A stretch of 64,000 nucleotides of DNA from Candidatus Desulforudis audaxviator MP104C. GTDB lineage: Bacteria > Bacillota > Desulfotomaculia > Desulfotomaculales > Desulforudaceae. This document shows positions 1-64,000 of this stretch, one piece after another (within the stretch, counting starts at the first letter, position 1; each line of letters opens with the position of its first letter). The position numbers were made by a program, and so were the translations under genes. The notes below the pieces were generated by a model. That model searched no databases. It had not been told where the DNA came from and saw only the letters and a list, made by a program, of their open reading frames with translations. The stretch spans positions 2,062,501-2,126,500 of the forward strand of contig NC_010424.1 of NCBI RefSeq assembly GCF_000018425.1, in the 5' to 3' direction.

Positions 1-632
1 TAACCGATTGCGTTCGGATTTCCGGCTACGGCCGCCTTGACCCCGCCGCTGGACGGCTGGACGATCGCCCGCACCGAGATCCTCGCCTCCTTACCCATCA
101 CCATTTCCTCAAAGGCACCCCGGGTGCCGGAGCCTTCTTCGCGGGTAACCACCGCAATCGCTTTGTCCCGGCCGCCGACCTCCTTCCAGTTGGTGATCTC
201 TCCGGCGTAGATCCTCTTCACCTGCTCCAGGGTCAGGCCGGACACCTCGTTCGACGGGTGGACAATGACCGCGATCCCGTCGCTGCAAATCTGGGTTTGG
301 TGCACCTGGGCCGCCTCGTCATCCTTTAATGGCCGCGAAGAGGCACCGATGTCCGCAATCCCGTCGATCGCCGCCTTGATTCCCTGACCGGATCCGCCGG
401 CCTGCACACTGACCGTCACCTTAGGATGTTTGGCCATAAACGCCTTGGCCAGTTCCTCGGAAACCGGCTGGACCGAAGTTGAACCGGCGATGGTGATCGA
501 GCCCTGCAGTTCGCCGCCGGCGCCCGGAGTCGGGGCCGGGGGCGCGGCCTGCTGCCCGCCGCCGCAGCCCGCGAGCACGGAGACGGCAAAAAGCGTCAGG
601 ACCAAAACAATCATCCACTTGGACTTGAACAT
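1..632 (-). CDS. pstS: phosphate ABC transporter substrate-binding lipoprotein PstS (3' end outside window)
   Basis: This protein captures periplasmic or cell-surface phosphate for the PstCAB transporter. About 210 residues are visible and the gene runs off the left edge. Translation from the ATG at 632 gives a hydrophobic signal ending in the lipobox LAGC, a Pro/Gly-rich linker, then ITIAGSTSVQPVSEELAKAF, the phosphate-binding loop typical of PstS. TREEGSGTRGAFEE further on is the second ligand loop. A good Shine-Dalgarno (AAGGAGG) lies about 10 bases upstream. It is transcribed in the same direction as pstC and pstA but comes after them and after a phosphoesterase gene, whereas pstS is usually first. 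No pstB or phoU is visible in the window. Confidence 0.95.
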   Translation of the reverse strand, partial: MFKSKWMIVLVLTLFAVSVLAGCGGGQQAAPPAPTPGAGGELQGSITIAGSTSVQPVSEELAKAFMAKHPKVTVSVQAGGSGQGIKAAIDGIADIGASSRPLKDDEAAQVHQTQICSDGIAVIVHPSNEVSGLTLEQVKRIYAGEITNWKEVGGRDKAIAVVTREEGSGTRGAFEEMVMGKEARISVRAIVQPSSGGVKAAVAGNPNAIG

Positions 633-826
633 TTCACTACTTTCCTCCTTGATTTGTCCTTGGAGTTATTGGACTATTTACCTTTTGGGCTTGGGGGCCC
701 AGCAATCCGAAAACGTCAGCTATCCCCCCTCCCCATACCCTGCGGTGGAGCCTAAAACCTTTCCTCGAAACTACTATAACGCCTTCGTGTTAAGACCGGG
801 TTACGCCCTGGTTAAAATTACATTAA

Positions 827-1549
827 TTATTTGTAGGAACTCCCGCCCCGGAGGGCTTGGGCCAGTTCCAGGGGCAGGCCGGCCCGAAGCACACCGGCGG
901 CGGTCGCCTCCACGTCATAGGGCACCCGGACGACCCGCACCCCTGGGCCGGCGCCGAAGTCCACCAGGACATAGCTGCTTCGGGGATCGCCATCCCGGGA
1001 CTGGCCCACGCTACCGGCGTTGACTACGTGCCGGCCTTCAAACCGCCGGTGGTAGGGCCGGTGGGTGTGCCCGACGATCAGGACGCCGGCTGGCCACTCC
1101 CGGAAGATTTCCCGCAGCACATCAGGGGCGGCGTCTTCGTACAGGTACTCGTTGATTCGCCGGGGGCTGCCGTGCACGAGCAGAACATCGTGGGCACCGG
1201 CCTGGAACCGGAGTCTCGCCGGCAGTCCGCGCAAATACTCTTTGTTTTCCGCGCCCAGTTCCCTAACGGTCCAGGCCAGGGCGGCGGCGCCCACCGCCAT
1301 GCTCTCCGGGTCGGGGTAGTCGCAACCGCAGACCAGCCGGGCGTTGGCCGCGGCTTCGTCGTAATTGCCCTGTACGCCGCGGATATCGAGGGTCCGGATC
1401 CGCTCCACCACTTCGTTCGGGTGGGGTCCGTAGCCGACCAGGTCACCGGCGCACAGGATCTCGTCCACGCCCTCTCTTTCGATATCCCGCAGCACGGCCT
1501 CCAGGGCATGCAGGTTGGCGTGAATGTCGGAAATGACGGCGATTCGCAT
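827..1549 (-). CDS. YfcE/MJ0936-type metallophosphoesterase
   Basis: A 240-residue calcineurin-like phosphoesterase, a compact two-metal hydrolase of phosphodiesters or phosphomonoesters. The metal-binding motifs are in order: SDIHAN near residue 7, GDLVGYGP near 37, GNYD near 62, VHGSP near 125 and GHTHRP near 160. There is no signal peptide, so it should be cytoplasmic. It starts 18 bases after pstA and is followed by pstS, so it is probably co-transcribed with the phosphate uptake genes and may release phosphate from organic esters. The substrate cannot be read from the sequence. Confidence 0.9.
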   Translation of the reverse strand: MRIAVISDIHANLHALEAVLRDIEREGVDEILCAGDLVGYGPHPNEVVERIRTLDIRGVQGNYDEAAANARLVCGCDYPDPESMAVGAAALAWTVRELGAENKEYLRGLPARLRFQAGAHDVLLVHGSPRRINEYLYEDAAPDVLREIFREWPAGVLIVGHTHRPYHRRFEGRHVVNAGSVGQSRDGDPRSSYVLVDFGAGPGVRVVRVPYDVEATAAGVLRAGLPLELAQALRGGSSYK

Positions 1550-1567
1550 TCGCTCCCATCCCTCGTT

Positions 1568-2431
1568 CTAGCCTTTCCGGATTCCCAACCGTTTGGCCAC
1601 CATACGGTGCATGAGGTAGGTGGCGGTGAGGTTGACGATCAGGATCAGGATAATCAGCACACAAGCGGTGGCGTAAGCGTTCTCCCGGGAAATACCCTCG
1701 GTAACCAGAATGTACAGGTGCAGCGGCAGGCTGCGGGCCGGATCCATGATCGAAGTGGGCACCGTGAGCGAACTGCCGGCGGTGAGCAGGATGGCGGCGG
1801 TTTCCCCCGCCGCCCGGCCCAGGGCCAGGATGATGCCGGTCAGGATTCCGGGCAGGGCTGCGGGCAGGACCACCAGGGCCACCGTCTGCCACTTGGTGGC
1901 ACCCAGGGAAAGGCTGGCTTCCCGGTAATCGTTCGATACGGCCTTGATCGACTCCTCGGTGGTCTTGATGATCGTCGGCAGGATCATGAACGCCAGGGTC
2001 AGGCCCCCGGACAGGACCGACCAGCGAAAACCACAGAAAATCACCAGGAAGGCGAACCCGAACAGCCCGAAAACGATTGACGGCACGCCGGCCAGCGTGT
2101 CCACCCCGAAGCGGACGATCCGCACGAACGGGCCCTTCCGGGCGTACTCGGTCAGGTAGGTGGCCCCCAGGATTCCGAGCGGGGCGGCCACGGCGAGCGC
2201 CAAGCCGACCAGCCAGGCGGTGCCCATGATGGCCGGGAAAATGCCGCCCGCCCGCCCCATGTCCTCGGGGTAGGCCAGCAGGAAGTGCAGGTTCACGCGT
2301 CCGATCCCGTGATAGAAGATATGCGCAAAAATACCGAAAAGACTGCCGAAGACCACCAGGATCGACAGGTAAAGGAACCCCTTGACGGCCAGTTCCTCGA
2401 CTTTCAACGCCAGTCTCATCTCGGAGCGCAT
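1568..2431 (-). CDS. pstA: phosphate ABC transporter permease PstA
   Basis: One of the two membrane permeases of the high-affinity phosphate transporter, 287 residues with about six transmembrane helices. The EAA-type loop that docks the ATPase is seen as YREASLSLGATKWQTV near residue 170. GVPSIVFGLFGFAF and the ALGRAAGETAA segment are typical of PstA. It follows pstC by two bases, so translation is probably coupled. The regulatory boxes upstream of pstC should control it as well. Confidence 0.96.
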   Translation of the reverse strand: MRSEMRLALKVEELAVKGFLYLSILVVFGSLFGIFAHIFYHGIGRVNLHFLLAYPEDMGRAGGIFPAIMGTAWLVGLALAVAAPLGILGATYLTEYARKGPFVRIVRFGVDTLAGVPSIVFGLFGFAFLVIFCGFRWSVLSGGLTLAFMILPTIIKTTEESIKAVSNDYREASLSLGATKWQTVALVVLPAALPGILTGIILALGRAAGETAAILLTAGSSLTVPTSIMDPARSLPLHLYILVTEGISRENAYATACVLIILILIVNLTATYLMHRMVAKRLGIRKG

Positions 2432-2433
2432 CT

Positions 2434-3312
2434 TCAGGTCCCCATCCTTTTAGGCAGCAACAACAAAAACATATTCAATAAGATTATGACCATAAAAAGA
2501 ACCACACCGGTGGCAAAAAGGGCCCGGGTGTGATCACCAAAAGCGTAGCCCATCTCCAGGGCAATGTTGGCGGTCAGGGTGCGCACCGGGTCGAGGATCG
2601 AGTGTGGGAGGGCCACCACGTTGCCCACAACCATGATCACGGCCATCGTTTCGCCGATCGCCCGTCCCATGCCCAGGACAACAGACGCCACGATGCCCGG
2701 TCGCGCGGTCGGCAACAGCACTTTCTTGATGGTCTGCCAGTGGGTCGCACCCAGTGAGAGTGAACCTTCCTTGTAACTCACGGGCACGGCCCGGATGGCG
2801 TCCTCCGAGATGCCGATGATCGTGGGCAGGATCATCAGGGCCAGCACCAGGGCGCCGGCAAGCACGCTGAAACCCCAGCCGCCCAGGTTGTCCATGATAA
2901 AAGGCACCAGGACGACCACCCCGAAAAAACCGTAGACCACCGAGGGAATTCCGGCCAGCAGCTGCACGGCCGGCCGGATCAGACGGGCGAACCAGCGTGG
3001 GGCGTATTCGGCCAGATAAACCGCGCAGGCCAGGCCCACGGGCACGCCCAGGATAAGCGCGCCAATGGTTACGTAGAAAGTACCGACAATCATCGGGAAG
3101 ACGCCGAATACCCCCTGCAGGGGCGACCAGTCCCTCCCGAACATGAAATCCAGACCGTGGCCGGAGAGGATGGGAAGGCCTTCAAGCAACACAAAGGCCC
3201 CGATCAAAAACACGATCAAGACCGCCGCGGCCGCGCTGCCCAAAAGACACTTCTCGACTATGCGCTCGTACCAACGCCGACTGATCGCTGATCCCCTCCC
3301 AGGCAACTTCAT
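2434..3312 (-). CDS. pstC: phosphate ABC transporter permease PstC
   Basis: The first permease of the phosphate transporter, 292 residues with about six membrane helices. Family signatures are GIPSVVYGFFGV near residue 140, the ATPase-docking loop YKEGSLSLGATHWQTI near 185 and GMGRAIGETMAV near 215. It is the first gene of the visible pst cluster. The Shine-Dalgarno before the annotated ATG is weak (CCAGG), so the exact start is uncertain. Four TTAA-centred direct repeats with exact 11-bp period lie 27-65 bases upstream and look like PhoP boxes. Confidence 0.95.
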   Translation of the reverse strand: MKLPGRGSAISRRWYERIVEKCLLGSAAAAVLIVFLIGAFVLLEGLPILSGHGLDFMFGRDWSPLQGVFGVFPMIVGTFYVTIGALILGVPVGLACAVYLAEYAPRWFARLIRPAVQLLAGIPSVVYGFFGVVVLVPFIMDNLGGWGFSVLAGALVLALMILPTIIGISEDAIRAVPVSYKEGSLSLGATHWQTIKKVLLPTARPGIVASVVLGMGRAIGETMAVIMVVGNVVALPHSILDPVRTLTANIALEMGYAFGDHTRALFATGVVLFMVIILLNMFLLLLPKRMGT

Positions 3313-3338
3313 CCTGGGACTGATTGTACCGAAGCGAT

Positions 3339-3377
3339 GTTAAAGATAAGTTAAGAAGAGGTTAAATTCCGGTTAAG
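3339..3377 (-). promoter_or_regulatory. PhoP-type box array upstream of pstC
   Basis: Four copies of GTTAA(A/G) on the plus strand, read as (C/T)TTAAC on the minus strand, start at 3339, 3350, 3361 and 3372. The spacing is exactly 11 bp, so all lie on one face of the helix. Firmicute PhoP binds TTAACA-like direct repeats with this spacing ahead of phosphate-starvation genes. The array is just upstream of pstC and fits activation under phosphate limitation. Confidence 0.82.
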
Positions 3378-3447
3378 AAAACACTAAAGAGGCTATCTCA
3401 ATAAGCCTCCTCAGAATGGGCGCCTGTTTGATTTCAAACCCGTGGCT

Positions 3448-3666
3448 TCATGCTCGCTCGCGGTGCTGTTCGGGAACGGGTACCGCTCGGAAAATGTGTT
3501 CCAGGTAGGCCCGGGGACCACGCTCCTCTTCCTGCAGGATGCGTCTTTCCACATCTCGCAAGCGATGCAGCATCTCGTCCCGGCGGCCCTGCACGTGGTA
3601 GAGCTGCTCCAAAAGCTGCCGCCGCTCCCGGAGCATATCGGCCAGGACACTCCGGTAATGACCCAT
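3448..3666 (-). CDS. small coiled-coil protein of unknown function
   Basis: A 72-residue, highly charged protein, rich in Arg, Glu and Leu, almost entirely predicted helix. It has a heptad-like pattern in MLRERRQLLEQLYHVQGRRD and the following residues. No catalytic motif, membrane segment or signal peptide is seen. A strong Shine-Dalgarno (AAGGAGGTGG) lies seven bases before the ATG, which is the main reason for accepting it as a gene. It stands alone between the pst cluster and the oxidoreductase cluster. Function unknown. Confidence 0.7.
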   Translation of the reverse strand: MGHYRSVLADMLRERRQLLEQLYHVQGRRDEMLHRLRDVERRILQEEERGPRAYLEHIFRAVPVPEQHRERA

Positions 3667-3830
3667 GTATTACCACCTCCTTTTTGTTATTCTAACAATA
3701 CTACAATATAATAATACTACTACAATTCCCCGCCGCCGTGAAATTCATTAGAGTTGCCGCAGACCCCGAAACCGGGAGAACAGATCGGCAAAGCGCAGCA
3801 ATATAAGGCTTTGCTGATTTAGGGGCGCTT

Positions 3831-4691
3831 TCACATCTCTTTGGACTCTGCCTTCGATTGTACCAGGTACTCGGCCGCCTCCGCGCTCATAAACTCCTCG
3901 TAAGAATAATGGTCCTTTTCGGCTTCCTTAGCCACCTTAAGCGTTTGATTGGGCGGGAACTTCATGTTGGTGGGACAAGGAGTATAAACCTGCACATAGG
4001 TAGGCCCGAGTTCACGGGCAATAAGGATCGCGTTCCTGATCGCCCGCCCGACCTTGTGCGGACTGGCCACCGTCACCCGTACACCGTACACGCAGCCCGA
4101 AACCTTGGCCAGTTCGAAAACCGGTATCTTGGGGAAATGCTTGCCCCGGGGCGCCATGTTGAGCACCTGCCCCTGCCTACTCATACCGCTTTCCTGCCCC
4201 CCGGTATTGGCGTACACTTCGTTATCCAGCATTACGGTGGTGATCTTCTCCCGCCGAAACCAGGAATGGAGAGTCAGGTCGAGTCCGATGTCGGCTATGC
4301 CCCCGTCACCGGCCACCACCACCACGTCCTTGTGTACGTGAGGAAAACGGATCTCAAGCATTCTTTTCAAGCCGGTGGCCACGGCGTTTTGATTGCCGAA
4401 GGCGGTGTTGGAGTAATTCAGGGCCGTCTGGATCAAGGCAAAAAACGAGCATCCGGGCGTGCCAACGATAAGCGTGTCCGCCGGGGAGGGCAAAGCCGCG
4501 GCCAGAAGCCGAATCGCCAGGGCCACCCCACAACCGGCACAATGCGGGTGTTCATCCACGATCTCTTTGAAAGTGCCCAGATCCCGCACAAAACGGCGCT
4601 CGTTGTAAGGACCGTGGGCCACCAGGTCCTTATATTCCTGGGGCAGGAGTTCCGCGAATTCCGCAACCGGCGTAATGATCTTGATGGACAT
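3831..4691 (-). CDS. 2-oxoacid:ferredoxin oxidoreductase, beta subunit (copy I)
   Basis: The thiamine-diphosphate-binding half of a ferredoxin-linked 2-oxoacid oxidoreductase, 286 residues. The TPP/Mg site is VVAGDGGIADIGLDLTLHSW near residue 128 followed by DNEVYANTGGQESG. Cysteines in HCAGCG (about 51 and 54), TPGCSF and YTPCPTN are placed like the ligands of the beta-subunit 4Fe-4S cluster. Start ATG at 4691 follows AGGAGG. It is the last gene of a seven-gene run and is clearly paralogous to the beta gene at 6956-7828. The substrate (pyruvate, other 2-oxoacid or an aryl glyoxylate) cannot be told from the sequence. Confidence 0.92.
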   Translation of the reverse strand: MSIKIITPVAEFAELLPQEYKDLVAHGPYNERRFVRDLGTFKEIVDEHPHCAGCGVALAIRLLAAALPSPADTLIVGTPGCSFFALIQTALNYSNTAFGNQNAVATGLKRMLEIRFPHVHKDVVVVAGDGGIADIGLDLTLHSWFRREKITTVMLDNEVYANTGGQESGMSRQGQVLNMAPRGKHFPKIPVFELAKVSGCVYGVRVTVASPHKVGRAIRNAILIARELGPTYVQVYTPCPTNMKFPPNQTLKVAKEAEKDHYSYEEFMSAEAAEYLVQSKAESKEM

Positions 4692-4704
4692 TGGCTCCTC
4701 CTTG

Positions 4705-5889
4705 CTAAATCCGGGCCCCTGAACCAGGCTGCTTTGTTCCGGACCTATCCAAAGCGCTCCTGACCTCGTTGACTATCAACTCCGTCGGCATGGTCATGCC
4801 CCCGAACACCCTGGGGCCGCCCACCACCCTCCGGTTGTTGTCAATCGAAGCCTTGATCTCCCTGGCCAGCCAACCGCCGATATTGAATTCGGGTACCACG
4901 ATCAGGTCGGCGTGGGCCGTGGCGGCCGCAATCTCGCGCGCCGGAAAAGGCCTGATCGACTTGATCTTGATCAGACCCACCCGTATACCCCCAGCCTTCA
5001 ATACCTTGATCGCCTCCCGGCTCTGCGACACCGCCGTGCCCGAAGCGGCCAGGAAAATGGTGGCGGCAGGATCATCCACCTCCAGAAGCCCGCCCATATA
5101 CCGCCGGATGTGCTTGCGGGCCCGCTCGGCCGCGGCCGCGATCTCCTGATGCCAGCTGGCATTGGCCGCGTAGCTGATGAAGTTGCTCTTGTTGAGCAGC
5201 GGATCTCTGACCATCCGGATGGGGGGGGTCTCCATGTCGAACGTCGGAACCGGCGCCCGCCGGGGATCGTAGGCGGGCAGCTTTAGATCGTCAGGGGGCA
5301 GCGCCACCATGCTCCGGGTGTGGGTGACGAAGAACCCATCGACGAACACGCCCACCGGCAGATGGACGTCCGGTTGCTCCGCGATCGCGTAGGCCTTCAG
5401 AATCATATCGAAGAAATCCTGGGCATCCTCGGCGTGAAACATCAGCATACCGACGTCCAGGAGCATGGCCATCTCGATGTTTTCCGGTTGAATGGAGGGC
5501 GGCAAAGATACGCCCCGGCACATAAAGGCGCAGACTATGGGCTGCCTCGACCCGGTCCAAACCGGAAACATCTCCATCGCCCGCAGGGTTCCGGGGCCGG
5601 AGGTGGCGGTAAAAACCCGGCCGCCACCCAGGGAGGCGCCGTGCACGGCAGCCATAACCGCGAACTCGTTTTCGCCCCGGTAGTAATCCCTCAAGTAACC
5701 CTGGGCGTACAAATCCCCGACCAGGTGCATGCTTTCGCTCTGCGGGGTGATGGGATAAGCGATGGCCATGTCCACATTAGCACGCTTGACCGCTTCGGCC
5801 ACCGCTTCGCTGCCCGTGATGAAAACCTGTCTCCTGGGTGCTTCCCAAAACAGGTACTCCGGGTCCACTTCGCGTTGTAATCCGGCCAT
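4705..5889 (-). CDS. 2-oxoacid:ferredoxin oxidoreductase, alpha subunit (copy I)
   Basis: Alpha subunit (394 residues) carrying the pyrimidine-binding domain I (about 25-190) and the transketolase-C-like domain II (about 255-370). Signatures are AYPITPQSESMHLVGDLYAQ near residue 45, the conserved Glu in GENEFAVMAAVHGAS, and TATSGPGTLRAMEMFP. It is closely similar to the alpha copy at 7825-8967 over its whole length. The start at 5889 follows GGAAGGG. A gap of about 190 bases separates it from the ferredoxin gene upstream; no convincing reading frame was seen there. The paralogous pair has no gamma or ferredoxin gene of its own. Confidence 0.92.
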   Translation of the reverse strand: MAGLQREVDPEYLFWEAPRRQVFITGSEAVAEAVKRANVDMAIAYPITPQSESMHLVGDLYAQGYLRDYYRGENEFAVMAAVHGASLGGGRVFTATSGPGTLRAMEMFPVWTGSRQPIVCAFMCRGVSLPPSIQPENIEMAMLLDVGMLMFHAEDAQDFFDMILKAYAIAEQPDVHLPVGVFVDGFFVTHTRSMVALPPDDLKLPAYDPRRAPVPTFDMETPPIRMVRDPLLNKSNFISYAANASWHQEIAAAAERARKHIRRYMGGLLEVDDPAATIFLAASGTAVSQSREAIKVLKAGGIRVGLIKIKSIRPFPAREIAAATAHADLIVVPEFNIGGWLAREIKASIDNNRRVVGGPRVFGGMTMPTELIVNEVRSALDRSGTKQPGSGARI

Positions 5890-6082
5890 TTCCCTTCCGC
5901 AACCCCTCCTTCCACACTATGTGGGCGCACCGGCGCCGGAAAACGCCATGCTGATCGGCTCGGCGTGCCGCAGGTGCAAGCGGGTAACCGCCGTACGGGG
6001 ATCACACGGACCACTCTGGAAGGCGGGCGCTGGACTCTTAATCCCAGCCGGCCCCGGGAGGAGCGACCCGTTCTCTTAATTA

Positions 6083-6277
6083 CTAATTACCGCTGATCCT
6101 AAGCGCCTCTTCGGGGCACACGGACGCGCACAAACCACAGCCCTTGCAGCGGTGCTCGTTCACCGTCACGTGCTTTTCCTCCTGAATAAAGGCCAGCACG
6201 TTCGGATCCGGACACGACAGGATGCAGAGCTTGCAGCCGCTACACTTCTCCACTTCCACTTTTACGGTAACGTACAC
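6083..6277 (-). CDS. 2x[4Fe-4S] ferredoxin, delta subunit of the oxidoreductase
   Basis: A 64-residue ferredoxin with two complete cluster motifs: CSGCKLCILSCPDPN near residue 14 and CKGCGLCASVCPEEA near 43. It matches the delta subunit of four-subunit 2-oxoacid:ferredoxin oxidoreductases, which carries electrons from the beta-subunit cluster to external ferredoxin. It lies 23 bases after the gamma gene. As the only ferredoxin in the cluster it probably serves both alpha/beta pairs. Confidence 0.9.
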   Translation of the reverse strand: MYVTVKVEVEKCSGCKLCILSCPDPNVLAFIQEEKHVTVNEHRCKGCGLCASVCPEEALRISGN

Positions 6278-6300
6278 GGCTCGACTCGCCCCCTAACACT

Positions 6301-6972
6301 CTAATAATGATACTTACTGACGCTGCCTTGGGCCGCCGCCACGACCGCCATATTTTTCTCGATCAGCTGTGCCAGACGGTCGAACTTGCTCTTCAGCACG
6401 TCGTCCAGTGCCGCCGTCGTGGCGGACGCCACGAATTTTCCGCCACCGAACCTTTCCGCGATCGCCTCCCGGATCGCTTCCTGAGAGACCAACGCCTCCA
6501 CCGCCAACAGAGCCCCCAGCATGGCGATGTTTGTCGACAGGGCCGTCCCCCCCGCCTCCGCGGCCACTTGGGTGGCCGGCACGTAATACACTTCGGCCCC
6601 CAGATCTTTGAGCCCTGCCAACTCCTCCGCCCGCAAATCCAGTGGCTGGTCCGAGTTGATGATGATTTTCCCACCCCGCTGCAGGCCGGAGAAAAACGGC
6701 ATAGTGTAGCACTTGCCCAGGGTAATCACGTGAGGGTGGAAAATCATGATGATGTTCGGAAAGAGCACCTCGCCCCGTTCCCAGATGTCATCCGTCGCAA
6801 TCCGCACATAGCTCTCCGCCGGCGCCAGTCTTTTTTCAGCGCCGAAAAAGGGGTTGACCGAGCATTTGAGCCCGTCCTTCACGGCCGCCATACCCAGTAT
6901 GTGCGCGGCTGTCACCACCCCCTGCCCGCCCAGGCCGGACATGCGGATGAACTTTCTACTGTTCTTCGTCAT
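6301..6972 (-). CDS. 2-oxoacid:ferredoxin oxidoreductase, gamma subunit
   Basis: Gamma (PorC-type) subunit, 223 residues, the Rossmann-like domain that binds coenzyme A in related enzymes. The N-terminal signature MSGLGGQGVVTAAHILGMAA and the AEKRLAPAESYVRI segment are typical. NSDQP and TALSTNIAMLGALLA match the family later on. It overlaps the end of the beta gene by 17 bases, with the Shine-Dalgarno GGAGGTGG inside that gene, so translation is coupled. It is the only gamma gene for two alpha/beta pairs. Confidence 0.92.
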   Translation of the reverse strand: MTKNSRKFIRMSGLGGQGVVTAAHILGMAAVKDGLKCSVNPFFGAEKRLAPAESYVRIATDDIWERGEVLFPNIIMIFHPHVITLGKCYTMPFFSGLQRGGKIIINSDQPLDLRAEELAGLKDLGAEVYYVPATQVAAEAGGTALSTNIAMLGALLAVEALVSQEAIREAIAERFGGGKFVASATTAALDDVLKSKFDRLAQLIEKNMAVVAAAQGSVSKYHY

Positions 6973-7828
6973 GTTGCTTCACCACCTCCAGTCGGGCCAG
7001 ATAGGCCTCGGCCTCCGGCGAGACGTACTCGCGCACCTTGAAAATCCCTTCCTTCTGGCGGTCCCTGATCTTCTGCAAGACCTGCGCGGAAGGCCACTTG
7101 AAGTTCGTCGGGCAGGGGCAGAAAATCTGCACGTAGCTGGGGCCGATTTCACGGGCCACCAGGATGGCCCGCCGCACCACTTTTCCCAACCGCCGCGGCA
7201 GAGCCGGAGAAATCGTGGCCACGTAAGCGCAGCCGGCCTCGCGCGCGATTTCCGGAAGGTTCACCTTGGGAAACTTCTTTCCCAGGGGCGCCATGTTCAG
7301 CACCGCCCCCTGCGGCGACATCCCGCTCTCCTGGCCCCCCGTGTTGGCATAGACCTCGTTATCCAGCATGATGGTGGTGATCAGCTCGCGCCGAAACCAC
7401 GACTGCATGACCATGTCCAGGCCGATGTCCACGGTCGCCCCGTCGCCCGCGATCACCGCCACGTCCTTGACCTTGTCCGGAAACCTGAGCCGGAGCGCCC
7501 GCTTGAGACCCGTGGCCACAGCGTTCTGGTTGCCGAACAGAGAGTGGATGTTCTGAACCGCCACCTGCGGGAAGAGCAGTGAGCTGCAGCCGGTCGACCC
7601 CACGATGACCGTGTCCTCAGGATTGGGCAATGAGGCCAGGATGAGGCGCAGAGCCAGGGCCTCGGCGCAGCCGGCGCACAGCGGGTGCTCCTCGATCAGC
7701 TCCTTGAACGTCCCCAGGTCTGAGATTCCGAGATCTCTCCCGTAGGGGCCGTTGGTCACCAGTTCCTTGTACTCGGCCGGCATCACGTCCTCAAATCCGG
7801 GCGAGATCTTGAACAACCCCTTGCTCAA
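6956..7828 (-). CDS. 2-oxoacid:ferredoxin oxidoreductase, beta subunit (copy II)
   Basis: TPP-binding beta subunit, 290 residues from the chosen TTG start. An upstream ATG in the same frame exists, but the TTG at 7828 lies seven bases after AGGAGG and overlaps the alpha stop (TTGA), so it is preferred. The TPP motif is VIAGDGATVDIGLDMVMQSW and the shared DNEVYANTGGQESG follows. Cysteines in LCAGCA, STGCSS and FCPCPTN are placed as cluster ligands. It is strongly similar to the copy at 3831-4691. Confidence 0.92.
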   Translation of the reverse strand: MSKGLFKISPGFEDVMPAEYKELVTNGPYGRDLGISDLGTFKELIEEHPLCAGCAEALALRLILASLPNPEDTVIVGSTGCSSLLFPQVAVQNIHSLFGNQNAVATGLKRALRLRFPDKVKDVAVIAGDGATVDIGLDMVMQSWFRRELITTIMLDNEVYANTGGQESGMSPQGAVLNMAPLGKKFPKVNLPEIAREAGCAYVATISPALPRRLGKVVRRAILVAREIGPSYVQIFCPCPTNFKWPSAQVLQKIRDRQKEGIFKVREYVSPEAEAYLARLEVVKQHDEEQ

Positions 7829-8967
7829 GCGTAACACCTCCTGATCTGGTCCAGAATGAGGTCGGGCGGCATGGTCATTCCGCCAAACACCCGGGGGGCG
7901 TCGATCACCTTTGTGGTGTCCTCCACCACCGACTTGATCTCCCTGGCCAGCCAACCCACCCGGTTGAACTCGGGCACAATCAGCGCCCGCGCCTGCCGGG
8001 CCAGCGCCCGGAGTTCCTCCCGCGGAAAGGGACGCAGGCTTTTGAGCTTTACCAGCCCGACATCCAGGCCTTCCCGGCGGGCGGCGGCAACGGCCTCCCG
8101 GCCCTGGGACACCGCGGTTCCGGCGGCCACCACCAGTACTGCCGCCTCCGGATGTTCCGTATCCAAGAGCCCCCCCAGATAACGGCGCACATGCTTTCGC
8201 GCCCGCTCCTGCGCCGCCAGAATCTCCTGCTGCCAGGAGGCATGCGCGGCGTAACTGATGAAGTTGCTCTTCATAACGAACGGATCACGCATCTGCCGCA
8301 CCGGGACGTTTTCCATATCCATCACCGGAACCGGCGCGGAATAGGGGTTGTAGGGCGGCAGTTTCAGGTCGGCTGGCGCCACCGCCACCTCTTCGCGCGT
8401 ATGGGTGACGAAGAATCCGTCGGCGAAGACCCCTACCGGAATATGCACGTCGGTCTGCTCCGCGACCACGAACGCCTTCAGGATCATATCATACAGATCC
8501 TGTGCATTCTCGGCGTGAAACATCAATATGCCCGTGTCCAGCAGAAACGCCATCTCGATGGTATCCGGCTGGATGGTGAGGGGAGAATTGATCCCGCGGG
8601 TTAAAAAGGCACAGACGACCGGTAGCCGCGCCCCCGCCCAGGTTGGGAACATTTCGAAGGCCCGCAGGGTTCCGGGACCAGCCGTGGCCGTGAAAACCCG
8701 CACTCCTCCCATGGCGGCGCCGGCAACCGCCGCCATTACCGCGAACTCGCTTTCACCCCGGAAATACTCCTTCAAATACCCTTGCGCGTAGATGTCCCCC
8801 ACCAGGTGCATCGACTCGGACTGCGGCGTGATCGGATATGAGATCGCCATGTCGACATTCGCCCGCTTGATCGCTTCCCTGACCGCCTCACTGCCCGTCA
8901 TGAACCGCCGCTCCCGTTCCGCCTCGAAAAAAAGGTATTCCGGAGCCACCACTTGCTGCGTTGTCAC
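7825..8967 (-). CDS. 2-oxoacid:ferredoxin oxidoreductase, alpha subunit (copy II)
   Basis: Alpha subunit, 380 residues from the GTG at 8967, which follows AGGAGGTGG by seven bases; 17 more codons are open upstream but lack a ribosome site. Signatures are SYPITPQSESMHLVGDIYAQ, GESEFAVMAAVAGAAM and TATAGPGTLRAFEMFP. TRGINSPLTIQPDTIEMAFL resembles the aryl-glyoxylate (PadG-like) branch as much as the pyruvate enzymes. It lies between the CdhB-like gene and its beta partner and is a paralogue of 4705-5889. Confidence 0.92.
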   Translation of the reverse strand: MTTQQVVAPEYLFFEAERERRFMTGSEAVREAIKRANVDMAISYPITPQSESMHLVGDIYAQGYLKEYFRGESEFAVMAAVAGAAMGGVRVFTATAGPGTLRAFEMFPTWAGARLPVVCAFLTRGINSPLTIQPDTIEMAFLLDTGILMFHAENAQDLYDMILKAFVVAEQTDVHIPVGVFADGFFVTHTREEVAVAPADLKLPPYNPYSAPVPVMDMENVPVRQMRDPFVMKSNFISYAAHASWQQEILAAQERARKHVRRYLGGLLDTEHPEAAVLVVAAGTAVSQGREAVAAARREGLDVGLVKLKSLRPFPREELRALARQARALIVPEFNRVGWLAREIKSVVEDTTKVIDAPRVFGGMTMPPDLILDQIRRCYA

Positions 8968-9004
8968 GCCTTTACCACCTCCTGCGCATGTCTGATCCGG
9001 ACCC

Positions 9005-9622
9005 CTAACCGGCGGCACCCGCTGCAGGCGCCTGGACCTGCGGGGACCTCGCCGCCGAGAGCGCCCTCGCCACCTCCGTCAACCGTTCCAGCTTCCCTGC
9101 ATCAACATCCCGCAGCGTAATCATAGCATCCTCATGCCCCACCTCGCCGCACAGGGCGATGGTATAACAGTCGGTGCCCCCGCGAATGATTTTAAGCGCC
9201 AGGTTAGCGTAGTGACAGTGCACTCCTACGAAAACCCCCACGTCGATTCGGTTGTGCCAGATCGTCAGGTTGGGGTGGTTCGGATTGATCTCCACCGCCG
9301 GGTTGATCATCGGATACTTGGGCCGATAATCCGGCATGGGGATGGCGCGCGCCCCCACCGCCTCCATCAGTTTCAGTACCGCTCTCGCCTTCTCCACCGC
9401 CCCGTCCTTCCACGCCCACAAGATCTTCGGCCCCGGGAAAAACACCGGATTTCGCGCCGTTAACAGCTTCTCCGCGATTACCCGAAAGGCGTCCTCCTCC
9501 GGCACTACCCGGCCTTCCACCAGGGCCTCACCGCGCTGCGGCAGCTCCACCCCCATGGATGCCGCCGCAGGTGGCAGGTAGCCCTCCGGTCCGGGCCGCA
9601 CCCAGTACTCACCCACTGCCAT
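9005..9622 (-). CDS. CdhB-like protein (CODH/ACDS epsilon-subunit family fold)
   Basis: A 205-residue cytoplasmic protein that heads the oxidoreductase cluster. The segment ARNPVFFPGPKILWAWKDG near residue 55, followed by MPDYRPKYP and DVGVFVGVHCHYANLALKII, resembles the small subunit (CdhB, epsilon) of archaeal CO dehydrogenase/acetyl-CoA synthase, which has a DHS-like Rossmann fold. Several His and Cys lie in VHCHYAN and the later CGEVGHED. The second ATG (9622) is chosen because it lies seven bases after AGGAGG. No CO dehydrogenase catalytic subunit is present, so a role as accessory or nucleotide-binding subunit of the 2-oxoacid enzyme is only inferred. Confidence 0.6.
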   Translation of the reverse strand: MAVGEYWVRPGPEGYLPPAAASMGVELPQRGEALVEGRVVPEEDAFRVIAEKLLTARNPVFFPGPKILWAWKDGAVEKARAVLKLMEAVGARAIPMPDYRPKYPMINPAVEINPNHPNLTIWHNRIDVGVFVGVHCHYANLALKIIRGGTDCYTIALCGEVGHEDAMITLRDVDAGKLERLTEVARALSAARSPQVQAPAAGAAG

Positions 9623-9694
9623 GGCCATCCCTCCTGGTATTTCTTAGTCCAACCACCCGCCGAAACGGCGGATCCGCTTCCCGTTCTTCTCGTC

Positions 9695-10012
9695 TCACGA
9701 AAAGTGGTGGTCCCTGATTACCTGCACGTCCGCCACGTGCACCACCAGCCTGATCCCCCGATCCATCATCTCCTGCAACCCCCGCAAAATACGGTCCGCC
9801 ACTTCAGGACTGGCGATGACGACGACCTCCACGTTGCCCGAAAGATCACCGACTCCGCCCCGGCTCTTCTTCATACCGTGCCGTCCCTTTCCGCGAAAGC
9901 CCTCGTAAATTGTGAAACCGCTGGCTCCGGAATTCCCGGCGAGCTCGACCACCGCATCCACGTAAGTGCCCTCAACGATGGTGCTGATGCGTTTCTTGGT
10001 GAAGAGCTGCAT
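9695..10012 (-). CDS. sbtB: SbtB-like PII signalling protein
   Basis: A 105-residue PII-like protein. VEGTYVDAVVELAGNSGASG and the GFRGKGRHGMKKSRGG loop fit the SbtB/PII-like group that binds adenyl nucleotides and gates the bicarbonate transporter SbtA. It lacks the Tyr-uridylylation T-loop of classical GlnB. The ATG follows AAGGGGG. It is the next gene after sbtA on the same strand, about 120 bases downstream, which strongly supports the pairing. Confidence 0.85.
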   Translation of the reverse strand: MQLFTKKRISTIVEGTYVDAVVELAGNSGASGFTIYEGFRGKGRHGMKKSRGGVGDLSGNVEVVVIASPEVADRILRGLQEMMDRGIRLVVHVADVQVIRDHHFS

Positions 10013-10133
10013 CAGAATTACCCCCTTGTGCTAATACTACCTCGTTAAGCCAGAACCACAGAACTTGGTTTGGCGAGATTTTCAGCCACGGCAAAAACAA
10101 GGCTTTTAGGACCTGGGTAAATGTCGCAAAAAA

Positions 10134-11147
10134 TCATCTGAGTATCCCGATCAGGTAATCCGCCAGGTAGTAGTACAGCGGGATTCCCACCAGAAGGTTG
10201 AAAGGCAGCGTTACCCCCACCGACACACCCAGGTACAGGGCTGGATTGGCCTTCGGCAGGGCCAGCCGCATGGCCGCCGGGGCCACGATATAGGAGCAGC
10301 TGGCGGCCAACACCGCCAACAGCGCCGTGCCCCCCACACTGAGATCGGTCATGACCCCGACCGCCAGGCCCCACAAAGCATTTACGGGCGGCATCACGAT
10401 ACCGAAGAGCACCAGGAACCATCCGGTTTTCCGCAGGTCAGCCAGCCTGTCACCCGCGATGGTCCCCATTTCCAACATGAAGAGGCACAAAATACCCAGG
10501 AAAATACCCTGGAAGAAGATCTCCACGCCGGCCATCCCACGCGGCCCGGCGATATAACCGACCAGCAGCCCGCCCAACAACAGAACGACGCTTTTGCTCA
10601 AGACCACCTTCCTGACCGTCCGGCCCAAAGTGCTCCTTGCCTGGGTCGAATCACTCCGATTCTTTTCTTTAATCCACGAAACCAGAATCAGAACGGCAAC
10701 AATGCCCGGTAATTCCATAATGGCGGGCAAGCCGTACATGAAACCCTCGTAATTCACGGCCATAAGACTCAGGAACGCCGTACCCGCCAAGAAGGTGACC
10801 ACGCTGATCGACCCGTAATGACCGGCAATGGCGGCCGCATCGTCGGTTTTCAATTTACCGATCCGCCAAAGAATAATAAAGGAATAAACCGGGATGACGG
10901 CACACAACAAGACGGCACCCAGAACCACCAAAGCCATGTCCGCCGTCAGACCGGCCTCGGCGATCGACACCCCGCCCTTGAATCCAATTGCGATCAAAAG
11001 GTAAATAGTGATGAACTCGCTGATCGAACTGGGAAACTCAACCTTCGCCTTCGCCAGGGCAATTAGCACGCCCAGGCCGAAAAACAAGATTACTGGTGAA
11101 GTTAGATTAGCCAAGGCCACCTCGAACATGTCCGCCACGCATTTCAC
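10134..11147 (-). CDS. sbtA: sodium-dependent bicarbonate transporter SbtA
   Basis: A 337-residue integral membrane protein with about ten helices in two inverted halves, matching the SbtA (DUF897) family. Family features are the opening LTSPVILFFGLGVLIALAKA, AIGFKGGVSIAEAG, AGHYGSISVVTFLAG and, in the second half, CSYIVAPAAMRLALPKANPA. SbtA imports bicarbonate with sodium. The annotated start is a GTG with a poor ribosome site; the ATG seven codons later is possible. A 230-base leader with a terminator-like hairpin precedes it, and sbtB follows. Confidence 0.88.
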   Translation of the reverse strand: MKCVADMFEVALANLTSPVILFFGLGVLIALAKAKVEFPSSISEFITIYLLIAIGFKGGVSIAEAGLTADMALVVLGAVLLCAVIPVYSFIILWRIGKLKTDDAAAIAGHYGSISVVTFLAGTAFLSLMAVNYEGFMYGLPAIMELPGIVAVLILVSWIKEKNRSDSTQARSTLGRTVRKVVLSKSVVLLLGGLLVGYIAGPRGMAGVEIFFQGIFLGILCLFMLEMGTIAGDRLADLRKTGWFLVLFGIVMPPVNALWGLAVGVMTDLSVGGTALLAVLAASCSYIVAPAAMRLALPKANPALYLGVSVGVTLPFNLLVGIPLYYYLADYLIGILR

Positions 11148-11230
11148 GCTCCGTGCATCGGTGTGCTACATTCGGCGAACTCGGCGGAGGAGAGGACTCC
11201 AACGGGCTAACTAAGGTTCTTCTTGCGACG

Positions 11231-11267
11231 GAAAACAAACGACCCCGGTCAGGACTCAATCGGGGCC
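11231..11267 (-). terminator. terminator-like hairpin in the sbtA leader
   Basis: On the minus strand a 7-bp stem (GGCCCCG with CGGGGTC, one G-U pair, 13-base loop) is followed by GTTTGTTTT. It lies upstream of sbtA inside its transcript, so it may be an attenuator. It could also end transcription coming from the right. Confidence 0.5.
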
Positions 11268-11388
11268 GTCACTCACCCATCCCCGGCCGTAAACGCCTTG
11301 AATGAAGCCCATCGGGCCACCGTAAGCAAAAACCCCCAAGACCCGCCGATACTCCGCCAGCCCACACCGCCGACGCCATGTCCTTAAG

Positions 11389-11418
11389 ATTATAGCCCCT
11401 ATTCTAACTCTTTGTCCG
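11389..11418 (-). promoter_or_regulatory. sigma-A-like promoter for sbtA-sbtB
   Basis: Minus strand CGGACA (11413-11418), an 18-bp spacer, then a perfect TATAAT (11389-11394). It points toward sbtA, giving a leader of about 230 bases. Confidence 0.55.
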
Positions 11419-11513
11419 AGCAACAGTCAATCAAAATCGAACTGTTCTTCTAAATAATACATGATACAGATCACGCGGTCGCCTCAGCTGCGTTTTGACC
11501 GGCCAGCAGTCAA

Positions 11514-11774
11514 TCAAAAATCGAACAGGTCTCCGAGAAATGACTCCCGCTTGCGCTTTTTCTCGTAACTCCCTTGCTTTTCCGGCCGTTGGTAGCGTTC
11601 CTCCGACTGCCGCGGGCGATGCTCCACCGGCGATTCCCGAAGCGCTGAACGCTCGATGATCTTGTCGAGTTCACCCCTGTCCAGCCAGACACCGCGACAT
11701 TGGGGGCAATAGTCAATCTCCACACCGCTCCGCTCGGTCATAGTCAGGCTGACATTACATACGGGACATTTCAT
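11514..11774 (-). CDS. TFIIB-type zinc-ribbon protein
   Basis: An 86-residue protein with an N-terminal zinc ribbon of the zf-TFIIB family: CPVCNVSL (Cys3, Cys6) and CPQCRGVWLDRGELD (about 23 and 26). A highly charged, Arg/Glu/Lys-rich tail ends in FLGDLFDF. The family is widespread and its role is poorly known. The ATG at 11774 lies a few bases after GAGGTTAAG, itself part of a possible 25-codon ORF (11778-11855) just upstream. Confidence 0.85.
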   Translation of the reverse strand: MKCPVCNVSLTMTERSGVEIDYCPQCRGVWLDRGELDKIIERSALRESPVEHRPRQSEERYQRPEKQGSYEKKRKRESFLGDLFDF

Positions 11775-11777
11775 TGC

Positions 11778-11855
11778 CTACTTAACCTCCACTTCAAGAA
11801 ATATAAGTTTTCCGCGGACTACAAAATACGAGCGCTCCCCTATTAACCCTTGCAT
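11778..11855 (-). CDS. possible 25-residue small protein
   Basis: A short ORF begins at the ATG at 11855 (MQGLIGERSYFVVRGKL...) and ends just before the zinc-ribbon gene. An AGGAGG is only two bases upstream of the ATG, which is too close for a normal ribosome site. The frame stays open upstream into the end of the DUF6671 gene. It could be a real leader peptide or chance. Confidence 0.25.
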   Translation of the reverse strand: MQGLIGERSYFVVRGKLIFLEVEVK

Positions 11856-11881
11856 CACCTCCTGGAAGCCATCGGGCTTTG

Positions 11882-12877
11882 TTACGGATTGCAGTACGGG
11901 CAGTTTCCTGCCGACGCTGTTTTCCGACCATCGTAACGCGGCCGGTTGACGTGGTGCGTGCAACGGGGACAGGCCTCCACCAATTCACTGACCAGCCCGG
12001 TGGGGTGACCGCATTCCTCGCAGGGCAGACCCTTGATCACATCGACCACCCCCCAGCCCGGGGTTTCACAAACGGGGCAGCATCTGAGCAGCCGGCGCCC
12101 GAGGCGAAAAGCGAGCCGGCGGATGACCGCGAGCCGCGACGGATTCATATGGGCCCGCATGTCCGTCTCCACCCGTGCCAAGCCGTCACGCGAGGCAGAC
12201 GCGCACTCCCGCAATGCCGCCTGCAGGGCTTCGACCGTCCGGAGGCCTTTGTGCAGCAGCCGGGTTTCCAACCCGGTATTCGGCCGCACCACCACGGCGT
12301 GGGACGGAAAACCGGCCCGGTCGAGGAACCCGGCAAGGTCGGCGAAAGAGGCGGCGGTGGTGTGATCATAGTTTGTCCGGTTGGTCATCATCTGCTCCAC
12401 CACCTGGATCTGGAGCCGGTCATCCACGAAAACCAGTAGTTCGTGGTGCAGGGGTACGAACGGAACGCGGGGGTCGGGACCAAAGCTCCCCTCGCTGGCC
12501 AAGCCCAGCGGCAGGCCGGCGGCGTCCATCCCCAGGCGTGCCTTCCGGACGGCAACCTCCAGTGGAGTACCCACCCGCTCGACCTCGCCGGTGAAAGTGC
12601 CCAGGGTATCGGTATCCAGTCCCGCCGGCACCTGGACCGCAAGCCCCAGTAACGCCTTCAAGGGAGGCCCGATGACCACCTCCTTGCCGTGTTTAGTGCT
12701 CAGCACCGCAGTGCACCCATGGTAGCGGCCGGGTGTCCGTGGCGTGCGGCCAGCCTTGCGGAAACGGAACTTCGCGCCGCCGGGTTGAGGCTTGGGGCAC
12801 CCCCAGGCCCGCCCCGCAAACACCGCCGGAGGGTCGGGAGATCCCGCGCCCCTGTTACTGGTCAGCATCGCGCCCAT
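11882..12877 (-). CDS. DUF6671-family protein with C-terminal zinc ribbons
   Basis: A 331-residue reading frame. The recognisable part begins near residue 53 with AVLSTKHGKEVVIGPPLKAL, which is how DUF6671 proteins start. It ends with several zinc-knuckle pairs: CCPVCETPGW, CEECGHPTG, CPRCTHH and CPYCNP. The first 50 or so residues are Gly/Pro/Arg-rich and unlike the family. They overlap the end of purK and may reflect translational coupling or a misplaced start; no in-frame ATG is closer to the conserved domain. Function unknown. Confidence 0.7.
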   Translation of the reverse strand: MGAMLTSNRGAGSPDPPAVFAGRAWGCPKPQPGGAKFRFRKAGRTPRTPGRYHGCTAVLSTKHGKEVVIGPPLKALLGLAVQVPAGLDTDTLGTFTGEVERVGTPLEVAVRKARLGMDAAGLPLGLASEGSFGPDPRVPFVPLHHELLVFVDDRLQIQVVEQMMTNRTNYDHTTAASFADLAGFLDRAGFPSHAVVVRPNTGLETRLLHKGLRTVEALQAALRECASASRDGLARVETDMRAHMNPSRLAVIRRLAFRLGRRLLRCCPVCETPGWGVVDVIKGLPCEECGHPTGLVSELVEACPRCTHHVNRPRYDGRKTASAGNCPYCNP

Positions 12878-14061
12878 CTCCCGTCCGCCCCGCCGCCCGC
12901 CCGGCTGATCGGAGCCGAGACGCTGTCGCCGGGGCGAAGCAGCACCACGATCTCCTCCGCCTCCCGTAAGGCGCGGTCGGTGTCGGCATCAACGATCAGG
13001 ACGTGCCCCATCTTCCGGCCCACCTTTGCCTCCCTTTTGCCGTAAAGGTGCAGGCGGGCGTTTGGGCGCGACAACACCGTTTCCCAGCACGGGGTGCCCT
13101 CAACCCAAAGCTCTCCAAGCAGATTCACCATGACCGCGGGGGAGAGCAGCGCGGGATCGCCCAACGGCAGACCGCAGACCGCCCGCAGATGTTGCTCGAA
13201 CTGAGAGGTCACGCAGGCGCCGAAAGTGTAGTGTCCGCTGTTGTGCGTTCGGGGAGCGATCTCATTGACCAGCACGCTCTCGCCGCCCAAGACGAACATT
13301 TCAACCGCCATGACCCCGACGTGTCCGAGCAACTCGGCAATGTCGCAGGCCATCCGTTTCGCCTCCCGGCTGGTCCGCTCCGACACCGCGGCCGGCACCC
13401 TGGTGGTGTGGAGGATATGCCGCACGTGCACGTTCTCGGCCACCGGGTAGACCCGCGTCTCGCCCTGCACGCCGCGGGCCAGAATGACCGCGATCTCCAT
13501 CTTGAAAGGAACGAGGGTTTCCAGTACGGCCGGCCGGCCACCGATGGCCCGCCAGGCGCTCTCCAGCGCACCGGGTTCAGTCACCACCACCTGGCCTTTT
13601 CCATCGTAACCGCCCTGCCGGCTCTTGAGAACGGCGGGAAAGTCAACCGCACGGACGGCCTCGCCAAGACAGCGGGGATCGTCAACCGCCGCGAAGGGTG
13701 CCTGGGGAAAACCGGCCGTCTTGAGAAACTCCTTCTGCAGCAGGCGGTCCTGGATGGTACGCAACACGCTCGCGCTTGGGTGGACCGGCACGGCTCTCTC
13801 GAGCCGAGCCAGAAGCGCGGCCGGCACGAACTCGTTTTCTACGGTAACCACGTCCACTTGGGCGGCCAGCCTCAGAGCGGCCTCGACATCATCCAGGGAG
13901 GCCTGCAGGAAAAAGTCCGCAACTTGAGCCGCCGGACAACCAGCCACGGGGTCCAGCACGCCCACCCCGTATCCCATCCGTTTCGCCTCCAGGGCCAGCA
14001 TCCGGCCCAGTTGGCCGCCTCCCAGCACCCCGACGCGGCCTCCCGGAAACACCGTTTTCAC
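12862..14061 (-). CDS. purK: N5-carboxyaminoimidazole ribonucleotide synthase PurK
   Basis: ATP-grasp enzyme of purine synthesis, 399 residues, converting AIR, ATP and bicarbonate to N5-CAIR. The opening [20 protein letters not shown] is the PurK signature. [20 protein letters not shown] near residue 150 is the ATP-grasp lid and [13 protein letters not shown] near 267 the metal/AIR site. It overlaps purE by four bases (ATGA), so the two are translationally coupled. The C-terminus overlaps the next gene by 16 bases. Confidence 0.97.
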
Positions 14062-14555
14062 AACTGCTCCTCCAAGACGCGGGCCGTTTCCCGCTGCCTC
14101 CGGGACTGGAGCCTTTCCCGCAGAGCGGGGTCAGAGAGCGCCAGTATGGACACGGCCAGCAAAGCCGCATTCACCGCGCCGGCCTCACCGATGGCCAGCG
14201 TCCCGACCGGAACGCCCTTCGGCATCTGGACAATGGACAGCAGCGAATCGAGACCTTGCAGGGCTCGGGATTGGACTGGTACGCCCAGAACCGGAAGGGT
14301 GGTGCGGGATGCCGTCATCCCCGGCAGGTGAGCGGCTCCACCGGCCCCAGCGATGATTACCCGCAGTCCCCGGGCTTCGGCAGTACTTGCGTATTCAAAA
14401 AGGAAATCGGGAGTGCGGTGCGCGGACACCACCCGGCATTCGTGAGGCACCCCCAGTTCGGACAGCACCTCGGAGGCATGCCGCATCGTTTCCCAATCGC
14501 TGCGGCTGCCCATAATCACGCCGACTATCGGTGCTGAATCGCTTGTAGGCTTCAT
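14058..14555 (-). CDS. purE: N5-CAIR mutase PurE
   Basis: Class I PurE, 165 residues, which moves the carboxyl group of N5-CAIR to give CAIR. The motif [14 protein letters not shown] at the N-terminus, [10 protein letters not shown] near residue 43 and [13 protein letters not shown] near 70 are all present. It is the first gene of purEK, about 100 bases downstream of a strong promoter. Confidence 0.97.
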
Positions 14556-14660
14556 GGCCGGGCCCTTTACCTCCCTAAAGATGGATATGGCCTCCCGGAA
14601 ACTACAACCCTAACCGCCCTTGGCCTAGCGTCCCCGGTGTCTTTCTTTCCATACCTAAAT

Positions 14661-14688
14661 ATCCTACACAAAAAGGAGTTATTGTCAA
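14661..14688 (-). promoter_or_regulatory. promoter for purEK
   Basis: Minus strand TTGACA (14683-14688), 16-bp spacer, TAGGAT (14661-14666). The -35 is perfect. The leader to purE is about 100 bases; no purine riboswitch was recognised in it. Confidence 0.6.
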
Positions 14689-14693
14689 CGGCC

Positions 14694-14860
14694 GGTGAAA
14701 ATGTCACCCCCCGGGATATCGCTAAAGCGGCCTGAGAAAACGTCACCCGCAAGGACCCGTTCCATAATACCTAGTCTCCTGGCTTCCTTGGGTTTCAAGA
14801 AAACGTCTCCCTTCATGGGTGACATTTTCTCAGACCGCTTATGAGGTGACAATATCACAG
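14694..14860. repeat. IS-end-like inverted and direct repeats (MITE-like relic)
   Basis: A 22-bp repeat, GCGGCCTGAGAAAACGTCACC plus C at 14727-14748, is matched in reverse at 14817-14838 with two mismatches. Related motifs occur at 14694-14710 (GGTGAAAATGTCACCCC), 14797-14812 (CAAGAAAACGTCTCCC) and 14843-14860. Multiple copies of a GAGAAAA(C/T)GTCACC motif in both orientations are typical of the ends of some large IS families. No transposase lies between them. Confidence 0.65.
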
Positions 14861-14886
14861 GCCAACAGCACCGCTTTTTGTGAGTA

Positions 14887-14915
14887 TTGACTTTTTGCGC
14901 GGGTTTGTGTATACT
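14887..14915 (+). promoter_or_regulatory. promoter of the tRNA-Asp/Phe/Gly operon
   Basis: TTGACT (14887-14892), 17-bp spacer, TATACT (14910-14915). It ends 13 bases before the first tRNA, as expected for a stable-RNA promoter. Confidence 0.75.
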
Positions 14916-14928
14916 GAAGTTCGTCGGT

Positions 14929-15006
14929 GGAGCTGTGGTGTAGCCAGGTGAACATATCTGCCTGTCACGCAGAAGACCGCGGGTTCAAATCCCGTCAGCT
15001 CCGCCA
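14929..15006 (+). tRNA. tRNA-Asp (GTC)
   Basis: Cloverleaf with acceptor GGAGCTG pairing to CAGCTCC, anticodon loop CTGTCAC (anticodon GTC), T-arm GGGTTCAAATCCC, discriminator G and encoded CCA. Confidence 0.97.
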
Positions 15007-15014
15007 TAAATTCC

Positions 15015-15090
15015 GCCAAGGTAGCTCAGTTGGTAGAGCAGGGGACTGAAAATCCCCGTGTCGGCGGTTCGATTCCGTCCCTTGGCACCA
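15015..15090 (+). tRNA. tRNA-Phe (GAA)
   Basis: Acceptor GCCAAGG pairs with CCTTGGC, D-arm AGCTCAGTTGGTAGAGC, anticodon loop CTGAAAA (GAA), T-arm GGTTCGATTCC and encoded CCA. Eight bases after tRNA-Asp. Confidence 0.97.
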
Positions 15091-15104
15091 TCAAGGCCAA
15101 ACGT

Positions 15105-15179
15105 GCGGAAGTGGCTCAGCGGTAGAGCATCGCCTTGCCAAGGCGAGGGTCGCGGGTTCGAATCCCGTCTTCCGCTCCA
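15105..15179 (+). tRNA. tRNA-Gly (GCC)
   Basis: Acceptor GCGGAAG pairs with CTTCCGC, anticodon loop TTGCCAA (GCC), T-arm GGGTTCGAATCCC, encoded CCA. Last tRNA of the operon, followed by a terminator. Confidence 0.97.
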
Positions 15180-15217
15180 GAAGATAAGAAAAGGGCAAGT
15201 CCCCCTGTTCTTAAAAG

Positions 15218-15257
15218 AACCTCCTAAAGGTGAGCGCAGAGCCGGAAGGAGGTTTTT
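15218..15257 (+). terminator. terminator of the tRNA operon
   Basis: Stem AACCTCCT (15218-15225) pairs with AGGAGGTT (15247-15254), followed by TTT and a pyrimidine-rich run. Confidence 0.7.
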
Positions 15258-15272
15258 CCTTTGCCGGAAAAC

Positions 15273-15632
15273 CTAAATTCCCGGCGGCCGCGGGCGCCAG
15301 ATGGTCTCCGGCGTTTCCGGATTCCAGTACGCGTCGCAATCCATACAGCAGTACTTGCCCAGGCTGGGGGTAATGGCCATCAGCGCACCAAACAGCAGCA
15401 GGAAAGGGATCATCAGCCGGCCCAGCGGGTAAAAGAAGCCGAGCAGGTAGCAGAGGATTGAACCGACGATGCCCACCCCGAACCCGGCCCCCAATTTCAC
15501 CAGGCGGCCGGTGGCCGTGTTCTTGGAACCGCAGTCTGGGCAGACGGGCCTTGCCAGGAGCCCCCGGCGCAGATAACCCATCACCGCCGACGTGAACACA
15601 GAACCTACAGGATTCAAGGAACCCACGCACAT
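15273..15632 (-). CDS. small zinc-ribbon membrane protein
   Basis: A 119-residue protein. A zinc-knuckle CPDCGSKNTATGR near residue 31 precedes two hydrophobic helices (about 47-66 and 70-90), and a second pair, CCMDCDAYW, follows near 94. The architecture suggests a membrane-anchored zinc ribbon formed from both halves. The ATG follows AAGGAGG. It lies downstream of tauE on the same strand but a GC-rich hairpin separates them. Function unknown. Confidence 0.75.
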   Translation of the reverse strand: MCVGSLNPVGSVFTSAVMGYLRRGLLARPVCPDCGSKNTATGRLVKLGAGFGVGIVGSILCYLLGFFYPLGRLMIPFLLLFGALMAITPSLGKYCCMDCDAYWNPETPETIWRPRPPGI

Positions 15633-15680
15633 CCCTCCTTAGGTCGGCCGCCCCGAAAAACAAGCCTGGAATTTGGTAGG

Positions 15681-15718
15681 GGCGGGGGAGCACCGAGCTG
15701 GCCGGACGCTCCCCCGCC
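15681..15718 (-). terminator. GC-rich hairpin after tauE
   Basis: A perfect 11-bp stem (GGCGGGGGAGC with GCTCCCCCGCC, 16-base loop) lies between tauE and the zinc-ribbon gene. There is no T-run, so it may be an intrinsic terminator of weak type or an mRNA-stabilising structure. Confidence 0.45.
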
Positions 15719-15751
15719 GAACCCCCAAAAGTCGCCTTATCTAGTGACTTT

Positions 15752-16936
15752 CTACTTGGCGACCGAAGCCGACGCCTTCTCGCGCCGCTCCTTGGCCATG
15801 CCCTTGAAGCACAGGTACAGGATGTAGGCGCTCAAGCCCAAAGCCGAGCCGAGCATCAGGTATTGGCTGGCCTTGGTCAGCCAATAGTAGGTGGTGTAGG
15901 AAGTGAACCATCCCGGCTGGTTCATCTCGGTAACGAGCATCTGCTGCATCAACTGCATGTTGTTCTTGAGGGCCGGAATGGCGTCCTTGCTGTATCCGGC
16001 AGCCAGGGCGTGCGCCTCCAGGGCTGACCAGTACACCTTCTCGAAGTAGTAGGCGATCTGGCGCATAATCACCGAGGTGCAGGCCAGGGCGATGGTCAGC
16101 GCGAAAAGGAACCGGATGAAGAGTCCGTAAACGTACTTGGTGGTGAGCGTGCCGAACTGCGCGCCGAAGGCCGCGCCGAGCAGCATGATCACCGCGGCTT
16201 TCAGCTCCACCGCGCCTTTGGCCGAGTAGCTGAACGCGCCGTAGGCGCCGGAGATCATGACCTCGAAGAGGTCCGTGCCCACCGCCACCTTGGTCGGGGT
16301 GCCGACGATGTACATCAGCGCGGGCACCCGCAGGAAGCCGCCGCCGACGCCCAGGACGCCGGCCACGAAACCGGTCAGGCAGCCCACGAAGATAACCACC
16401 CAGACGGAAATGGTGATGCCGGCGACTTTGCAGTGCACCACCGGCGGTACCGCGACGTCCTTCTGGAAAAAGCGGGACAGGGGTGTGCCGACCACGTCCT
16501 TGGCTTTAACGCCGGTCTCCCGTTCTTTTTTGCGGGCCTTGAAATACTCGCTGAACATGTAGATGGCCAGGAAGCCCAGGATGCCGATATAAATCCAGCG
16601 CACCACGGGGCCAGCGATGCCCAGGCGGGTCAACCACCTGATCATCTGGGCGCCCGCCTCAATCCCGGCGAAGGTGCCGATGATCATCAAGAGGGCGATG
16701 ATGATGCTCACGTGTCCGAAGCGCCAGTGTCGGAAGGTAGCGACTATCGACTTTCCGGCTATGTGCGCCATGTCAGTGCCGATGGCGTATGCCATCGGGA
16801 ACCCGAAGATATTGAGGGCGGGCGTGACCATAAAAGCGCCGCCGATACCGAAGTAACCACCGATAACGCCGACGCAAAAGCCGATCATTACCAGCGGCCA
16901 CGGGGAGATCTCAGCCCCTGAAATGGGCATGTACAC
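15752..16936 (-). CDS. TauE/SafE (TSUP) family anion exporter
   Basis: A 394-residue membrane protein of the TSUP family, which moves sulfite, organosulfonates or similar anions. The two half-repeats each open with the family glycine motif: GGYFGIGGAFMVTPALNIFG near residue 26 and AGVLGVGGGFLRVPALMY near 192. AIGTDMAHI and AVGTDLFEV are the matching second motifs. A loop of about 90 residues between the last helices (about 280-355) is longer than usual. It follows two very small membrane-protein genes on the same strand and a strong promoter. Confidence 0.9.
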   Translation of the reverse strand: MYMPISGAEISPWPLVMIGFCVGVIGGYFGIGGAFMVTPALNIFGFPMAYAIGTDMAHIAGKSIVATFRHWRFGHVSIIIALLMIIGTFAGIEAGAQMIRWLTRLGIAGPVVRWIYIGILGFLAIYMFSEYFKARKKERETGVKAKDVVGTPLSRFFQKDVAVPPVVHCKVAGITISVWVVIFVGCLTGFVAGVLGVGGGFLRVPALMYIVGTPTKVAVGTDLFEVMISGAYGAFSYSAKGAVELKAAVIMLLGAAFGAQFGTLTTKYVYGLFIRFLFALTIALACTSVIMRQIAYYFEKVYWSALEAHALAAGYSKDAIPALKNNMQLMQQMLVTEMNQPGWFTSYTTYYWLTKASQYLMLGSALGLSAYILYLCFKGMAKERREKASASVAK

Positions 16937-17001
16937 AAGGCTACACCTCCGAAAATATTGCGATTCTGTAATTAATTAACTTTAGTTCAAGATCAAAACA
17001 A

Positions 17002-17196
17002 TTAGTGCAGACCTCCGCCTTCCTCGTATTCTTTTTTGTAAGCGCCCAGGTCGATCCGCAGGATAACGAACAGCAGGTCCGCCAGGAGGGCGCAGACCAA
17101 TCCCACCACGGCCATAGTGGCGACCACGACCAATCCAAAGAGGAGCGGCGCGGTCTCCGCCAAGCCGGTCGTCCAAACCCAGAAGGCTTCAAGCAC
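17002..17196 (-). CDS. small membrane protein upstream of tauE
   Basis: A 64-residue protein with two hydrophobic stretches (about 15-29 and 31-46) and an acidic, Tyr/Glu-rich tail ending EYEEGGGLH. ALLADLLFVILRIDLGAY resembles the last helix and exit motif of oligopeptide ABC permeases, but nothing else of such a permease is present. GTG start at 17196 follows AAGGAG by nine bases. It lies between a 33-residue peptide gene and tauE and is probably co-transcribed. Confidence 0.65.
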   Translation of the reverse strand: MLEAFWVWTTGLAETAPLLFGLVVVATMAVVGLVCALLADLLFVILRIDLGAYKKEYEEGGGLH

Positions 17197-17218
17197 GGTT
17201 TCAGTCTCCTTTCAAGAA

Positions 17219-17320
17219 CTATTTACCCACTACCTGACCGGTGAAAATGCACCATAACCAGTAGGCCACAAACGCAACACTGACGCTGACCACCGTGAAC
17301 TTCCAAAACGCTGCCGCCAA
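17219..17320 (-). CDS. 33-residue single-helix membrane peptide
   Basis: Too short for usual gene calling. The TTG at 17320 follows GGAGGTGGGGG by a few bases. The peptide is one membrane helix, FTVVSVSVAFVAYWLWCIF, with a polar end (TGQVVGK). It is first in the presumed tauE operon, 22 bases before the 64-residue membrane gene. Support comes from the ribosome site, the clean helix and the position. Confidence 0.5.
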   Translation of the reverse strand: MAAAFWKFTVVSVSVAFVAYWLWCIFTGQVVGK

Positions 17321-17703
17321 GAACCCCCACCTCCTTCCCTAATCAAAACTTGTGGGCAACGCCGGGACTGCCGAAGTCGGGGATTCGCTTTCCCGGCAAC
17401 TCTGCTTCAGTAATACTTGTTCTTGTGTTCACATTTTCGCCTGCTCTTACTAGATAACGCCATGGACCGCTACTACGTGTTCAAACAGAATAAGGCCTAG
17501 TTCGTGCTATGACTTTCACAATAATTCTTATTCTGAGGTTTATTATATTAGCTACCCTTTGAAAGTCAATACTTTTGTCACTGGAATTTCTGCTACAAAA
17601 GACGTCAAACGGCGTAAAGCCTTTTGTCTCAGGGCTTTCCGGTTCTTTTCGCTTCAGCTAAGTGTAGTGTATAGTTGCCCAAGCAGGAAATCCGCTGATC
17701 GTA
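17321..17703 (-). other. leader of the tauE operon and left flank of the IS element
   Basis: No gene seen. It contains a strong minus-strand promoter (17542-17569), a roughly 210-base leader with a possible stem (GCCGGGA with TCCCGGC near 17360-17400), and the left inverted repeat of the IS at 17658. Confidence 0.5.
17542..17569 (-). promoter_or_regulatory. promoter of the tauE operon
   Basis: Minus strand TTGACT (17564-17569), 16-bp spacer, TATAAT (17542-17547). It directs transcription into the two small membrane genes and tauE. Confidence 0.7.
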
Positions 17704-19443
17704 GTGAATATGGATACAAGAAACATCCGACCTTGGTTTTGCGGGGGTGATGTTGGGTTGGCCAGTATCGTCAAACGTCAGCCGGGGGGGTGCCCGCGGC
17801 CCATCTACTACTACCATGAGACTTTTCGGGTCAAGGTTGACCCTGAGGCTCAGGGCAAGGGGCCACGGTCGGGCAAAAGCGTGGTGAGGTCCCGGGACAT
17901 ATACCTTGGCACGGCGGAGGAAGTGCTGAAGAAGTGCACCGCGGGGCAGTTGCCGCACGACCTGTCGAAGCTCGAATTCGGCTTGGTCTGCGCTGCGCTC
18001 GAGGTCGCACGGGAGGTCGGCATCGCGGAAGCGATTGACGAGGTGATACCGCCGGCCTCCAATGGGCTGACGCCCGGCCAATACATGCTGATCGGTGTAC
18101 TGAAGAAGATCTGCACGGCCACCGGTCACAGCGGCTTGCGGGACTGGTTCGAGAGCACGGCGCTGCCCCGCAACATGGGTATCGACCCCGGGTTGCTCGC
18201 CAGCCAGAACTTCTGGCAGAACTTCGATCTCGTGGCCGCCGAAAAGGACTGCGCGTTTACCGCCGAACGCGTGTCCCGGATTGAACAGAAGATCTGGGAA
18301 CGTGTCGTCCGAAAGTACGACGTCGCCATGGACGTCGTACTGTACGAGATGATCGACCTCCATGCCTTTCCCTGGTTGTCCCGCGGAGGTCTGCCACGCC
18401 CGGTGGGACTGGTCCTGGGGGTTACCAGGGAGGCCCAACTCCCTCTCTTCCATAAGCTTTTCTACGGCCGAAAACAGGAACCCGGGTTGTTCACCGGAGC
18501 CGTGGAAGAACTGGCCGACAGGCTGTCGGCCCTGGGCGGGCCCAGAGGAGAGCTTACCGCAATGGTCAGCCGGGGAAACAACTCCCCGGAAAACCTGAAG
18601 AAGATCCACCAGCGCCGCGCCTGGGTCGCTGGGCGGCTGGAGCCGGCGAACCGGCCGGCCCTCTGCAAGGTGCCGTTGAACAACTACCAAGAGACCATTG
18701 ACGGAAAGCCGGTTTACAGTACGGAGACACAAGTGTTCGGTGGCAAGGTGCAGGTGGCCGTGGTCTACGACGAGCGGGCCTACCGGCGCCAGAAAAGGGA
18801 ACTGCGCCGGGATATCGAAAGGATGCACGACAAGGTCCAGACATTGTTTAACAAGAACAAACACCTCCCCAAGGACCAGATCGAGGGTCTGATCCGTGAG
18901 CTTGTCCAGGACAGTGACTACGGCCGGTATTTTGACCTCGAGGTTGGCGGAAGACGCCACAAGGTCCTGCACTGCCGGCTGAACCGGAAGGCCTACCGGC
19001 ATAAACTCCGTACCCTGGGCAAAACGATGATCTTCTCCGACAATCTCAAACTGAGCACCCGGGAGTTGCTGGAGTCCCACCTCGAAAAGGATCGCTTGGA
19101 GGAGGATTTCCGGCGCTACCACGACCCCGCCGCTCAGCCTTTCCGTCCCCCGCACTCTTGGACCGAAGGCCAGGTACGGGTTTATACCCTGCTCTGCGTC
19201 CTGGCACTGCTGGTGCAGCAGCTGATGATGCACCGCGTCCGGCAGGCGGGCCTGTCAATGGACAATGTCGAACTGAAAGCGGAACTCTCGGATATCTGCG
19301 AGATCGTGCTGAGCTTTTCCCATGGACGGGTGGAGCGAAAACTGACCCGGAGGACAGGTGTTCAGGAAGATCTATTTCGGTTGTTCAACCTGATGAAATA
19401 TGTTTCCGATGAACGGGAGCCGTAGAGCAATCACTACACATAG
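17658..19443 (+). mobile_element. IS1634-like insertion sequence
   Basis: The transposase gene is bounded by short inverted repeats: CTAAGTGTAGTG at 17658-17669 and its reverse complement CACTACACATAG at 19432-19443, 11 of 12 bases matching. No clear target-site duplication was found, which fits an old or rearranged insertion. Confidence 0.7.
17704..19425 (+). CDS. IS1634-family transposase, probably inactive
   Basis: A 573-residue DDE-type transposase of the IS1634/IS4 group. LVLGVTREAQLPLFHKLFYG and the C-terminal LEKDRLEEDFRRYHDPAAQP (with the catalytic Glu region) match the family. The stretch that normally reads like YDTTNF is YDVAMDVVLY. The second catalytic Asp, normally in an FDKGNNS-like motif, is Ser in AMVSRGNNS near residue 287, and about eight residues are missing between the two motifs. 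The frame is otherwise intact. It is therefore probably unable to cleave DNA. GTG start at 17704, weak ribosome site. Confidence 0.85.
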   Translation: MNMDTRNIRPWFCGGDVGLASIVKRQPGGCPRPIYYYHETFRVKVDPEAQGKGPRSGKSVVRSRDIYLGTAEEVLKKCTAGQLPHDLSKLEFGLVCAALEVAREVGIAEAIDEVIPPASNGLTPGQYMLIGVLKKICTATGHSGLRDWFESTALPRNMGIDPGLLASQNFWQNFDLVAAEKDCAFTAERVSRIEQKIWERVVRKYDVAMDVVLYEMIDLHAFPWLSRGGLPRPVGLVLGVTREAQLPLFHKLFYGRKQEPGLFTGAVEELADRLSALGGPRGELTAMVSRGNNSPENLKKIHQRRAWVAGRLEPANRPALCKVPLNNYQETIDGKPVYSTETQVFGGKVQVAVVYDERAYRRQKRELRRDIERMHDKVQTLFNKNKHLPKDQIEGLIRELVQDSDYGRYFDLEVGGRRHKVLHCRLNRKAYRHKLRTLGKTMIFSDNLKLSTRELLESHLEKDRLEEDFRRYHDPAAQPFRPPHSWTEGQVRVYTLLCVLALLVQQLMMHRVRQAGLSMDNVELKAELSDICEIVLSFSHGRVERKLTRRTGVQEDLFRLFNLMKYVSDEREP

Positions 19444-19582
19444 CGTGTTCTGCAACCTGTCGTCTACGCGCCCCACCTAAAAACCAGAACCCTGGTGATT
19501 TTGTTCACATCGCAGCCTGACCAAAGAAACCATACGCGGTCTCGGAATTCCGGTGTTTGTGACAAAAGGCTCAAACCCGGGC

Positions 19583-20335
19583 TCAACCCATCCCCAGTAG
19601 GGCGTCGCGGACGATCCGGGCGGCCAGCAGGGCGGTGATCCCGGCCGGTTCGGGGGTGCCCACGCCGGGGGCGAAGGCCGGGTCCACGACGTCAATGTCC
19701 AGTGAAACGTAAACCGGACGGTCCCGCAGCGCCGACACCGTCTCGACCAGCCCCGGTAGTACGCGGTGGGTATAAAAAGCCCCGCTCTCCCGCGCCGCTT
19801 CCAGCTCCGGCGCGTCGGCGGACCGGATCCCGAACTGGAACAGGTTTTGCCGCCCCAGGAAATCGCCGATGCGCCGCATGACCGTCGCGTGGGAAAAAGC
19901 GACCCCCAGGTACTCGTCACGCAGGTCGGCGTGCGCGTCGAGTTGGATCACGGCCAGTCCCGGGCGCCGGGCGGCCGCCGCCCGGACCGCGGGCAGGGTC
20001 ACCAGGTGTTCGCCGCCGAGCAGAAAGGGGGTTTTGCCGTCGTGGAACAGCCGGGCAATGACGGTTTCAATGCGCTCCAGGCTCACCGCCACCTCGCCGG
20101 GTGGCAGGAGGACATCGCCCAGGTCGTGGAAGGCCAGTTCACGAAGATCACGCTTGAGATCCAGGCTGTATTCTTCCAGGCAGTAGGACATGGCCCGGAC
20201 CGCGGCCGGCCCCCCGCGGGTGCCCGGCCGGAAGGACACGGTCGCGTCCAGCGGGGCCCCGACGATCACCGCCCGCGCTTCTTCATACGAAGACCGGGCC
20301 GCCAGAAAATCCTGTTCCTTGACGATATCACGCAT
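19583..20335 (-). CDS. speB: agmatinase/aminopropylagmatine ureohydrolase SpeB-like with internal deletion
   Basis: Ureohydrolase fold, 250 residues from the ATG at 20335, which overlaps the end of speE; a longer upstream frame is a shadow. The six metal ligands are present in GGEHLVT, DAHADLRDEY and SLDIDVVDPAFAPG. After VGTPEP the protein passes directly to AGITALLAARIVRDALLGMG, which is the normal extreme C-terminus. The usual 35-40 residues between, including the conserved Glu of the (D/E)xVE(V/F)xP motif that contacts the guanidino group, are absent. Activity is therefore doubtful. It is third in pdaD-speE-speB, matching a route from arginine through agmatine to spermidine. Confidence 0.8.
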   Translation of the reverse strand: MRDIVKEQDFLAARSSYEEARAVIVGAPLDATVSFRPGTRGGPAAVRAMSYCLEEYSLDLKRDLRELAFHDLGDVLLPPGEVAVSLERIETVIARLFHDGKTPFLLGGEHLVTLPAVRAAAARRPGLAVIQLDAHADLRDEYLGVAFSHATVMRRIGDFLGRQNLFQFGIRSADAPELEAARESGAFYTHRVLPGLVETVSALRDRPVYVSLDIDVVDPAFAPGVGTPEPAGITALLAARIVRDALLGMG

Positions 20336-20337
20336 CG

Positions 20338-21165
20338 CTAGCGGAAGCGGTCCGCCAGGAATCGCGGCATGGCGAAACTGGCACGGTGTATCTCCGGCGT
20401 ATAGTACCGGGTGGCGTGTTCCCGGATTTTTTCCGGCGCGACCTGGGCGGGGTCGTGTTTTTTGGAGCCGATGGTGAAGCTCCACATGGCTCCGGGATAG
20501 GTGGGAATACACGCCCAGTACGTCCGGGCCAGCGGGAAGATCCCGGCGATGTCCCGGTAGATCCGGAGGATCAGGTCGGTGTTGAAGTAGGGCGACTCGG
20601 TCTGGGCCACGAACAGCCCTTCGTCCTTCAGGGCCTCGTAGATCGAGCGGTAGAACTCCAGGCTGAAGAGGCCCACCGCCGGCCCGATCGGGTCGGTGGA
20701 GTCGACGATGACCAGGTCGAAGGTCTTTTTGTGCTCCGCCACGTACTTGATCCCGTCCCCGATCACGACCTCGGCCTTGGGCGAATCGAAACCGCAGGCT
20801 AGTTCTGGCAGGTACTTCTTGGAGGCGGCGATCACCCGCTCGTCGATCTCGACCAGGGTGGCCTTTTCAACCGACGGGTGCTTGGTCACCTCGCGCAAAG
20901 TACCCCCGTCCCCGCCGCCGACAATCAGCACCCGGCGCGGGTCGGGGTGGGTGTTCAGCGGGACGTGGGTGATCATCTCATGGTAGACGTACTCGTCCAC
21001 CACCGAGGTCTGCACGATCCCGTCCAGAACCAGGGTACGCCCGAACGGCACGGTATCCAGCACGGCCAGATGCTGAAACGGCGTGGTCTCCGTGTGGAGC
21101 GTCTCATTCACCCGGTAGCTGATGGCGAAGTTGTCGTTTTGCTTCTCGGTGAACCACAGATGCAA
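20338..21165 (-). CDS. speE: spermidine synthase family aminopropyltransferase SpeE
   Basis: A 275-residue polyamine aminopropyltransferase using decarboxylated SAM. The TTG at 21165 follows GAGGAGG and gives the usual opening LHLWFTEKQNDNFAISYRV; the longer frame is rejected. The cofactor site is VLIVGGGDGGTLREV near residue 80, with VEIDERVI after it, and the catalytic region is IVDSTDPIGPA. It lies between pdaD and speB. In thermophiles with this gene set the acceptor can be agmatine instead of putrescine; the sequence alone does not decide. Confidence 0.95.
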   Translation of the reverse strand: MHLWFTEKQNDNFAISYRVNETLHTETTPFQHLAVLDTVPFGRTLVLDGIVQTSVVDEYVYHEMITHVPLNTHPDPRRVLIVGGGDGGTLREVTKHPSVEKATLVEIDERVIAASKKYLPELACGFDSPKAEVVIGDGIKYVAEHKKTFDLVIVDSTDPIGPAVGLFSLEFYRSIYEALKDEGLFVAQTESPYFNTDLILRIYRDIAGIFPLARTYWACIPTYPGAMWSFTIGSKKHDPAQVAPEKIREHATRYYTPEIHRASFAMPRFLADRFR

Positions 21166-21190
21166 GGCTGATTCCTCCTCTAAGTCATTG

Positions 21191-21649
21191 TCAATACCAC
21201 AGCGGCACGGCCGCCAGGCAACATCCCACCCGTTCCACCCGGTGCTCCACGGCGGCAATTCTCTTTTCCTGCGCGGTCAGCCCGCGCCGGGCGAAAGCCT
21301 CGTCCAGCATCTTGCTTACGGTGTCGTGAGCCTCCTGGCGACTGCACTTTCCACCGTATTCCATGATCACGCCGATGCCGTCCGGGGAGATGATCACCCC
21401 GACGGCGGCGGCGATCAGCTCCCCCTCGGCGTCGCACACGATGGAACCGTAAGCGGTAGGTACCAGCGCGCCCGGGGGCAGCTGCAGGTCGGGGTCGTAA
21501 ACGGCGTTCGGCGGCAGAATGCTGGATAAGCGCACCAGATTGACATTGCCGATACGGGCCGCCAGAAGCGCGTTGTCGAAAGCGTTCAGTGCTGTGGATC
21601 CTTCGGCACAGGCCGCGGTAACAGAGTACCTGGTGGGTGTCGGCAGCAT
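21191..21649 (-). CDS. pdaD: pyruvoyl-dependent arginine decarboxylase
   Basis: A 152-residue proenzyme that cleaves itself between two serines to make its pyruvoyl cofactor; here the pair is Ser42-Ser43 in NLVRLSSILPP. It converts arginine to agmatine. YGSIVCDAEGELIAAAV and later EYGGKCSRQEA fit the family. The ATG follows AAGGAG. It is first in the polyamine cluster, directly upstream of speE. Confidence 0.93.
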   Translation of the reverse strand: MLPTPTRYSVTAACAEGSTALNAFDNALLAARIGNVNLVRLSSILPPNAVYDPDLQLPPGALVPTAYGSIVCDAEGELIAAAVGVIISPDGIGVIMEYGGKCSRQEAHDTVSKMLDEAFARRGLTAQEKRIAAVEHRVERVGCCLAAVPLWY

Positions 21650-21819
21650 GCACTTCTCTCCTTAACAGAATAAGTAGGGGCGATGAATACAACGAGAATT
21701 ATTATACAGAATCCGGGGGGAAAAGAAAACTATTCTTGCTGAGAATTTGCCGAGAATTCAGCTGCCCAAAACCTCTATTTCCGCATCATTTCTGGATACT
21801 GGATACTGAATTCTGAATT
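21650..21819. other. pdaD upstream region with short tandem repeats
   Basis: A minus-strand TATAAT near 21700 may be the -10 of the pdaD promoter; its -35 is poor. At 21793-21822 two heptamers are each duplicated in tandem (GGATACT twice, then GAATTCT twice). This kind of repeat is often seen between genes of related Firmicutes. Confidence 0.4.
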
Positions 21820-22683
21820 CTACATCCTCTGCCTTCTTAGCGCTTCCCGGTAGATGTCCCGGTAGGTGCAGGCGTCCTCGGACTGGGTGCCGTTGGACTC
21901 GCAGATTACGGTGGGGGTGAGTCCCCGCTCTACCAGCAGTTCGGCTAAGGGGCCGAAATTGGGACCGTAGCCCTCATCCGCCAGGGTGCGGTGCCGCCGC
22001 TCCCCCTTTGCCGTGAATTCCACCGGACTGAAATGAATGTGCAGCGTGCGCAGCACGTCTTTCCCCAGTGCGGCTCCCACCCGGTCCAGCACCGCCGCGT
22101 AGGCCTCCCGGTCCGTCATCAGCCCGCCGGTGATGGCGTGCACGTGCCCGAAATCAATGCAGGGGATCACGGTTGGGGCCACGCGGCACAATTCCAAGAC
22201 CTCGTCCAGTAAACCCAGGTAGCTGTACCGGCCCAATGTTTCCGGCAGCACATTGACGCTGTCCAACCCCTCGCGGGCCGCTTCCTCCAGCGCCGCCTCC
22301 AGAGCGGCTTGAGCTCGCCGCAACGCGCCTTTTCGGTCGCCCCGGACACTCCCCGGGTGAAACACCACCCGGGAGGCGCCCATCCAGTGCGCCGCCCGCA
22401 TTGATTTCAGCAGGTGGACCTTGCTTTTGGCCACCTGGACCGGGTCCTCGCCGGCCAGGTTGATGTAATAGGGAGCGTGAATACTGAGCGCGATTCCGTT
22501 TTCGGACGCCCTTTCGCCGAGCGCACGGGCCGTCCGCTCGCTGATATTGACCCCACGCACACACTGGTATTCATAAGCCGAAAGACCGAGGCCGCGCAGC
22601 CAAGCCGGCGCCTCAAGCGACGACTTATGGCCCGCGGCGTAGAAAGACTCCCCGTTCCCGGCCGTACCGAATCTGGCTTCCAC
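21820..22683 (-). CDS. AP-endonuclease-2-type TIM-barrel protein (endonuclease IV-like)
   Basis: A 287-residue xylose-isomerase-like TIM barrel. The GTG at 22683 lies after GGGAGG; the upstream 63 codons are unsupported. Metal-binding segments resemble endonuclease IV: SIHAPYYINLAG near residue 70, VVFHPGSVRGDRKGA near 106, VLPETLGR near 143, CIDFGHVHAI near 178 and IHFSPVEFTAKGERRH near 217. It may cut abasic DNA or act on a sugar. Divergent from the following ABC-binding protein gene. Confidence 0.8.
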   Translation of the reverse strand: MEARFGTAGNGESFYAAGHKSSLEAPAWLRGLGLSAYEYQCVRGVNISERTARALGERASENGIALSIHAPYYINLAGEDPVQVAKSKVHLLKSMRAAHWMGASRVVFHPGSVRGDRKGALRRAQAALEAALEEAAREGLDSVNVLPETLGRYSYLGLLDEVLELCRVAPTVIPCIDFGHVHAITGGLMTDREAYAAVLDRVGAALGKDVLRTLHIHFSPVEFTAKGERRHRTLADEGYGPNFGPLAELLVERGLTPTVICESNGTQSEDACTYRDIYREALRRQRM

Positions 22684-22800
22684 CTGACGAAACCTCCCCT
22701 GGGTTAGCAATGACCAAAGTGGGATTTTTATATTTCTGGAAGGATTTTCCTGGCAAGCTGCCGAACTAACCTCCAATTCATACTTTGACGGAGGTGTGCC

Positions 22801-24327
22801 ATGCACCGGCGCCTGCTTGCCCTGCTGGGGCTGGGTTTCATCCTGACCGCCTTGTTCATTGTGGCCGGCCAACTCGAAGATGGCGGCAAAAAGGAGCGGC
22901 TGACCTACGCCCTGGCCCGTTACCCCGCCACCCTGGACCCAACGGCCGTTACGGACGAGTCGGGAGCCGCCGTGCTCTTGAACCTCTACGAGGGCCTCGT
23001 GCGCTTCGAACCAGGAGGCACCGGGATTGAACCCGCGCTGGCCCGGGACTGGAACGTATCACCCGACGCCCGGACTTGGACTTTTTATCTCCAGGAAGAC
23101 ATATCTTTCACCGACGGCACCCCGCTGGACGCCGCGGCGGTAAGAGACGCGGTCGAACGGCAGCTCAACCCCGAAACCGCCGGACCATACGCTTCCTTTG
23201 TATACGGGCCGGTGACGCGGATCGAAACCAAGGGCCGCCACACGGTCATTTTTCACCTGAAGCACCCGTACGCCCCGTTCATCAGGAACCTGGCAATGCT
23301 TCCGGCGGCGGTCGTCCGCCCTTCCCCCGACCACGGCCTGCCCATCGGCACCGGCCCTTTCGTCCCGTCCGCCATTGAGTCGGCCCGGATCACTCTGAAA
23401 GCCAATCCCGCTTACCGGGAAGGGCCGCCGCACCTGAAGGAAGTCCTTTTCGTAGTCATTCCCGATCCGCATGAACGGTGGCGGGCACTGGCCCAAGGCC
23501 GGGTGGACGTGGCGGAAAACACTGGGGCCGCCCTGCCGGCCACAGGACCGGATAGCCTAGTCATCGCCCGGACGCCCGGGCTGGACCTGAGTTACCTAGC
23601 ATTCTATACCAACAAAAAGCCCTTTGACAATCCCGCCGTACGGCGGGCGGCAAGCCTCGCCGTCAATCAGCAGGCCATTGTGGACTACCTCTTTCCGGAC
23701 CGGGCTGTGCCTGCTATCGGACCCCTGCCCCCCGGTACCCTGGGTCACCACCCCACCCTGGGCGCGGACGCTTACAACCTGGAGGAAGCCCGGCAGCTCC
23801 TGGACCAAGCGGGTTACAGCGGTGAGGAAATCACGCTGATCACCTACCAGGACCGGCGCCCCTACAACCCGGCGGGCGGGGAGAAACTGGCCCACCTTCT
23901 GGTTGAACAGCTCGCCCAGGCCGGTTTTAAGGTGCGGGTGGAGGCCTACCCTTGGGAGATCTGCAAGCACGCCATCCACCGCCAGGAGGGGCACGCTTTC
24001 GTCTTCGGCTGGGTCGGGGATAACGGGGACCCGGACAATTTCCTATACACCCTGCTGGCCAGCGCGCAGATCCAAACCGGCACCAACGCGGCACGCTACT
24101 CCAACCCGCATGTCGACATGCTGCTCGGCCGGGCCCAGCAGGTGACCGACGAAGCGCTGCGCGAACGCTTGTACCGCCAAGCCCAGGAGCTTATTGCCGC
24201 CGATGCTCCGTGGGTATTCCTGAACCATCGGCTCGAAACGGCGGCGCACCACCCCACGGTGAAAAATCTGGTGGTGCAGCCCACCGGGGGCGCCTATCTG
24301 GCCCAGGTGCGCAAGGACGACCAGTAA
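22801..24327 (+). CDS. peptide/oligopeptide-type ABC transporter substrate-binding protein
   Basis: A 508-residue family 5 extracellular binding protein (DppA/OppA type). It has an N-terminal signal-like helix (about residues 3-22) without a lipobox Cys, so it may stay membrane-anchored. Family features are LNLYEGLVRFEPG, LARDWNVSPDARTWTFYL, DGTPLDAAAVRDAVERQL and, later, NKKPFDNPAVRRAASLAVN. ATG at 22801 follows GGAGGTG. No permease or ATPase genes are adjacent, so its transporter is elsewhere or it works alone. Confidence 0.9.
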   Translation: MHRRLLALLGLGFILTALFIVAGQLEDGGKKERLTYALARYPATLDPTAVTDESGAAVLLNLYEGLVRFEPGGTGIEPALARDWNVSPDARTWTFYLQEDISFTDGTPLDAAAVRDAVERQLNPETAGPYASFVYGPVTRIETKGRHTVIFHLKHPYAPFIRNLAMLPAAVVRPSPDHGLPIGTGPFVPSAIESARITLKANPAYREGPPHLKEVLFVVIPDPHERWRALAQGRVDVAENTGAALPATGPDSLVIARTPGLDLSYLAFYTNKKPFDNPAVRRAASLAVNQQAIVDYLFPDRAVPAIGPLPPGTLGHHPTLGADAYNLEEARQLLDQAGYSGEEITLITYQDRRPYNPAGGEKLAHLLVEQLAQAGFKVRVEAYPWEICKHAIHRQEGHAFVFGWVGDNGDPDNFLYTLLASAQIQTGTNAARYSNPHVDMLLGRAQQVTDEALRERLYRQAQELIAADAPWVFLNHRLETAAHHPTVKNLVVQPTGGAYLAQVRKDDQ

Positions 24328-24337
24328 TGATGGGCTT

Positions 24338-24592
24338 TTAGCCCCCGCCCAGTCTCCGGCGCACCGCTTCCTCGAGCTGTTCCAGGGTGACCTGGTCACC
24401 CAGAAGTTCCCCGTCGACGGCGATGTTCGGGGGCTTGGGCAGATCCCCGCCGCCCAGCATCAAAAAGCCCTTGTAAACAGTTTCCACTTCCACCTGTTCC
24501 CCGAATCTCTCTTTGACCTGACCGGCCAAGGCCGAGAGTCCCCTTCAACGGAGACCCGCCGGCCGGTTCGAGTAGACGGTGATGCGCACCAT
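24338..24592 (-). CDS. thioredoxin-like protein with in-frame UGA (candidate selenoprotein, Sec16)
   Basis: Read through one TGA (24545-24547), this is an 84-residue thioredoxin-like protein. It begins MVRITVYSNRPAGLR, then Sec/stop at codon 16, then RGLSALAGQVKERFG, and ends with a typical beta-strand/cis-Pro region, GGDLPKPPNIAVDGELL. The UGA falls where small thioredoxin-like proteins carry a redox Cys. The ATG at 24592 has a strong AAGGAGG site. Bases 11-22 after the UGA can form CGGC-CTTG-GCCG, a possible SECIS. The same cassette has a UGA-containing selD, so selenocysteine insertion is plausible. It resembles the family I recall as SaoT; unverified. The alternative is a nonsense-mutated gene. 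Confidence 0.65.
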
Positions 24593-24662
24593 ATTGAACA
24601 CCTCCTTAAAGAAATACTCGAACGTAAAACCGATCCGGAGACCAACGACCATCCCCGGGGAG

Positions 24663-24684
24663 AAAAGGGGCCTGGCCCCTTTTT
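24663..24684 (-). terminator. terminator after the membrane iron-sulfur gene
   Basis: A near-perfect palindrome, AAAAGGGGC-CAG-GCCCCTTTT on the minus strand, lies 10 bases after the stop of the 24693-25793 gene. Its symmetry makes it potentially bidirectional. The thioredoxin-like gene downstream has its own ribosome site about 60 bases further on. Confidence 0.7.
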
Positions 24685-24692
24685 CCGGGCGT

Positions 24693-25793
24693 TTACTGGC
24701 GGAAGAAGATTCCGCGCGCCTTCCGGGCCACCACGCCGACCGCCAGGTACGTGGGGCAGAAACCGAAAAGCCCGGTGGCGAAGAAGGCCAGCCCCAAGTA
24801 GCCCCACGGCGCACCCGGGTCCAGGAAGATCAGGCCGGCCACGGTGAGCCCGCCGGCCATCCGGACCAGCCGCTCCCGCGACCCCAGGTTGTACCCGCGA
24901 ATGGTGTCCCGAATGTCGTGGATACTGAGCACCCCCTGCGGGCAAACGTTGACGCAACGGCCGCACCCCATACATTCCGTCGTGCGCAGCACCCCCTTCT
25001 CCCGGATCAGCCTCCGGACCGGCACACCCATGTCGCAGTTCTGCTCACACAGACCGCACTCCCGGCACCGGCCGACATCGGCCTTGATCTTATAGAAGCC
25101 GGCCACGTTGAGCACGCCCCAGGTGGCCGCCCAGGGACAGGCCCAGCGGCAAAAGCTGCGGTGACCGGTGAACGGGATGATTAAAAAGCTCGCGTAGTAG
25201 CCGATCAGAATCAGGTCGTACATCGTGCGGCCGAACCGTTCATAGGCGTGCACCGGGTCCACCAGCATATAGACAAAATAGGCCCACACCACCGCAAAGG
25301 GCAGCCATTTCAGGTGCCGCCAGCGCCACCAGAAGTCGCCTTTCAGGGTGGCGTCCCGGAAGGCGAAACCCACCGTTTCCCGGCTGAACACGCAGGGGCA
25401 GTTCCAGCCGCAGTCCGCGCGTTTGCCGACCAGGGCCACCATAATGAAAAGGATGAGAAAGGGCAGGGCGCCAACCATGTGGACGGCCAGGGTGAACTCG
25501 GCCTCGGTGCCGTCGAGAAGCGGCATGCGCGGGTAAAATATCGGGATGAAGACCCAGTACAGGAAAAACAGCCCCACCATCACCTTGACCCGCAGCCGCT
25601 GGTAGGCGTCGCGCTCGGTCCGCAGCCGCCAGACGGCGAAGGCCGGAATCAGGTAAAGCTCCGGACTGCCGTTCAGTTTCACCACCGACCCGCCCACTTC
25701 GACATAAATGGGATACAGGAAGCTCGAGGCCAGCCAGGCCAGGGCAATCGCGCTCGCTATTTTCGCCGGGGTGATTCTTTTCGCAGAACCCAT
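24693..25793 (-). CDS. NapH-like membrane 4Fe-4S protein with DUF2892-like C-terminus
   Basis: A 366-residue membrane protein with about six helices. Cys-rich loops CGWNCPCVFSRET (about 124) and FCRWACPWAA (about 212) match NapH/RdxA-type proteins. A cytosolic two-cluster ferredoxin region follows: CRECGLCEQNCDMG and CMGCGRCVNVCPQG. The end, ATGLFGFCPTYLAVGV, looks like the DUF2892 membrane motif. The ATG at 25793 is chosen because the 31 upstream codons lack features. It probably passes electrons across or along the membrane for the neighbouring radical SAM/methyltransferase system. It resembles the family I recall as TsoY; here it contains only Cys. Confidence 0.8.
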   Translation of the reverse strand: MGSAKRITPAKIASAIALAWLASSFLYPIYVEVGGSVVKLNGSPELYLIPAFAVWRLRTERDAYQRLRVKVMVGLFFLYWVFIPIFYPRMPLLDGTEAEFTLAVHMVGALPFLILFIMVALVGKRADCGWNCPCVFSRETVGFAFRDATLKGDFWWRWRHLKWLPFAVVWAYFVYMLVDPVHAYERFGRTMYDLILIGYYASFLIIPFTGHRSFCRWACPWAATWGVLNVAGFYKIKADVGRCRECGLCEQNCDMGVPVRRLIREKGVLRTTECMGCGRCVNVCPQGVLSIHDIRDTIRGYNLGSRERLVRMAGGLTVAGLIFLDPGAPWGYLGLAFFATGLFGFCPTYLAVGVVARKARGIFFRQ

Positions 25794-25901
25794 CTTTTCA
25801 GCGCCCCCTTGGACCACAGGTTTAGCGGAAATGCCGTCTGTTGGAATACTAGGCGCTTTGCCGCAAACATCTACGCAAAATGGCAAACTGGTTGAGCCAG
25901 G

Positions 25902-26687
25902 TTAGGGCTTGCTCCCAGTGATGAGGGTATAGCCGAGCACCCCGTCACGCACCAGTTCCTCGGCCTGGTGCAGGAGCACCTTGCCGCGCTTGAGGTCCAG
26001 GCCTTTCAAGTCGAGCTTGCCCACGGCCTGAGCCAGTTCGGCGAGGAGCAGCCGCTGCCGGATTTGGCCGGCCAGCGCCAGCAGCGCCTCCGGATGGTCG
26101 GTTGCGGTCAGGCCGGTGAACCCCGCATGGGCCAGGACCGCCCGGTATCCGTCAACAGTGAGGGCGTCGGCGATGCAGGCCGCCCGGAAGAGCAGCCCCT
26201 TCATCTCTTCGGGCAGCCGGTCCCGGTCCACCACCATATCGGTCAACCCGACACGCCCCCCGGCGGCAAGCACCCGGAACATCTCCCGGGCCGCCGTTTC
26301 CTTGTCCGGGAAGAGACAGAAAGAGCACTCGGAAATCACCGCGGTGCAGGCACCGTCTTCCAGGGGCAGGCGCTCGGCGTCCCCCTGCCGGAATTCCACC
26401 CGGTCGGTCAGCCCCGCGTCGGCCGCGTGCCGGCGCGCCTGTTCCAGGTTCTCCGCGCCCAGGTCGACCCCCAACACCCGGCAGCCGAAAACGCCCGCCA
26501 GAAACACGGCGCTGGTGCCCGTGCCGCAGGCCGCGTCGAGCAAAAAGTCTCCCGGCCCCAGGGCCAGGGCCTCTCCCAGCCGCCGGGTCAGTTCGAGCCC
26601 CCCGGGATGAAAGCTCCGGCCCAGGAGCAGGCGGACGACATCGTTCTGGTAGAAATCAACGCAGGCACACTTTAAGTCCTCATTCAC
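25902..26687 (-). CDS. class I SAM-dependent methyltransferase of the selenoprotein-linked cassette
   Basis: A 261-residue methyltransferase. The SAM-binding motif I is LLDAACGTGTSAVFLAGVFG near residue 48, followed by GVDLGAENLEQARR and the acidic loop QGDAERLPLEDG. The region ISECSFCLFPDKETAAREMF carries two Cys where metalloid methyltransferases have substrate thiols, and CACVDFYQ at the N-terminus adds two more. A GTG start four bases after the radical SAM gene suggests coupling. The context suggests methylation of a metal(loid) or of a product of the radical SAM enzyme; the substrate is unknown. Confidence 0.82.
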   Translation of the reverse strand: MNEDLKCACVDFYQNDVVRLLLGRSFHPGGLELTRRLGEALALGPGDFLLDAACGTGTSAVFLAGVFGCRVLGVDLGAENLEQARRHAADAGLTDRVEFRQGDAERLPLEDGACTAVISECSFCLFPDKETAAREMFRVLAAGGRVGLTDMVVDRDRLPEEMKGLLFRAACIADALTVDGYRAVLAHAGFTGLTATDHPEALLALAGQIRQRLLLAELAQAVGKLDLKGLDLKRGKVLLHQAEELVRDGVLGYTLITGSKP

Positions 26688-26690
26688 CGG

Positions 26691-28052
26691 TCAACTACCT
26701 CGCTTCAACACGTTGTACACACAAAAGGGCACAAGCCCACCGTCCGGTAAGAGCTGGTGAACGCAACATTTCCGCGCCCGTTTGAGTTCGAAATTGTGGA
26801 CGTCCATAAAGGCGTGCACCCCGATCATGGTGATCTGGTCGCGGAGCGCTTCAAGGTCCTCCAGCGAAATCCCACAGCAGGAGGCCAGGCTTTTCAGGGA
26901 TTCGTCCGTCCCGGGCACGGCCCCGGCCGACCAAAGTTCTTCCAGGGAAGTCTGGGTCAGGGGAGAAAGGTCAGTGATGATCCGGTTCTTGAAGTAGTCC
27001 AGGTAGTCGTCCACGTTCACCAGCCGGGGCGCCGTGGTCAGCCGCTCGCCCCCGGTATACACGTAGGTAAGGGCGAAACAGGTCGGGTAGGGGCAAGGCA
27101 CCGGCACGAAATCCGCCCGGGTCAGTTCGCCTTCGGTCTGTCGCTCCAACCCTTTCAGAATGTCGGGAAGAGTGATCCGGTTCAGCGGGTCGAACTCCAG
27201 CCGGTGGCGCCCGATGTGGGCCACCGGCTGGAACATCAGGCCGCGGATGCGGGGGTTTTGCAGCGCGAAGCGGACGAGGTCGCCCAGCTCACCGTCGTTC
27301 ACCCCCGGGACCACGGTGGCCGAAAGGACAATGGGAATCCCGCAGTCACTGAGGCGCTCCACGGCCAAGAGCTTGTCGGCCAGAAGATCGGCCCCCCGGA
27401 TCCGCCGGTAGACAACCGCCGACAGCCCGTCGAACTGCAGGTACACCGACGGCCGGAACTCGGCCAGGCGCGCCAGGAAGGCATCGTCCCGGGCGATGCG
27501 CAGGCCGTTGGTGTTCAGTTGCACCAGCCGGATGCCCTTGGCCCGGGCCAGCGCCAACAGCTCGAAGAGTTCCGGGTGCAGCGTCGGCTCGCCCCCGCTG
27601 AACTGGAGCACGTCCGGGTTCCCCTCGCACTCCCGGTACACATCCAGCAGCCGCGCCACCTGCTCCGGGGCCAGAAAGCCGGAACCCCCGGCGTCGGCCA
27701 GGCAGGCCGGGCACTTCAGGTCGCACGCCTGTGTCACGTCGATGATCGCCAGGCAGGTGTGCTGCTGGTGGTCCGGGCAAAGGCCGCAGTCGTGCGGGCA
27801 GCCGCGCTCAACCCGGGTGGAAAAGCGGCGGGGGAGGGTGCCGGGCTTATTGTATTTCAGGCTGTACCGGTAGTGATCGATATCACTCGAGACCAGCGCC
27901 TCGGAATGGCCGTGCTCGGGGCACCACTTGCGCAGGTAAACCCGCCGGCCCCGGACCAGCACGTCGGCGTGTACCAGGCCCCGGCACTCCGGGCAAAGGC
28001 TCTGACCTACTTCCAAAAAGATGCTGTCACGTTCGCGGCTGCCGCCGGCCAT
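26691..28052 (-). CDS. radical SAM protein with N-terminal zinc-ribbon-like region
   Basis: 453 residues from the ATG at 28052 (GGAGG seven bases upstream). The radical SAM cluster motif is CDLKCPACLADAGGSG near residue 112, preceded by CPHDCGLCPDH. An N-terminal Cys region reads SLCPECRGLV and WCPEHGHSE. FSGGEPTLHPELFEL is the SAM-binding GGE motif. The C-terminus has more cysteines (SCCGISLED, KCCVHQLLPDGGLVPFC). The layout is like radical SAM methylases of the MJ0619/tetraether-synthase-like group and like TrsS, which can be a selenoprotein; here Cys is used. It lies 23 bases after selD and four before the methyltransferase gene. Confidence 0.85.
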   Translation of the reverse strand: MAGGSRERDSIFLEVGQSLCPECRGLVHADVLVRGRRVYLRKWCPEHGHSEALVSSDIDHYRYSLKYNKPGTLPRRFSTRVERGCPHDCGLCPDHQQHTCLAIIDVTQACDLKCPACLADAGGSGFLAPEQVARLLDVYRECEGNPDVLQFSGGEPTLHPELFELLALARAKGIRLVQLNTNGLRIARDDAFLARLAEFRPSVYLQFDGLSAVVYRRIRGADLLADKLLAVERLSDCGIPIVLSATVVPGVNDGELGDLVRFALQNPRIRGLMFQPVAHIGRHRLEFDPLNRITLPDILKGLERQTEGELTRADFVPVPCPYPTCFALTYVYTGGERLTTAPRLVNVDDYLDYFKNRIITDLSPLTQTSLEELWSAGAVPGTDESLKSLASCCGISLEDLEALRDQITMIGVHAFMDVHNFELKRARKCCVHQLLPDGGLVPFCVYNVLKRGS

Positions 28053-28075
28053 CTCGATCCCTCCGGACAAGTCGG

Positions 28076-29125
28076 CTAGGAAAACACATTGAACGAGCTT
28101 GGATCTCGTACCAGTCTGCCGATCACGGCGGACTCCTCGGCCCCTGCAGCACCGCGCAAGGCGGCCAGGAGCGCATCCAGTTTGTCCGGCGCGACCGCCA
28201 TGAGCAGCCCGCCGGAAGTCTGGGGATCGCACAAGACCAGCCGCATTTCCTCGGAAAGCGAAGGCTCCCACCGGTAGCGCTCGCGGGCGTAACGATAGTT
28301 GCCGTGGGCCCCGCCGGCCACCGCCCCGGCCCGTGCCAGTTCCAAAGCACCGGGAATCACCGGGACCCGGGAGGCCTCCACCTCGACCCCCACCCCGCTC
28401 GCCGCCGCCATTTCCCACAGGTGCCCCAAAAGCCCGAATCCGGTCACGTCCGTACAGGCGTGCACGCCGATCCGCAGCATGACTTCGGCCGCCTCCCGGT
28501 TAAGCGCGGTCATGTACCGCACCGCCAGGGTCTCCAGGCCGGCATCCACCAGCCGCCGGTCGATGCCGGTGGCGATAACACCGGTGCCCAGCGGCTTGGT
28601 GAGGACCAGGACATCACCGGCCCGCGCACCGCTTCGGAACACGAGGCGTTCGGGGTGAGCGAACCCCGTAACACATAAGCCGTACTTGGGGGCATGATCG
28701 GTGATGGAATGGCCCCCGGCGATGGATACACCGGCCTCGGCCGCCTTGTCCGCACCACCGCGCAAAATGTCTTCCAGGATCCCAAGGGGAATGCTCTGGT
28801 TGGGGAACCCCACGATATTGAGAGCGAACACCGGACGGCCGCCCATCGCGTAGATGTCGCTTAAGGCGTTGGCGGCCGCCACCTGCCCGAAGGTGTACGG
28901 ATCATCGACCACCGGAGTGATGTAGTCCACGGTCTGGATCAGGGCCAAGTCGGGGCCGACCCGGTACACGGCGGCGTCATCCTCCCGGCCGGCCAGGATG
29001 CGGGGATCAACCAGGGGCGGCAGGCAGCGCAGCAAGTGCGCCAGATCGGAATGCCCGATCTTGCACGCTCAGCCCGAACCCGGAGAGTAGGAAGTAAGCC
29101 GGAAGTTTGGGTAATTCCCGGTCAT
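28076..29125 (-). CDS. selD: selenide, water dikinase SelD, selenocysteine-containing
   Basis: SelD makes selenophosphate from selenide and ATP, the selenium donor for Sec-tRNA. The true start is the ATG at 29125 (GGAGAAC site). It gives 349 residues if the TGA at 29069-29071 is read as selenocysteine, Sec19, in the motif GSG-U-ACKIG, where other SelDs carry the catalytic Cys or Sec followed by the essential Lys. A perfect 7-bp hairpin (29043-29061) begins seven bases after the UGA, as expected for a bacterial SECIS. Body motifs include VDYITPVVDDPYTFGQVAAA, GGHSITD and DVTGFGLLGH. Without readthrough only a truncated protein would be made. Confidence 0.93.
29043..29061 (-). promoter_or_regulatory. 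SECIS-like hairpin in selD
   Basis: On the minus strand AGATCGG-GCATT-CCGATCT, a perfect 7-bp stem with a five-base loop starting with G, lies seven bases downstream of the in-frame UGA. Position and size fit SelB-binding elements. Confidence 0.75.
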
Positions 29126-29157
29126 GGCGTGTTCTCCGTTCAAAGGTTGTTGCCATC

Positions 29158-29187
29158 AGTGTACCACGGGAGTTATTATTATTCCAA
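29158..29187 (-). promoter_or_regulatory. promoter of selD and the downstream cassette
   Basis: Minus strand TTGGAA (29182-29187), 18-bp spacer, TACACT (29158-29163), about 35 bases before the selD start. The -35 touches the palindromes at 29187-29212. Confidence 0.55.
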
Positions 29188-29212
29188 TGCATAGTTTGCA
29201 TATGTTCTATGC
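29187..29212. promoter_or_regulatory. overlapping palindromes, likely LysR operator
   Basis: Two perfect 5-bp dyads with 5-base centres overlap: ATGCA-TAGTT-TGCAT (29187-29201) and GCATA-TGTTC-TATGC (29198-29212). They lie between divergent selD and the LysR gene and abut the selD -35, the usual place for a LysR activator site. Confidence 0.65.
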
Positions 29213-29235
29213 TTGGCGGTTATATGGAGGGGCGG

Positions 29236-30129
29236 ATGATAACCGACATTCCCTTGTCGCAACTGCGCGTTTTCCACGCGGTCGCCCGGCACCTTAGTTA
29301 CTCGCGGGCCGCAGAGGAACTGGCCCTGAGCCAGCCCGCGGTATCCCGGCAGATTAGCAACCTGGAGGGTCTCCTGGGCTTGCGCCTGTTTGACCGGCGG
29401 GGGCGCCGGGTGCAGCTCACCGACGCTGGCCGGAGCCTCTATGAATACGCCGACCAGATCGTGCACCTGGCCGGTGAGGCCCGGCGGGCGATGGACGGGC
29501 TACGCAACCTCGAACGAGGGCAGGTGCGCCTGGGCTTGGCCGCCTCCGCGGCCGGACATGCCCTTCGTTCGACGTTGAAACAGTTTGGGGCGTTTTATCC
29601 GGAAATCGAAGTGCGGTTGAAGGTGGCCCCGAGCAGGCGCATCCAGCAACTGCTCGCGGAAGGAGCACTGGACCTGGCGCTGGCCGGTCCGGACGTCTTA
29701 CCCGGACTGCACATTGAGTTTGTACTCAGCGACACTCTGATCCTGGTTTCGGCGTCGGATCACCCCTGGACTACGCAACCCCCGCCCGATTACGCCGCCT
29801 TGAACCGACAGATCCTCCTCTGGCCGCCGCGCGGTTCAGGCGTGCGTGAAGCAGCCGCTTCCTTTCTGCACGCACATGGCCTGCAGCCGGAGACGATAGA
29901 GGTGCCGGACTGGAGCGCCATCCGGAACCTGGCCGCGGCCGGGACCGGCCTCGCGTTCGTTCCCGCCGCGCCGGCCGCACCGGAACTGGAAACAGGCCGC
30001 CTGGTGCAGTACGGACCGGGGTGGACGTTCAGCTTTTCCCGCTGCCTGCTTTCGGCCAAAGACCGCCCCCTTTTCCCGGCGGCGCTGGCCTTCGCCAATT
30101 TTGCCCGCAAACATGAGACAAGCACTTGA
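29236..30129 (+). CDS. LysR-family transcriptional regulator
   Basis: A 297-residue LysR regulator. The N-terminal helix-turn-helix reads LRVFHAVARHLSYSRAAEEL then ALSQPAVSRQISNLEGLLG, and the effector domain starts near residue 90 (GQVRLGLAASAAGHALRSTL). ATG at 29236 follows GGAGG; 43 upstream codons are open but cross the promoter region. It is divergent from selD with overlapping palindromes between them, so it probably controls the selD-radical SAM-methyltransferase cassette and itself. The inducer is unknown. Confidence 0.9.
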   Translation: MITDIPLSQLRVFHAVARHLSYSRAAEELALSQPAVSRQISNLEGLLGLRLFDRRGRRVQLTDAGRSLYEYADQIVHLAGEARRAMDGLRNLERGQVRLGLAASAAGHALRSTLKQFGAFYPEIEVRLKVAPSRRIQQLLAEGALDLALAGPDVLPGLHIEFVLSDTLILVSASDHPWTTQPPPDYAALNRQILLWPPRGSGVREAAASFLHAHGLQPETIEVPDWSAIRNLAAAGTGLAFVPAAPAAPELETGRLVQYGPGWTFSFSRCLLSAKDRPLFPAALAFANFARKHETST

Positions 30130-30383
30130 TGGGACGGGAAAGGCCGCCCCCAGGAAGAAGCAGGCAGCCGGAACGGGCAAGCGGCGGCCTACTGTTATGG
30201 CTGTCGAAAAAGTTTCATGACCCTTCGTGACCATATCACGATCATTTAGCTCTCGGGCGACTCGACCGTACCCGGAGAGCCTTGATTTTCCCGGGTTTCC
30301 AGCACTATGCAGGAATGAAACTGGTAGTAAAGTACACAATAAGAAAAAACCACTTATTATTTTTTAAGGAGGAAACTCAACAC
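30130..30383. other. intergenic region before the Q-rich gene
   Basis: No convincing gene. It ends with an AT-rich stretch and the Shine-Dalgarno of the next gene; a promoter there was not identified with confidence. Confidence 0.4.
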
Positions 30384-31013
30384 ATGGCCCAGTACGCGCA
30401 GAACTTACAGTGGCAGTTGAACCACCTCAGGCAGGACCTGAACAACATCCTGCAGATGGCCAGCCAACTCTCCCAGCAGGAACAAAGCAACGCGATGGAA
30501 TTGCGGCGCCTGCAGCAACTGGAAAACAACGCCTCCCAGCAGCTGCAGCGGATCCAGCAGATTTGCAACAGCCTAAGCAACAGCTTGAACCAGGTCTCGG
30601 GAATCAGCCAGCAGTACGGAATGGGTATGCAAGCAGCCGGTGCCCAGTTCACGCAGCAGCAACCCTACACCGCGCAGTTCACGCAGCAGCAACCCTACAC
30701 CGCGCAGACCGGTACGGCCCAATTCGGCGGCGGGTTCAACGTACCGCAGTACGGTACCGGCGCGTACGCCCAGAACATCGGACAGTACAGCGCGGGCATG
30801 AACATCGGCAACTTAGGCGCGAACCAGTACGGCGCCCAGGCCTTCAGCCCGATGATGGGCAATATCGGGAACATCGGCAATCTAGGCGGCTACACCGCGC
30901 TGCAGACCGGCTACCGGACCGGCACCAACTACCTGCAGAATCCGTCGAACCTGGGCAACTACTCGGCCGTGCAATCCGGCTACCTGAATCCGTCGATAAG
31001 CGGCCAGTTCTGA
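30384..31013 (+). CDS. Q/N/G/Y-rich low-complexity protein with N-terminal coiled coil
   Basis: A 209-residue protein with a strong AAGGAGG site. Residues 1-70 are a helical, Gln-rich segment (WQLNHLRQDLNNILQMASQL, LRRLQQLENNASQQLQRIQQ). From about 75 on it is low-complexity: Gln, Asn, Gly, Tyr, Ala and Thr, with two identical AQFTQQQPYT units and several NIGN(L/I)G-like units. There is no signal peptide, Cys or catalytic motif. It looks like a prion-like or assembly-prone protein; a spore-coat or inclusion role is a guess. Confidence 0.8.
   Translation: MAQYAQNLQWQLNHLRQDLNNILQMASQLSQQEQSNAMELRRLQQLENNASQQLQRIQQICNSLSNSLNQVSGISQQYGMGMQAAGAQFTQQQPYTAQFTQQQPYTAQTGTAQFGGGFNVPQYGTGAYAQNIGQYSAGMNIGNLGANQYGAQAFSPMMGNIGNIGNLGGYTALQTGYRTGTNYLQNPSNLGNYSAVQSGYLNPSISGQF
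30645..30704 (+). repeat. perfect tandem 30-bp repeat in the Q-rich gene
   Basis: Two identical 30-bp copies, at 30645-30674 and 30675-30704, each encode QFTQQQPYTA. Exact identity implies recent duplication or conversion. Confidence 0.9.
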
Positions 31014-31061
31014 ATTCCGGTTAACACGCAGCAGGTTAGCGGCTGGACATAAGCACCCCTT

Positions 31062-31100
31062 AATAGGCCGTTGGATAAACGGCCTATTATCTATTATTTT
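31062..31100 (+). terminator. terminator of the Q-rich gene
   Basis: Perfect 11-bp stem AATAGGCCGTT-GGATA-AACGGCCTATT (31062-31088) followed by an AT-rich, T-rich tract. Confidence 0.85.
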
Positions 31101-31243
31101 TATTATTTTTTTATTTTTATTTTTGCCCTGCTCGCCGATTTCTCGGCCTTCAAGGACCGGGTTACGAAAAGGTTCCGTGACCTGTCCGCGGAGTTGTCCG
31201 GAAAACCGAATGAACACGCTCTTCTATTGGTTTTCGCGATTCC

Positions 31244-31272
31244 TTGCTTCGGGCGGACGGTTATGCTAAAAT
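31244..31272 (+). promoter_or_regulatory. tRNA-Ala promoter
   Basis: TTGCTT (31244-31249), 17-bp spacer, TAAAAT (31267-31272), 29 bases before the tRNA. Confidence 0.65.
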
Positions 31273-31301
31273 GAATTGCGGCGGACCGATCCGCCTGATC
31301 C

Positions 31302-31377
31302 GGGCCCGTAGCTCAGATGGGAGAGCGCTTGACTCGCATTCAAGAGGTCAGGGGTTCGATTCCCCTCGGGTCCACCA
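31302..31377 (+). tRNA. tRNA-Ala (CGC)
   Basis: Acceptor GGGCCCG pairs with CGGGTCC, giving the G3-U70 pair that marks alanine tRNAs. Anticodon loop CTCGCAT (CGC), T-arm GGGGTTCGATTCCCC, encoded CCA. The sequence just after it resembles a phage/ICE attachment-site flank. Confidence 0.97.
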
Positions 31378-32158
31378 GTAATGACAAGGGTTTGCGGGGT
31401 TTTGCGGAACCCCGTTGCTGAGGGAGTTGGCAACCATTTGGCAACCATGGGCTAGCTCCCTTTATTTGTCCGCAGAGTCGTACTTGGCCAGAGCTTGCCG
31501 TCGAGGGTGGCAAACACCAAATCGTAGTCCTTGTGGGTTCCCCGCCGGGCCATGCAACTCCAGATCGGTCATTACGTTGACCGATTTATCGGTCTCTTTT
31601 TCGTCATCAGGAACACCGTCAATCTCCGCTATGGAGTATGAAAGGCTGCGGTGCGGCCTGGTTTCTCGACTCGGTCTGAGCTTCTTGGAACACGGATTCT
31701 TTGAGCCTCGAAGAACCAACCCTGGTTGGCGGCGTTCACCACCTTCTACCGCCACGCTAAGTGGAAAAACGGCCTGTTTATGCTGCCACTTAAGGTATGC
31801 TCAGAGGAGAGGGATAATCTTCCAGACAAGGCCGTGCTGAGGAACACCACTTCCCCCACCCTTGTGCTCAGTCTCCTCTGTGGTGTACACTCATGTTAGG
31901 TGGTGTCCGGGTTTCATATCTTTTAAGATAAGGTTTTGGCCAGCCCCGGTGCCATTTGATCCGCGCGCGAGGCGCCGCCGGCAGGAGCGTACCCATGCAA
32001 ACAGCCGCCATTATCACCGTCGCGCTACCCAGACACACTCCGCACAGCAATGCCGCACCATACGAGGGCCGCTCGGCGTCCAGGGGCAAGGCGACCCGTA
32101 AAGGACCTCCTCTTAACGCTACTTGCGGACACGCTGAGGAAAAGGAGGTGTGGAAGTC
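31378..32158. other. decayed region after tRNA-Ala
   Basis: No intact gene. Just after the tRNA is a hairpin (AGGGAG with CTCCCT, then TTTATTT, about 31422-31466) that can terminate the tRNA transcript. It includes a minus-strand integrase fragment (31452-31564). Other open frames lack ribosome sites and recognisable domains. Composition is mixed and looks like remnants. Confidence 0.5.
31452..31564 (-). pseudogene. tyrosine integrase fragment
   Basis: Minus-strand translation gives MARRGTHKDYDLVFATLDGK then LWPSTTLRTNKGS and a stop. This resembles the segment of tyrosine recombinases reading (D)YGLVFATxDGxPxxPS. Frames stop on either side and no catalytic Arg/His/Tyr region is present. Its place beside a tRNA gene fits an old integration site. 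Confidence 0.5.
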
Positions 32159-32338
32159 ATGAACGTAGCGGAACTCTTTGGTTACCCCATCGCGGCCCTT
32201 TCCGCCGTTGTGCTGCTTTTCCTGGTCATCCTGCAGGCCGACGGTGTCCAAATATGGTGGCCGCTGTGGCCCATCTTTGGCTTGGGTGTGATTGTTGGTT
32301 TTGCACTGCTGACGCCCCCGTTGAAGAAAATCATCTAG
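32159..32338 (+). CDS. small two-helix membrane protein
   Basis: A 59-residue protein with two hydrophobic helices: ALSAVVLLFLVILQ (about 13-26) and LWPIFGLGVIVGFALL (about 35-50), ending LKKII. AAAGGAGG lies ten bases before the ATG at 32159; the GTG at 32150 overlaps that site and is rejected. Unknown function; it stands alone in a decayed region. Confidence 0.6.
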   Translation: MNVAELFGYPIAALSAVVLLFLVILQADGVQIWWPLWPIFGLGVIVGFALLTPPLKKII

Positions 32339-32346
32339 TCAATTGG

Positions 32347-32706
32347 TTAACAGCCGGCGGTGCCTCCCCGGGTATGGTGGATGGACTCAACCGAAAAACC
32401 AGTTACGGGACTCCCGGACAAGTGGTTGGGGGCGGTTACGTCTGCAACACTGCGGCCGTAATTTTCGATCGCCCACCATTCGTCACCGGGCTCAGGCTGA
32501 TCAAATGAGCGCATAAGCTGGATTCTGGGCTGGACGGACGTCACCCTGCCTTGCCAGATCAGTTTTTCTAAACCCATCAATGTCCCGGAAGAGAATGCAG
32601 TAACTTCTTCTAGGCTGACCGCACTCAGGTACAGCTCTGCCGCTTCATCGGCGATAATCTCGGCCACCACTTGCGCCCCCGGTTCGCCCTCCACCAGCGC
32701 GAGCAC
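32347..32706 (-). pseudogene. VapC-like PIN toxin fragment
   Basis: The frame begins with LALVEGEPGAQVVAEIIADE followed by AELYLSAVSLEEV, which matches the start of PIN-domain toxins after their first Asp strand. The N-terminal MxxxLDTSA strand is missing, and after about residue 35 the sequence no longer resembles a PIN domain. No antitoxin gene is adjacent. Treated as a remnant. Confidence 0.5.
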
Positions 32707-32728
32707 GGCGCATAATTACATAATTAGT

Positions 32729-32827
32729 AGTTGGTCGTCGGTCGTCGGTCGTCAGTGGCTGTTCGCCAGTTTTCAGCTATTGCGCACCACGCGGATTCAT
32801 GACCCAAACCGACCACCGACCACCAAC
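32729..32827. repeat. GTCGGTC-type inverted repeats
   Basis: A run of GGTCGTC units (about 32730-32752) is mirrored by ACCGACC/ACCACC units (about 32808-32827). The arms are imperfect. Such GGTCG-rich repeats occur between genes in several related anaerobes. Confidence 0.5.
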
Positions 32828-32916
32828 CTCCGGGGCCTCAACGCCGCTCCCGCTTCCTGTCCGCGGCGCGCTCCTTAAGCAACAGGTCTGTCAGCCGGAC
32901 TTGACCAATTTCTGCC

Positions 32917-33816
32917 TTAGCCCTTTACCTTTCCCTTCTCTCTTTCCCTTCTCTCTTTCTTCCTCAAAGGACGAGGAGGCCTGACATAAAACCCGTGCCT
33001 GCGCGAAAGAGCTACCAGCTCTCCCGAAAGCGCCTGTAAGTACCCAGAAGGGTCGGAGAGATACCGCTCTAAACACTTGACGGCCCTGGGAAAGCCCGCC
33101 CGGTAGGCAACCATCAGACGCTCAACCGAGGCCGGGTAAGGGTTCAGGGCATCGAGGCAAACCTCCTTGACCCCGGCATCTCTCATGGCACCCACCAGCC
33201 GCTCCAATACTCCGGGAGCATCGGTTATCCCGGGAAGGACAGGCGCTATAAACGCCCATACATCTATGCCTGCGGCAGCAAGTTTTCCGGCCGCTTGCAG
33301 GCGTGCCGATGAGGGTGCCGCTCCGGGTTCCAGCGCGGAAGCCGCACCGTCGTCAGGAACGGTCACCGTAAAGCCCACAGAGCAATGCTGGAGCTTCCTA
33401 AGCAGATCCGCGTCCCTCACCACCAGGTCGGACTTGGTGAGGATCTCAACCTCTGCATTCGGATATTCCTCTGCAAGGACTTTTAAAGAGTCCCTGGTGA
33501 GACCGAATTCCGCCTCCGCAGGCTGGTAGACGTCTGTAACCGTACCCAGGATGATCCTGCCCGAAAATGCCCGCTTTCGCCGCAATTCGCGCCCGAAAAC
33601 TTCAGGAAAGTTCACTTTTGGAGCGACGAACCCGCCCCACTTCCCGGCGCGGCTCGCGAAACGGAGGATTGTGTCGGCGTAGCAGTAAAGGCACCCGTGC
33701 GCACAGCCGAAATAGGGGTTCAGGCAGTAGCGGTAACCCCCAATGCCGGTTCGGTTGAGAGCCGTTTTGCAGTAGGCCGGTTTTACGACCGCCTCGGGCA
33801 CTTGAACGTACCCCAT
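32917..33816 (-). CDS. radical SAM protein of the SPL-like (spore photoproduct lyase related) group
   Basis: A 299-residue radical SAM protein. The cluster motif is NPYFGCAHGCLYCYAD near residue 33 (CxxxCxxC), preceded by LNRTGIGGYRYC. IILGTVTDVYQPAEAEFGLT and VEILTKSDLVVRD continue the partial TIM barrel, a pattern shared with the SplB-related family that acts on nucleic acids. The C-terminal tail is very Lys/Arg/Glu-rich. It lies among remnants right of tRNA-Ala and could be island cargo. Exact substrate unknown. Confidence 0.8.
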   Translation of the reverse strand: MGYVQVPEAVVKPAYCKTALNRTGIGGYRYCLNPYFGCAHGCLYCYADTILRFASRAGKWGGFVAPKVNFPEVFGRELRRKRAFSGRIILGTVTDVYQPAEAEFGLTRDSLKVLAEEYPNAEVEILTKSDLVVRDADLLRKLQHCSVGFTVTVPDDGAASALEPGAAPSSARLQAAGKLAAAGIDVWAFIAPVLPGITDAPGVLERLVGAMRDAGVKEVCLDALNPYPASVERLMVAYRAGFPRAVKCLERYLSDPSGYLQALSGELVALSRRHGFYVRPPRPLRKKERREREKGKVKG

Positions 33817-33837
33817 TCGCTTAAGCTTTGACGCCTA

Positions 33838-34086
33838 CTACATACTCCCTCCGTGATCGTCCGCGCCGGGTCGACTTGTCGGTGCGCAGTGAGGTAGTAT
33901 CGGGGCGCCCTGAGACTGGGTCAACTCCAATGCCAAGTTTTCCAAAGTTGTTAGTTCTTCCATCCGGCCGAGGGTGCAAAGGACCTTCTGCTTGGTCTTG
34001 CCGTCCTCCCGGCAGTACTCGACGATCTGGAGGTATTGGCGGACTGAACCGTCCTTATTCTTGAGGGTTTTTAATCGCGCAAACAT
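33838..34086 (-). pseudogene. N-terminal fragment of an IS1634-like transposase
   Basis: From the ATG at 34086 the frame reads MFARLKTLKNKDGSVRQYLQ then IVEYCREDGKTKQKVLCTLG, the typical start of IS1634-type transposases. After LENLALELTQ the similarity ends and the frame stops. More than 400 residues are missing. It is a separate remnant from the element at 17658-19443, whose own N-terminus differs. Confidence 0.7.
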
Positions 34087-34113
34087 AATACTATTATTAT
34101 TGTAGCACAGCAC

Positions 34114-34711
34114 ATGTCACCTGCCTAAACATATTCTGGAAAACGTGGCACCGCCATTTTGCAGCCGAGCGGTGCAAGTCCTCTCGCTTTTCCCCGCCAC
34201 CACTGGGTAGCGTCATACTTCATCAAGGCCTCTTTATGCCGGGCAGCACGTGCCCGTACACCTTTAGAGTGAAAGCTTCACTGGCATATGTTTACGGCAA
34301 TATTCCGGCCATTTTTTGGGTATCCGGATAAAGTGCCCCAGGCGAATTGTGGGATGTACCTTTGAATCAGCTTGCTGTTTCTAACCGTAATCGCCAGGGC
34401 CTTTTTGGTCCAGACACTGTGCACCGGCAGGGACGCTTATCGGTCGCGGCGAATTCTTATAACTGGTGCACATTTGCGACCAGAGGAGTAAAGCATAGGG
34501 GAGGAAAGAGAACTCGCCGACCATAACTCCACTGTTTAAGGAGGCGATTGAAGACAGGTCTCGAGGCCTCCGGAGAAGCGGTTTTCCTTAGATTCAGTCT
34601 GAAATGGGACATAGTGTTTGCGGAATGGCACATACTCTTGTTTTAGGGCGCCAGGAAAAGCCCCGGTTTCTGTCTCGGTCAAAGGCTGGTTTCCACAATT
34701 AGGGGGCTAAG
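34114..34711. other. gene-free AT-richer stretch
   Basis: About 600 bases without a supported gene. It contains short phrases such as GGGACATAGTGTTTG and GGCACATACTCTTG that look like decayed IS ends. No complete inverted pair was established. Confidence 0.4.
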
Positions 34712-35086
34712 ATGATGGGTGAAAAGGAAGCCGAGCAAGCACGCTTTCCGGAACCGACAAGAAGGGGAGAAATCACCCTGAGACTGTCGGAATTTGAGTT
34801 CCCGCCCATGCAGGACATACTCCTGGTGGGGAAAAGAGCGCCGATCGGTCCGGAAGCCGTAAGGAGAATGGTGGATGCGCTGTCGCCGGAGCAGTATGAC
34901 ATCGTCCGCCTGGAGCATTCGCTGTTCGAGGCTGTGGTCGTAAAGAAATCTCTGCTCAGGCTCCTTCCCAGGGAGAGACTCTTGCCGATCATCCTGGAAG
35001 AAGGGGAGAGGGTGGCAACCGAAAACACTATTGTCAAAGTCCAGGCCAACATTGTCATTCATGTGTCCCGGGCGGTGGAGCTTTGA
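34712..35086 (+). CDS. hypothetical protein translationally coupled to a CBS fragment
   Basis: A 124-residue soluble protein, not recognised. Features are a charged N-terminus, FPPMQDILLVGKRAPIGPEA near the middle and RLLPRERLLPIILEEGERVA. Its stop overlaps the ATG of a CBS-domain frame (TGATG), so the two were probably an operon. The ribosome site before the start is weak (AGGGGGC). The opposite-strand frame is worse in composition. Confidence 0.55.
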   Translation: MMGEKEAEQARFPEPTRRGEITLRLSEFEFPPMQDILLVGKRAPIGPEAVRRMVDALSPEQYDIVRLEHSLFEAVVVKKSLLRLLPRERLLPIILEEGERVATENTIVKVQANIVIHVSRAVEL

Positions 35087-35850
35087 TGCGTGTGCAGGAC
35101 ATAATGAGTCAGTCGCTGGTGACCGTTTCGTCTGACCGGTCCGTCCGGGCAGCTATCGAGTTGATGCACCGGATGAGAATCGGACTTGACAATGCGCCTA
35201 GCTAGGTGGTCAATTACCTCCGGTGCAATCGGTGGGAGACTATTGTATGCCGGGTCGAGGCAATTGCCGGGGCGGAAACCCTGCAAGCGGTAGTTTGTTT
35301 GATTCAGTTCGGGAAAAGCTTTCACCATTTCCGCCAGCAACTCCTCGGTGTGCAGACCGGGTACTATGGTGGTACGGACATAACCGCACCGGCGGCGCAA
35401 CACGGCGGCAATGGTTGCTGCAACACATTCGGGGTTTTTAAAGCCTACCAGGTCGCCATAGAGCCGCAAGGGAACCTTATAGTCCACGGCGATGACATCC
35501 ACAAGGCGTTCGTCCAATAAACCGCACACGAGTTCCGGGTGGGAACCGTTGGTGTCAAGTTTAACGGGTACACCAATCTCTTTCACTCGGGTCAGAAACA
35601 AGGTCAAGTAGCGAGAAAGGGTAGGTTCGCCTCCGGTGACGACCAGCCCGTCCAGCATTGCCCGCCGCCGTCTCAGATAGTGCAGAATGTCGTCGACGGG
35701 GACAGGCGTATCAAATAATGAGGACTCCACCAGCTCGGGATTTTGACACCAGGGACAGCGAAAGTTGCACCGCCGCAGAAAGACCGTGGCGGCTATCCTG
35801 CCGGGCCAATCAACCAGCGATACTTTATTAAAACCACTGCATTCGATCAT
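35059..35850 (-). CDS. nrdG: anaerobic ribonucleotide reductase activating protein NrdG
   Basis: Radical SAM activase that installs the glycyl radical on NrdD. From the ATG at 35850 (overlapping the nrdD stop, ATGA) it is 263 residues. The cluster motif is FLRRCNFRCPWCQNPELVES near residue 25 and GGEPTLSRY is the SAM motif. The conserved part ends near YRLQGFRPGNCLDPAYNSLP plus about 20 residues. The last 40 or so residues (from VKSDSHPVHQ) are antisense to the CBS fragment and look acquired when a rearrangement removed the original stop. Confidence 0.92.
   Translation of the reverse strand: MIECSGFNKVSLVDWPGRIAATVFLRRCNFRCPWCQNPELVESSLFDTPVPVDDILHYLRRRRAMLDGLVVTGGEPTLSRYLTLFLTRVKEIGVPVKLDTNGSHPELVCGLLDERLVDVIAVDYKVPLRLYGDLVGFKNPECVAATIAAVLRRRCGYVRTTIVPGLHTEELLAEMVKAFPELNQTNYRLQGFRPGNCLDPAYNSLPPIAPEVIDHLARRIVKSDSHPVHQLDSCPDGPVRRNGHQRLTHYVLHTHQSSTARDT
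35086..35205 (+). pseudogene. truncated CBS-domain protein
   Basis: Forty codons: MRVQDIMSQSLVTVSSDRSV then RAAIELMHRMRIG, a clean first half of a CBS domain. It then runs into DNAPS and a stop at the junction with the nrdG region. A full CBS protein has at least two domains. The break lies near 35195. Confidence 0.7.
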
Positions 35851-37976
35851 AGTCTTCCTAACAGAATGCCTTGTAAGGATTGAGGCACCCTGAATACTCT
35901 CCGCTGGCCGTATTCGGCTTTCTTCCCTTCGTTCCACTGGCTGACCGGGCGATAATAACCTACGATACGGGAATAGATCTCGGTGGCGCCGCCGCACCTG
36001 GGGCATTGCCGGGCCTCACCGCTGATGTATCCGTGGCTTGCGCACACCGAGTAAGTGGGCGTCACCGAGACATAGGGCAGGCGGTAACTGTTGGTTACTT
36101 TCTTGACGAGCGCGGCGCAACCTTCCGGATCGGGCAAGGCTTCGCCCAGGAAGATATGGGCGACCGTTCCGCCTGTGTACAGCGTTTGCAACGGCTCCTG
36201 GTGTTCAAACATGGCGAAGACGTCATCGGTTTCGTGAACCGGTAGCTGGGTGGAGTTTGTGTAGTACGGCGCCGCGCCCCGCCTCCATTCGTCTTCATTC
36301 GCGGCAAGGAGGCCCGGAAACTCTCTCTTGTCAATACGGGCAAGACGGTGGGAACAGCCCTCGGCAGGTGTAGCTTCCAGGTTATAGAGATTGCCCGTGC
36401 GTTCCTGGACCCCCACCAGGAATTCCCGCAGGAAAATAAGGATGCGCCTGGCGAACTCCTGGCCTTCCGGTTCGCTGATGCTCTTGCCGAGCAGGTTCCG
36501 GGCCGCTTCGGCCGCTCCCACCAACCCGATGGTGGCAAAGTGGTTGGTCCAGTAATTCCCCGTTCTCTCTTTCACTCCCCTCAGGTAATGACGCGAGTAA
36601 GGGTAGAGCCCGTTGCCGGTCAGCCTCTCCAGGACCCGGCGCTTGATTTCCAGGGAGGTGACGGCGATAGAAGCCAGATGCGCCAAACGGGTGAAGAAGT
36701 CCTGTTCGTCCTTTGCCAGGTAGGCTGACCGCGGAAGGTTTAGTGTCACCACCCCGATGGAACCGGTCAGAGGGCTGGCGCCGAACAGTCCTCCACCCCG
36801 CTTCAAAAGCTGTTTGTTGTCGATGCGCAGGCGGCAGCACATGGACCGCACGTCTTCCGGCTGAAGATCGGAATTGATGAAGTTGGCGAAGTAAGGCGTT
36901 CCGTATTTTGCCGTTACGGCAAAGAGCTTCTGTGCCACGGGACCTCCCCAGTTGAATTCCGGTGAAACATTGTAAGTCGGAATGGGAAAGGTGAACCCTC
37001 GCCCGCAGGCGTCGCCCTCCATCAGCACGTCGGCAAACGCCTCATTGATCATATTCACTTCTTCCTGATAGTCACCGTAACCGGTATCAAGCTCCCGGCC
37101 GCCCACCACGGCGGGTTCGTCTTGCATAAAAGCGGGGATGTCCAGGTCCATGGTAATGTTGGTGAACGGTGTCTGGTAGCCCGTCCGGGTGGGTACGTTC
37201 AGATTGAAAACGAATTCCTGGATGGCCTGTTTCACTTCCCGGTAGCTCAGGTTATCGGCGCGGACGAAAGGGGCGAGAAGCGTATCGACGTTGGAGAAAG
37301 CCTGGGCCCCCGCCGCCTCTCCTTGAAGCGTGTATAGGAAGTTGACCATCTGGCCCAGGGCCGAACGGAAGTGTTTGGGCGGCTTGGACGACACCTGGTT
37401 GGGTACCCCGCCGAAACCCTCTTCCAGGAGTTGCTTAAGATCCCACCCCACGCAGTAGACACTCAGGTAACCGAGGTCATGGATATGGAAATCGCCTTCA
37501 AGGTGTGCCCGGCGCACTTCCGGAGGGTAAATACGTTCCAGCCAGAAACTGGCCGCGGCGGTGTTGGAGATGTAACTGTGCAGTCCCTGCAGGGAAAAGG
37601 ATGAGTTGGCGTTCTCGGCTACGCGCCAATCCGCCTGGTTGAGATAGGACTCCACCAGGTCACAGTTTACCAGCGACTTCATTTCCCGCATCTGGCGGTG
37701 CTGTTCCCGATAGAGTATGTAGGCCTTGGCGGTCCGATGATAGCCGAGTTCCATCAGGCTTCTTTCCACCAGGTCCTGCACTTCTTCAACGGTGGGAGTG
37801 GCAATGCCCCGGTTTTCCAGAGCCTCGATAACGCGCTGCGTTACCGCCGGGGCGGCGTCATCGTCCGCCCATCCGGCTTCTCCCGTAGCTTTGAAAGCCT
37901 GTGCAATAGCATTGGTGATGCGCCTGCTTTCGAAAGCTGCTATGCGTCCGTCACGCTTTTTGATTGAGGTAATCAT
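35847..37976 (-). CDS. nrdD: anaerobic ribonucleoside-triphosphate reductase NrdD
   Basis: Class III reductase, 709 residues, making dNTPs without oxygen. An ATP-cone allosteric domain occupies about residues 1-95 (KKRDGRIAAFESRRITNAIA). The catalytic barrel follows. The zinc site is SVCASHGYI with QCPRCGG, and the glycyl radical loop is RIVGYYRPVSQWNEGKK near the C-terminus. ATG at 37976 follows GGAAGGAG; 11 upstream codons are excluded. Coupled to nrdG. Confidence 0.96.
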   Translation of the reverse strand: MITSIKKRDGRIAAFESRRITNAIAQAFKATGEAGWADDDAAPAVTQRVIEALENRGIATPTVEEVQDLVERSLMELGYHRTAKAYILYREQHRQMREMKSLVNCDLVESYLNQADWRVAENANSSFSLQGLHSYISNTAAASFWLERIYPPEVRRAHLEGDFHIHDLGYLSVYCVGWDLKQLLEEGFGGVPNQVSSKPPKHFRSALGQMVNFLYTLQGEAAGAQAFSNVDTLLAPFVRADNLSYREVKQAIQEFVFNLNVPTRTGYQTPFTNITMDLDIPAFMQDEPAVVGGRELDTGYGDYQEEVNMINEAFADVLMEGDACGRGFTFPIPTYNVSPEFNWGGPVAQKLFAVTAKYGTPYFANFINSDLQPEDVRSMCCRLRIDNKQLLKRGGGLFGASPLTGSIGVVTLNLPRSAYLAKDEQDFFTRLAHLASIAVTSLEIKRRVLERLTGNGLYPYSRHYLRGVKERTGNYWTNHFATIGLVGAAEAARNLLGKSISEPEGQEFARRILIFLREFLVGVQERTGNLYNLEATPAEGCSHRLARIDKREFPGLLAANEDEWRRGAAPYYTNSTQLPVHETDDVFAMFEHQEPLQTLYTGGTVAHIFLGEALPDPEGCAALVKKVTNSYRLPYVSVTPTYSVCASHGYISGEARQCPRCGGATEIYSRIVGYYRPVSQWNEGKKAEYGQRRVFRVPQSLQGILLGRL

Positions 37977-38036
37977 AGCTGTCTCCTTCCCGCGCAAAGA
38001 GCAGGACATTGCTGTTCCAGTGGCGAGCCTCTCAGG

Positions 38037-40301
38037 TCAATCGGGACGATACTCCGTGCGCAAGCGCCGCGCCGCTTTAACCATTCTTTTGAGTGCCGCT
38101 GCCACCTCTTTCTGCTGTCGGGTTTTCAGGCCGCAATCCGGGTTAACCCATAGTTGCTCGGGGCGGAACACATCCAACGCCTGCCTGATGACGCGTTCCA
38201 TGTCTTCCACTTCCGGTACGCGGGGGCTGTGAACATCGTACACGCCGAGACCGATGTCCCGATGATAGGCGGAGCGTTTGAAGACTTCGAGGAAACCACC
38301 CCTGCGGGCGGTCTCGATGGAGATGACATCGGCATCCATGGCCTCGATGGCCTCCAGGATATCGCCAAACTCAACATAACACATGTGGGTATGAATTTGG
38401 GTTTCGGGACAGGCACCTCCGGTGGCCAGCCTGAAGGCGCTTACCGCCCAGGACAGGTAGGGTGCTCTTTCTTCGGTCCTAAGCGGAAGTCCTTCACGCA
38501 GGGCGGGCTCATCGACCTGTATAATCGCCAAACCGGCCTTTTCCAGATCAACAATCTCGTCGCGAATGGCAAGAGCCACCTGGTACGCAATCTGATCCGA
38601 TTCAAGATCCTCACGTACAAACGACCAGTTGAGCATGGTCACCGGTCCGGTAAGGATGCCTTTTACCGGTTGCGGCGTCAGCGATTGCGCATAGAGAGCC
38701 TCCGCCAGAGTCAGCGGCGTATCGCGATATACATCGCCGAATAGGATCGGCGGTTTAACACAGCGGGAACCGTAGGACTGTACCCAGGCGTTGGAGGTTA
38801 CGGCAAACCCCTGAAGCCTGGTGGCAAAATACTCGACCATGTCGTTCCGTTCAAACTCACCGTGTACCAGCACGTCAAGGCCCAGTTGCTCCTGAATTCT
38901 TACCCACTCGGCGATCTGACCCCTGATAAAGGCATCATATTGTTCCTTGCTCACTTCACCCCGCCGCCGACGCGCCCGCGCAGCCCGCACCTCCGGCGTC
39001 TGGGGAAAACTACCGATCGTGGTCGTGGGGAACAAGGGAAGGGCAAGACGGCGTGACTGCAGTTTCCGACGCTCTGCATACGGAGCAGTCCGCTGGAAAT
39101 CAGTCTCCTTGAGAGCCGAAACACGCATCCTAACGGCGGGCACCACCCGGCCACTCAGCTCCGCCAGGGCCCGTTGCGCCTGGTCGGCAGCCGCCAGTTC
39201 CGCGGCCACCACAGTTTCACCTTCTTTAACCGCTCGGGCAAGGGCGCGCAATTCGGTCAGCCGCTCGTCGGCAAAAGCAATACCCTGGCGCAAGGCCGAA
39301 GGCAGATGAGATTCATCGGCAGCGCTTACGGGGAGGTGAAGCAGGCTGCACGAAGGTTGCAGCCAGATCCTTGTCGCCGGTACGTAAGGGAATACTTTGT
39401 GTAGCAGATCCAATTTTTGCCTCAGATTTGTGCGCCAGATATTGCGCCCGTCAACGATCCCCAGGCCAAGCCATTTGTCCGGGGGGAAACCGTGTCGCTC
39501 CAGGTTGGCGATGTTCTCCGGATAACCGTGGACGAAATCAAGCCCCAACCCGTCGACCGGCAACGCCATCAGGCGTGCATACTGACTCAGACCGCCGAAG
39601 TAAGTCTGGAGCATTATCTTTAACCCACGCAGGCCCTCGGTTATTTTCCGGTACGCCGCTGCCAGGGCCTTTGCCTCCTCTTCGGTCACGTCGAGGATTA
39701 GGGACGGCTCATCTACCTGCACCCAGGTTGCGCCGGCCGCATCCAATTCACGCAGGACTTGTGCGTAGAGGGGGCTCAGTTCATAAAGCGCTCGGCGCCA
39801 CTCCGGAGCGTTTTTGGACAACTTGATAAGAGTAAACGGACCCAATAACACCGGTTTGGCGTTGCCATTCAAGGTGTCCTTGGCCCGCAGGTAAGCCTGG
39901 AGCGGCAGGTTCTTGACGAGGACAGGCTTCCTTTCCCACTCGGGCGCGATGTAATGATAGTTGGTGTTGAACCACTTGCGCATGGCGCACGCCGGCGCAT
40001 TGGGACCACCGCGCGCCATGGCGAAATAGAGGGATAGGCCGTCGCCGGCTTTTTCAAACCGCTCCGGCACGAGTCCGAACATCACGGCGGTATCCAGAAC
40101 GTGATCATAAAGCGACAGGTCACCTACGGGGACGAGTTCCACGCCCAGGCGGACCTGTTGACGCCAGTGCGCCTCCTCCAGGCGGGCCGCACCAGCGAGC
40201 AGGCCTTCCTCATCCAACACCCTCCCCCAATAACCCTCCAGGAGTTTTTTCAAGGTGCGTTCCCGCCCCATGCGAGGGTAGCCGATGTTACTGACCAGCA
40301 T
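38037..40301 (-). CDS. metE: cobalamin-independent methionine synthase MetE
   Basis: A 754-residue enzyme that methylates homocysteine with methyl-tetrahydrofolate without B12. The two barrels are clear: an N-terminal opening SNIGYPRMGRERTLKKLLEG and a C-terminal half starting near FPTTTIGSFPQTPEVRAAR. Zinc ligands are in HTHMCYVEF and NPDCGLKTR. ATG follows AGGAG. A cobalamin riboswitch and terminator lie directly upstream, so it is expected to be made only when B12 is scarce. Confidence 0.97.
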   Translation of the reverse strand: MLVSNIGYPRMGRERTLKKLLEGYWGRVLDEEGLLAGAARLEEAHWRQQVRLGVELVPVGDLSLYDHVLDTAVMFGLVPERFEKAGDGLSLYFAMARGGPNAPACAMRKWFNTNYHYIAPEWERKPVLVKNLPLQAYLRAKDTLNGNAKPVLLGPFTLIKLSKNAPEWRRALYELSPLYAQVLRELDAAGATWVQVDEPSLILDVTEEEAKALAAAYRKITEGLRGLKIMLQTYFGGLSQYARLMALPVDGLGLDFVHGYPENIANLERHGFPPDKWLGLGIVDGRNIWRTNLRQKLDLLHKVFPYVPATRIWLQPSCSLLHLPVSAADESHLPSALRQGIAFADERLTELRALARAVKEGETVVAAELAAADQAQRALAELSGRVVPAVRMRVSALKETDFQRTAPYAERRKLQSRRLALPLFPTTTIGSFPQTPEVRAARARRRRGEVSKEQYDAFIRGQIAEWVRIQEQLGLDVLVHGEFERNDMVEYFATRLQGFAVTSNAWVQSYGSRCVKPPILFGDVYRDTPLTLAEALYAQSLTPQPVKGILTGPVTMLNWSFVREDLESDQIAYQVALAIRDEIVDLEKAGLAIIQVDEPALREGLPLRTEERAPYLSWAVSAFRLATGGACPETQIHTHMCYVEFGDILEAIEAMDADVISIETARRGGFLEVFKRSAYHRDIGLGVYDVHSPRVPEVEDMERVIRQALDVFRPEQLWVNPDCGLKTRQQKEVAAALKRMVKAARRLRTEYRPD

Positions 40302-40327
40302 CTACAACCATCTCCTATCACGAAATC

Positions 40328-40361
40328 AAAAAGACCCTACCCCGGTTAACTTGGGGAGGGT
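40328..40361 (-). terminator. riboswitch-controlled terminator before metE
   Basis: Minus strand GACCCTCCCC pairs with GGGGTAGGGTC around an AAGTTAACC loop, followed by TTTTTGATTT. It lies between the cobalamin aptamer and the metE start, as an expression platform. Confidence 0.85.
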
Positions 40362-40499
40362 CCCAGCATGCAAAATCCCGACATCTCCCGCCGTTTTGCG
40401 CATGCACATTCAAGGCAGGCGCACCGGTGAGAGCCCTTGGTTTTTCAAACACGCTGCTCCCTCGCCTCTCGACCGGAGGCAAATAAAGGAGCACTTGAC

Positions 40500-40655
40500 A
40501 AGCAGGCAGGTCTCCTGGCTTACGGTCATCGTCGCTACACCCGCCTTCCCGGGTTATCGGTGGCATCCTGGGGAGCGACTCATCGCTTACAGTAGCGGGA
40601 CTGCTCAGGAATTGCACCTGATTCCCTATTATCCCCTGGTTAGGGGCACCTGCTT
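40500..40655 (-). ncRNA. cobalamin (B12) riboswitch
   Basis: On the minus strand the conserved parts appear in order: AAGCAGGTGCCCC (P1/P2), AATAGGGAATCAGGTG, AATTCCTGAGCAGTCCCGCT then ACTGTAA, and GCCAGGAGACCTGCC with the closing CCTGCTT. P1 pairs AAGCAGG with CCTGCTT. It precedes metE, the B12-independent methionine synthase. Confidence 0.95.
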
Positions 40656-40676
40656 ATCCTTTATGTGCTAAGAGTC

Positions 40677-40705
40677 ATTCTAGCATGGGCGCCGATGGTC
40701 GTCAA
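40677..40705 (-). promoter_or_regulatory. promoter of the metE transcript
   Basis: Minus strand TTGACG (40700-40705), 17-bp spacer, TAGAAT (40677-40682), about 20 bases before the riboswitch. Confidence 0.75.
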
Positions 40706-40961
40706 CACTCCCATGGAAACGGGTGTACGCGCAGAACGGAGGGACTAAAAAGTTCCAAAATCAATGTTCCTTGTTTTCCCCAGAACTCTTGCCTTGAAAA
40801 GATCATAATTGACCCGGAACCCGCTTACTACCCATAAACCTGAAGCAGGGATATTGGAGAACTCTAGCAAGGTCGTTCTTATAAGTGACGGGCGATACCC
40901 CTGTGAAATCTTATTGTCACCTAAGCAACAAACTCTTACGCTAGTCTCCTCATTTGAACCA

Positions 40962-41702
40962 CTAGTTGATCGCAAACTCCGCGTTGACGACCGCCGTTAT
41001 CTTCTTTTCCAGCGACCATGTATCGTTGACCCCATAGTCCGACACTTCGGTGGAATGCACGGGTGTGATTTGGAAAACACCCATCTTTGCCGAGCGGAGT
41101 GGGCCCAGTCTGCCGCCTCCCTGCACCGCGATTTGTTCGGCGCGCTGCCTGGCGTTTTTCGTGGCTTCGGCTAACATTTCCACCTTGATGTCATTGAGCT
41201 TGGTGTAGAAATACTGTGGAGGCTCAGAGTTGAACTCGATCCCCTTGCTGATCAGTTCGCCCGACGTCCTGGATACGGCCGTGATCCGGTCCACGTCCGT
41301 CGACCGCACCTCCACGGACTGCCACAAACCGTATCCCCTGATCTCACTGGTCTCCCGCCCATGCTTATCGACTTCGTAAAAGGTGTTCATGGAGACCGGC
41401 ATGAAGGTGATCTCCTCGTCGAGGACACCTTGCGCCTTCAGGTGGCTCTTAATCTCCTCCAGGTCGCTCTTCAGCAAGGCATAGGCTTCCGGCAACTGCG
41501 GCGAACGCCTAGTGAAGTTGCCCCTCCAGACCACCAGGTCGGACCTCAATTCCCTTTCCGCCGCGCCGGTGACCGTAAGGGCGGAGGTTGAGCGCGCCTT
41601 CACGAAGGCACCGGAAAAAATCACCGTGCAGATGATCAGACTGAGGCCCATAATCACCGCCAAAAAAACCAGCTGAGGCGACCGGCTCGTGCTGTTTTCC
41701 AC
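40962..41702 (-). CDS. SIMPL-domain (DUF541) membrane-anchored protein
   Basis: 246 residues from the GTG at 41702 (GGGGAG site); the upstream codons are unlikely. An N-terminal membrane anchor (VFLAVIMGLSLIICTVIFSG) is followed by the extracytoplasmic SIMPL domain: LTVTGAAERELRSDLVVWRG, ITFMPVSMNTFYEVD, GYGLWQSVEVRSTDVDRI and EATKNARQRAEQIAVQGG. The domain occurs in envelope proteins, often oligomeric; its exact role is unsettled. Confidence 0.88.
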   Translation of the reverse strand: MENSTSRSPQLVFLAVIMGLSLIICTVIFSGAFVKARSTSALTVTGAAERELRSDLVVWRGNFTRRSPQLPEAYALLKSDLEEIKSHLKAQGVLDEEITFMPVSMNTFYEVDKHGRETSEIRGYGLWQSVEVRSTDVDRITAVSRTSGELISKGIEFNSEPPQYFYTKLNDIKVEMLAEATKNARQRAEQIAVQGGGRLGPLRSAKMGVFQITPVHSTEVSDYGVNDTWSLEKKITAVVNAEFAIN

Positions 41703-42078
41703 GTGGTTTCTCTCCCCTCTTATTCGCATCTTATTCGCAAACCGCAAGAGAATAACCCCCTAGATCCCGTTACTAATTGACGCGGCAACCCACCTTAGTG
41801 TTTTTTGTTGATAAGACGATGAGAAATGCGCAAAGGATTAGTCATCTGTAAAGAACTTTTTTGTCTTGCTGATTGGTCCGGATAGCGCAGGCGACTTTGT
41901 CGCGGGTCAGCGTCTTTATATTCATATTCCGCACCAAACTTCAAACGCTCCCGGTGCTGTAAACTCGCTTTTCCAGTCTTTCCACAACCGCCTCCTTTTT
42001 CCTGCAGGGTCAAAAAGCCCTCTATTGTTTCAAGCCCTGCGCCGCCAGCATATAGTGTCTTAAACGGGATAGAGAGAG
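41703..42078. other. intergenic region
   Basis: About 375 bases between the divergent SIMPL and LysM genes. No supported gene or known RNA was seen. Confidence 0.4.
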
Positions 42079-42450
42079 GTGTTCGACGTGGGCCGATTCC
42101 CGCCCGACTGTCCCGAAGGGTTTCTAGGCCTGTATTTCGTGATTCCCGGGGACACAATGTCGATTGTCGCCAAGCGGTTCGGAATCAGTACACAACAGCT
42201 TATTGCCGTAAACCCGCACATTGCTGACCCAAGCGTGCTATTCCCGGGGGATGTATTGTGCGTGCCGGGGTTCCGCAGGCCCGTCACCTGCCCACCGGGC
42301 TTCGAAAACCGCCTTGAAGTGGCACCCGGGGACACCATGTTCTCGATTGCGCAGATGTTCAACGTGAGCGTCGAGGAACTTATCGCCGCAAACCCGCATA
42401 TTCCCGATCCGGACGTGCTCTTCCCGTTCGACATACTGTGCGTTCCGTAA
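42079..42450 (+). CDS. double LysM-domain protein
   Basis: A 123-residue protein made of two LysM modules that bind peptidoglycan or chitin-like glycans: YFVIPGDTMSIVAKRFGIST then QQLIAVNPHI, and LEVAPGDTMFSIAQMFNVSV then EELIAANPHI. The two copies are close relatives and each ends in LCVP. There is no signal peptide. Starts at GTG 42079 or, with better spacing from GAGAGG, GTG 42088. Such proteins are common in spore-formers. Confidence 0.88.
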   Translation: MFDVGRFPPDCPEGFLGLYFVIPGDTMSIVAKRFGISTQQLIAVNPHIADPSVLFPGDVLCVPGFRRPVTCPPGFENRLEVAPGDTMFSIAQMFNVSVEELIAANPHIPDPDVLFPFDILCVP

Positions 42451-42501
42451 ACGGAATACCTGGGATGTTATTATTGGTTGGCGCCGCTGGTTTTAAGCGT
42501 G

Positions 42502-42530
42502 TTGACACACAATCTCCAAGGATGTAACAT
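42502..42530 (+). promoter_or_regulatory. promoter before tandem hairpins
   Basis: TTGACA (42502-42507), 17-bp spacer, TAACAT (42525-42530). Perfect -35. It would transcribe the hairpins and the DUF2301-like gene. Confidence 0.6.
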
Positions 42531-42587
42531 AATAGTAGAAAAGGATGCGACTGTCCGGGTGGCCCGCGGGTACCTGGAAGCGCACCA

Positions 42588-42657
42588 AAGGCCCGGGAAC
42601 ACCGGGCCTTAGTCTTGGGCCGTTTAAACCCACCGGGTTCCGGTGGGTTTAAACGGC
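42588..42657 (+). other. tandem hairpins, one with an 18-bp perfect stem
   Basis: First stem AAGGCCCGG-GAACA-CCGGGCCTT (42588-42610). Second stem of 18 bp, 42619-42636 with 42640-42657, loop GTT; its arm begins GCCGTTTAAACCC. No T-run follows either. They could be terminators, RNA-stability structures or part of a small RNA. Confidence 0.7.
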
Positions 42658-42754
42658 ATTTCAGAATATACACAAAAACGGGTGGTACGGGAAGGAAACC
42701 CGGGGCTTGATCTAGAAGTCCACCAGTATCAGTTTGCCGGGAGGTGACCGGGAC

Positions 42755-43300
42755 GTGGCCGGAATGAAACCCCACCGGAGGCCGGTGGAAATAGTGTACC
42801 GGAGCGGATATGTGCTCCAAACCCTGGGTGTCTTGGCTCTTTTTTTGGCCTACGATTCCGCCCGCCTGGATTCCATCCTGTCCGTCGCGGGCTACTTCCT
42901 GATCGCCGCCGGCGTGCTCATCTCCGGTTGGCTTCTGCAAGTTTACATGCGGGAAGTCCGGATCATTGTGCTCGTGGCAGCGGTAGCCGGCATAGCGCTG
43001 CAGATCACCGGGGTCGTGACCGGTGCCACCCACCTGGTCCCACTGGGCCTGGGCTTTGTCTTCGTTGGTTCGTGCGGGCTCGTCGGCAAAGAGGCCTACT
43101 GCTTCCGCTTCAAGGAAGGCTGGTGGCTGATGCCGGTGCTGGCGGTCCTGACCCTGGCGCTATACATCCAGCACACCGTCGGTCACCCGACACTGGCCGT
43201 CCAGATCGTGTCCGCCATCGCCCTGGCCCTCTTTGCATCTTTCACCATCCGCAAATTCAAGATGCCTTATTATGGTGGATGTGGCAGCGAAAAAGAATGA
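42755..43300 (+). CDS. DUF2301-like integral membrane protein
   Basis: A 181-residue protein with five or six membrane helices. FVGSCGLVGKEAYCFRFKEG near residue 109 matches the conserved GKEAxCF region of DUF2301 membrane proteins. The GTG at 42755 is ten bases after GGGAGG; ATG at 42764 is a second option. It ends with YYGGCGSEKE. Function unknown. Confidence 0.7.
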   Translation: MAGMKPHRRPVEIVYRSGYVLQTLGVLALFLAYDSARLDSILSVAGYFLIAAGVLISGWLLQVYMREVRIIVLVAAVAGIALQITGVVTGATHLVPLGLGFVFVGSCGLVGKEAYCFRFKEGWWLMPVLAVLTLALYIQHTVGHPTLAVQIVSAIALALFASFTIRKFKMPYYGGCGSEKE

Positions 43301-43355
43301 AGTGCATATAGTGGTAATACCAACCACACAAACGCGGGGCTCTAAAATAACCCCG

Positions 43356-43385
43356 AAGGCCGGTGAAATGCCGGCCTTTCTCTTT
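43356..43385 (+). terminator. terminator after the DUF2301-like gene
   Basis: Stem AAGGCCGG-TGAAATG-CCGGCCTT (43356-43378) followed by TCTCTTT. Confidence 0.75.
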
Positions 43386-43469
43386 CCGGCGGACACCCAA
43401 GGTCGTGGAACCGGGCCGTTCAAATAGTGATATACTAAACCAGGATAGGCTTTTTGGGAGTGGGTCACG

Positions 43470-44405
43470 CTGCACCAGCGCCAGGAGGCTGTTAACCGGC
43501 GAAAAATCAACGCCGCGCGACTTTCGGTAGCCTCCAACACCGTACTGATGTTGGGAAAGCTGGCCGCCGGTTTTTTTATGGGCTCGGTCAGCGTCATCTC
43601 CGACGGCGTCCACTCCGGCATTGACCTCCTGGCGGCGTTGATCGCGTTGACCGCCGTGCGGCAATCCGCGAAACCGGCCGACGAACGCCATCGCTTCGGG
43701 CACGGAAAATTCGAAAACCTGGCCAGCATCGCCGAAGCCGGGCTCATCGCCCTCGCCGCCGGCGCCATCATCTTCAACGCTGTACCCCGGCTGTTCTCCC
43801 CCACTCCCGTCGGCGCCCTCGGCCTGGGCGCCGGGGTGGTGCTGACCGCCATCGTGGTTAATTCCATTCTTTCCCAGTACCTGTTCCAAGTGGCCCGGGA
43901 AACCGATTCACCGGCCCTGGAAGCCGACGCCTGGCACCTGCGGTCGGACGTGTACACCTCGGTGGCCGTCTTGGTGGGTCTGGGACTGATTCACGTGACC
44001 GGGCAACTGATCATCGACCCGCTGATCGGCATCCTGGTGTCCCTCTTGATCCTGCGGGCCGCCTACCGGTTGATCCGCGACGCCTTGAGGAGCGTTTTGG
44101 ACGTCCGCCTGCCCGAAGAGGACGAGGCGGCTATCCTGGCCGTCCTGGAAAGACACCGGGCCGGCTACGTCGAGTTTCACCAACTGCGCACCCGGAAGGC
44201 GGGCCCGGAGCGGCACATCGACCTGCACCTGGTGACCCCCGCCCACGGTTCGGTGGCTGAAGCCCACGCGTTGTGCGACCGCATCGAAAAGGAGATCGAG
44301 GCGCTGTTCCCGAACCGGGTGCACGTTCTGATCCACATTGAACCCTGTGACGACCGGTGTGCAGGGTGCCCCAAACCGGTCAAGTCCGACTGTCCGAATG
44401 AATAG
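43470..44405 (+). CDS. cation diffusion facilitator (CDF) family metal exporter, apparent CTG start
   Basis: Zinc/iron/manganese-type CDF transporter of about 311 residues. No ATG, GTG or TTG occurs in frame before 43548, but that ATG would cut into the first membrane helix. A CTG at 43470 lies nine bases after GGGAG and gives the usual soluble lead-in before SNTVLMLGKLAAGFFMGS. Metal-site motifs are SDGVHSGIDLLAA (helix 2) and DAWHLRSDVYTS (helix 5). The cytoplasmic domain ends with CDDRCAGCPKPVKSDC, a Cys-rich tail not usual in the family. Confidence 0.85.
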   Translation: MHQRQEAVNRRKINAARLSVASNTVLMLGKLAAGFFMGSVSVISDGVHSGIDLLAALIALTAVRQSAKPADERHRFGHGKFENLASIAEAGLIALAAGAIIFNAVPRLFSPTPVGALGLGAGVVLTAIVVNSILSQYLFQVARETDSPALEADAWHLRSDVYTSVAVLVGLGLIHVTGQLIIDPLIGILVSLLILRAAYRLIRDALRSVLDVRLPEEDEAAILAVLERHRAGYVEFHQLRTRKAGPERHIDLHLVTPAHGSVAEAHALCDRIEKEIEALFPNRVHVLIHIEPCDDRCAGCPKPVKSDCPNE

Positions 44406-44693
44406 CGTAACCTTGAGATAGAGCTCAAAAAACCACGGCAGCACAACAAGGTCTCCGTAAACCCTCCCGTAGAACTCAATCAACCCATCCAGGCGCCTCC
44501 CGGGGCATCGGCACTTTTCGCCCTATGGTCGTTTTTCGGGGTTGAACGGTCATGTACCCAAAGTCATCCCTGATATTCAACCACAGATTTGCCGAACGCC
44601 CCCTGATACTTCCCGCTGGAAACCAAAAAACCGCCTTTTGCCGCCGTTCTCTTCTTTTGTACATCACGTGGATATACAATGTGAGCACCAAGA
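44406..44693. other. intergenic region before the symporter remnant
   Basis: About 290 bases without a supported gene. It probably includes the missing 5' part of the symporter in decayed or deleted form; no symporter-like residues were recognised here. Confidence 0.4.
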
Positions 44694-45578
44694 ATGAAAG
44701 ATGGTGATTTGGATGTCAGCGCCTTGTGCATCCTCCTGATGGCGGGGATCGCCGTCCTGGGCGGCATCGTGCTCAAGATGGTAGGGGGCTGGGAGGCCTT
44801 CTCCAGCGGCTTGCGGGCCCTGTCGGCGAGCAAACCCCAGTTCTTCGAGGTTCCCGGCCTGTTCCAGAAGATCGTGCCGGGCGGGCCCTGGACGGCCCTG
44901 ATGATCCTGACCTACTTGTTCGCCCTGATGGGCATCCAGTCCTCCCCGGCTTTTTCGATGTGGGCTTTCTCCAACCGGGATCCCAGGCCCTTTCCCTGGC
45001 AGCAGGCAATCGCCTCTTCTCTGATCGTCTGGCCCCGCCTCACCCGGCAGGGAGTGGTGGCCGGTCTGATCGTGGGCCTGCTGGCGGTCAGCGTCACCTA
45101 CCTGTTTCCGGAATACCGGTACCCGCTGACCATCCACAGCGCCGGCTGGGGAATATTCCTCAACTTGCTGGTTGCCGTCCTGGTCAGCCTGTACGGTCCC
45201 CAGCCCACGGCCGAGGAAAAGGCCAAACGGGACGACTTTCACCGGATCCTCCGGGAGACCTGCGGCCTTACTCCCCACAAGAAGAAGTGGCTCGGGATCA
45301 CGTGGGTTTTCACCATTTTCTGGTTCGTCATGGCCATCGGCCCCGGCACCCTGCTGGGCAGCAACCTGGACGTCTGGATCGCCGGTGTTCCCCTGCTCTG
45401 GATCTGGCAAATCGTCTGGTGGCTGATCGGGGTCGGGATGATGGTCTGGCTCTGCTTCTACATGGAAATGTCCACGATGCCCCGCAACCTGGAAAAGGTT
45501 CTGGTTACTGAAGAGCGGAAGTCCCTCTCCATTTATCCGGGTATCGAATACGCGCCATCTACGTCCCCCAAGGCCTGA
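44694..45578 (+). pseudogene. sodium:solute symporter remnant with two deletions
   Basis: The frame is open for 294 codons but covers only parts of an SSF transporter. It starts in the middle of the protein (VLKMVGGWEAFSSGLRALSA) with the first five or so helices missing. At SNRDPRPFPWQQAIASS it jumps to WPRLTRQGVVAGLIVG, skipping roughly 130 residues. The C-terminal part (IHSAGWGIFLNLLVAVLVSL to MEMSTMPRNLEKVL) is normal. A functional transporter is unlikely. It is followed by a DUF294 gene, a usual partner of this symporter type. Confidence 0.75.
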
Positions 45579-45630
45579 TTGGTCTTCGGGGACAGGCGGT
45601 CTATCAATTAATGGTATCGGTTTGGCGTTC

Positions 45631-45660
45631 GCCCGGGGACCCGTTTAGGGGTCCCCGGGC
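45631..45660 (+). other. 12-bp GC hairpin before the DUF294 gene
   Basis: GCCCGGGGACCC (45631-45642) pairs perfectly with GGGTCCCCGGGC (45649-45660) around a six-base loop. No T-run. It lies 17 bases before the gene start and may affect translation or mRNA stability. Confidence 0.6.
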
Positions 45661-45677
45661 CCCAAATCCGAGAGGAG

Positions 45678-47615
45678 ATGAGGTTTGTTTTGGAGGTTGC
45701 AATCGGGGTCCTGCGCTCGATTACTCCTTTCTCGTCCCTCAGTGAAGCGGTACTGGAAGAGTTGGCGCCCCAAACGTACCTTAAGGCTTTTCCCAAGGGC
45801 ACCTACGTGTTCCGTCAAGGCACGCCCACCCTCCACGCCCTCTTCATCGTTGTGGAGGGTCTGGCCGAGGTTACGGTAACCAACAGCCGGGGCAAGGAAA
45901 GCGTGGTCAGCTTTCGTCACCCACATGATTTCTTTGGGGAAACGGTCGTGCTTACCGACGAGGAATACCCGGGATCGGTACGCGCCAGGAAAGACTTGAC
46001 CTGCCTGGTGATGCCCCGCGAAGTCTTCGAACGCCTGATGTACCACCATCCGGAGGTGTCGCGTTTCTTCAGCCGGGTGCTCCTAAGCCGGATGCGGTCG
46101 CTGTACCAGGAGATCGTCGCGGACCAGGCTCCGGACTTCGTGCGCGCCGAATCGGCACTGTTCCGCCGGCGGGCGGCCGAGATCATGTCCACGCCGGTGG
46201 TTACCTGCCGCCGCAGCGAGCCGGTGCATCACGTGGCACAAATAATGGTGGAAAAAAACATCGGTTCGGTGGTGGTGGTGGACCAGACCGGTCATCCCGT
46301 CGGCCTGGTCACCGAGCGGGACCTGGTGGCGCGGCTGGCCGATCCGGCGCAGGGATGGCCGGCGCACCTCACGGCGGAGGCGGTAATGCAGCGTAAGCTG
46401 GTCCAGGTGCCGGCCGGCGCCTACCTCTACGAGGTTCTGGTCCAGGTCATCAAGCACGGATGCAAACACCTGACCGTAACCGAGAACGAATTCCTGGTTG
46501 GAATCATCAGCGTGGCCGACCTGGCCCGCGCGCGGAGCACCGGGACGCTCTGGTTCGCGCACCGCATCGAGACTCAGCCGACCCTGGAAGGGCTCCGCGA
46601 AACCAGCCACGAAGTGGACGGTTTTCTCCACGCGCTCATCCGGGAAAAAACGCCGGTCCGCGATATCCTGGCCATCGTTTCGGAATTGCATGACGCCTTC
46701 ACCCGCCGGGTCATCCAGCTCTGTGAGGCGGAAGTTGAACAAACGCACGGGCCGAAGCCGTCCGACTACTGCTGGATCGCGATGGGCAGCGCCGGTCGCC
46801 GGGAACAGACCATCAGGACGGATCAGGACAACGCCATCATTTACGCCGACCCGGAAGAGGACACCGGGACCGCGGCGGCGGAATACTTCCTGCACCTAGG
46901 GACCATGATTTCCAAAGCGCTCACCGAATGTGGCTTCCGGGAGTGCCGTTTCGGCGTAATGCCGTCTAACCGGGAATGGTGCCGGTCACTGGGCGAGTGG
47001 CGGGAACATCTGGTTCAGCTGCTAATGCGTGCCGAACCTGAGGATATTCGCAAACTGACGATCCTGCTGGATTTCCGCCCGGTCTACGGGGATTTTGACC
47101 TGGCCCGGAGTCTCTGGCAAACCGCCTTCACGACTTTTGAACAGCTTCCCAGTGCGGTGCTGGACCTGGCGGCCGACAGCAAAACGCAGATGCGGGTGCC
47201 GCTTAACCTGTTCGGCGCCTTCATCACCGAAAAGTCCGGTCCCCACAAAAACCAGATCAACCTGAAGTCCGCCGCCTGCACCCACATCGTAAATACGGTT
47301 CGCGTTTTCGCCCTGAAACACCGGATCAGCGCCACACCCACCCTGGAGCGGTTGCGCCTGCTGGTGGAGGGCGAAGTGATCCCACCGGACGACGCCGAGT
47401 TCATCGAAGCCGCCTACGAGGCCCTGCTGATGTTCCGGATCCGGGAAAACCTGAAGAAGCTGGACCGGGGTGAGGAACCGGACAATTACGTCAACCCACA
47501 CACGTTGAGCAAGAGGGAACAGGAGATCTTGAGGGACGCCCTGTCGGTGATCACCAGGCTTCAGAACCTGATCGTCAGCCGGTTTGGAGAATCCTTGCGC
47601 CTCTACCCCACATAG
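45678..47615 (+). CDS. DUF294-type nucleotidyltransferase with cNMP-binding and CBS domains
   Basis: A 645-residue regulator-like protein. Domains in order: cyclic-nucleotide-binding-like (about 10-130), a CBS pair (about 160-285, AAEIMSTPVVTCRR and AEAVMQRKLVQVPA), a GlnD-like nucleotidyltransferase (about 300-440, MGSAGRREQTIRTDQDNAII) and the DUF294 C-terminal helical domain (about 480-635). Such proteins sit beside SSF symporters and DnaQ-like exonucleases, as here. The ATG touches its GAGAGGAG site, so the TTG at 45690 is an alternative start. Confidence 0.92.
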   Translation: MRFVLEVAIGVLRSITPFSSLSEAVLEELAPQTYLKAFPKGTYVFRQGTPTLHALFIVVEGLAEVTVTNSRGKESVVSFRHPHDFFGETVVLTDEEYPGSVRARKDLTCLVMPREVFERLMYHHPEVSRFFSRVLLSRMRSLYQEIVADQAPDFVRAESALFRRRAAEIMSTPVVTCRRSEPVHHVAQIMVEKNIGSVVVVDQTGHPVGLVTERDLVARLADPAQGWPAHLTAEAVMQRKLVQVPAGAYLYEVLVQVIKHGCKHLTVTENEFLVGIISVADLARARSTGTLWFAHRIETQPTLEGLRETSHEVDGFLHALIREKTPVRDILAIVSELHDAFTRRVIQLCEAEVEQTHGPKPSDYCWIAMGSAGRREQTIRTDQDNAIIYADPEEDTGTAAAEYFLHLGTMISKALTECGFRECRFGVMPSNREWCRSLGEWREHLVQLLMRAEPEDIRKLTILLDFRPVYGDFDLARSLWQTAFTTFEQLPSAVLDLAADSKTQMRVPLNLFGAFITEKSGPHKNQINLKSAACTHIVNTVRVFALKHRISATPTLERLRLLVEGEVIPPDDAEFIEAAYEALLMFRIRENLKKLDRGEEPDNYVNPHTLSKREQEILRDALSVITRLQNLIVSRFGESLRLYPT

Positions 47616-47638
47616 AGGGGCCGGAGGGATAGCACCGG

Positions 47639-48382
47639 ATGAGCGGGAACTGGCTCTCCAAGTTCAAAAACGGCATGGGCAACCTGACGGAAGGTCTCCG
47701 GCCCGGCCCTTCGCCGCCTCCGGAAGTGCTCCGGATCAAGGAACGGCTCGCGCGGGCGGCCAAGCCGCTCGACCCCGACATGCCCCTGTCGAAGCTTCGT
47801 TTCGTGGTGCTGGACACCGAGACCACCGGCTTTGAACCGGCCGGCGGCGACGAGGTCATCGCCCTGGGGGCGGTGGTGGTGAAAAACGGGCGGCCCCGTC
47901 CCGAACAGGTCTTTCACCGCCTGGTGAATCCGGGGCGGTCCATCCCGCCCCTGGTGACCGCGCTCACCGGCATTTCCGACGAGGCGGTGGCCGGGGAAGA
48001 CGACCTGGTGGCCGTGTTGCCGTGCTTCCTGGAGTTTTTGGGAAACGACTGCCTGGCCGGCCACCACCTCGGTTTTGATCTCGAGTTCTTAAACCTCAGG
48101 CTCCGGGAATTCTCGGGAGCGGCAATCCGCAATCCGGCGCTCGATACCGCGGTTATCGCCCGGGCACTCTACCCCGCGTTGAAGTACTTCAGCCTCGACG
48201 CCATGCTGTCCTTCCACGGAATCGAGCCCGCCGGGCGGCACACCGCGCTCGGAGACGCTTGGCTCACCGCCCGCCTGCTGGCGCTGCAACTGGAACTCCT
48301 CGAGATGATGCGGATAACAAAAGTGGCCGGTCTGTTGCGCCTTCTGGAGACGCAGGACGCCGGGTTCGTACCTGGTTTCTGA
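47639..48382 (+). CDS. DEDDh 3'-5' exonuclease (DnaQ-like)
   Basis: 247 residues. The exonuclease motifs are VVLDTETTGFEPAGGDE (Exo I), GHHLGFDLEFLNLR (Exo II) and RHTALGDAWLTA (Exo III with the catalytic His). LVNPGRSIPPLVTALTGISD is typical of polymerase epsilon-like exonucleases. ATG follows GGAGG. It lies 23 bases after the DUF294 gene and forms the usual symporter-DUF294-exonuclease set. Confidence 0.92.
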   Translation: MSGNWLSKFKNGMGNLTEGLRPGPSPPPEVLRIKERLARAAKPLDPDMPLSKLRFVVLDTETTGFEPAGGDEVIALGAVVVKNGRPRPEQVFHRLVNPGRSIPPLVTALTGISDEAVAGEDDLVAVLPCFLEFLGNDCLAGHHLGFDLEFLNLRLREFSGAAIRNPALDTAVIARALYPALKYFSLDAMLSFHGIEPAGRHTALGDAWLTARLLALQLELLEMMRITKVAGLLRLLETQDAGFVPGF

Positions 48383-48806
48383 GAGACCAAGGCAAAAAAC
48401 CGCGCTATTGCGCCATTGCTGCCGCGACGCAGGGATGAAATGGAAAGCCCGTCCAATTTGACCCTGGGCAAGGGAGTTTGGCTTTGTGGCGCGGGGCATA
48501 AACATGTTATAATCCACAATGATCAATTGAAGTAAAAGGAGCGTGGTACACCTCCATGGACGACCCCCTGTCATTAGGGTTCGTAAATACTCCCGCGCTT
48601 GCCCTGCTGTCGGCTTTCATCCTGGTGGTACTCGTCGTTCTGCACTCTGCTTTCCTTCCTGAACGCACCGGGCTGCATCACTTCACTGCTTGTCATGTTC
48701 GGCGAACCGGTGCCGGAATCACTGTCTGTCGAGCGGGTGGAGAGCATCGCGCTGGCCTTGACGCTCCCCAAGAGGAAAGCATAGCCTATCAGCGGGAGGG
48801 ACAAAT
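48383..48806 (+). other. intergenic region with doubtful small ORFs
   Basis: A frame from the ATG at 48556 encodes one hydrophobic helix (LALLSAFILVVLVVLHSAFL) after AAAGGAG, but at 14-base spacing. A second frame from 48599 ends VERVESIALALTLPKRKA. Reading one into the other needs a frameshift. It may be a decayed gene. Confidence 0.3.
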
Positions 48807-50102
48807 GTGGAACAACTGCTTCCTCAAATCGGGCTGATACTCTTACTTATTTTGCTCAACGCGGTGTTTGCCTCCGCGGAAATCGCCCTGGTCTCCGTCC
48901 GCCGTTCGCGCATTGACGTCCTCGCCAAAAAGGGGGACCGCCGCGCCGCTGCCGTGGCTCGACTCCTCAAAGGGGATCCGGGCCGCTACTTGGCGGCTAT
49001 CCAGATCGGCGTAACCCTGGCCGGGTTTCTGGCCAGCGCCACCGCCGCCGTCACCCTGGCCGTGCCGCTGCAGAACATCTTTCAAAACGTACCCGTAGCC
49101 GCAGTCAACACTAATGCGCAGGGAATCGCCGTGGTAATCACCACCACGCTGATCGCGTTAATCACCCTCATCTACGGCGAGTTGGTCCCTAAACGGGTGG
49201 CGTTGCAGGCAACTGAACGTGTCGCCCTCCTTCTGGGCCGACCCATTCACTTGTTCTCGCGCGCAACACGCCCGGTAATCCTTCTGCTGACCGCAGCCAC
49301 CAACTACTCGCTGCGCCTGTTCGGATTAAAGCCCGGTGTTAACGAAGACCAGGTGACCGAAGACGAACTCAAACAAATCATTGTAAACCAAAGCACCCTG
49401 GACCGGGAAGAGCAACGGCTTCTTTGGGACGTCTTCGACTTCGGAGACGCGGTGGCTTATGATGTAATGGTCCCGCGCACCGACGTGGTAGGGGTCGAAA
49501 CCAGCACTTCTGTGGCGGACACCCTTCGTCTGATGTCGGAAACAGGCCATTCCCGCATTCCGGTCTATGGGCAGAACCTTGACGACATCAAAGGTATTGC
49601 CGGGATCAAGGACCTGGTCCCTTATCTCTTGCGCGGGGAGGAGCAGGCGCCGGTAGAGAAGGTGGTTCGCCCGGCCTACGTTGTCCCGAATACTGTTCCG
49701 ATCAGGCAGTTGCTCCGTGACCTACAGAAGCGCGGGGTGTCAATGGCCGTGATCGTAGATGAATTCGGCGGGACTGACGGTGTTGTCACCGTGGAGACTC
49801 TGCTCGAAGAGCTTGTAGGAGAAATCCGCGACGAGTACGACCGGGAGGACCAAGAAATCTTATCTTCAGAAGACGGGCAAGCGATCGTCAAGGGTTCGGC
49901 TGGAGTGGATGAGGTCAACCGCCAACTAAAACTGGCGATCCCAGAGAGCGAGGAATACCATACGATCGCCGGTTTCATCCTCGATCAGCTCAACAAGGTG
50001 CCAAAAGCCGGGGACCGTGTGACTTTAGACGGTACCGTACTTGAGGTCGCAAAAATGAAGGCGAACCGCATCTTGATGGTTTCGATCAAAAAAGAAGATT
50101 GA
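48807..50102 (+). CDS. CNNM/CBS transporter-associated protein (HlyC/CorC family)
   Basis: A 431-residue membrane protein. An N-terminal CNNM (DUF21) domain with about four helices (VFASAEIALVSVRRSRIDVL; LIYGELVPKRVALQATERVA) is followed by a CBS pair (about 205-325, PRTDVVGVETSTSVADTLRL; AVIVDEFGGTDGVVTVETLL) and the C-terminal CorC_HlyC domain (about 340-425). These proteins affect magnesium or sodium transport. GTG start follows GGGAGGG. Confidence 0.93.
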   Translation: MEQLLPQIGLILLLILLNAVFASAEIALVSVRRSRIDVLAKKGDRRAAAVARLLKGDPGRYLAAIQIGVTLAGFLASATAAVTLAVPLQNIFQNVPVAAVNTNAQGIAVVITTTLIALITLIYGELVPKRVALQATERVALLLGRPIHLFSRATRPVILLLTAATNYSLRLFGLKPGVNEDQVTEDELKQIIVNQSTLDREEQRLLWDVFDFGDAVAYDVMVPRTDVVGVETSTSVADTLRLMSETGHSRIPVYGQNLDDIKGIAGIKDLVPYLLRGEEQAPVEKVVRPAYVVPNTVPIRQLLRDLQKRGVSMAVIVDEFGGTDGVVTVETLLEELVGEIRDEYDREDQEILSSEDGQAIVKGSAGVDEVNRQLKLAIPESEEYHTIAGFILDQLNKVPKAGDRVTLDGTVLEVAKMKANRILMVSIKKED

Positions 50103-50169
50103 TAACCCGAAAGAACCGTTTTTGTTGACAAACTCGTAACGACCGCCGGGAAAGCACAAAAGCCTGGCC

Positions 50170-50571
50170 CTAGGAGCGGGCCTCCTCATCATCCAGAGGT
50201 TGGGCGCGGAACAGGAGGTCATCCCGGATGAGCACCCGGAACCGCTGCCCCGGCTTCAGTTCCCCGGTCAGGAGCCCGGCGTACAGTTGGGCGTTCTGGT
50301 AAGTGTTCTTGGTCCCGTCCTCGAACATCACCACCACGTTCTGGCCCTTGCGGGTGGTCACCAGGGTGACCACCGCCGCCGTAACCGGGTGACTTAAGAC
50401 CTTGAGAGTGACGAAAATCCCGGGCAGCACGATGAGGGCGGACAGAAAGCCGATGATGAAGTAGATCCGGGGCAAATCGGGGCTCAAGATCCCGGCGACG
50501 GCAATCGCCAGGGCCAGGATCAGGGGAACGAACAGGGTCACGGGCCAACCTACGCGCCGCATGAATTTCAT
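50170..50571 (-). CDS. membrane protein of unknown function with C-terminal beta domain
   Basis: 133 residues. Two hydrophobic helices (about 8-28 and 36-58) are followed by a beta-rich region, VVMFEDGTKNTYQNAQLYAG and LKPGQRFRVLIRDDLLFRAQ, that looks like a small OB/SH3-type domain as in DUF2500-like proteins. The start is the ATG at 50571. It is followed upstream by another small gene on the same strand. No function can be assigned. Confidence 0.7.
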   Translation of the reverse strand: MKFMRRVGWPVTLFVPLILALAIAVAGILSPDLPRIYFIIGFLSALIVLPGIFVTLKVLSHPVTAAVVTLVTTRKGQNVVVMFEDGTKNTYQNAQLYAGLLTGELKPGQRFRVLIRDDLLFRAQPLDDEEARS

Positions 50572-50598
50572 CGTGTAACTATGATTCCTCCCGCGTTC

Positions 50599-51036
50599 CT
50601 AAAGGTAGATTTCGGCTTCCGCGTCGACATCCGGGTTAGAGACAAGGTCCAGCGGGATCCGGTCCAGCCAGTCCTCGCCGTATTCCAACTCCAATTGCCG
50701 CACCCGGCTCAAGCCGTGCTCGGTGATCATGCGCTGGCCCCCTTCCCCGGACCGCATGCTGGGCTTGGCGCCGGTGAAATATCCGGCCGCGCCCTTGGGG
50801 TGCTTGCCGTATTTACGGCAGAACCAGCTCAGCTCCAGGGGGGTCACGGTGCCGCCGGCCCGCACCACCTCGGCCAGGGGCGCCACGGCGCGGATGGTTT
50901 GAACCAGGATCTCCTTGCCCCCTTCGGCGGCGTACAGGTTGCGCAACTGGACCTTGACCGCCTTCAGGTCCTGCTCGATGAGCGAAAGCTGGTCGGCCAA
51001 GTGCTTTAAAGTCTCCGGCGAAACGCTTACCTTCAC
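50599..51036 (-). CDS. hypothetical protein, 145 residues
   Basis: Soluble, mixed alpha/beta, not recognised. It opens with a helical region (ETLKHLADQLSLIEQDLKAV) and later has TPLELSWFCRKYGKHPKGAA and SRVRQLELEYGEDWLDRIPL. GTG start follows GAGAGGAG at ten bases. It lies between groEL and the small membrane gene, on the same strand, but after the groEL terminator. Confidence 0.65.
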   Translation of the reverse strand: MKVSVSPETLKHLADQLSLIEQDLKAVKVQLRNLYAAEGGKEILVQTIRAVAPLAEVVRAGGTVTPLELSWFCRKYGKHPKGAAGYFTGAKPSMRSGEGGQRMITEHGLSRVRQLELEYGEDWLDRIPLDLVSNPDVDAEAEIYL

Positions 51037-51128
51037 GATCCAGGGGCTCCTCTCCGGGTGCTGCCACTATTCTAGCATGTCCGGTGCCCGGCGGAAAACC
51101 GGCAAAACAGACATGCCGGGCATACAAG

Positions 51129-51160
51129 AAAAACCCCGCCTTTGGAGAGACGGGGTTTTT
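51129..51160 (-). terminator. terminator of groESL
   Basis: Perfect 10-bp stem AAAAACCCCG (51129-51138) with CGGGGTTTTT (51151-51160), ending in a T-run on the minus strand. The symmetry allows use in both directions. Confidence 0.9.
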
Positions 51161-51183
51161 CAAAGAGGCTCAAAGTCATGAGC

Positions 51184-52833
<1,650 letters not shown>

Positions 52834-52880
52834 CTATACCCCCTTACAAACCTTAATAATCTGGTCGAACCCGAAAGGTC

Positions 52881-53165
52881 TTATTCCAACACCCCGAGCA
52901 CGTCGTTCTCCCTGAGAATCAGGTACTCCTCACCGTCGATCTTGACTTCGTTGCCGGCATACTTGGAGTAAAGCACCTGGTCGCCGACCTTGAGGTCGAT
53001 GGCCACGCGCTGCCCGTTATCGAGCAGCCGTCCGGGCCCCACAGCCACCACCTCGCCCTTTTGCGGCTTTTCCTTGGCCGTGTCCGGCAGCACAATACCC
53101 CCCTTGGTCACCTCTTCCAGCGGCAGAGGCTTAATCACTACCCTTTCACCCAACGGCCTGATCAC
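52881..53165 (-). CDS. groS: co-chaperonin GroES
   Basis: 94 residues from the GTG at 53165, which follows AAAGGAGG; a longer frame upstream lies over the operator and is rejected. [20 protein letters not shown] opens the protein and [19 protein letters not shown] contains the mobile loop. First gene of groESL. Confidence 0.98.
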
Positions 53166-53211
53166 TGGATACCCCTCCTTTAACTGTGACTGTAATTTGT
53201 GTTTCCTTCTG

Positions 53212-53238
53212 TTAGCACTCATCTGAAATGAGTGCTAA
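53212..53238 (-). promoter_or_regulatory. CIRCE operator (HrcA site)
   Basis: Perfect TTAGCACTC-N9-GAGTGCTAA about 46 bases upstream of the groES start. HrcA represses chaperonin operons through this element and is released by heat stress. Confidence 0.98.
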
Positions 53239-53431
53239 CACCCTTACCGGTATTATGATAAAGAAACCCAACAAATAAACGCAAACCCGCAAAATTAAGG
53301 AAATATGACCTGGCCTGGCCAATGAGGCCGATGTACGGCCATTAACTTTGCCGATCTACGATTTGCTTGAAATCCAAATTGTAGGGCCCTTCTCGATTAA
53401 GTATTTTTTCCGCTTGAAGAAATTTTATACA

Positions 53432-53458
53432 AAAACGGACCGTGTTGCGGTCCGTTTT
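53432..53458. terminator. bidirectional-looking terminator
   Basis: Perfect 11-bp stem AAAACGGACCG-TGTTG-CGGTCCGTTTT, with T-runs available on either strand. On the minus strand it follows the 65-residue gene. Confidence 0.85.
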
Positions 53459-53487
53459 GTGTAGGGGAGGTGGCCTTTGCCGGGAGG

Positions 53488-53685
53488 CTAGAAGCAGCCC
53501 AGTTCGCAGTTTATAACCTTGATCTTAAGCAGGTCCGCCGCCCGACCGATCACCTGCGGCGGCACGCCCAGATCGCGGGCCAACTTCCGGGCCAGCGTGC
53601 AGCTGATCGACCCCTCAGGCGCGGCTGATCGCACCGTCTCCAACACCTCGGGTCCGGGTTCCTCGAAACGGTACTCTTTTCTCAT
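53488..53685 (-). CDS. small protein with helix-turn-helix-like fold and C-terminal Cys pair
   Basis: 65 residues. The middle, CTLARKLARDLGVPPQVIGR, has the pattern of a helix-turn-helix. The C-terminus INCELGCF carries two Cys spaced by three. It is divergent from fdhD. Similar small proteins, I believe, occur near molybdenum/formate dehydrogenase genes, but I cannot confirm a family. The ribosome site before the ATG is weak (AGGGATGGCGC). Confidence 0.55.
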   Translation of the reverse strand: MRKEYRFEEPGPEVLETVRSAAPEGSISCTLARKLARDLGVPPQVIGRAADLLKIKVINCELGCF

Positions 53686-53778
53686 TGTGCGCCATCCCTT
53701 CCGCCGTTTTTGTTGTCACTAAAGCAATTACGTTTATAATAAGGAAAACACCTGGGCGAGTTCAAGGGGGGAGTAATT

Positions 53779-54525
53779 TTGAGCCGCGTCCCGATGACGT
53801 TGACCAACCTGCGCCCCATGCACCGTTTCAGCAGCCTGGAAAATGTCCACGGCTGGGACGAGATCGTGACCGAAGAGGAATTCGCAATCCACATCGACGG
53901 TCATGAATTCACCCGGCTCCTCTGCCTGCCGGCCGACCTGGAGTATTTGGCCGCAGGCCACCTGGCGCTGGCCGGACGCCTGACCGATCCCGGCGCAGTC
54001 GACCGGATCGAAGTGGATTTTTCGGAACGGGTTGTCCGGGTCTACACACGGGCCGGCGACAAGCCGGCACCCGCAGCGCAAACAGGGCGCCTCGAAATGA
54101 CGCCGGAGCAGGTCCGGGAATTCACCAAGCACCTGCCGGCCATGTCGGCCCTTTTTCAGCGCACCGGCGGGGTCCACTCCGGCGGGCTGGTCGGGGAAGG
54201 AAACCTGCTGTTCACAATGGAGGACACCGGCCGGCACAACGTGATGGACAAAATCTACGGCCGGTCGTTTCTGGAGGGTATTCCGCTCGGCGATAAGGCC
54301 CTCCTGTTCAGCGGGCGCAGCACGGCGGAAGTCCTGATGAAGCTGGAGCGGATGGGCATCCCGATGATCATCGCTCGCGGGGCGCCGACCACCATGGCGA
54401 TCGACCTGGCGGAGCGGGCGGGCATTACCCTGGCCGCTTACGCCCGGCCCGACCGGTTCAGCGTGTTCACCCATCCGGGGCGGATCATCGGCCCGCTCGC
54501 AGATCCAGAACCCGGCCCTCGGTGA
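53779..54525 (+). CDS. fdhD: FdhD-like sulfurtransferase lacking the CxxC motif
   Basis: FdhD passes sulfur to the molybdenum cofactor of formate dehydrogenase. This 248-residue protein has the family frame: HEFTRLLCLPADLEYLAAGH, TGGVHSGGLVGEGNLLFTME, the highly conserved EDTGRHNVMDKIYG and the C-terminal segment ARPDRFSVFTHPGRI. The loop near residue 95 that normally holds CG(V/L)CG reads KPAPAAQTGRLEMTPEQV and has no Cys. The sulfur-carrying pair is therefore missing. TTG start after GGGGGGAG. Confidence 0.85.
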   Translation: MSRVPMTLTNLRPMHRFSSLENVHGWDEIVTEEEFAIHIDGHEFTRLLCLPADLEYLAAGHLALAGRLTDPGAVDRIEVDFSERVVRVYTRAGDKPAPAAQTGRLEMTPEQVREFTKHLPAMSALFQRTGGVHSGGLVGEGNLLFTMEDTGRHNVMDKIYGRSFLEGIPLGDKALLFSGRSTAEVLMKLERMGIPMIIARGAPTTMAIDLAERAGITLAAYARPDRFSVFTHPGRIIGPLADPEPGPR

Positions 54526-55072
54526 CCACGTAGTCCACCGCCTCGTCGTGCGGGTCGGGGTAAACCGTCGGACAGATCTGAAAGTCATAGGCCAGGCCGA
54601 TCCGGACCGCCCGGTGCCCCACCCGGCGCAGGAACCGGTCGTAAAAACCGCCGCCGAACCCTAGGCGGTAGCCCTGATGGTCGAAGGCCACTCCCGGCAC
54701 CAGGATGCAGTCCAGAACCGCGTCGACTATTTCCTCGAAGTACCGCGGTTCGGGAACGCCGAACGCCCCCGGTTCGAGGCCTTCCGGGTAGGTAGTGATC
54801 CGGGCCGGGATCAGGCGCCGCCGCGCCCGGTCGGTGACCGGCACGGCCACCGTTTTCCCGGCGTCAAGCGCGGCGCGGATCAACGTCCCGGTCCCCACCT
54901 CGTTGCGCACGTCTACGTAGGCCAGCAGGCAACGCGCTTGCCGGAAGGCGGGCAGCTCCCGCACCCTGCGGGCGATCACCGCCCCGGCGTCAGCCGCCGC
55001 CGCTGGATCCAGGAGGCTGCGGGCCTTGAGCATCGCGGCCCGCAGTTCTTGTTTGCCGCACACGTCATTCAC
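54485..55072 (-). CDS. 5-formyltetrahydrofolate cyclo-ligase
   Basis: 195 residues from the GTG at 55072, which overlaps the tsaD stop. It converts 5-formyl-THF to methenyl-THF with ATP. Opening KQELRAAMLKARSLL, middle YVDVRNEVGTGTLIRAAL and the active-site motif GYRLGFGGGFYDRFL near residue 140 are diagnostic. Its 3' end overlaps the convergent fdhD gene by 41 bases. Probably translated by coupling with tsaD. Confidence 0.93.
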   Translation of the reverse strand: MNDVCGKQELRAAMLKARSLLDPAAAADAGAVIARRVRELPAFRQARCLLAYVDVRNEVGTGTLIRAALDAGKTVAVPVTDRARRRLIPARITTYPEGLEPGAFGVPEPRYFEEIVDAVLDCILVPGVAFDHQGYRLGFGGGFYDRFLRRVGHRAVRIGLAYDFQICPTVYPDPHDEAVDYVVTEGRVLDLRAGR

Positions 55073-56081
55073 AGCCCAGACCAAGCCCGGCCAGGGCGTT
55101 TAAAGTCAGGGGGGACGAATCCCCGTGCAGGTAGCGGTAGTAACCGGCGCAGGCGACCATGGCCGCGTTGTCGGTGCAGAATACGGGCGGCGGCACGGTG
55201 ACGCCGAAACCCTCTGCCGCCGCCCGCCGCTCCAACTCCCGGGCCAGCACGCGGTTGGCGGCCACCCCGCCGGCCAGCAGGATGCGGGCCGGGCGGTGGA
55301 CTCGCGCCGCGGCCAGTACCTTGTCCACCAGCACGCCCACCACCGCCTCCTGAAAACCGGCCGCCACGTCGGCCTCGGCCACTTTCCGGCCCTCGCGCCG
55401 CGCCCGGTCCAGGTAGTTGATCACCGCCGTTTTCAGGCCGCTGAAGCTGAAGTCCAGGGTGCCCTCCTCCAGGTAGGCGCGGGGAAAAGGCACCGCCTCC
55501 GGGTCCCCCTCCCGGGCCAGCTTTTCGATGAGCGGGCCGCCCGGATAACCCAGTTCCAGGACCCGGGCCACCTTGTCGAAGGCCTCGCCCGCGGCGTCAT
55601 CACGGGTACGACCCAGAAGACGGTACTCGCCGAGCCGCGTGATGAGCACAAGATCGGTGTGCCCGCCGGATACGATCAGGCAGAGCAGGGGAAAGGGCAG
55701 GTCGGGTGCTACCAGAAAGTTCGCGTAAATGTGGGCCTCCAGGTGGTTGATGCCGAACAGGGGGATGTCCAGTGCATAGGCGATGGTCTTGGCCGCCATC
55801 AACCCCACCAAAAGCGACCCGGCCAGACCCGGGCCGTAGGTGACCGCGACCCCGTCGAGATCCCGGAAAGAGACATCGGCTTCCTCCAGCGCCTGCCGGA
55901 TGACGGGGTTTATGCTCTCCAGGTGGCGGCGGGAGGCCACCTCGGGGACGACACCGCCGAACTTGCCGTGCAGGTCAAACTGCGAAGCGATGGTGTTGGA
56001 ACGGACCAGATGACCGTTCTCCACCACCGCCGCCGCAGTCTCGTCGCAGGAGGTTTCCACGCCCAGCAAGATCACGCTCAT
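55065..56081 (-). CDS. tsaD: tRNA t6A37 threonylcarbamoyltransferase TsaD
   Basis: 338 residues, ASKHA fold. It transfers threonylcarbamoyl to A37 of ANN-decoding tRNAs with TsaB and TsaE. Signatures are LGVETSCDETAAAVVENGHL, the metal-binding GINHLEAHIYANFL near residue 110 and CLIVSGGHTDLVLI. ATP-site residues are in AGGVAANRVLARELE and CTDNAAMVACAGYYR. The partner genes tsaB and tsaE are also in the window, at 57.8-59.0 kb. Confidence 0.98.
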   Translation of the reverse strand: MSVILLGVETSCDETAAAVVENGHLVRSNTIASQFDLHGKFGGVVPEVASRRHLESINPVIRQALEEADVSFRDLDGVAVTYGPGLAGSLLVGLMAAKTIAYALDIPLFGINHLEAHIYANFLVAPDLPFPLLCLIVSGGHTDLVLITRLGEYRLLGRTRDDAAGEAFDKVARVLELGYPGGPLIEKLAREGDPEAVPFPRAYLEEGTLDFSFSGLKTAVINYLDRARREGRKVAEADVAAGFQEAVVGVLVDKVLAAARVHRPARILLAGGVAANRVLARELERRAAAEGFGVTVPPPVFCTDNAAMVACAGYYRYLHGDSSPLTLNALAGLGLGCE

Positions 56082-56627
56082 GGGTTTAGTTTACCAAACC
56101 GGGAACCCCTTTACAATTAAACAATTAAGATAAAAAGACCGTTTGTCTGTCGCGGCCGCTCCCCGAAACGGTTTTCGGTACTTATCTGCCCGTCCCCGGG
56201 CGTCCCCAGCTTCGAGCGCTACTTGTCGCCCTTGGCCTTCATTTCCCTTCTCTCAACATCGTGCCTGGCCATGCGAGCGAACAGGGAGGCCAGAGTCTGC
56301 CTTTCATTTTCGGATTATGTCTTTCCAGGCGGGCCATCCCGATTCGATTTTTACCGACTTCTCCTCCGGTTTAAAGTCTCTTCCTAGTTTTGCGTCGCCG
56401 GGGATCCTTTATGCGATATGGAACCGTTTTTTGCCCTTTTACGCGTTGAACAAAATTTTTTACTAGTAAGTTGCTTTTTACTGTTAACTGGGGTATACTG
56501 ATACTGCCTCTAAAGGTTTCAACCTTGTGGTGGATCACCGAAAAGCTATCTCTTCCCGGGGGGAGCTCGTCAGGTGGACCCAGGTGGACTTTGGAGAGAC
56601 TCAATAATCTGAGGGGAGATACTTTTC
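56082..56627 (+). other. intergenic region with promoter for the zinc-ribbon gene
   Basis: About 545 bases without a supported gene. A promoter lies at 56471-56499 and a leader of about 120 bases follows. No known RNA family was recognised. Confidence 0.5.
56471..56499 (+). promoter_or_regulatory. promoter of the CxxC zinc-ribbon gene
   Basis: TTGCTT (56471-56476), 17-bp spacer, TATACT (56494-56499). Confidence 0.65.
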
Positions 56628-56924
56628 GTGTTCCAGGACAAGACACTGCAGTGCAGAGACTGTGGGGCTGACTTCGTGTTCACCGTCGGTGAGCAAGAGT
56701 TCTACGCCGACAAGGGTTTCGAGAATCTGCCGGCCCGGTGCCCGGAGTGCCGTGCGGCCAGAAGGCAGAACCGCAGAGGTTTCGGCGGGCAGCCTCGGCA
56801 AATGTACCCGGCGGTCTGTGCAAGCTGCGGGGTGGAAACCGAGGTTCCTTTCGAGCCGACCGGTGTGAAGCCCGTTTATTGCAGGGATTGCTTCCAGGCC
56901 AACCGTCAGTACGGCAGCCGGTAA
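56628..56924 (+). CDS. CxxC-x17-CxxC zinc-ribbon protein
   Basis: A 98-residue protein with two zinc modules. The first is LQCRDCGADFVFT with RCPECRAARRQNR; the second is VCASCGVETEVPFEPTGVKP with YCRDCFQ. The repeat QEFYADKGFENLPARCPECR is typical of this family of small zinc proteins in anaerobes. GTG start follows GAGGGGAG. Role unknown; nucleic-acid binding is likely. Confidence 0.9.
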   Translation: MFQDKTLQCRDCGADFVFTVGEQEFYADKGFENLPARCPECRAARRQNRRGFGGQPRQMYPAVCASCGVETEVPFEPTGVKPVYCRDCFQANRQYGSR

Positions 56925-56963
56925 GCATTATCCGACAGAAAAAAATGACATTTTGACTCGACT

Positions 56964-56997
56964 GACCGGCGCCAATGGTACCGGTCTTTATTTTTTA
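56964..56997 (+). terminator. terminator of the zinc-ribbon gene
   Basis: GACCGG (56964-56969) pairs with CCGGTC (56981-56986), followed by TTTATTTTTT. A second hairpin, AGCCCCCGC with GCGGGGGCT, follows at 57006-57029. Confidence 0.8.
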
Positions 56998-57057
56998 AAT
57001 TTTTAAGCCCCCGCGCGTAGGCGGGGGCTCCGGCATGGAAGAGGCGGCGAACTATCA

Positions 57058-57210
57058 TTAGTATGCCCCCTCCCAGAAATTTATCCGCCGGGCCAGAACC
57101 AATACCGCGCCGTCCCGGCGGTGCACCCGTCCCGTCACCTCCACCGGCTCGGAAGCGGTGAACAAAATCCAGCCGCTTTCCGACTTTAAAGTCGCTTTAA
57201 ACCACTTTGC
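57058..57210 (-). pseudogene. possible OB-fold-like gene fragment
   Basis: A minus-strand frame reads KWFKATLKSESGWILFTASE then PVEVTGRVHRRDGAVLVLAR and ends INFWEGAY. The strand pattern suggests a nucleic-acid-binding OB-fold end. No start codon or ribosome site fits this frame, so it is a fragment at best. Confidence 0.3.
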
Positions 57211-57343
57211 GGCCTGAAACGAGTTGTTACATCCATTGTCGAAACGGCAAGATCTAAACGTAAATAGCAGTAAGAACGCGTGCCACCGCTAAAAAAATTA
57301 CCCCCTGGGTCCAGGAGGCACCCTGCCAACCAACCGGCCCGTT

Positions 57344-57832
57344 CTATTTCAGGAAGGTCCGCTTCAGGTCGTCTTTCCACATGATGATGGCGTCCTCGTT
57401 GTTGTCCTGGTAGTACTTGGGGCGGATGCCGCGCTCCTCGAATCCGAGATCCTTGTACAGGTGCCGGGCGGGCTGGTTCGAGGGGCGCACCTCCAGGGTC
57501 ATCCGTTTCGCCCCCCGGAGCACGGCCCGGCGCATCAACTCCAGCATCAGGCCCCGGCCGATACCCCGGTCCCGGTAAATCGGGTGTACGGCGACGTTGG
57601 TGATGTGGGCGTCGTCCAGCACCATCCACATGCCCCCGTAACCCACCACTTTGTGATTCACAACGGCCACCACATATTCGGCCAGTTCATTGTAAAGGAT
57701 CTCAAACTCAAAGGTCTGCCGGGGCCAGGGAGTAGGAAAGGAGTACTCCTCGATGACCAAAACCTGGTCCAGATGCTGCAAGGTCAGGTTGTCAAACCGC
57801 ACTCCGGGCAGGGGCCGGGACGTCATCGCCAA
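57344..57832 (-). CDS. rimI: ribosomal-protein-alanine N-acetyltransferase RimI
   Basis: A 162-residue GNAT acetyltransferase. VIEEYSFPTPWPRQTFEFEI near residue 26 is the RimI substrate loop, HPIYRDRGIGRGLMLELMRR near 82 binds acetyl-CoA, and HLYKDLGFEERGIRPKYYQD completes the fold. It overlaps tsaB by ten bases, the usual tsaE-tsaB-rimI arrangement. Confidence 0.95.
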   Translation of the reverse strand: MAMTSRPLPGVRFDNLTLQHLDQVLVIEEYSFPTPWPRQTFEFEILYNELAEYVVAVVNHKVVGYGGMWMVLDDAHITNVAVHPIYRDRGIGRGLMLELMRRAVLRGAKRMTLEVRPSNQPARHLYKDLGFEERGIRPKYYQDNNEDAIIMWKDDLKRTFLK

Positions 57833-58539
57833 CTCTCCTCACCCCCCGCTTTCTGCTGCCAGACCAGTTCGGCCGCCGGCGGGCTGATGTACTCCGGGAC
57901 GAGGGAGAAGGCCTCCCGGCCCCGGCCCTCCCGCAGCGCTTCACGCCCTACCCAGGCGACCACCGCACCCCGCGGGTAATTACCCGCCGGGGTGCAGAAG
58001 CGGGCCCTTTCGCCCAGTTCGCCCCGGATCAGGTCGTCGTACAACTCCGCACCCTCGCCGACAAACACCTGGGGCTCGGCGGCGTCTTTAATAATCCCAA
58101 GCAACCGGCCGATTTCCAGCGCGGCCGGCGGGAACACGTTGTCCGGGGCCCCGCCCCCGCAATCGTAGAGGGCGGCGTAGACCTCGCCGCGGCGCGCCGG
58201 CACCAGCGCCCAGACCCGCCGGGCCCCACAAAGCGGGTACACCAGCACATCCAGCGAGGACACACCCACCACCGGAATATCAAGGACCTGGGCCAGGGTT
58301 CGGGCCGTGGTCAGGCCGACCCGTAGGCCGGTAAAGGAACCGGGACCGGCGGAAACAGCCACGCCGTCCAGGTTCCCCTTCAACAGACCGGCATCGTCCA
58401 ACAGCTCCTCAATCAGCGGCAGCAACCGCACGGAATGGATTTTTTGTCCGCGGACCGACCGCTCGGCCAAAACCCCGTCCGAGCCGGCGAGACCGACGGT
58501 GCAAAACGGTCCCGAGGTATCGATACCCAGGACGTTCAT
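57823..58539 (-). CDS. tsaB: t6A biosynthesis protein TsaB
   Basis: 238 residues from the ATG at 58539. ASKHA-fold partner that dimerises with TsaD. Signatures are VLGIDTSGPFCTVGL at the N-terminus and VAVSAGPGSFTGLRVGLTTA near residue 62. It overlaps tsaE by four bases and rimI by ten. Confidence 0.96.
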   Translation of the reverse strand: MNVLGIDTSGPFCTVGLAGSDGVLAERSVRGQKIHSVRLLPLIEELLDDAGLLKGNLDGVAVSAGPGSFTGLRVGLTTARTLAQVLDIPVVGVSSLDVLVYPLCGARRVWALVPARRGEVYAALYDCGGGAPDNVFPPAALEIGRLLGIIKDAAEPQVFVGEGAELYDDLIRGELGERARFCTPAGNYPRGAVVAWVGREALREGRGREAFSLVPEYISPPAAELVWQQKAGGEESWR

Positions 58540-59012
58540 AGCTTCCGTTTCAACTCCTCCACCAAGGCGCGGTAACGGGCGCCCCGCGGCACAAAACTTA
58601 ACCGGCGTTTGTTCTCGCCGCCGTAGTCGAGCACGATGTCGAGACGCTCGGCGGGCAGGGCCGGGTCCACCCGGTCGGCCCATTCCACCAGGACCACCCC
58701 GTCGCCGGCGAGGTACTCCTCCGCGCCCAACAGGTTCAGGTCTGCGGGTCCGTGCAGGCGGTAGGCGTCAAAGTGGTAAAACGGCACCCGCCCCCGGTAC
58801 TCCCGGATCAGAATGAAGGTCGGGCTGACCACCGCTTCGGTCACCCCAAGCCCCCGGGCCACGCCTTGGGCCAGTGCCGTCTTGCCGGCCCCCAGCGGAC
58901 CGTAGATGCAAATCAAATCACCCGGCTCCAAGAGCCGGCCGAGTTCCTCGCCCACCTGCCGGGTCTTTTCCACCGCGTCCGTCGTCAGCGCCAGCGTCGT
59001 TTCTCTACGCAT
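58536..59012 (-). CDS. tsaE: t6A biosynthesis ATPase TsaE
   Basis: 158 residues. P-loop ATPase that recycles the TsaB-TsaD complex. The Walker A is IYGPLGAGKTALAQGVARGL near residue 33, with SPTFILIREY and FYHFDAYRLHG following, and VVLVEWADRVD as the later motif. ATG at 59012 is chosen; a GTG at 59021 overlapping the thiL stop is also possible. Confidence 0.96.
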   Translation of the reverse strand: MRRETTLALTTDAVEKTRQVGEELGRLLEPGDLICIYGPLGAGKTALAQGVARGLGVTEAVVSPTFILIREYRGRVPFYHFDAYRLHGPADLNLLGAEEYLAGDGVVLVEWADRVDPALPAERLDIVLDYGGENKRRLSFVPRGARYRALVEELKRKL

Positions 59013-59017
59013 GTGCT

Positions 59018-60031
59018 TCACGGTTCGGTCCCGAAGGCGTCGTAACCCCCGGGAACCAGGGGGCGCCCAGCGCCCGCCGCGTCTTCGAGCCACAGCCCCT
59101 CTCCGGGACCGAGCACTTCCCCGATCCAGGTCACCGGCCAGCCCGCCGCCGCCATTTCTCTTTCCAGGCCGGCGGCCGCTCCGGGGCGCACCGTGAACAG
59201 GAGTTCGTAGTCCTCGCCCCCGAAGAGCGCCCACTCCAGGGGGTCTTTGCCGGTAAGGATTCCCAACCGCCGCACCTCCGGGGAGAGCGGCACCCGGTCG
59301 GCCAGGAGTCGCGCACCCACGCCGCCGGCCGTACAGATGTGGGCCACGGTCAAGGCTAAGCCGTCGCTGATGTCCTCGGCGGCGCTGACCACCCCGCTGG
59401 CGGCGAGCAAGCCGCCGGCCACCACCCGGGGTTCCGGGCTCAAGTGCGCTTTTTTCAACCGGTCTTCCACCTCCGGCGGGCAGGCCGGATGCGGGTTTTG
59501 AAACAAGAACAGCCCGGCAGCGCTCGCCCCCAGGCTGCCGGTGACGTAGAACAGGTCTCCCGACACGGCGCCCTTGCGGTACAGCACCCGCTCCCGCCCG
59601 GCGAGACCCAAAAGGGCCACTGTAATCACGAGCCCGTGCGGGTGACGTACGGTGTCGCCTCCGACCAGGGTAACGCCGTACCGGGCCGCTGTACCGGCGA
59701 GTCCCGCATACAAATCGTCGATGTCCGCCACCGCGGTTTCCGCCGGGGCCGCCAGGCTCACGACCGCATACACCGGCCGGCCGCCCATGGCAGCGACGTC
59801 ACTCAGGTTTACAGCCATGGCCTTGGCGCCCAGATCCCGCATCGAGCCGTAGGCCCTGGAAAAATGAACTTCCTCCACCAGGGTGTCCACGGTGAACAGC
59901 AATAGTTCTTTACCGCCCAGATCGAGCACGGCGGCGTCGTCTCCGGCGCCCCGGACTACACCGGGGCCCCGGGCAAGCCGCCCGAGGAGCCGCTCCACCA
60001 GCCCCGACTCGCCGACATCCGCCAAGCGCAT
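59018..60031 (-). CDS. thiL: thiamine-monophosphate kinase ThiL
   Basis: 337 residues from the ATG at 60031. It phosphorylates TMP to TPP. ATP and Mg sites are VRGAGDDAAVLDLGGKELLL near residue 27, VNLSDVAAMGGRPVYAVVSL near 75 and TLVGGDTVRHP near 121; AEDISDGLALTVAHIC follows near 213. It lies just upstream of tsaE, and thiC is about 180 bases away on the same strand. Confidence 0.96.
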   Translation of the reverse strand: MRLADVGESGLVERLLGRLARGPGVVRGAGDDAAVLDLGGKELLLFTVDTLVEEVHFSRAYGSMRDLGAKAMAVNLSDVAAMGGRPVYAVVSLAAPAETAVADIDDLYAGLAGTAARYGVTLVGGDTVRHPHGLVITVALLGLAGRERVLYRKGAVSGDLFYVTGSLGASAAGLFLFQNPHPACPPEVEDRLKKAHLSPEPRVVAGGLLAASGVVSAAEDISDGLALTVAHICTAGGVGARLLADRVPLSPEVRRLGILTGKDPLEWALFGGEDYELLFTVRPGAAAGLEREMAAAGWPVTWIGEVLGPGEGLWLEDAAGAGRPLVPGGYDAFGTEP

Positions 60032-60209
60032 TACACAAACACCACCGCGGCGGGAAATCCCGCCATTATACCTAGAAGAACATTCTGGGAAAGAAGGCGG
60101 ATTCCTTCGGGCATTTGAACGCCGCTCAAAATACATTATGCTCCGGGCCAGTTCGTTCTACCACGAACACAGAGTGCGGAAGACGTCGTTTTTCGGGCCT
60201 GCACCGGGC

Positions 60210-61508
60210 CTAGCAGTTCTCGTAGTCCTTACCCAGGTACTCTCCCACCAGCTTCATCGCGCAGAATTCCCCGCACATGGTGCAACCCGCGAATTTTTCC
60301 GGGTTCCGTTCGGTATGGTAGCGACGCGCCTTTTCGGGATCGATCGCCAACTCGATCTGCTTTTCCCAGTCCAGGGCCTTGCGGGCCCGGGACATCCTCT
60401 CGTCCCATTCCCGCGCGCCCGGAACCCTCTTCACCAGGTCGGCAGCGTGACCGGCGATCCGCGTGGCGATCACTCCCTCCCGGACATCCTCCACGGTGGG
60501 CAGGCCCAGGTGTTCAGCAGGGGTGACGTAGCAGAGGAAATCGGCCCCGGCCATCGCGGCCACCGCCCCCCCGATGGCGGCCGTGATGTGGTCGTACCCG
60601 GGAGCCACGTCGGTCACCAGGGGACCCAGGACGTAAAAGGGCGCCCCCTTGCAAAGCCGCTTCTGCAGTTGCACGTTCATAATGATCTGGTCCAGGGGCA
60701 CGTGCCCCGGCCCCTCGACGAAAACCTGTACTCCCGCCTCCCGGCAACGGTCGACAAGCTCACCAAGAATCAAAAGTTCCTGGACCTGGGCCCGGTCGGT
60801 GGCGTCGGCCTGACAGCCCGGCCGCATCCCGTCCCCCAGGCTTAAGGCCACGTCGTAGGCCAGGCAGATTTCGAGCAGGCGGTCAAACTCCTTGTAAAAC
60901 GGGTTTTCCCGGTCGTTGTGCAGCATCCAGCCGGTGAGGAAGGAGCCTCCACGGCTGACGATGTCCGTCAGGCGTCCCTGCTTTCGGAGCCGGTCCAGAC
61001 TCTCCAGGGTCACCCCGGCATGAATGGTGAAAAAGTCCACGCCGTCCTTGGCCTGACGTTCAACCACTTCGAACAATTCATCCTCGCGCATGGCGACGAT
61101 GGCCCCGTACCGCTCTTTGGCCTCGATCGCCGCCTGGTAAATCGGCACCGTACCCACCGGCACCGGGCAGGACGCCAGAATCTCCCGCCGGCACCGGTCC
61201 AGGTCGCCGCCCGTACTCAGGTCCATCACCGCGTCGGCACCGGCGTCCAGGGCCACCCGGAGTTTCACCCGGTGATCGTCCAGCGCGGACTGCTTCGGGG
61301 AGGTGCCAATATTGGCGTTCACCTTGGTCCGTAGTCCGGTCCCGATTCCGACGGCCTTCAGGTTCTTCCGCCGCATGTTCGCCGGAATGACGATGGTGCC
61401 CGCCGCCACCCCCTGAAGAACCGGCTCCACAGGGTAGCCCTCATCCCGGGCCACCTGTTCCATCTCGGGCGTGACCGTGCCCTGCCAGGCCGCCAGCATC
61501 TGGTTCAT
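60210..61508 (-). CDS. thiC: phosphomethylpyrimidine synthase ThiC
   Basis: 432 residues. It rearranges AIR to HMP-phosphate by radical SAM chemistry. The noncanonical cluster motif is [11 protein letters not shown] near residue 412. [20 protein letters not shown] and [15 protein letters not shown] are diagnostic. It is of the short bacterial type without the long N-terminal domain. It abuts the ThiD2-ThiE gene and shares its TPP riboswitch. Confidence 0.98.
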
Positions 61509-62567
61509 TCAATGATCCCCCCATACTTCATTAATCGCTTCGCAAAGAGCGGCGGCAGCCAGATTCGGATCGGGCGCCCCCGCCACCGCGCGCACCACTG
61601 CCACCCTCCGGAACCCCGCCCGGAGCACCTCTTTGATGTTTGACAGGTCTATGCCCCCGATGGCCACGGAGGGCAGGTCCACTCCAGCGGCCAACTCCGA
61701 CAGCCGGGACAGGCTCACGGCGCGGGCCTCCGGCTTGGTTGCCGTGGGAAACACCGCTCCGAGGCCGACGTAGTCCGCGCCCTGCTCCCAAGCCTCACGG
61801 GCTTGCGCCGGGCTGTGGACGGAAACCCCGATCAGCTTTCCAAGGCCGAGCAAGCGACGCGCGGCCTCCACCGGCAGGTCGTCCTGCCCCAGGTGCACCC
61901 CGTCGGCGTCGACCGCCGCGGCTACGTCCACCCGGTCGTTGACCAGAAAGAGCGCCCCCGCTGACCGGACCACCGCGCACAGTTCGGCGGCCAGCGCCGT
62001 CAGCTCCCGGGTTTCCATGTTTTTTTCCCGCAGCTGGAAGGCTCCCGCTCCGCCGGCCACGGCCGCCCGCACCACCTCCACCAGAGGCCGCCCCCCGGTG
62101 TCCGCGCGCCCAGCCACCAGGTAGAGCCGGACCCGGTCAAAGGCGGCTTTACGCCCCCAAGCGGCGGAAGTGAGGGTCCACTCCCGCTCGGCCGCATAGA
62201 GGGCGAACCGGAACTCCTTGAAGTGTCGGGCCGGTGCCGGGTCCGCTTCCCGGGACAGTTCCTCCAGCACCCGGGCGGCCTCCTGCGCCCGCTTCCAGCC
62301 GGCCCCGGCGGCGGCAAAGATATTATCACGGGGACGGTTCTCCGGGGCCGGCGCCCCGACATCCCCCGAAATGTCCCGCGCCGCGAGCAGCGCCAGGCGG
62401 CCGCCGGGAAAGGCTTCTTCCAGGACTGAGAGCCGATGCCGCAGTTCCTTGATTCTCGCGGTCAACCCGGGGTCCGCCAATACGAAACGGCAGGCTTCCT
62501 CCACCACCCGGAGGCCCTCCCTGGCCCGGTTAAAGTTCACGTCGGCGATCCGGCAGATTTCCCGCAA
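61509..62567 (-). CDS. thiE: ThiD2-ThiE fusion: HMP-P kinase-like domain and thiamine-phosphate synthase
   Basis: 352 residues with two domains. Residues 1-135 (ICRIADVNFNRAREGLRVVE; EFRFALYAAEREWTLTS) match the ThiD2 family, thought to phosphorylate HMP-P. Residues about 150-350 are ThiE: GAFQLREKNMETRELTALA, FLVNDRVDVAAAVDADGVHL then GQDDLP, and YVGLGAVFPTATKP. The fusion supplies HMP-PP and couples it to the thiazole. It is first in the operon with thiC under the riboswitch. Confidence 0.92.
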   Translation of the reverse strand: MREICRIADVNFNRAREGLRVVEEACRFVLADPGLTARIKELRHRLSVLEEAFPGGRLALLAARDISGDVGAPAPENRPRDNIFAAAGAGWKRAQEAARVLEELSREADPAPARHFKEFRFALYAAEREWTLTSAAWGRKAAFDRVRLYLVAGRADTGGRPLVEVVRAAVAGGAGAFQLREKNMETRELTALAAELCAVVRSAGALFLVNDRVDVAAAVDADGVHLGQDDLPVEAARRLLGLGKLIGVSVHSPAQAREAWEQGADYVGLGAVFPTATKPEARAVSLSRLSELAAGVDLPSVAIGGIDLSNIKEVLRAGFRRVAVVRAVAGAPDPNLAAAALCEAINEVWGDH

Positions 62568-62977
62568 AGAACATCACTCCCTGAGAACATTCAAACCCCC
62601 GGGAGGGGGGTAAATCAAAAAAGCTAACCACCCATTCCCTCCGCTGGCATGACCCAGGTCAGGTTCCAAGGGTAAAGCGCGCGCACGCTTTTCTCAGCCC
62701 GTTTCCGGGCACCCCCATGGGTAACCGGTTTGGTCTTTATTCTCAGTCTAAGGCGTCAAATCCTGCACCGGCAAGATGAAGCGGCACCCTAAAAGTGCAT
62801 CCCGGGATTTACCGCCGCCGTTCCCCGTTGGCCAACAGTTCCGCGCCCTTGTTTATGTCTATTATAGCGCATTGCGTTATCCACGCCACTAAGAGCTGAG
62901 ACGCCCGTCAGAGCGCTATCCAGGAAAGCGCGGAACGGCTGGGGGAAAAACCTGATGAAGGCCTGTCCAAAGAGTCT
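62568..62977 (-). other. thi operon leader and gene-free stretch
   Basis: Holds the TPP riboswitch (62630-62722). Between it and the coding start a stem ACCCCC/GGGGGT near 62594-62612 could be the expression platform. 62723-62977 shows no supported gene. Confidence 0.6.
62630..62722 (-). ncRNA. TPP riboswitch (THI element)
   Basis: On the minus strand GGGGTGCCCGG, GGGCTGAGAAAAGC, ACCCTTGGAACCTGACCTGG and CATGCCAGCGGAGGGAA occur in order, closed by P1 ACCCAT with ATGGGT. It precedes the ThiD2-ThiE and thiC genes. Confidence 0.96.
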
Positions 62978-64000
62978 TTAGCGGTCGGCCGTATAGACGA
63001 GCCGGCCCTTGATGTACACCCTTTCCACCCGGCTGCGGACGTCGAAGAAGTCCCCGTCCATTATGACCACGTCCGCTTCTTTTCCGGGCTCCAGGGTCCC
63101 TAAACGGTCTGCGAGACCCAGTACGGCGGCGGCGTCCGCGGTCACCGCCCGCAGGGCGCGCTCCTCGCTGAGTCCGCCCCGGACGGTCAGGGCCGCCGAA
63201 AGCCCCAGGTACTGGACCGGCACTGCGGGGTGGTCGGTCATCACCGCGAACCGCACCCCGGCCTCGGCTAACCGGGCGGCTGTCTCTAGCGATTTGTGCC
63301 GCATTTCCACCTTCGGCCGGTTCACCAGGAGCGGCCCCAGGACCACGGGGATGTCTTCCTGCACCAGCATGTCGGCCACCCGGTCGGCCTCGGTGCCGTG
63401 CTCAATCACCAGGTCGAGGTTGAATTCACGCGCGATCCGCACGGCGGTCAGGATGTCGTCGGCCCGGTGGGCGTGGACCCGCAGGGGAATTTCCCGCCGC
63501 AGCACGCGGGCCAAGGCTTCCAACTTCAGGTCCCTGTCCGGCGGGTCGCCGTCGCCCCTTCCGGCCCGCTCCAACTTGCGGATGTACTCGGCGCCCTGCA
63601 CCAGGGCGGTGCGCAGAAGGGCCGCGCTGGCCATCCTGGTCACCGGTGCCTTCCGTTCCTTGCCGTAGGCCCGTTTGGGGTTTTCACCCAGGGCCGCTTT
63701 CAGGCCGGCCGGGAAGCGGACCAGCATCTGTTCCACCGTCTTTCCCGCCGTCTTCAGGATGACCATCTCGCCACCGATGACGTTCGCGCTGCCCGGCGTG
63801 GTGCAAAGGGTAGTGACTCCCCCGGCTAGAGCGTCGGTAAACCCGAGATCCTCCGGGTAAACACCGTCGATGGCCCGCAGCTGGGGCGTGACCGGGTCGG
63901 AGTACTCGTTCCCGTCGTTCCCTTCCTCGCGGAAGATTTCTTCCATAATCCCGACGTGGCAGTGCGGTTCAATCAACCCCGGGAGCACCAGCTTGCCCGC
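62978..64000 (-). CDS. amidohydrolase family protein (5' end outside window)
   Basis: About 340 residues are visible; the gene continues past the right edge. A metal-dependent hydrolase of the imidazolonepropionase/dihydroorotase-like superfamily. Motifs are GLIEPHCHVGIMEE (HxH), LRVHAHRADDI, DLVIEHGTEADRV and FAVMTDHPAVPVQYL with the catalytic Asp. The C-terminal return of the small beta domain is LEPGKEADVVIMDGDFFDVR. Substrate unknown. Confidence 0.9.
   Translation of the reverse strand, partial: AGKLVLPGLIEPHCHVGIMEEIFREEGNDGNEYSDPVTPQLRAIDGVYPEDLGFTDALAGGVTTLCTTPGSANVIGGEMVILKTAGKTVEQMLVRFPAGLKAALGENPKRAYGKERKAPVTRMASAALLRTALVQGAEYIRKLERAGRGDGDPPDRDLKLEALARVLRREIPLRVHAHRADDILTAVRIAREFNLDLVIEHGTEADRVADMLVQEDIPVVLGPLLVNRPKVEMRHKSLETAARLAEAGVRFAVMTDHPAVPVQYLGLSAALTVRGGLSEERALRAVTADAAAVLGLADRLGTLEPGKEADVVIMDGDFFDVRSRVERVYIKGRLVYTADR

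What the first reader, a model, noticed from the sequence alone, without database searches (positions are those of the whole stretch)
24338..29212. Selenoprotein-linked radical SAM/methyltransferase/membrane Fe-S cassette
One strand carries, in order, Sec-containing selD, a Cys-rich radical SAM protein, a Cys-bearing SAM methyltransferase, a NapH-like membrane iron-sulfur protein, and then a thioredoxin-like gene with an in-frame UGA. A LysR gene and palindromes sit at the divergent promoter. The first four genes are tightly spaced (4-108 bases). This looks like a complete pathway: radical SAM chemistry plus methyl transfer, electrons from the membrane protein, a selenothiol carrier, and a dedicated selenium supply. 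It resembles gene sets I recall from NCBI family names (TrsS, TrsM, TsoY, SaoT) proposed to act on organometals or metalloids; recall only. Coupling of selD and a LysR switch to it is the interesting local feature.
Basis: partly seen in the sequence, partly recalled or inferred. Interest (0 to 1): 0.85.

Follow-up and report, generated by a model that had tools for sequence, protein, structure and literature searches.

The report
Selenium-linked radical SAM–methyltransferase operon
A deep-subsurface bacterium carries a five-gene operon, found in the same order in at least four other bacterial families, that joins its own selenium-supply gene and a small selenoprotein to a radical enzyme resembling the archaeal tetraether-lipid synthase and a methyltransferase that keeps the arsenic-binding cysteines of ArsM, so it probably makes or detoxifies an organo-metalloid compound.

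Summary
On the minus strand, 29125-24338 encodes selD (with Sec), radical SAM, methyltransferase, NapH-like Fe-S membrane protein and a thioredoxin-fold selenoprotein, with a divergent LysR gene. The order is conserved at 52-70% identity in three other families; a fourth copy is cut by its contig end. NapH occurs in 7 of 113 genomes of the class, all 7 with the cassette radical SAM. UGA is conserved in all 19 small-protein relatives and followed by a covarying stem-loop. The selD is a second, separate SelD clade (100/100). The LysR operator matches at 3 or fewer mismatches only once in this genome. The methyltransferase keeps both catalytic As-binding cysteines of ArsM. NapH did not match TsoY. 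The small protein is nearest TsoC, not SaoT, below cut-off. The radical SAM-methyltransferase pair also occurs in Acidobacteriota and Chloroflexota (25 of 32 close homologues against 0 of 25 distant ones), sometimes in genomes without selD. I favour alkylation or detoxification of a soft metalloid such as arsenic (about 0.45). The substrate is inferred, not shown.

The parts
28076..29125 (-). selD2: selenide, water dikinase, Sec at UGA 29069-29071; second SelD of the genome, own clade
   Evidence: TIGR00476 376 bits over cut-off 125; two selD in this genome and most relatives; cassette SelDs form a 100/100 clade apart from housekeeping SelDs
26691..28052 (-). Tes-like radical SAM protein (rubredoxin-like Cys site, CX3CX2C, further Cys motifs)
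   Evidence: Radical_SAM, Zn_ribbon_HMPTM; 7TOL 3e-80, Cys aligned; TM 0.79-0.81 to 7tol/7tom; tree
25902..26687 (-). ArsM/DVU_1556-like SAM methyltransferase with extra conserved Cys
   Evidence: both catalytic As-binding Cys of ArsM kept
24693..25793 (-). NapH-like polytopic 4Fe-4S membrane protein
   Evidence: TIGR02163 71 bits, below cut-off 213; 7 of 113 genomes, all with the cassette radical SAM
24338..24592 (-). TsoC-like small thioredoxin-fold selenoprotein, motif YSNRPxGxxU, Sec at 24545-24547
   Evidence: NF045708 32.3 bits, cut-off 45; UGA in 19/19; thioredoxin fold, TM 0.74
24511..24531 (-). bSECIS-like stem-loop 16 nt after the UGA of the TsoC-like gene
   Evidence: 91.7% of cells paired, 10 cells changed on both sides, slid controls lower in cells paired
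29186..29203 (-). Conserved LysR/selD2 operator core ATATGCAAACTATGCATT within a larger palindrome
   Evidence: one site in this genome at 3 or fewer mismatches; near-copies before selD2 in relatives; reversed control 0 in most genomes
29236..30129 (+). Divergent LysR regulator, relative of NF040786 (selenium metabolism-associated LysR)
   Evidence: 149 bits, cut-off 250, best family; a homologue beside selD2 in G071 passes the cut-off at 265; kept in cassettes

Best explanation
A LysR-switched, selenium-equipped operon that alkylates, and so makes or detoxifies, a soft metalloid, arsenic being the likeliest. Shown: the operon and its conservation, Sec in SelD2 and in the small protein (by conserved UGA and hairpin), the dedicated operator, the Tes-like fold of the radical SAM, and the ArsM-type Cys pair in the methyltransferase. 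Inferred: (1) LysR senses the metalloid or selenium state and opens the promoter. (2) SelD2 supplies selenophosphate so that the selenoprotein can be made on demand. (3) NapH passes quinol electrons inward, and the thioredoxin-fold selenol keeps the substrate trivalent and reduced. (4) The ArsM-like enzyme methylates the trivalent metalloid held on its cysteines. (5) The Tes-like radical SAM makes a carbon radical that forms a carbon-metalloid or carbon-carbon bond, as ArsS and ArsL do beside ArsM in known organoarsenical pathways, with the difference that its scaffold resembles an enzyme that works on lipid chains.
For: Conserved order in seven genomes; NapH only where the cassette radical SAM is present. 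Sec supported by conserved UGA and covarying hairpin. SelD2 clade 100/100. Operator. Methyltransferase: the Cys equivalent to CmArsM C174 is kept in 21/21 and the C224-type in 20/21, with more Cys specific to the clade; in ArsM those two are needed for both methylation steps (PMC3877260). Radical SAM beside ArsM-like methyltransferase in 25 of 32 close homologues in two other phyla against 0 of 25 distant ones. Precedent: arsL-arsM and arsS-arsM make C-As bonds (PMC8552651). Hints of metal handling: true MerA and an ArsR-type gene in L047, an ArsP/SaoE-like permease overlapping the radical SAM in L042, a heavy-metal ATPase beside a LysR-selD2-NapH-like-selenoprotein core in G071.
Against: No arsenic gene (arsR, acr3, arsC) lies in the cassette. 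The third ArsM cysteine (C72 type) is absent. The DVU_1556 methyltransferases beside true TrsS share the Cys pair but sit in a molybdenum aldehyde-oxidoreductase cluster, so the pair need not mean arsenic. The metal-gene hints are single loci, not statistics. G035 has the radical SAM without the methyltransferase. No expression or chemical data exist.
Confidence: 0.45

Rival explanations
1. Membrane-lipid enzyme: the Tes-like protein joins or modifies lipid chains (membrane-spanning lipids) and the methyltransferase methylates the lipid; selenium genes protect the Fe-S enzymes.
For: Full-length similarity to archaeal Tes with its cysteine motifs; bacterial Tes homologues have been proposed to make brGDGTs (PMC8941075); more distant homologues lie beside fatty-acid synthase-like genes (clusters 12 and 13).
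Against: No lipid gene in the cassette; the partner methyltransferase keeps metalloid-binding Cys; the distant Tes-like clade without a methyltransferase is separate; the named bacterial enzyme for this step is Mss (PMC13274423), whose relation to P0002 I did not test.
Confidence: 0.15
2. Selenometabolite pathway: SelD2 supplies selenophosphate to a small molecule, as the selD-type gene of the selenoneine cluster does; the radical SAM and methyltransferase build a methylated organoselenium product.
For: A second, separate SelD clade inside the operon; a selD-linked cluster has revealed a selenometabolite before (PMC9814287).
Against: SelD2 keeps Sec and the full SelD family score, as expected for selenoprotein supply; LysR-selD2-selenoprotein units exist without the radical SAM; 6 of 18 other genomes with the radical SAM-methyltransferase pair have no selD found (several are MAGs).
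Confidence: 0.17
3. Maturation of a cofactor or oxidoreductase, as the TrsS + DVU_1556 methyltransferase pair presumably does for the molybdenum aldehyde oxidoreductase.
For: A similar two-enzyme module lies in that cluster.
Against: No client oxidoreductase lies in the cassette; the cassette radical SAM is outside the TrsS clade.
Confidence: 0.13
4. Chance or purely regulatory neighbours with unrelated functions.
For: G035 has the radical SAM alone; the two modules occur apart elsewhere.
Against: Order and strand kept across families with a single operator; NapH found only with the cassette.
Confidence: 0.03

Closest known systems
TrsS radical SAM (seleno)protein, NF045646, with DVU_1556 methyltransferase NF045667
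   Same: Tes-like radical SAM next to an ArsM-like methyltransferase with the same Cys pair
   Different: Score 364.6 below cut-off 490; separate clade; true TrsS sits with Mo aldehyde oxidoreductase, C-GCAxxG-C-C protein, CoA ligase and NTP transferase, not with selD2/NapH/TsoC-like
Tes / GDGT-MAS tetraether lipid synthase (7TOL, 7TOM)
   Same: Whole fold, rubredoxin-like N-terminal Cys, CX3CX2C, CC and PFC C-terminal motifs
   Different: 318.9 bits, cut-off 450; extra Cys at P0002 position 321; methyltransferase-linked operon
ArsM arsenite methyltransferase (NF008823)
   Same: Both catalytic As-binding Cys and surrounding motifs
   Different: 114.8 bits, cut-off 263; C72-type Cys missing; extra N-terminal CxC/CC and SEC(A/S)FC cysteines
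arsQML arsinothricin cluster / ArsS-ArsM arsenosugar pair
   Same: Radical SAM gene beside ArsM making C-As bonds (PMC8552651)
   Different: Radical SAM of another family; As(III)-inducible and probably ArsR-controlled instead of LysR; no selenium genes reported
TsoC (NF045708) of the three-selenoprotein operon
   Same: Small selenoprotein with Asn-x-Pro-x-Gly-x-x-U motif
   Different: 17-34 bits, cut-off 45, in all relatives tested; no TsoC over the cut-off in 113 genomes
Selenoneine sen cluster
   Same: A selD-type gene inside a metabolic operon
   Different: No glycosyltransferase (SenB-type) gene among the five; LysR-selD2 units without the enzymes exist

Membership tests
Selenoproteins (small protein and SelD2) | In-frame UGA conserved across relatives | tested here: met
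   19/19 small proteins; SelD2
Selenoproteins (small protein and SelD2) | bSECIS stem-loop just after the UGA | tested here: met
   Covarying hairpin for the small protein; single-sequence folds only for selD
TrsS (NF045646) | Score over curated cut-off 490 | tested here: not met
   364.6 bits
TrsS (NF045646) | Falls in the TrsS clade | tested here: not met
   TrsS and MjTes lie on the other side of a 100/99 branch
Tes tetraether synthase | Fold and Fe-S cysteines | tested here: met
Tes tetraether synthase | Curated cut-off 450 | tested here: not met
   318.9 bits
Tes tetraether synthase | Couples lipid chains | not testable with these tools
   needs enzyme assay or lipid analysis
ArsM | Catalytic As-binding Cys pair | tested here: met
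ArsM | Curated cut-off 263 and third Cys (C72 type) | tested here: not met
   114.8 bits; HPGG in place of FGCG
ArsM | Methylates arsenic | not testable with these tools
   needs enzyme assay
DVU_1556 methyltransferase | Cut-off 155 | tested here: not met
   128.3 bits
TsoC | Cut-off 45 | tested here: not met
   32.3 bits; relatives 17-34
SaoT / SAO system | Hit to the SaoT model | tested here: not met
   TsoC was the only family for P0005 at E 0.01
TsoY | Hit to NF047643 | tested here: not met
   not among the best 25 of 42 families for P0004
SelD | TIGR00476 cut-off 125 | tested here: met
   376.4 bits
Selenium-metabolism LysR NF040786 | Cut-off 250 | tested here: not met
   149.3 bits but best family; the G071 homologue reaches 265

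The most novel reading that the evidence does not exclude
A third way of making biological carbon-metalloid bonds: an ArsM-like enzyme produces a methylated trivalent metalloid, and a Tes-type radical enzyme couples it to an unactivated sp3 carbon such as a lipid chain end, giving arsenolipid-like products, with electrons from quinol through NapH and a selenol carrier. The same pair in soil Acidobacteriota and Chloroflexota would mean that part of the 'bacterial Tes homologues' work on metalloids rather than on branched tetraether lipids.
Probability: 0.18. Interest if true: 0.9.

Novelty: new variant of a known kind. Interest (0 to 1): 0.62.

Why it matters
If right, a widespread but unread gene pair (Tes-like radical SAM plus ArsM-like methyltransferase) gains a testable function, and part of the bacterial 'Tes homologues' now linked to palaeoclimate lipids (brGDGTs) would have to be reassigned. 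The operon also shows a second selD under its own regulator dedicated to one selenoprotein pathway, which makes the question of why some bacteria keep two SelDs directly testable.

Tried and rejected
TrsS, TsoC, TsoY and SaoT membership. A radical SAM-methyltransferase Sec read-through fusion: the UGA between them is not kept as Sec in relatives, so it is read as a stop. The Haft papers behind TrsS/TsoC/SaoT (PMC12013261, PMC9879109) are not in the library; only a 2026 review citing them was readable, so prior mention of this cassette cannot be excluded. Terminator scan of the cassette: no excess over shuffles. Arsenic or mercury neighbours in other phyla: only scattered cases, too few for statistics. 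A FAD disulfide oxidoreductase next to the pair in many soil loci is suggestive of electron supply only.

Full report
What is there. The window is G000:C1:2062501-2126500 of a one-contig genome of 2,349,476 bp. The size matches my recollection of Candidatus Desulforudis audaxviator; the handles themselves are unnamed. Gaps on the minus strand are 23, 3, 108 and 100 nt. SelD reads SYSPGSGUACK, and the last gene reads YSNRPAGLRU.

Conservation. Searching 113 genomes of the class with the radical SAM gave close homologues (54% identity or more) in eight genomes including this one, and a distant group at 34-44%. In seven of the eight the neighbourhood is the same: radical SAM, methyltransferase, NapH and small selenoprotein, preceded by selD and a divergent LysR in six (in the seventh, G071, the contig stops there). 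This spans genomes in families f1, f8, f12, f14 and f18, mostly at 52-70% identity outside the genus; LysR is less conserved, 36-43%. NapH was found in exactly those seven genomes. The eighth, G035, has the radical SAM alone.

Selenium. UGA stands at the same place in all 19 small-protein relatives. A hairpin 16 nt downstream pairs in 91.7% of cells, with compensatory U-A/C-G/A-U changes, and falls when slid. AlphaFold gives a thioredoxin fold (pLDDT 85; TM 0.74). Seven of the eight genomes searched carry two selD genes; the eighth is 70% complete. The cassette SelDs and other LysR-linked SelDs form one clade (100/100), apart from the housekeeping SelD of the same genomes. Other genomes have LysR and selD2 with the small selenoprotein but no cassette radical SAM beside them: G071 (with a NapH-like gene and beside a heavy-metal ATPase), G067 (beside chromate-type transporters), G022, and a decayed copy in G044.

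Switch. The core ATATGCAAACTATGCATT lies between selD2 and LysR, once in the genome at 3 or fewer mismatches, and near-copies (0-2 mismatches) lie in front of selD2 in G046, G047, G059, G067, G071, G073, G035 and G044. The reversed control pattern gives no hit in most of these genomes.

Radical SAM. It scores 364.6 bits on TrsS (cut-off 490) and 318.9 on Tes (cut-off 450). Its only PDB sequence match is Tes 7TOL, with the cysteine motifs aligned, and the model superposes at TM 0.79-0.81. In the tree the cassette clade is 100/99, while TrsS and MjTes lie together on another branch. The tool warned of long branches, MjTes among them, so the exact order of the deeper groups is unsure. True TrsS loci are molybdenum aldehyde-oxidoreductase clusters.

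Methyltransferase. Alignment with true ArsM shows the two catalytic As-binding cysteines (CmArsM C174 and C224; PMC3877260) kept in the whole group, including the TrsS-linked enzymes (the C224 type is missing in one of 21), plus clade-specific cysteines, but not the C72-type cysteine. Loss of C72 in CmArsM abolishes methylation of inorganic As(III) but not of MAs(III) (PMC3877260), so a methylated or otherwise preligated substrate is plausible. That is inference.

Beyond this class. In Acidobacteriota and Chloroflexota the same radical SAM type (at least 44% identity) has the methyltransferase directly downstream on the same strand in 25 of 32 loci with room, against 0 of 25 for more distant Tes-like proteins (the loci are related, so the P value is only a guide). 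Six of 18 such genomes have no selD found; several are MAGs and may be incomplete. The pair is therefore separable from its selenium partners. Zeng et al. (PMC8941075) proposed that bacterial Tes homologues make brGDGTs; the pairing suggests that this subset may not.

Mechanism. Radical SAM next to ArsM is the arrangement of two known organoarsenical pathways (PMC8552651). I therefore favour metalloid alkylation or detoxification, with NapH and the selenol as reductants. Shown: anatomy, conservation, Sec, operator, predicted fold, cysteines. Inferred: substrate, electron path, signal, product. No arsenic gene is in the cassette, which keeps the confidence at about 0.45. Lipid, selenometabolite and cofactor-maturation rivals remain open.

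Novelty. Selenoprotein-linked radical SAM and methyltransferase neighbourhoods are a known theme (review PMC13188914). This operon, with its own selD clade, private LysR operator, Tes-like enzyme outside TrsS and TsoC-like protein below cut-off, is a new variant as far as I could check. The primary papers were not readable here.

Noticed in passing
G000:C1:1303694-1303903 (L003:8695-8904): A second TsoC-like gene with UGA stands alone beside a metallophosphoesterase. Its relatives in G043-G045, G047, G070 and G073 keep UGA in a conserved locus, but this genome's copy appears frameshifted near its end.
   Followed up: partly
L148:5017-6263 (G044): Sister-genus remnant of the operon: LysR fragment, broken selD2 and the small selenoprotein with a near-copy of the operator; radical SAM, methyltransferase and NapH missing.
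   Followed up: partly
L045:11319-11801 and beyond: Directly after the methyltransferase an ORF matches the GrdB selenoprotein family and ends at a stop codon followed by PFC, which may be a UxxC selenocysteine site; a homologue lies in L061.
   Followed up: partly
L042:10353-12610: In an Omnitrophota MAG the radical SAM is followed by an ArsP/SaoE-like permease and a putative Se/S carrier protein.
   Followed up: no
L045, L046, L047, L048, L049, L051, L053, L056, L059, L060, L061: A MerA-like FAD disulfide oxidoreductase lies near the radical SAM-methyltransferase pair in many Acidobacteriota and Chloroflexota loci, possibly the electron supply in place of NapH and the selenoprotein.
   Followed up: partly
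window 40488-40668 (-) and 62619-62726 (-): Cobalamin and TPP riboswitches by Rfam.
   Followed up: no
L064-L066, L068, L077: More distant Tes-like radical SAM genes lie near fatty-acid synthase-like genes, perhaps lipid-acting members.
   Followed up: no

Follow-up and report, generated by a model that had tools for sequence, protein, structure and literature searches.

The minus strand of the window, a stretch of 64,000 bases within the single contig of 2,349,476 bases of Candidatus Desulforudis audaxviator MP104C, carries a gene whose product is very probably a small protein of thioredoxin shape, with selenocysteine (Sec) as its only redox residue. By sequence comparison, this gene belongs to a sister group of the selenoprotein family TsoC that is often linked to selD. 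The proposal of a selenoprotein, first made in an earlier note on this DNA, is supported by a conserved UGA, four homologues with Cys in its place, a full Sec machinery, a conserved stem and purifying selection after the UGA; these features, like the frame and the neighborhood, are read from sequence. The features of the locus are listed in the table.

Table. Features of the TsoC-like locus (positions in the window)
Feature	Position	Strand	Remarks
TsoC-like selenoprotein gene (predicted)	24338..24592	-	84 aa, Sec at codon 16 (NRPAGLRU)
UGA codon, predicted to be read as Sec	24545..24547	-	homologues: TGA 23/27, Cys 4/27
Ribosome-binding region TTAAGGAGGTG	24593..24622	-	precedes ATG
SECIS-like stem-loop	24512..24530	-	5' arm 24530-24525, loop 24524-24518, 3' arm 24517-24512; covariation and codon-shuffle test
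NapH-like membrane 4Fe-4S protein, YgaP-like TM domain	24693..25886	-	start may be further in; neighbor kept
DVU_1556-like methyltransferase	25902..26687	-	NF045667 128 bits, cut-off 155; neighbor kept
TrsS/Tes-like radical SAM protein	26691..28031	-	NF045646 363 bits, cut-off 490; NF045702 317 bits; query region; start codon uncertain, open frame extends at most to 28418
selD	28076..29125	-	own in-frame UGA at 29069-29071 (GSGUACKI)

Reading frame and homologues

Positions 24592-24338 of the minus strand form one 84-residue frame (MVRITVYSNRPAGLR*RGLSALAGQ...RRRLGGG*) whose sole internal stop is the TGA at 24547-24545, codon 16, just as the earlier note had described, and the strong ribosome site that it mentioned is also there, ahead of the ATG. 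The active-site motif is G13-L-R-U16, within NRPAGLRU; the first position of the CxxC motif, given previously as Leu, is in fact Gly13, and Sec16 takes the second. With the UGA read as Sec the 84-residue product has no Cys, so that Sec is indeed the sole redox residue of the window copy; in the two relatives nearest to it, a Cys follows the Sec site at a distance of four residues. Under the standard code the same DNA yields, as had been anticipated, a stub of 15 residues and an ORF of 63 aa starting at TTG; this ORF had also been called unrelated, but it belongs to the same frame, of which it forms the C-terminal portion.

We searched 150 relatives and obtained 25 matches in 17 genomes, 22 of them with TGA at the same motif codon (including the window gene) and one with Cys (L025); two matches were set aside, L026 being a TsoX, in which the UGA lies three codons before the site, and L034 starting past the site. 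A profile search of the order's 113 genomes returned 29 matches in 22 genomes, adding L083 (TGA at the site), three genes with Cys at the site (L039, L086, L087) and three further TsoX (L085, L088, L091). Duplicates were counted once (L084 is the L026 gene and L040 the L025 gene; L035, the one locus found by a single-protein scan of genome contigs, was counted as the L012 gene). A phylum-wide search gave matches in 6 of 398 genomes. After leaving out the four TsoX and one partial match, 27 TsoC-like matches covering the site were retained (window gene included), comprising 23 with TGA, 4 with Cys and none with any other codon, so that the refutation named in the earlier note, a sense codon other than Cys at the site, is not borne out in this set. 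Because the same codon recurs in separately assembled genomes, in the 22 of 25 matches above as well as in L083, the conserved TGA is not a matter of chance.

Compared with the two nearest relatives, the part after the TGA has dN of 0.062 and 0.065 and dS of 0.378 (dN/dS ~0.17), and the 15 codons before it show zero non-synonymous changes. These figures bear on the alternative that the TGA is a true stop, the locus being a pseudogene, a sequencing error or the source of a 63-residue protein made from the internal TTG, which has on its side the stub and the TTG ORF that the standard code gives. We consider this hardly credible: 22 further matches, from genomes assembled separately, have the TGA as well, four others have Cys, selection is purifying before as well as after the TGA, and the Sec machinery is complete and the stem conserved, as described below. 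Sec at codon 16 is thus well supported by the sequence comparisons. The genome has a second TsoC-like gene in a different neighborhood (L032 1498-1710, positions 1303694-1303903 of the genome). It likewise has TGA at the site, and its end is unlike that of its relatives, perhaps through a frameshift.

Selenocysteine machinery and SECIS-like stem

SelA, SelB, SelD and tRNA-Sec are all encoded in the genome. The adjacent selA and selB genes (636.8 and 344.6 bits) both score over cut-off, as does tRNA-Sec (74.5 bits, anticodon TCA), which ARAGORN also finds. Like the selD genes of 10 out of 10 related loci, that of the window contains an in-frame UGA, and a plain ORF list starts it at an internal TTG.

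To look at the region after the UGA, the 22 TGA genes from the search of 150 relatives were aligned, gap-free over 55 nt, and RNAalifold, with no structure supplied, returned a conserved stem at nt 18-23/31-36 (counted from the U of the UGA) with two-sided changes in 3 of its 6 pairs. Redrawing synonymous codons per locus from its own usage (1000 trials) gave a mean of 87.3 paired cells (sd 3.9, max 98) against 123 of 132 observed in the 22 genes, a figure that overstates independence since the stem was derived from the same sequences and these are related. The summed folding energy of the 22 genes was -185.2 versus -117.2 (sd 10.5) after shuffling. When the stem partners were slid by +1, the covariation score was similar (0.253 versus 0.240 unslid), but only 59% of cells paired, versus 86%. 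The window copy taken alone forms 5 of the 6 pairs, which is not significant (shuffle P 0.23). Cys forms need no SECIS, and the four found here pair in only 10 of 24 stem cells. An Rfam scan of 23800-25200 gave no family near its gathering score.

The short stem first suggested as the SECIS (CGGC/GCCG, nt 14-17/22-25 from the U of the UGA) was rejected: it pairs in 51% of cells with no two-sided change, and it is the different, overlapping stem at nt 18-23/31-36 that is conserved.

Predicted fold

A profile of 21 members matches thioredoxin 1nho (E=0.0066) and 1fo5 (E=0.24), with Gly13 aligned on the first Cys of 1nho and Sec16 on the second. The AlphaFold2 model, built on two sequences only, has a pLDDT of 79.8 and a pTM of 0.72, with lower pLDDT at residues 11-20 (mean 62) and 41-50 (mean 57); its predicted order is beta-alpha-beta ... 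beta-beta-alpha with a Pro ahead of the third strand, the arrangement of a thioredoxin fold. Foldseek and VIA-align both rank thioredoxins first (E 4.7e-04 and Z 10.1), the best structural match being a designed thioredoxin (Z 10.1, rmsd 2.7, 81 aligned). Pfam gave no family for the window protein or the five relatives scanned. Profile match, model and structure comparison agree with the thioredoxin-like character originally noticed, and prediction supports a thioredoxin-like fold. The archaeal-type small thioredoxins (1nho, 1fo5) share fold and length as well as the profile match, but have CxxC where the window protein has GxxU. Selenoprotein W-like proteins (2p0g, 2obk) have a similar small thioredoxin-fold shape (Z ~8), although no sequence match between them and the window protein was found; their motif is given as CxxU in the parts of PMC13188914 available to us.

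Relation to TsoC and TsoX

TsoC (NF045708), the NEPxGxxU selenoprotein, is the nearest named family, at 32.3 bits (E 7.2e-08), which does not reach the curated cut-off of 45. Twelve further members scanned against the same profile (L032, L025 and ten others) score between 14.4 and 33.2 bits, all below 45. Over the order and over the class the tally was the same, 2 of 113 genomes matched and none over the cut-off, in searches that read through TGA, for which reason these scores may be understated. Common to TsoC and the window protein are the small size, N-P-G-xx-U, a Sec at GxxU and a full-length profile match; unlike TsoC, the window protein is sub-cut-off and has NRPAG in place of NEPxG, so that the GxxU part of the TsoC motif is present and the NEP before the Gly is not. 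TsoX, the HSGNPxU selenoprotein (NF045809), is a distant relative picked up by the same profile, and differs in its UxxC motif, with Sec first and Cys second, and in forming a separate clade (100/100).

The gene might be an ordinary TsoC that serves whatever TsoA and TsoB do, its adjacency to selD being incidental. The best named family is indeed TsoC, at the E-value given above, and the motif is the GxxU listed for TsoC in the parts of PMC13188914 at hand, where it is attributed to Haft & Tolstoy 2025. Against this, the cut-off is reached by none of the 13 members scanned and in none of the 113 genomes, TsoA has no match in the genome (a search run without a positive control), and TsoB has only a fragmentary, sub-cut-off match elsewhere (L036, genome positions 983182-983448, with one in-frame TGA; 42.6 bits, cut-off 805), the pairing of TsoA and TsoB with TsoC being taken from their names. 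The window gene moreover lies in a TrsS-like cluster together with selD, and selD or TrsS-like neighbors recur. We therefore regard an ordinary TsoC as unlikely.

The claim that this is a new selenoprotein holds only in part, the published TsoC family (GxxU) being a sister. The literature searched, including the available parts of PMC13188914 and PMC12013277, yielded no report of the window gene, which the original TsoC paper may describe; in the list of section 7 of PMC13188914, a review available in part, we noticed no selD-linked thioredoxin-like family.

Gene cluster and neighborhoods

The minus-strand order is selD, TrsS/Tes-like radical SAM gene, DVU_1556-like methyltransferase, NapH-like ferredoxin, then the TsoC-like gene. 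We compared 20 neighborhoods and found this full order in six genomes (the window, L056, L057, L058, L060 and L061), the order without selD in a seventh (L059), and the radical SAM gene alone in L062. Five loci (L070 to L074) lack the radical SAM gene but have a TsoC-like gene adjacent or close to selD, and the Cys form L075 has no selD. Seven of the 20 neighborhoods (L063 to L069) belong to a second paralogue group that forms its own clade (96/98) and has no selD near, so that the selD link is not general; L032, the second copy of the same genome, falls in this group (as L069). Among seven further stretches, L100 repeats the selD locus of G086 and adds a TsoX gene, and L094-L099 have no selD. 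The cluster-linked members are not joined as one clade in the tree, and need not all descend from one cluster-linked ancestor.

Several loci have features of their own. TsoX, selD and a TsoC-like gene lie within 3.5 kb in L100 (G086), with another TsoC-like gene ~12 kb off; in L072 (G115), three TsoC-like genes, of which one is only partial, lie next to selD within 3 kb; L070 has a weakly NapH-like match between the TsoC-like gene and selD; L074 appears decayed. The radical SAM protein of the window (26691-28031, minus) belongs to a clade that scores 336-386 bits with the TrsS model (cut-off 490) and is separate from TrsS proper; a Zn-ribbon domain (PF23545) lies at the N-terminus of the protein.

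A terminator-like site (24658-24635, minus) and ~100 bases separate the NapH-like gene from the TsoC-like gene, which may for this reason not share the same transcript; two terminator-like sites were found in the region, versus a mean of 0.9 in shuffles.

The arrangement could mean that the TrsS-like radical SAM/methyltransferase pathway is the only redox partner of the protein, with selD supplying Sec for the cluster. The series radical SAM, methyltransferase, NapH-like and TsoC-like gene is kept in 7 of the 8 genomes that have this radical SAM clade (among 100 relatives), and a methyltransferase also adjoins TrsS proper in 12 of 12 loci; the five loci with a TsoC-like gene next to or near selD and no radical SAM gene argue the other way, and we hold this reading to be plausible but somewhat doubtful.

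Proposed mechanism and implications

We consider it highly probable that the gene product is a selenoprotein of 84 residues with a thioredoxin fold, its Sec directed by SelB, tRNA-Sec and the stem, and that it would act like a one-thiol carrier with SelD and/or the radical SAM set as partners. Under the direction of the stem-loop, whose apical loop would begin ~20 nt after the UGA, SelB and tRNA-Sec would put selenocysteine at codon 16. Sec would replace the second Cys of CxxC and Gly the first, and the lone Sec, in a protein without Cys, may then work like a one-thiol carrier, its selenol reacting with a disulfide, persulfide or selenium of the partner, which would resolve the mixed bond. From the gene cluster, the likeliest partners would be SelD and/or the radical SAM, methyltransferase and NapH-like ferredoxin set.

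A more specific role, which we think quite improbable, is that the selD-linked branch is a dedicated selenium carrier: its lone Sec, on a thioredoxin fold, would bind reduced selenium in the form of a perselenide or selenosulfide and pass this on to SelD at the latter's Sec loop, in which case a selenoprotein would feed the synthesis of selenoproteins. According to section 7 of PMC13188914, as available to us, it is incompletely elucidated how SelD obtains its selenium in the cell, and the selD link makes one candidate selenium donor for SelD testable. Genes of this sort get lost in routine annotation; the present one adds a TsoC-sister group beyond the current NCBIfam cut-off and ties a predicted lone-Sec thioredoxin-fold protein to selD.
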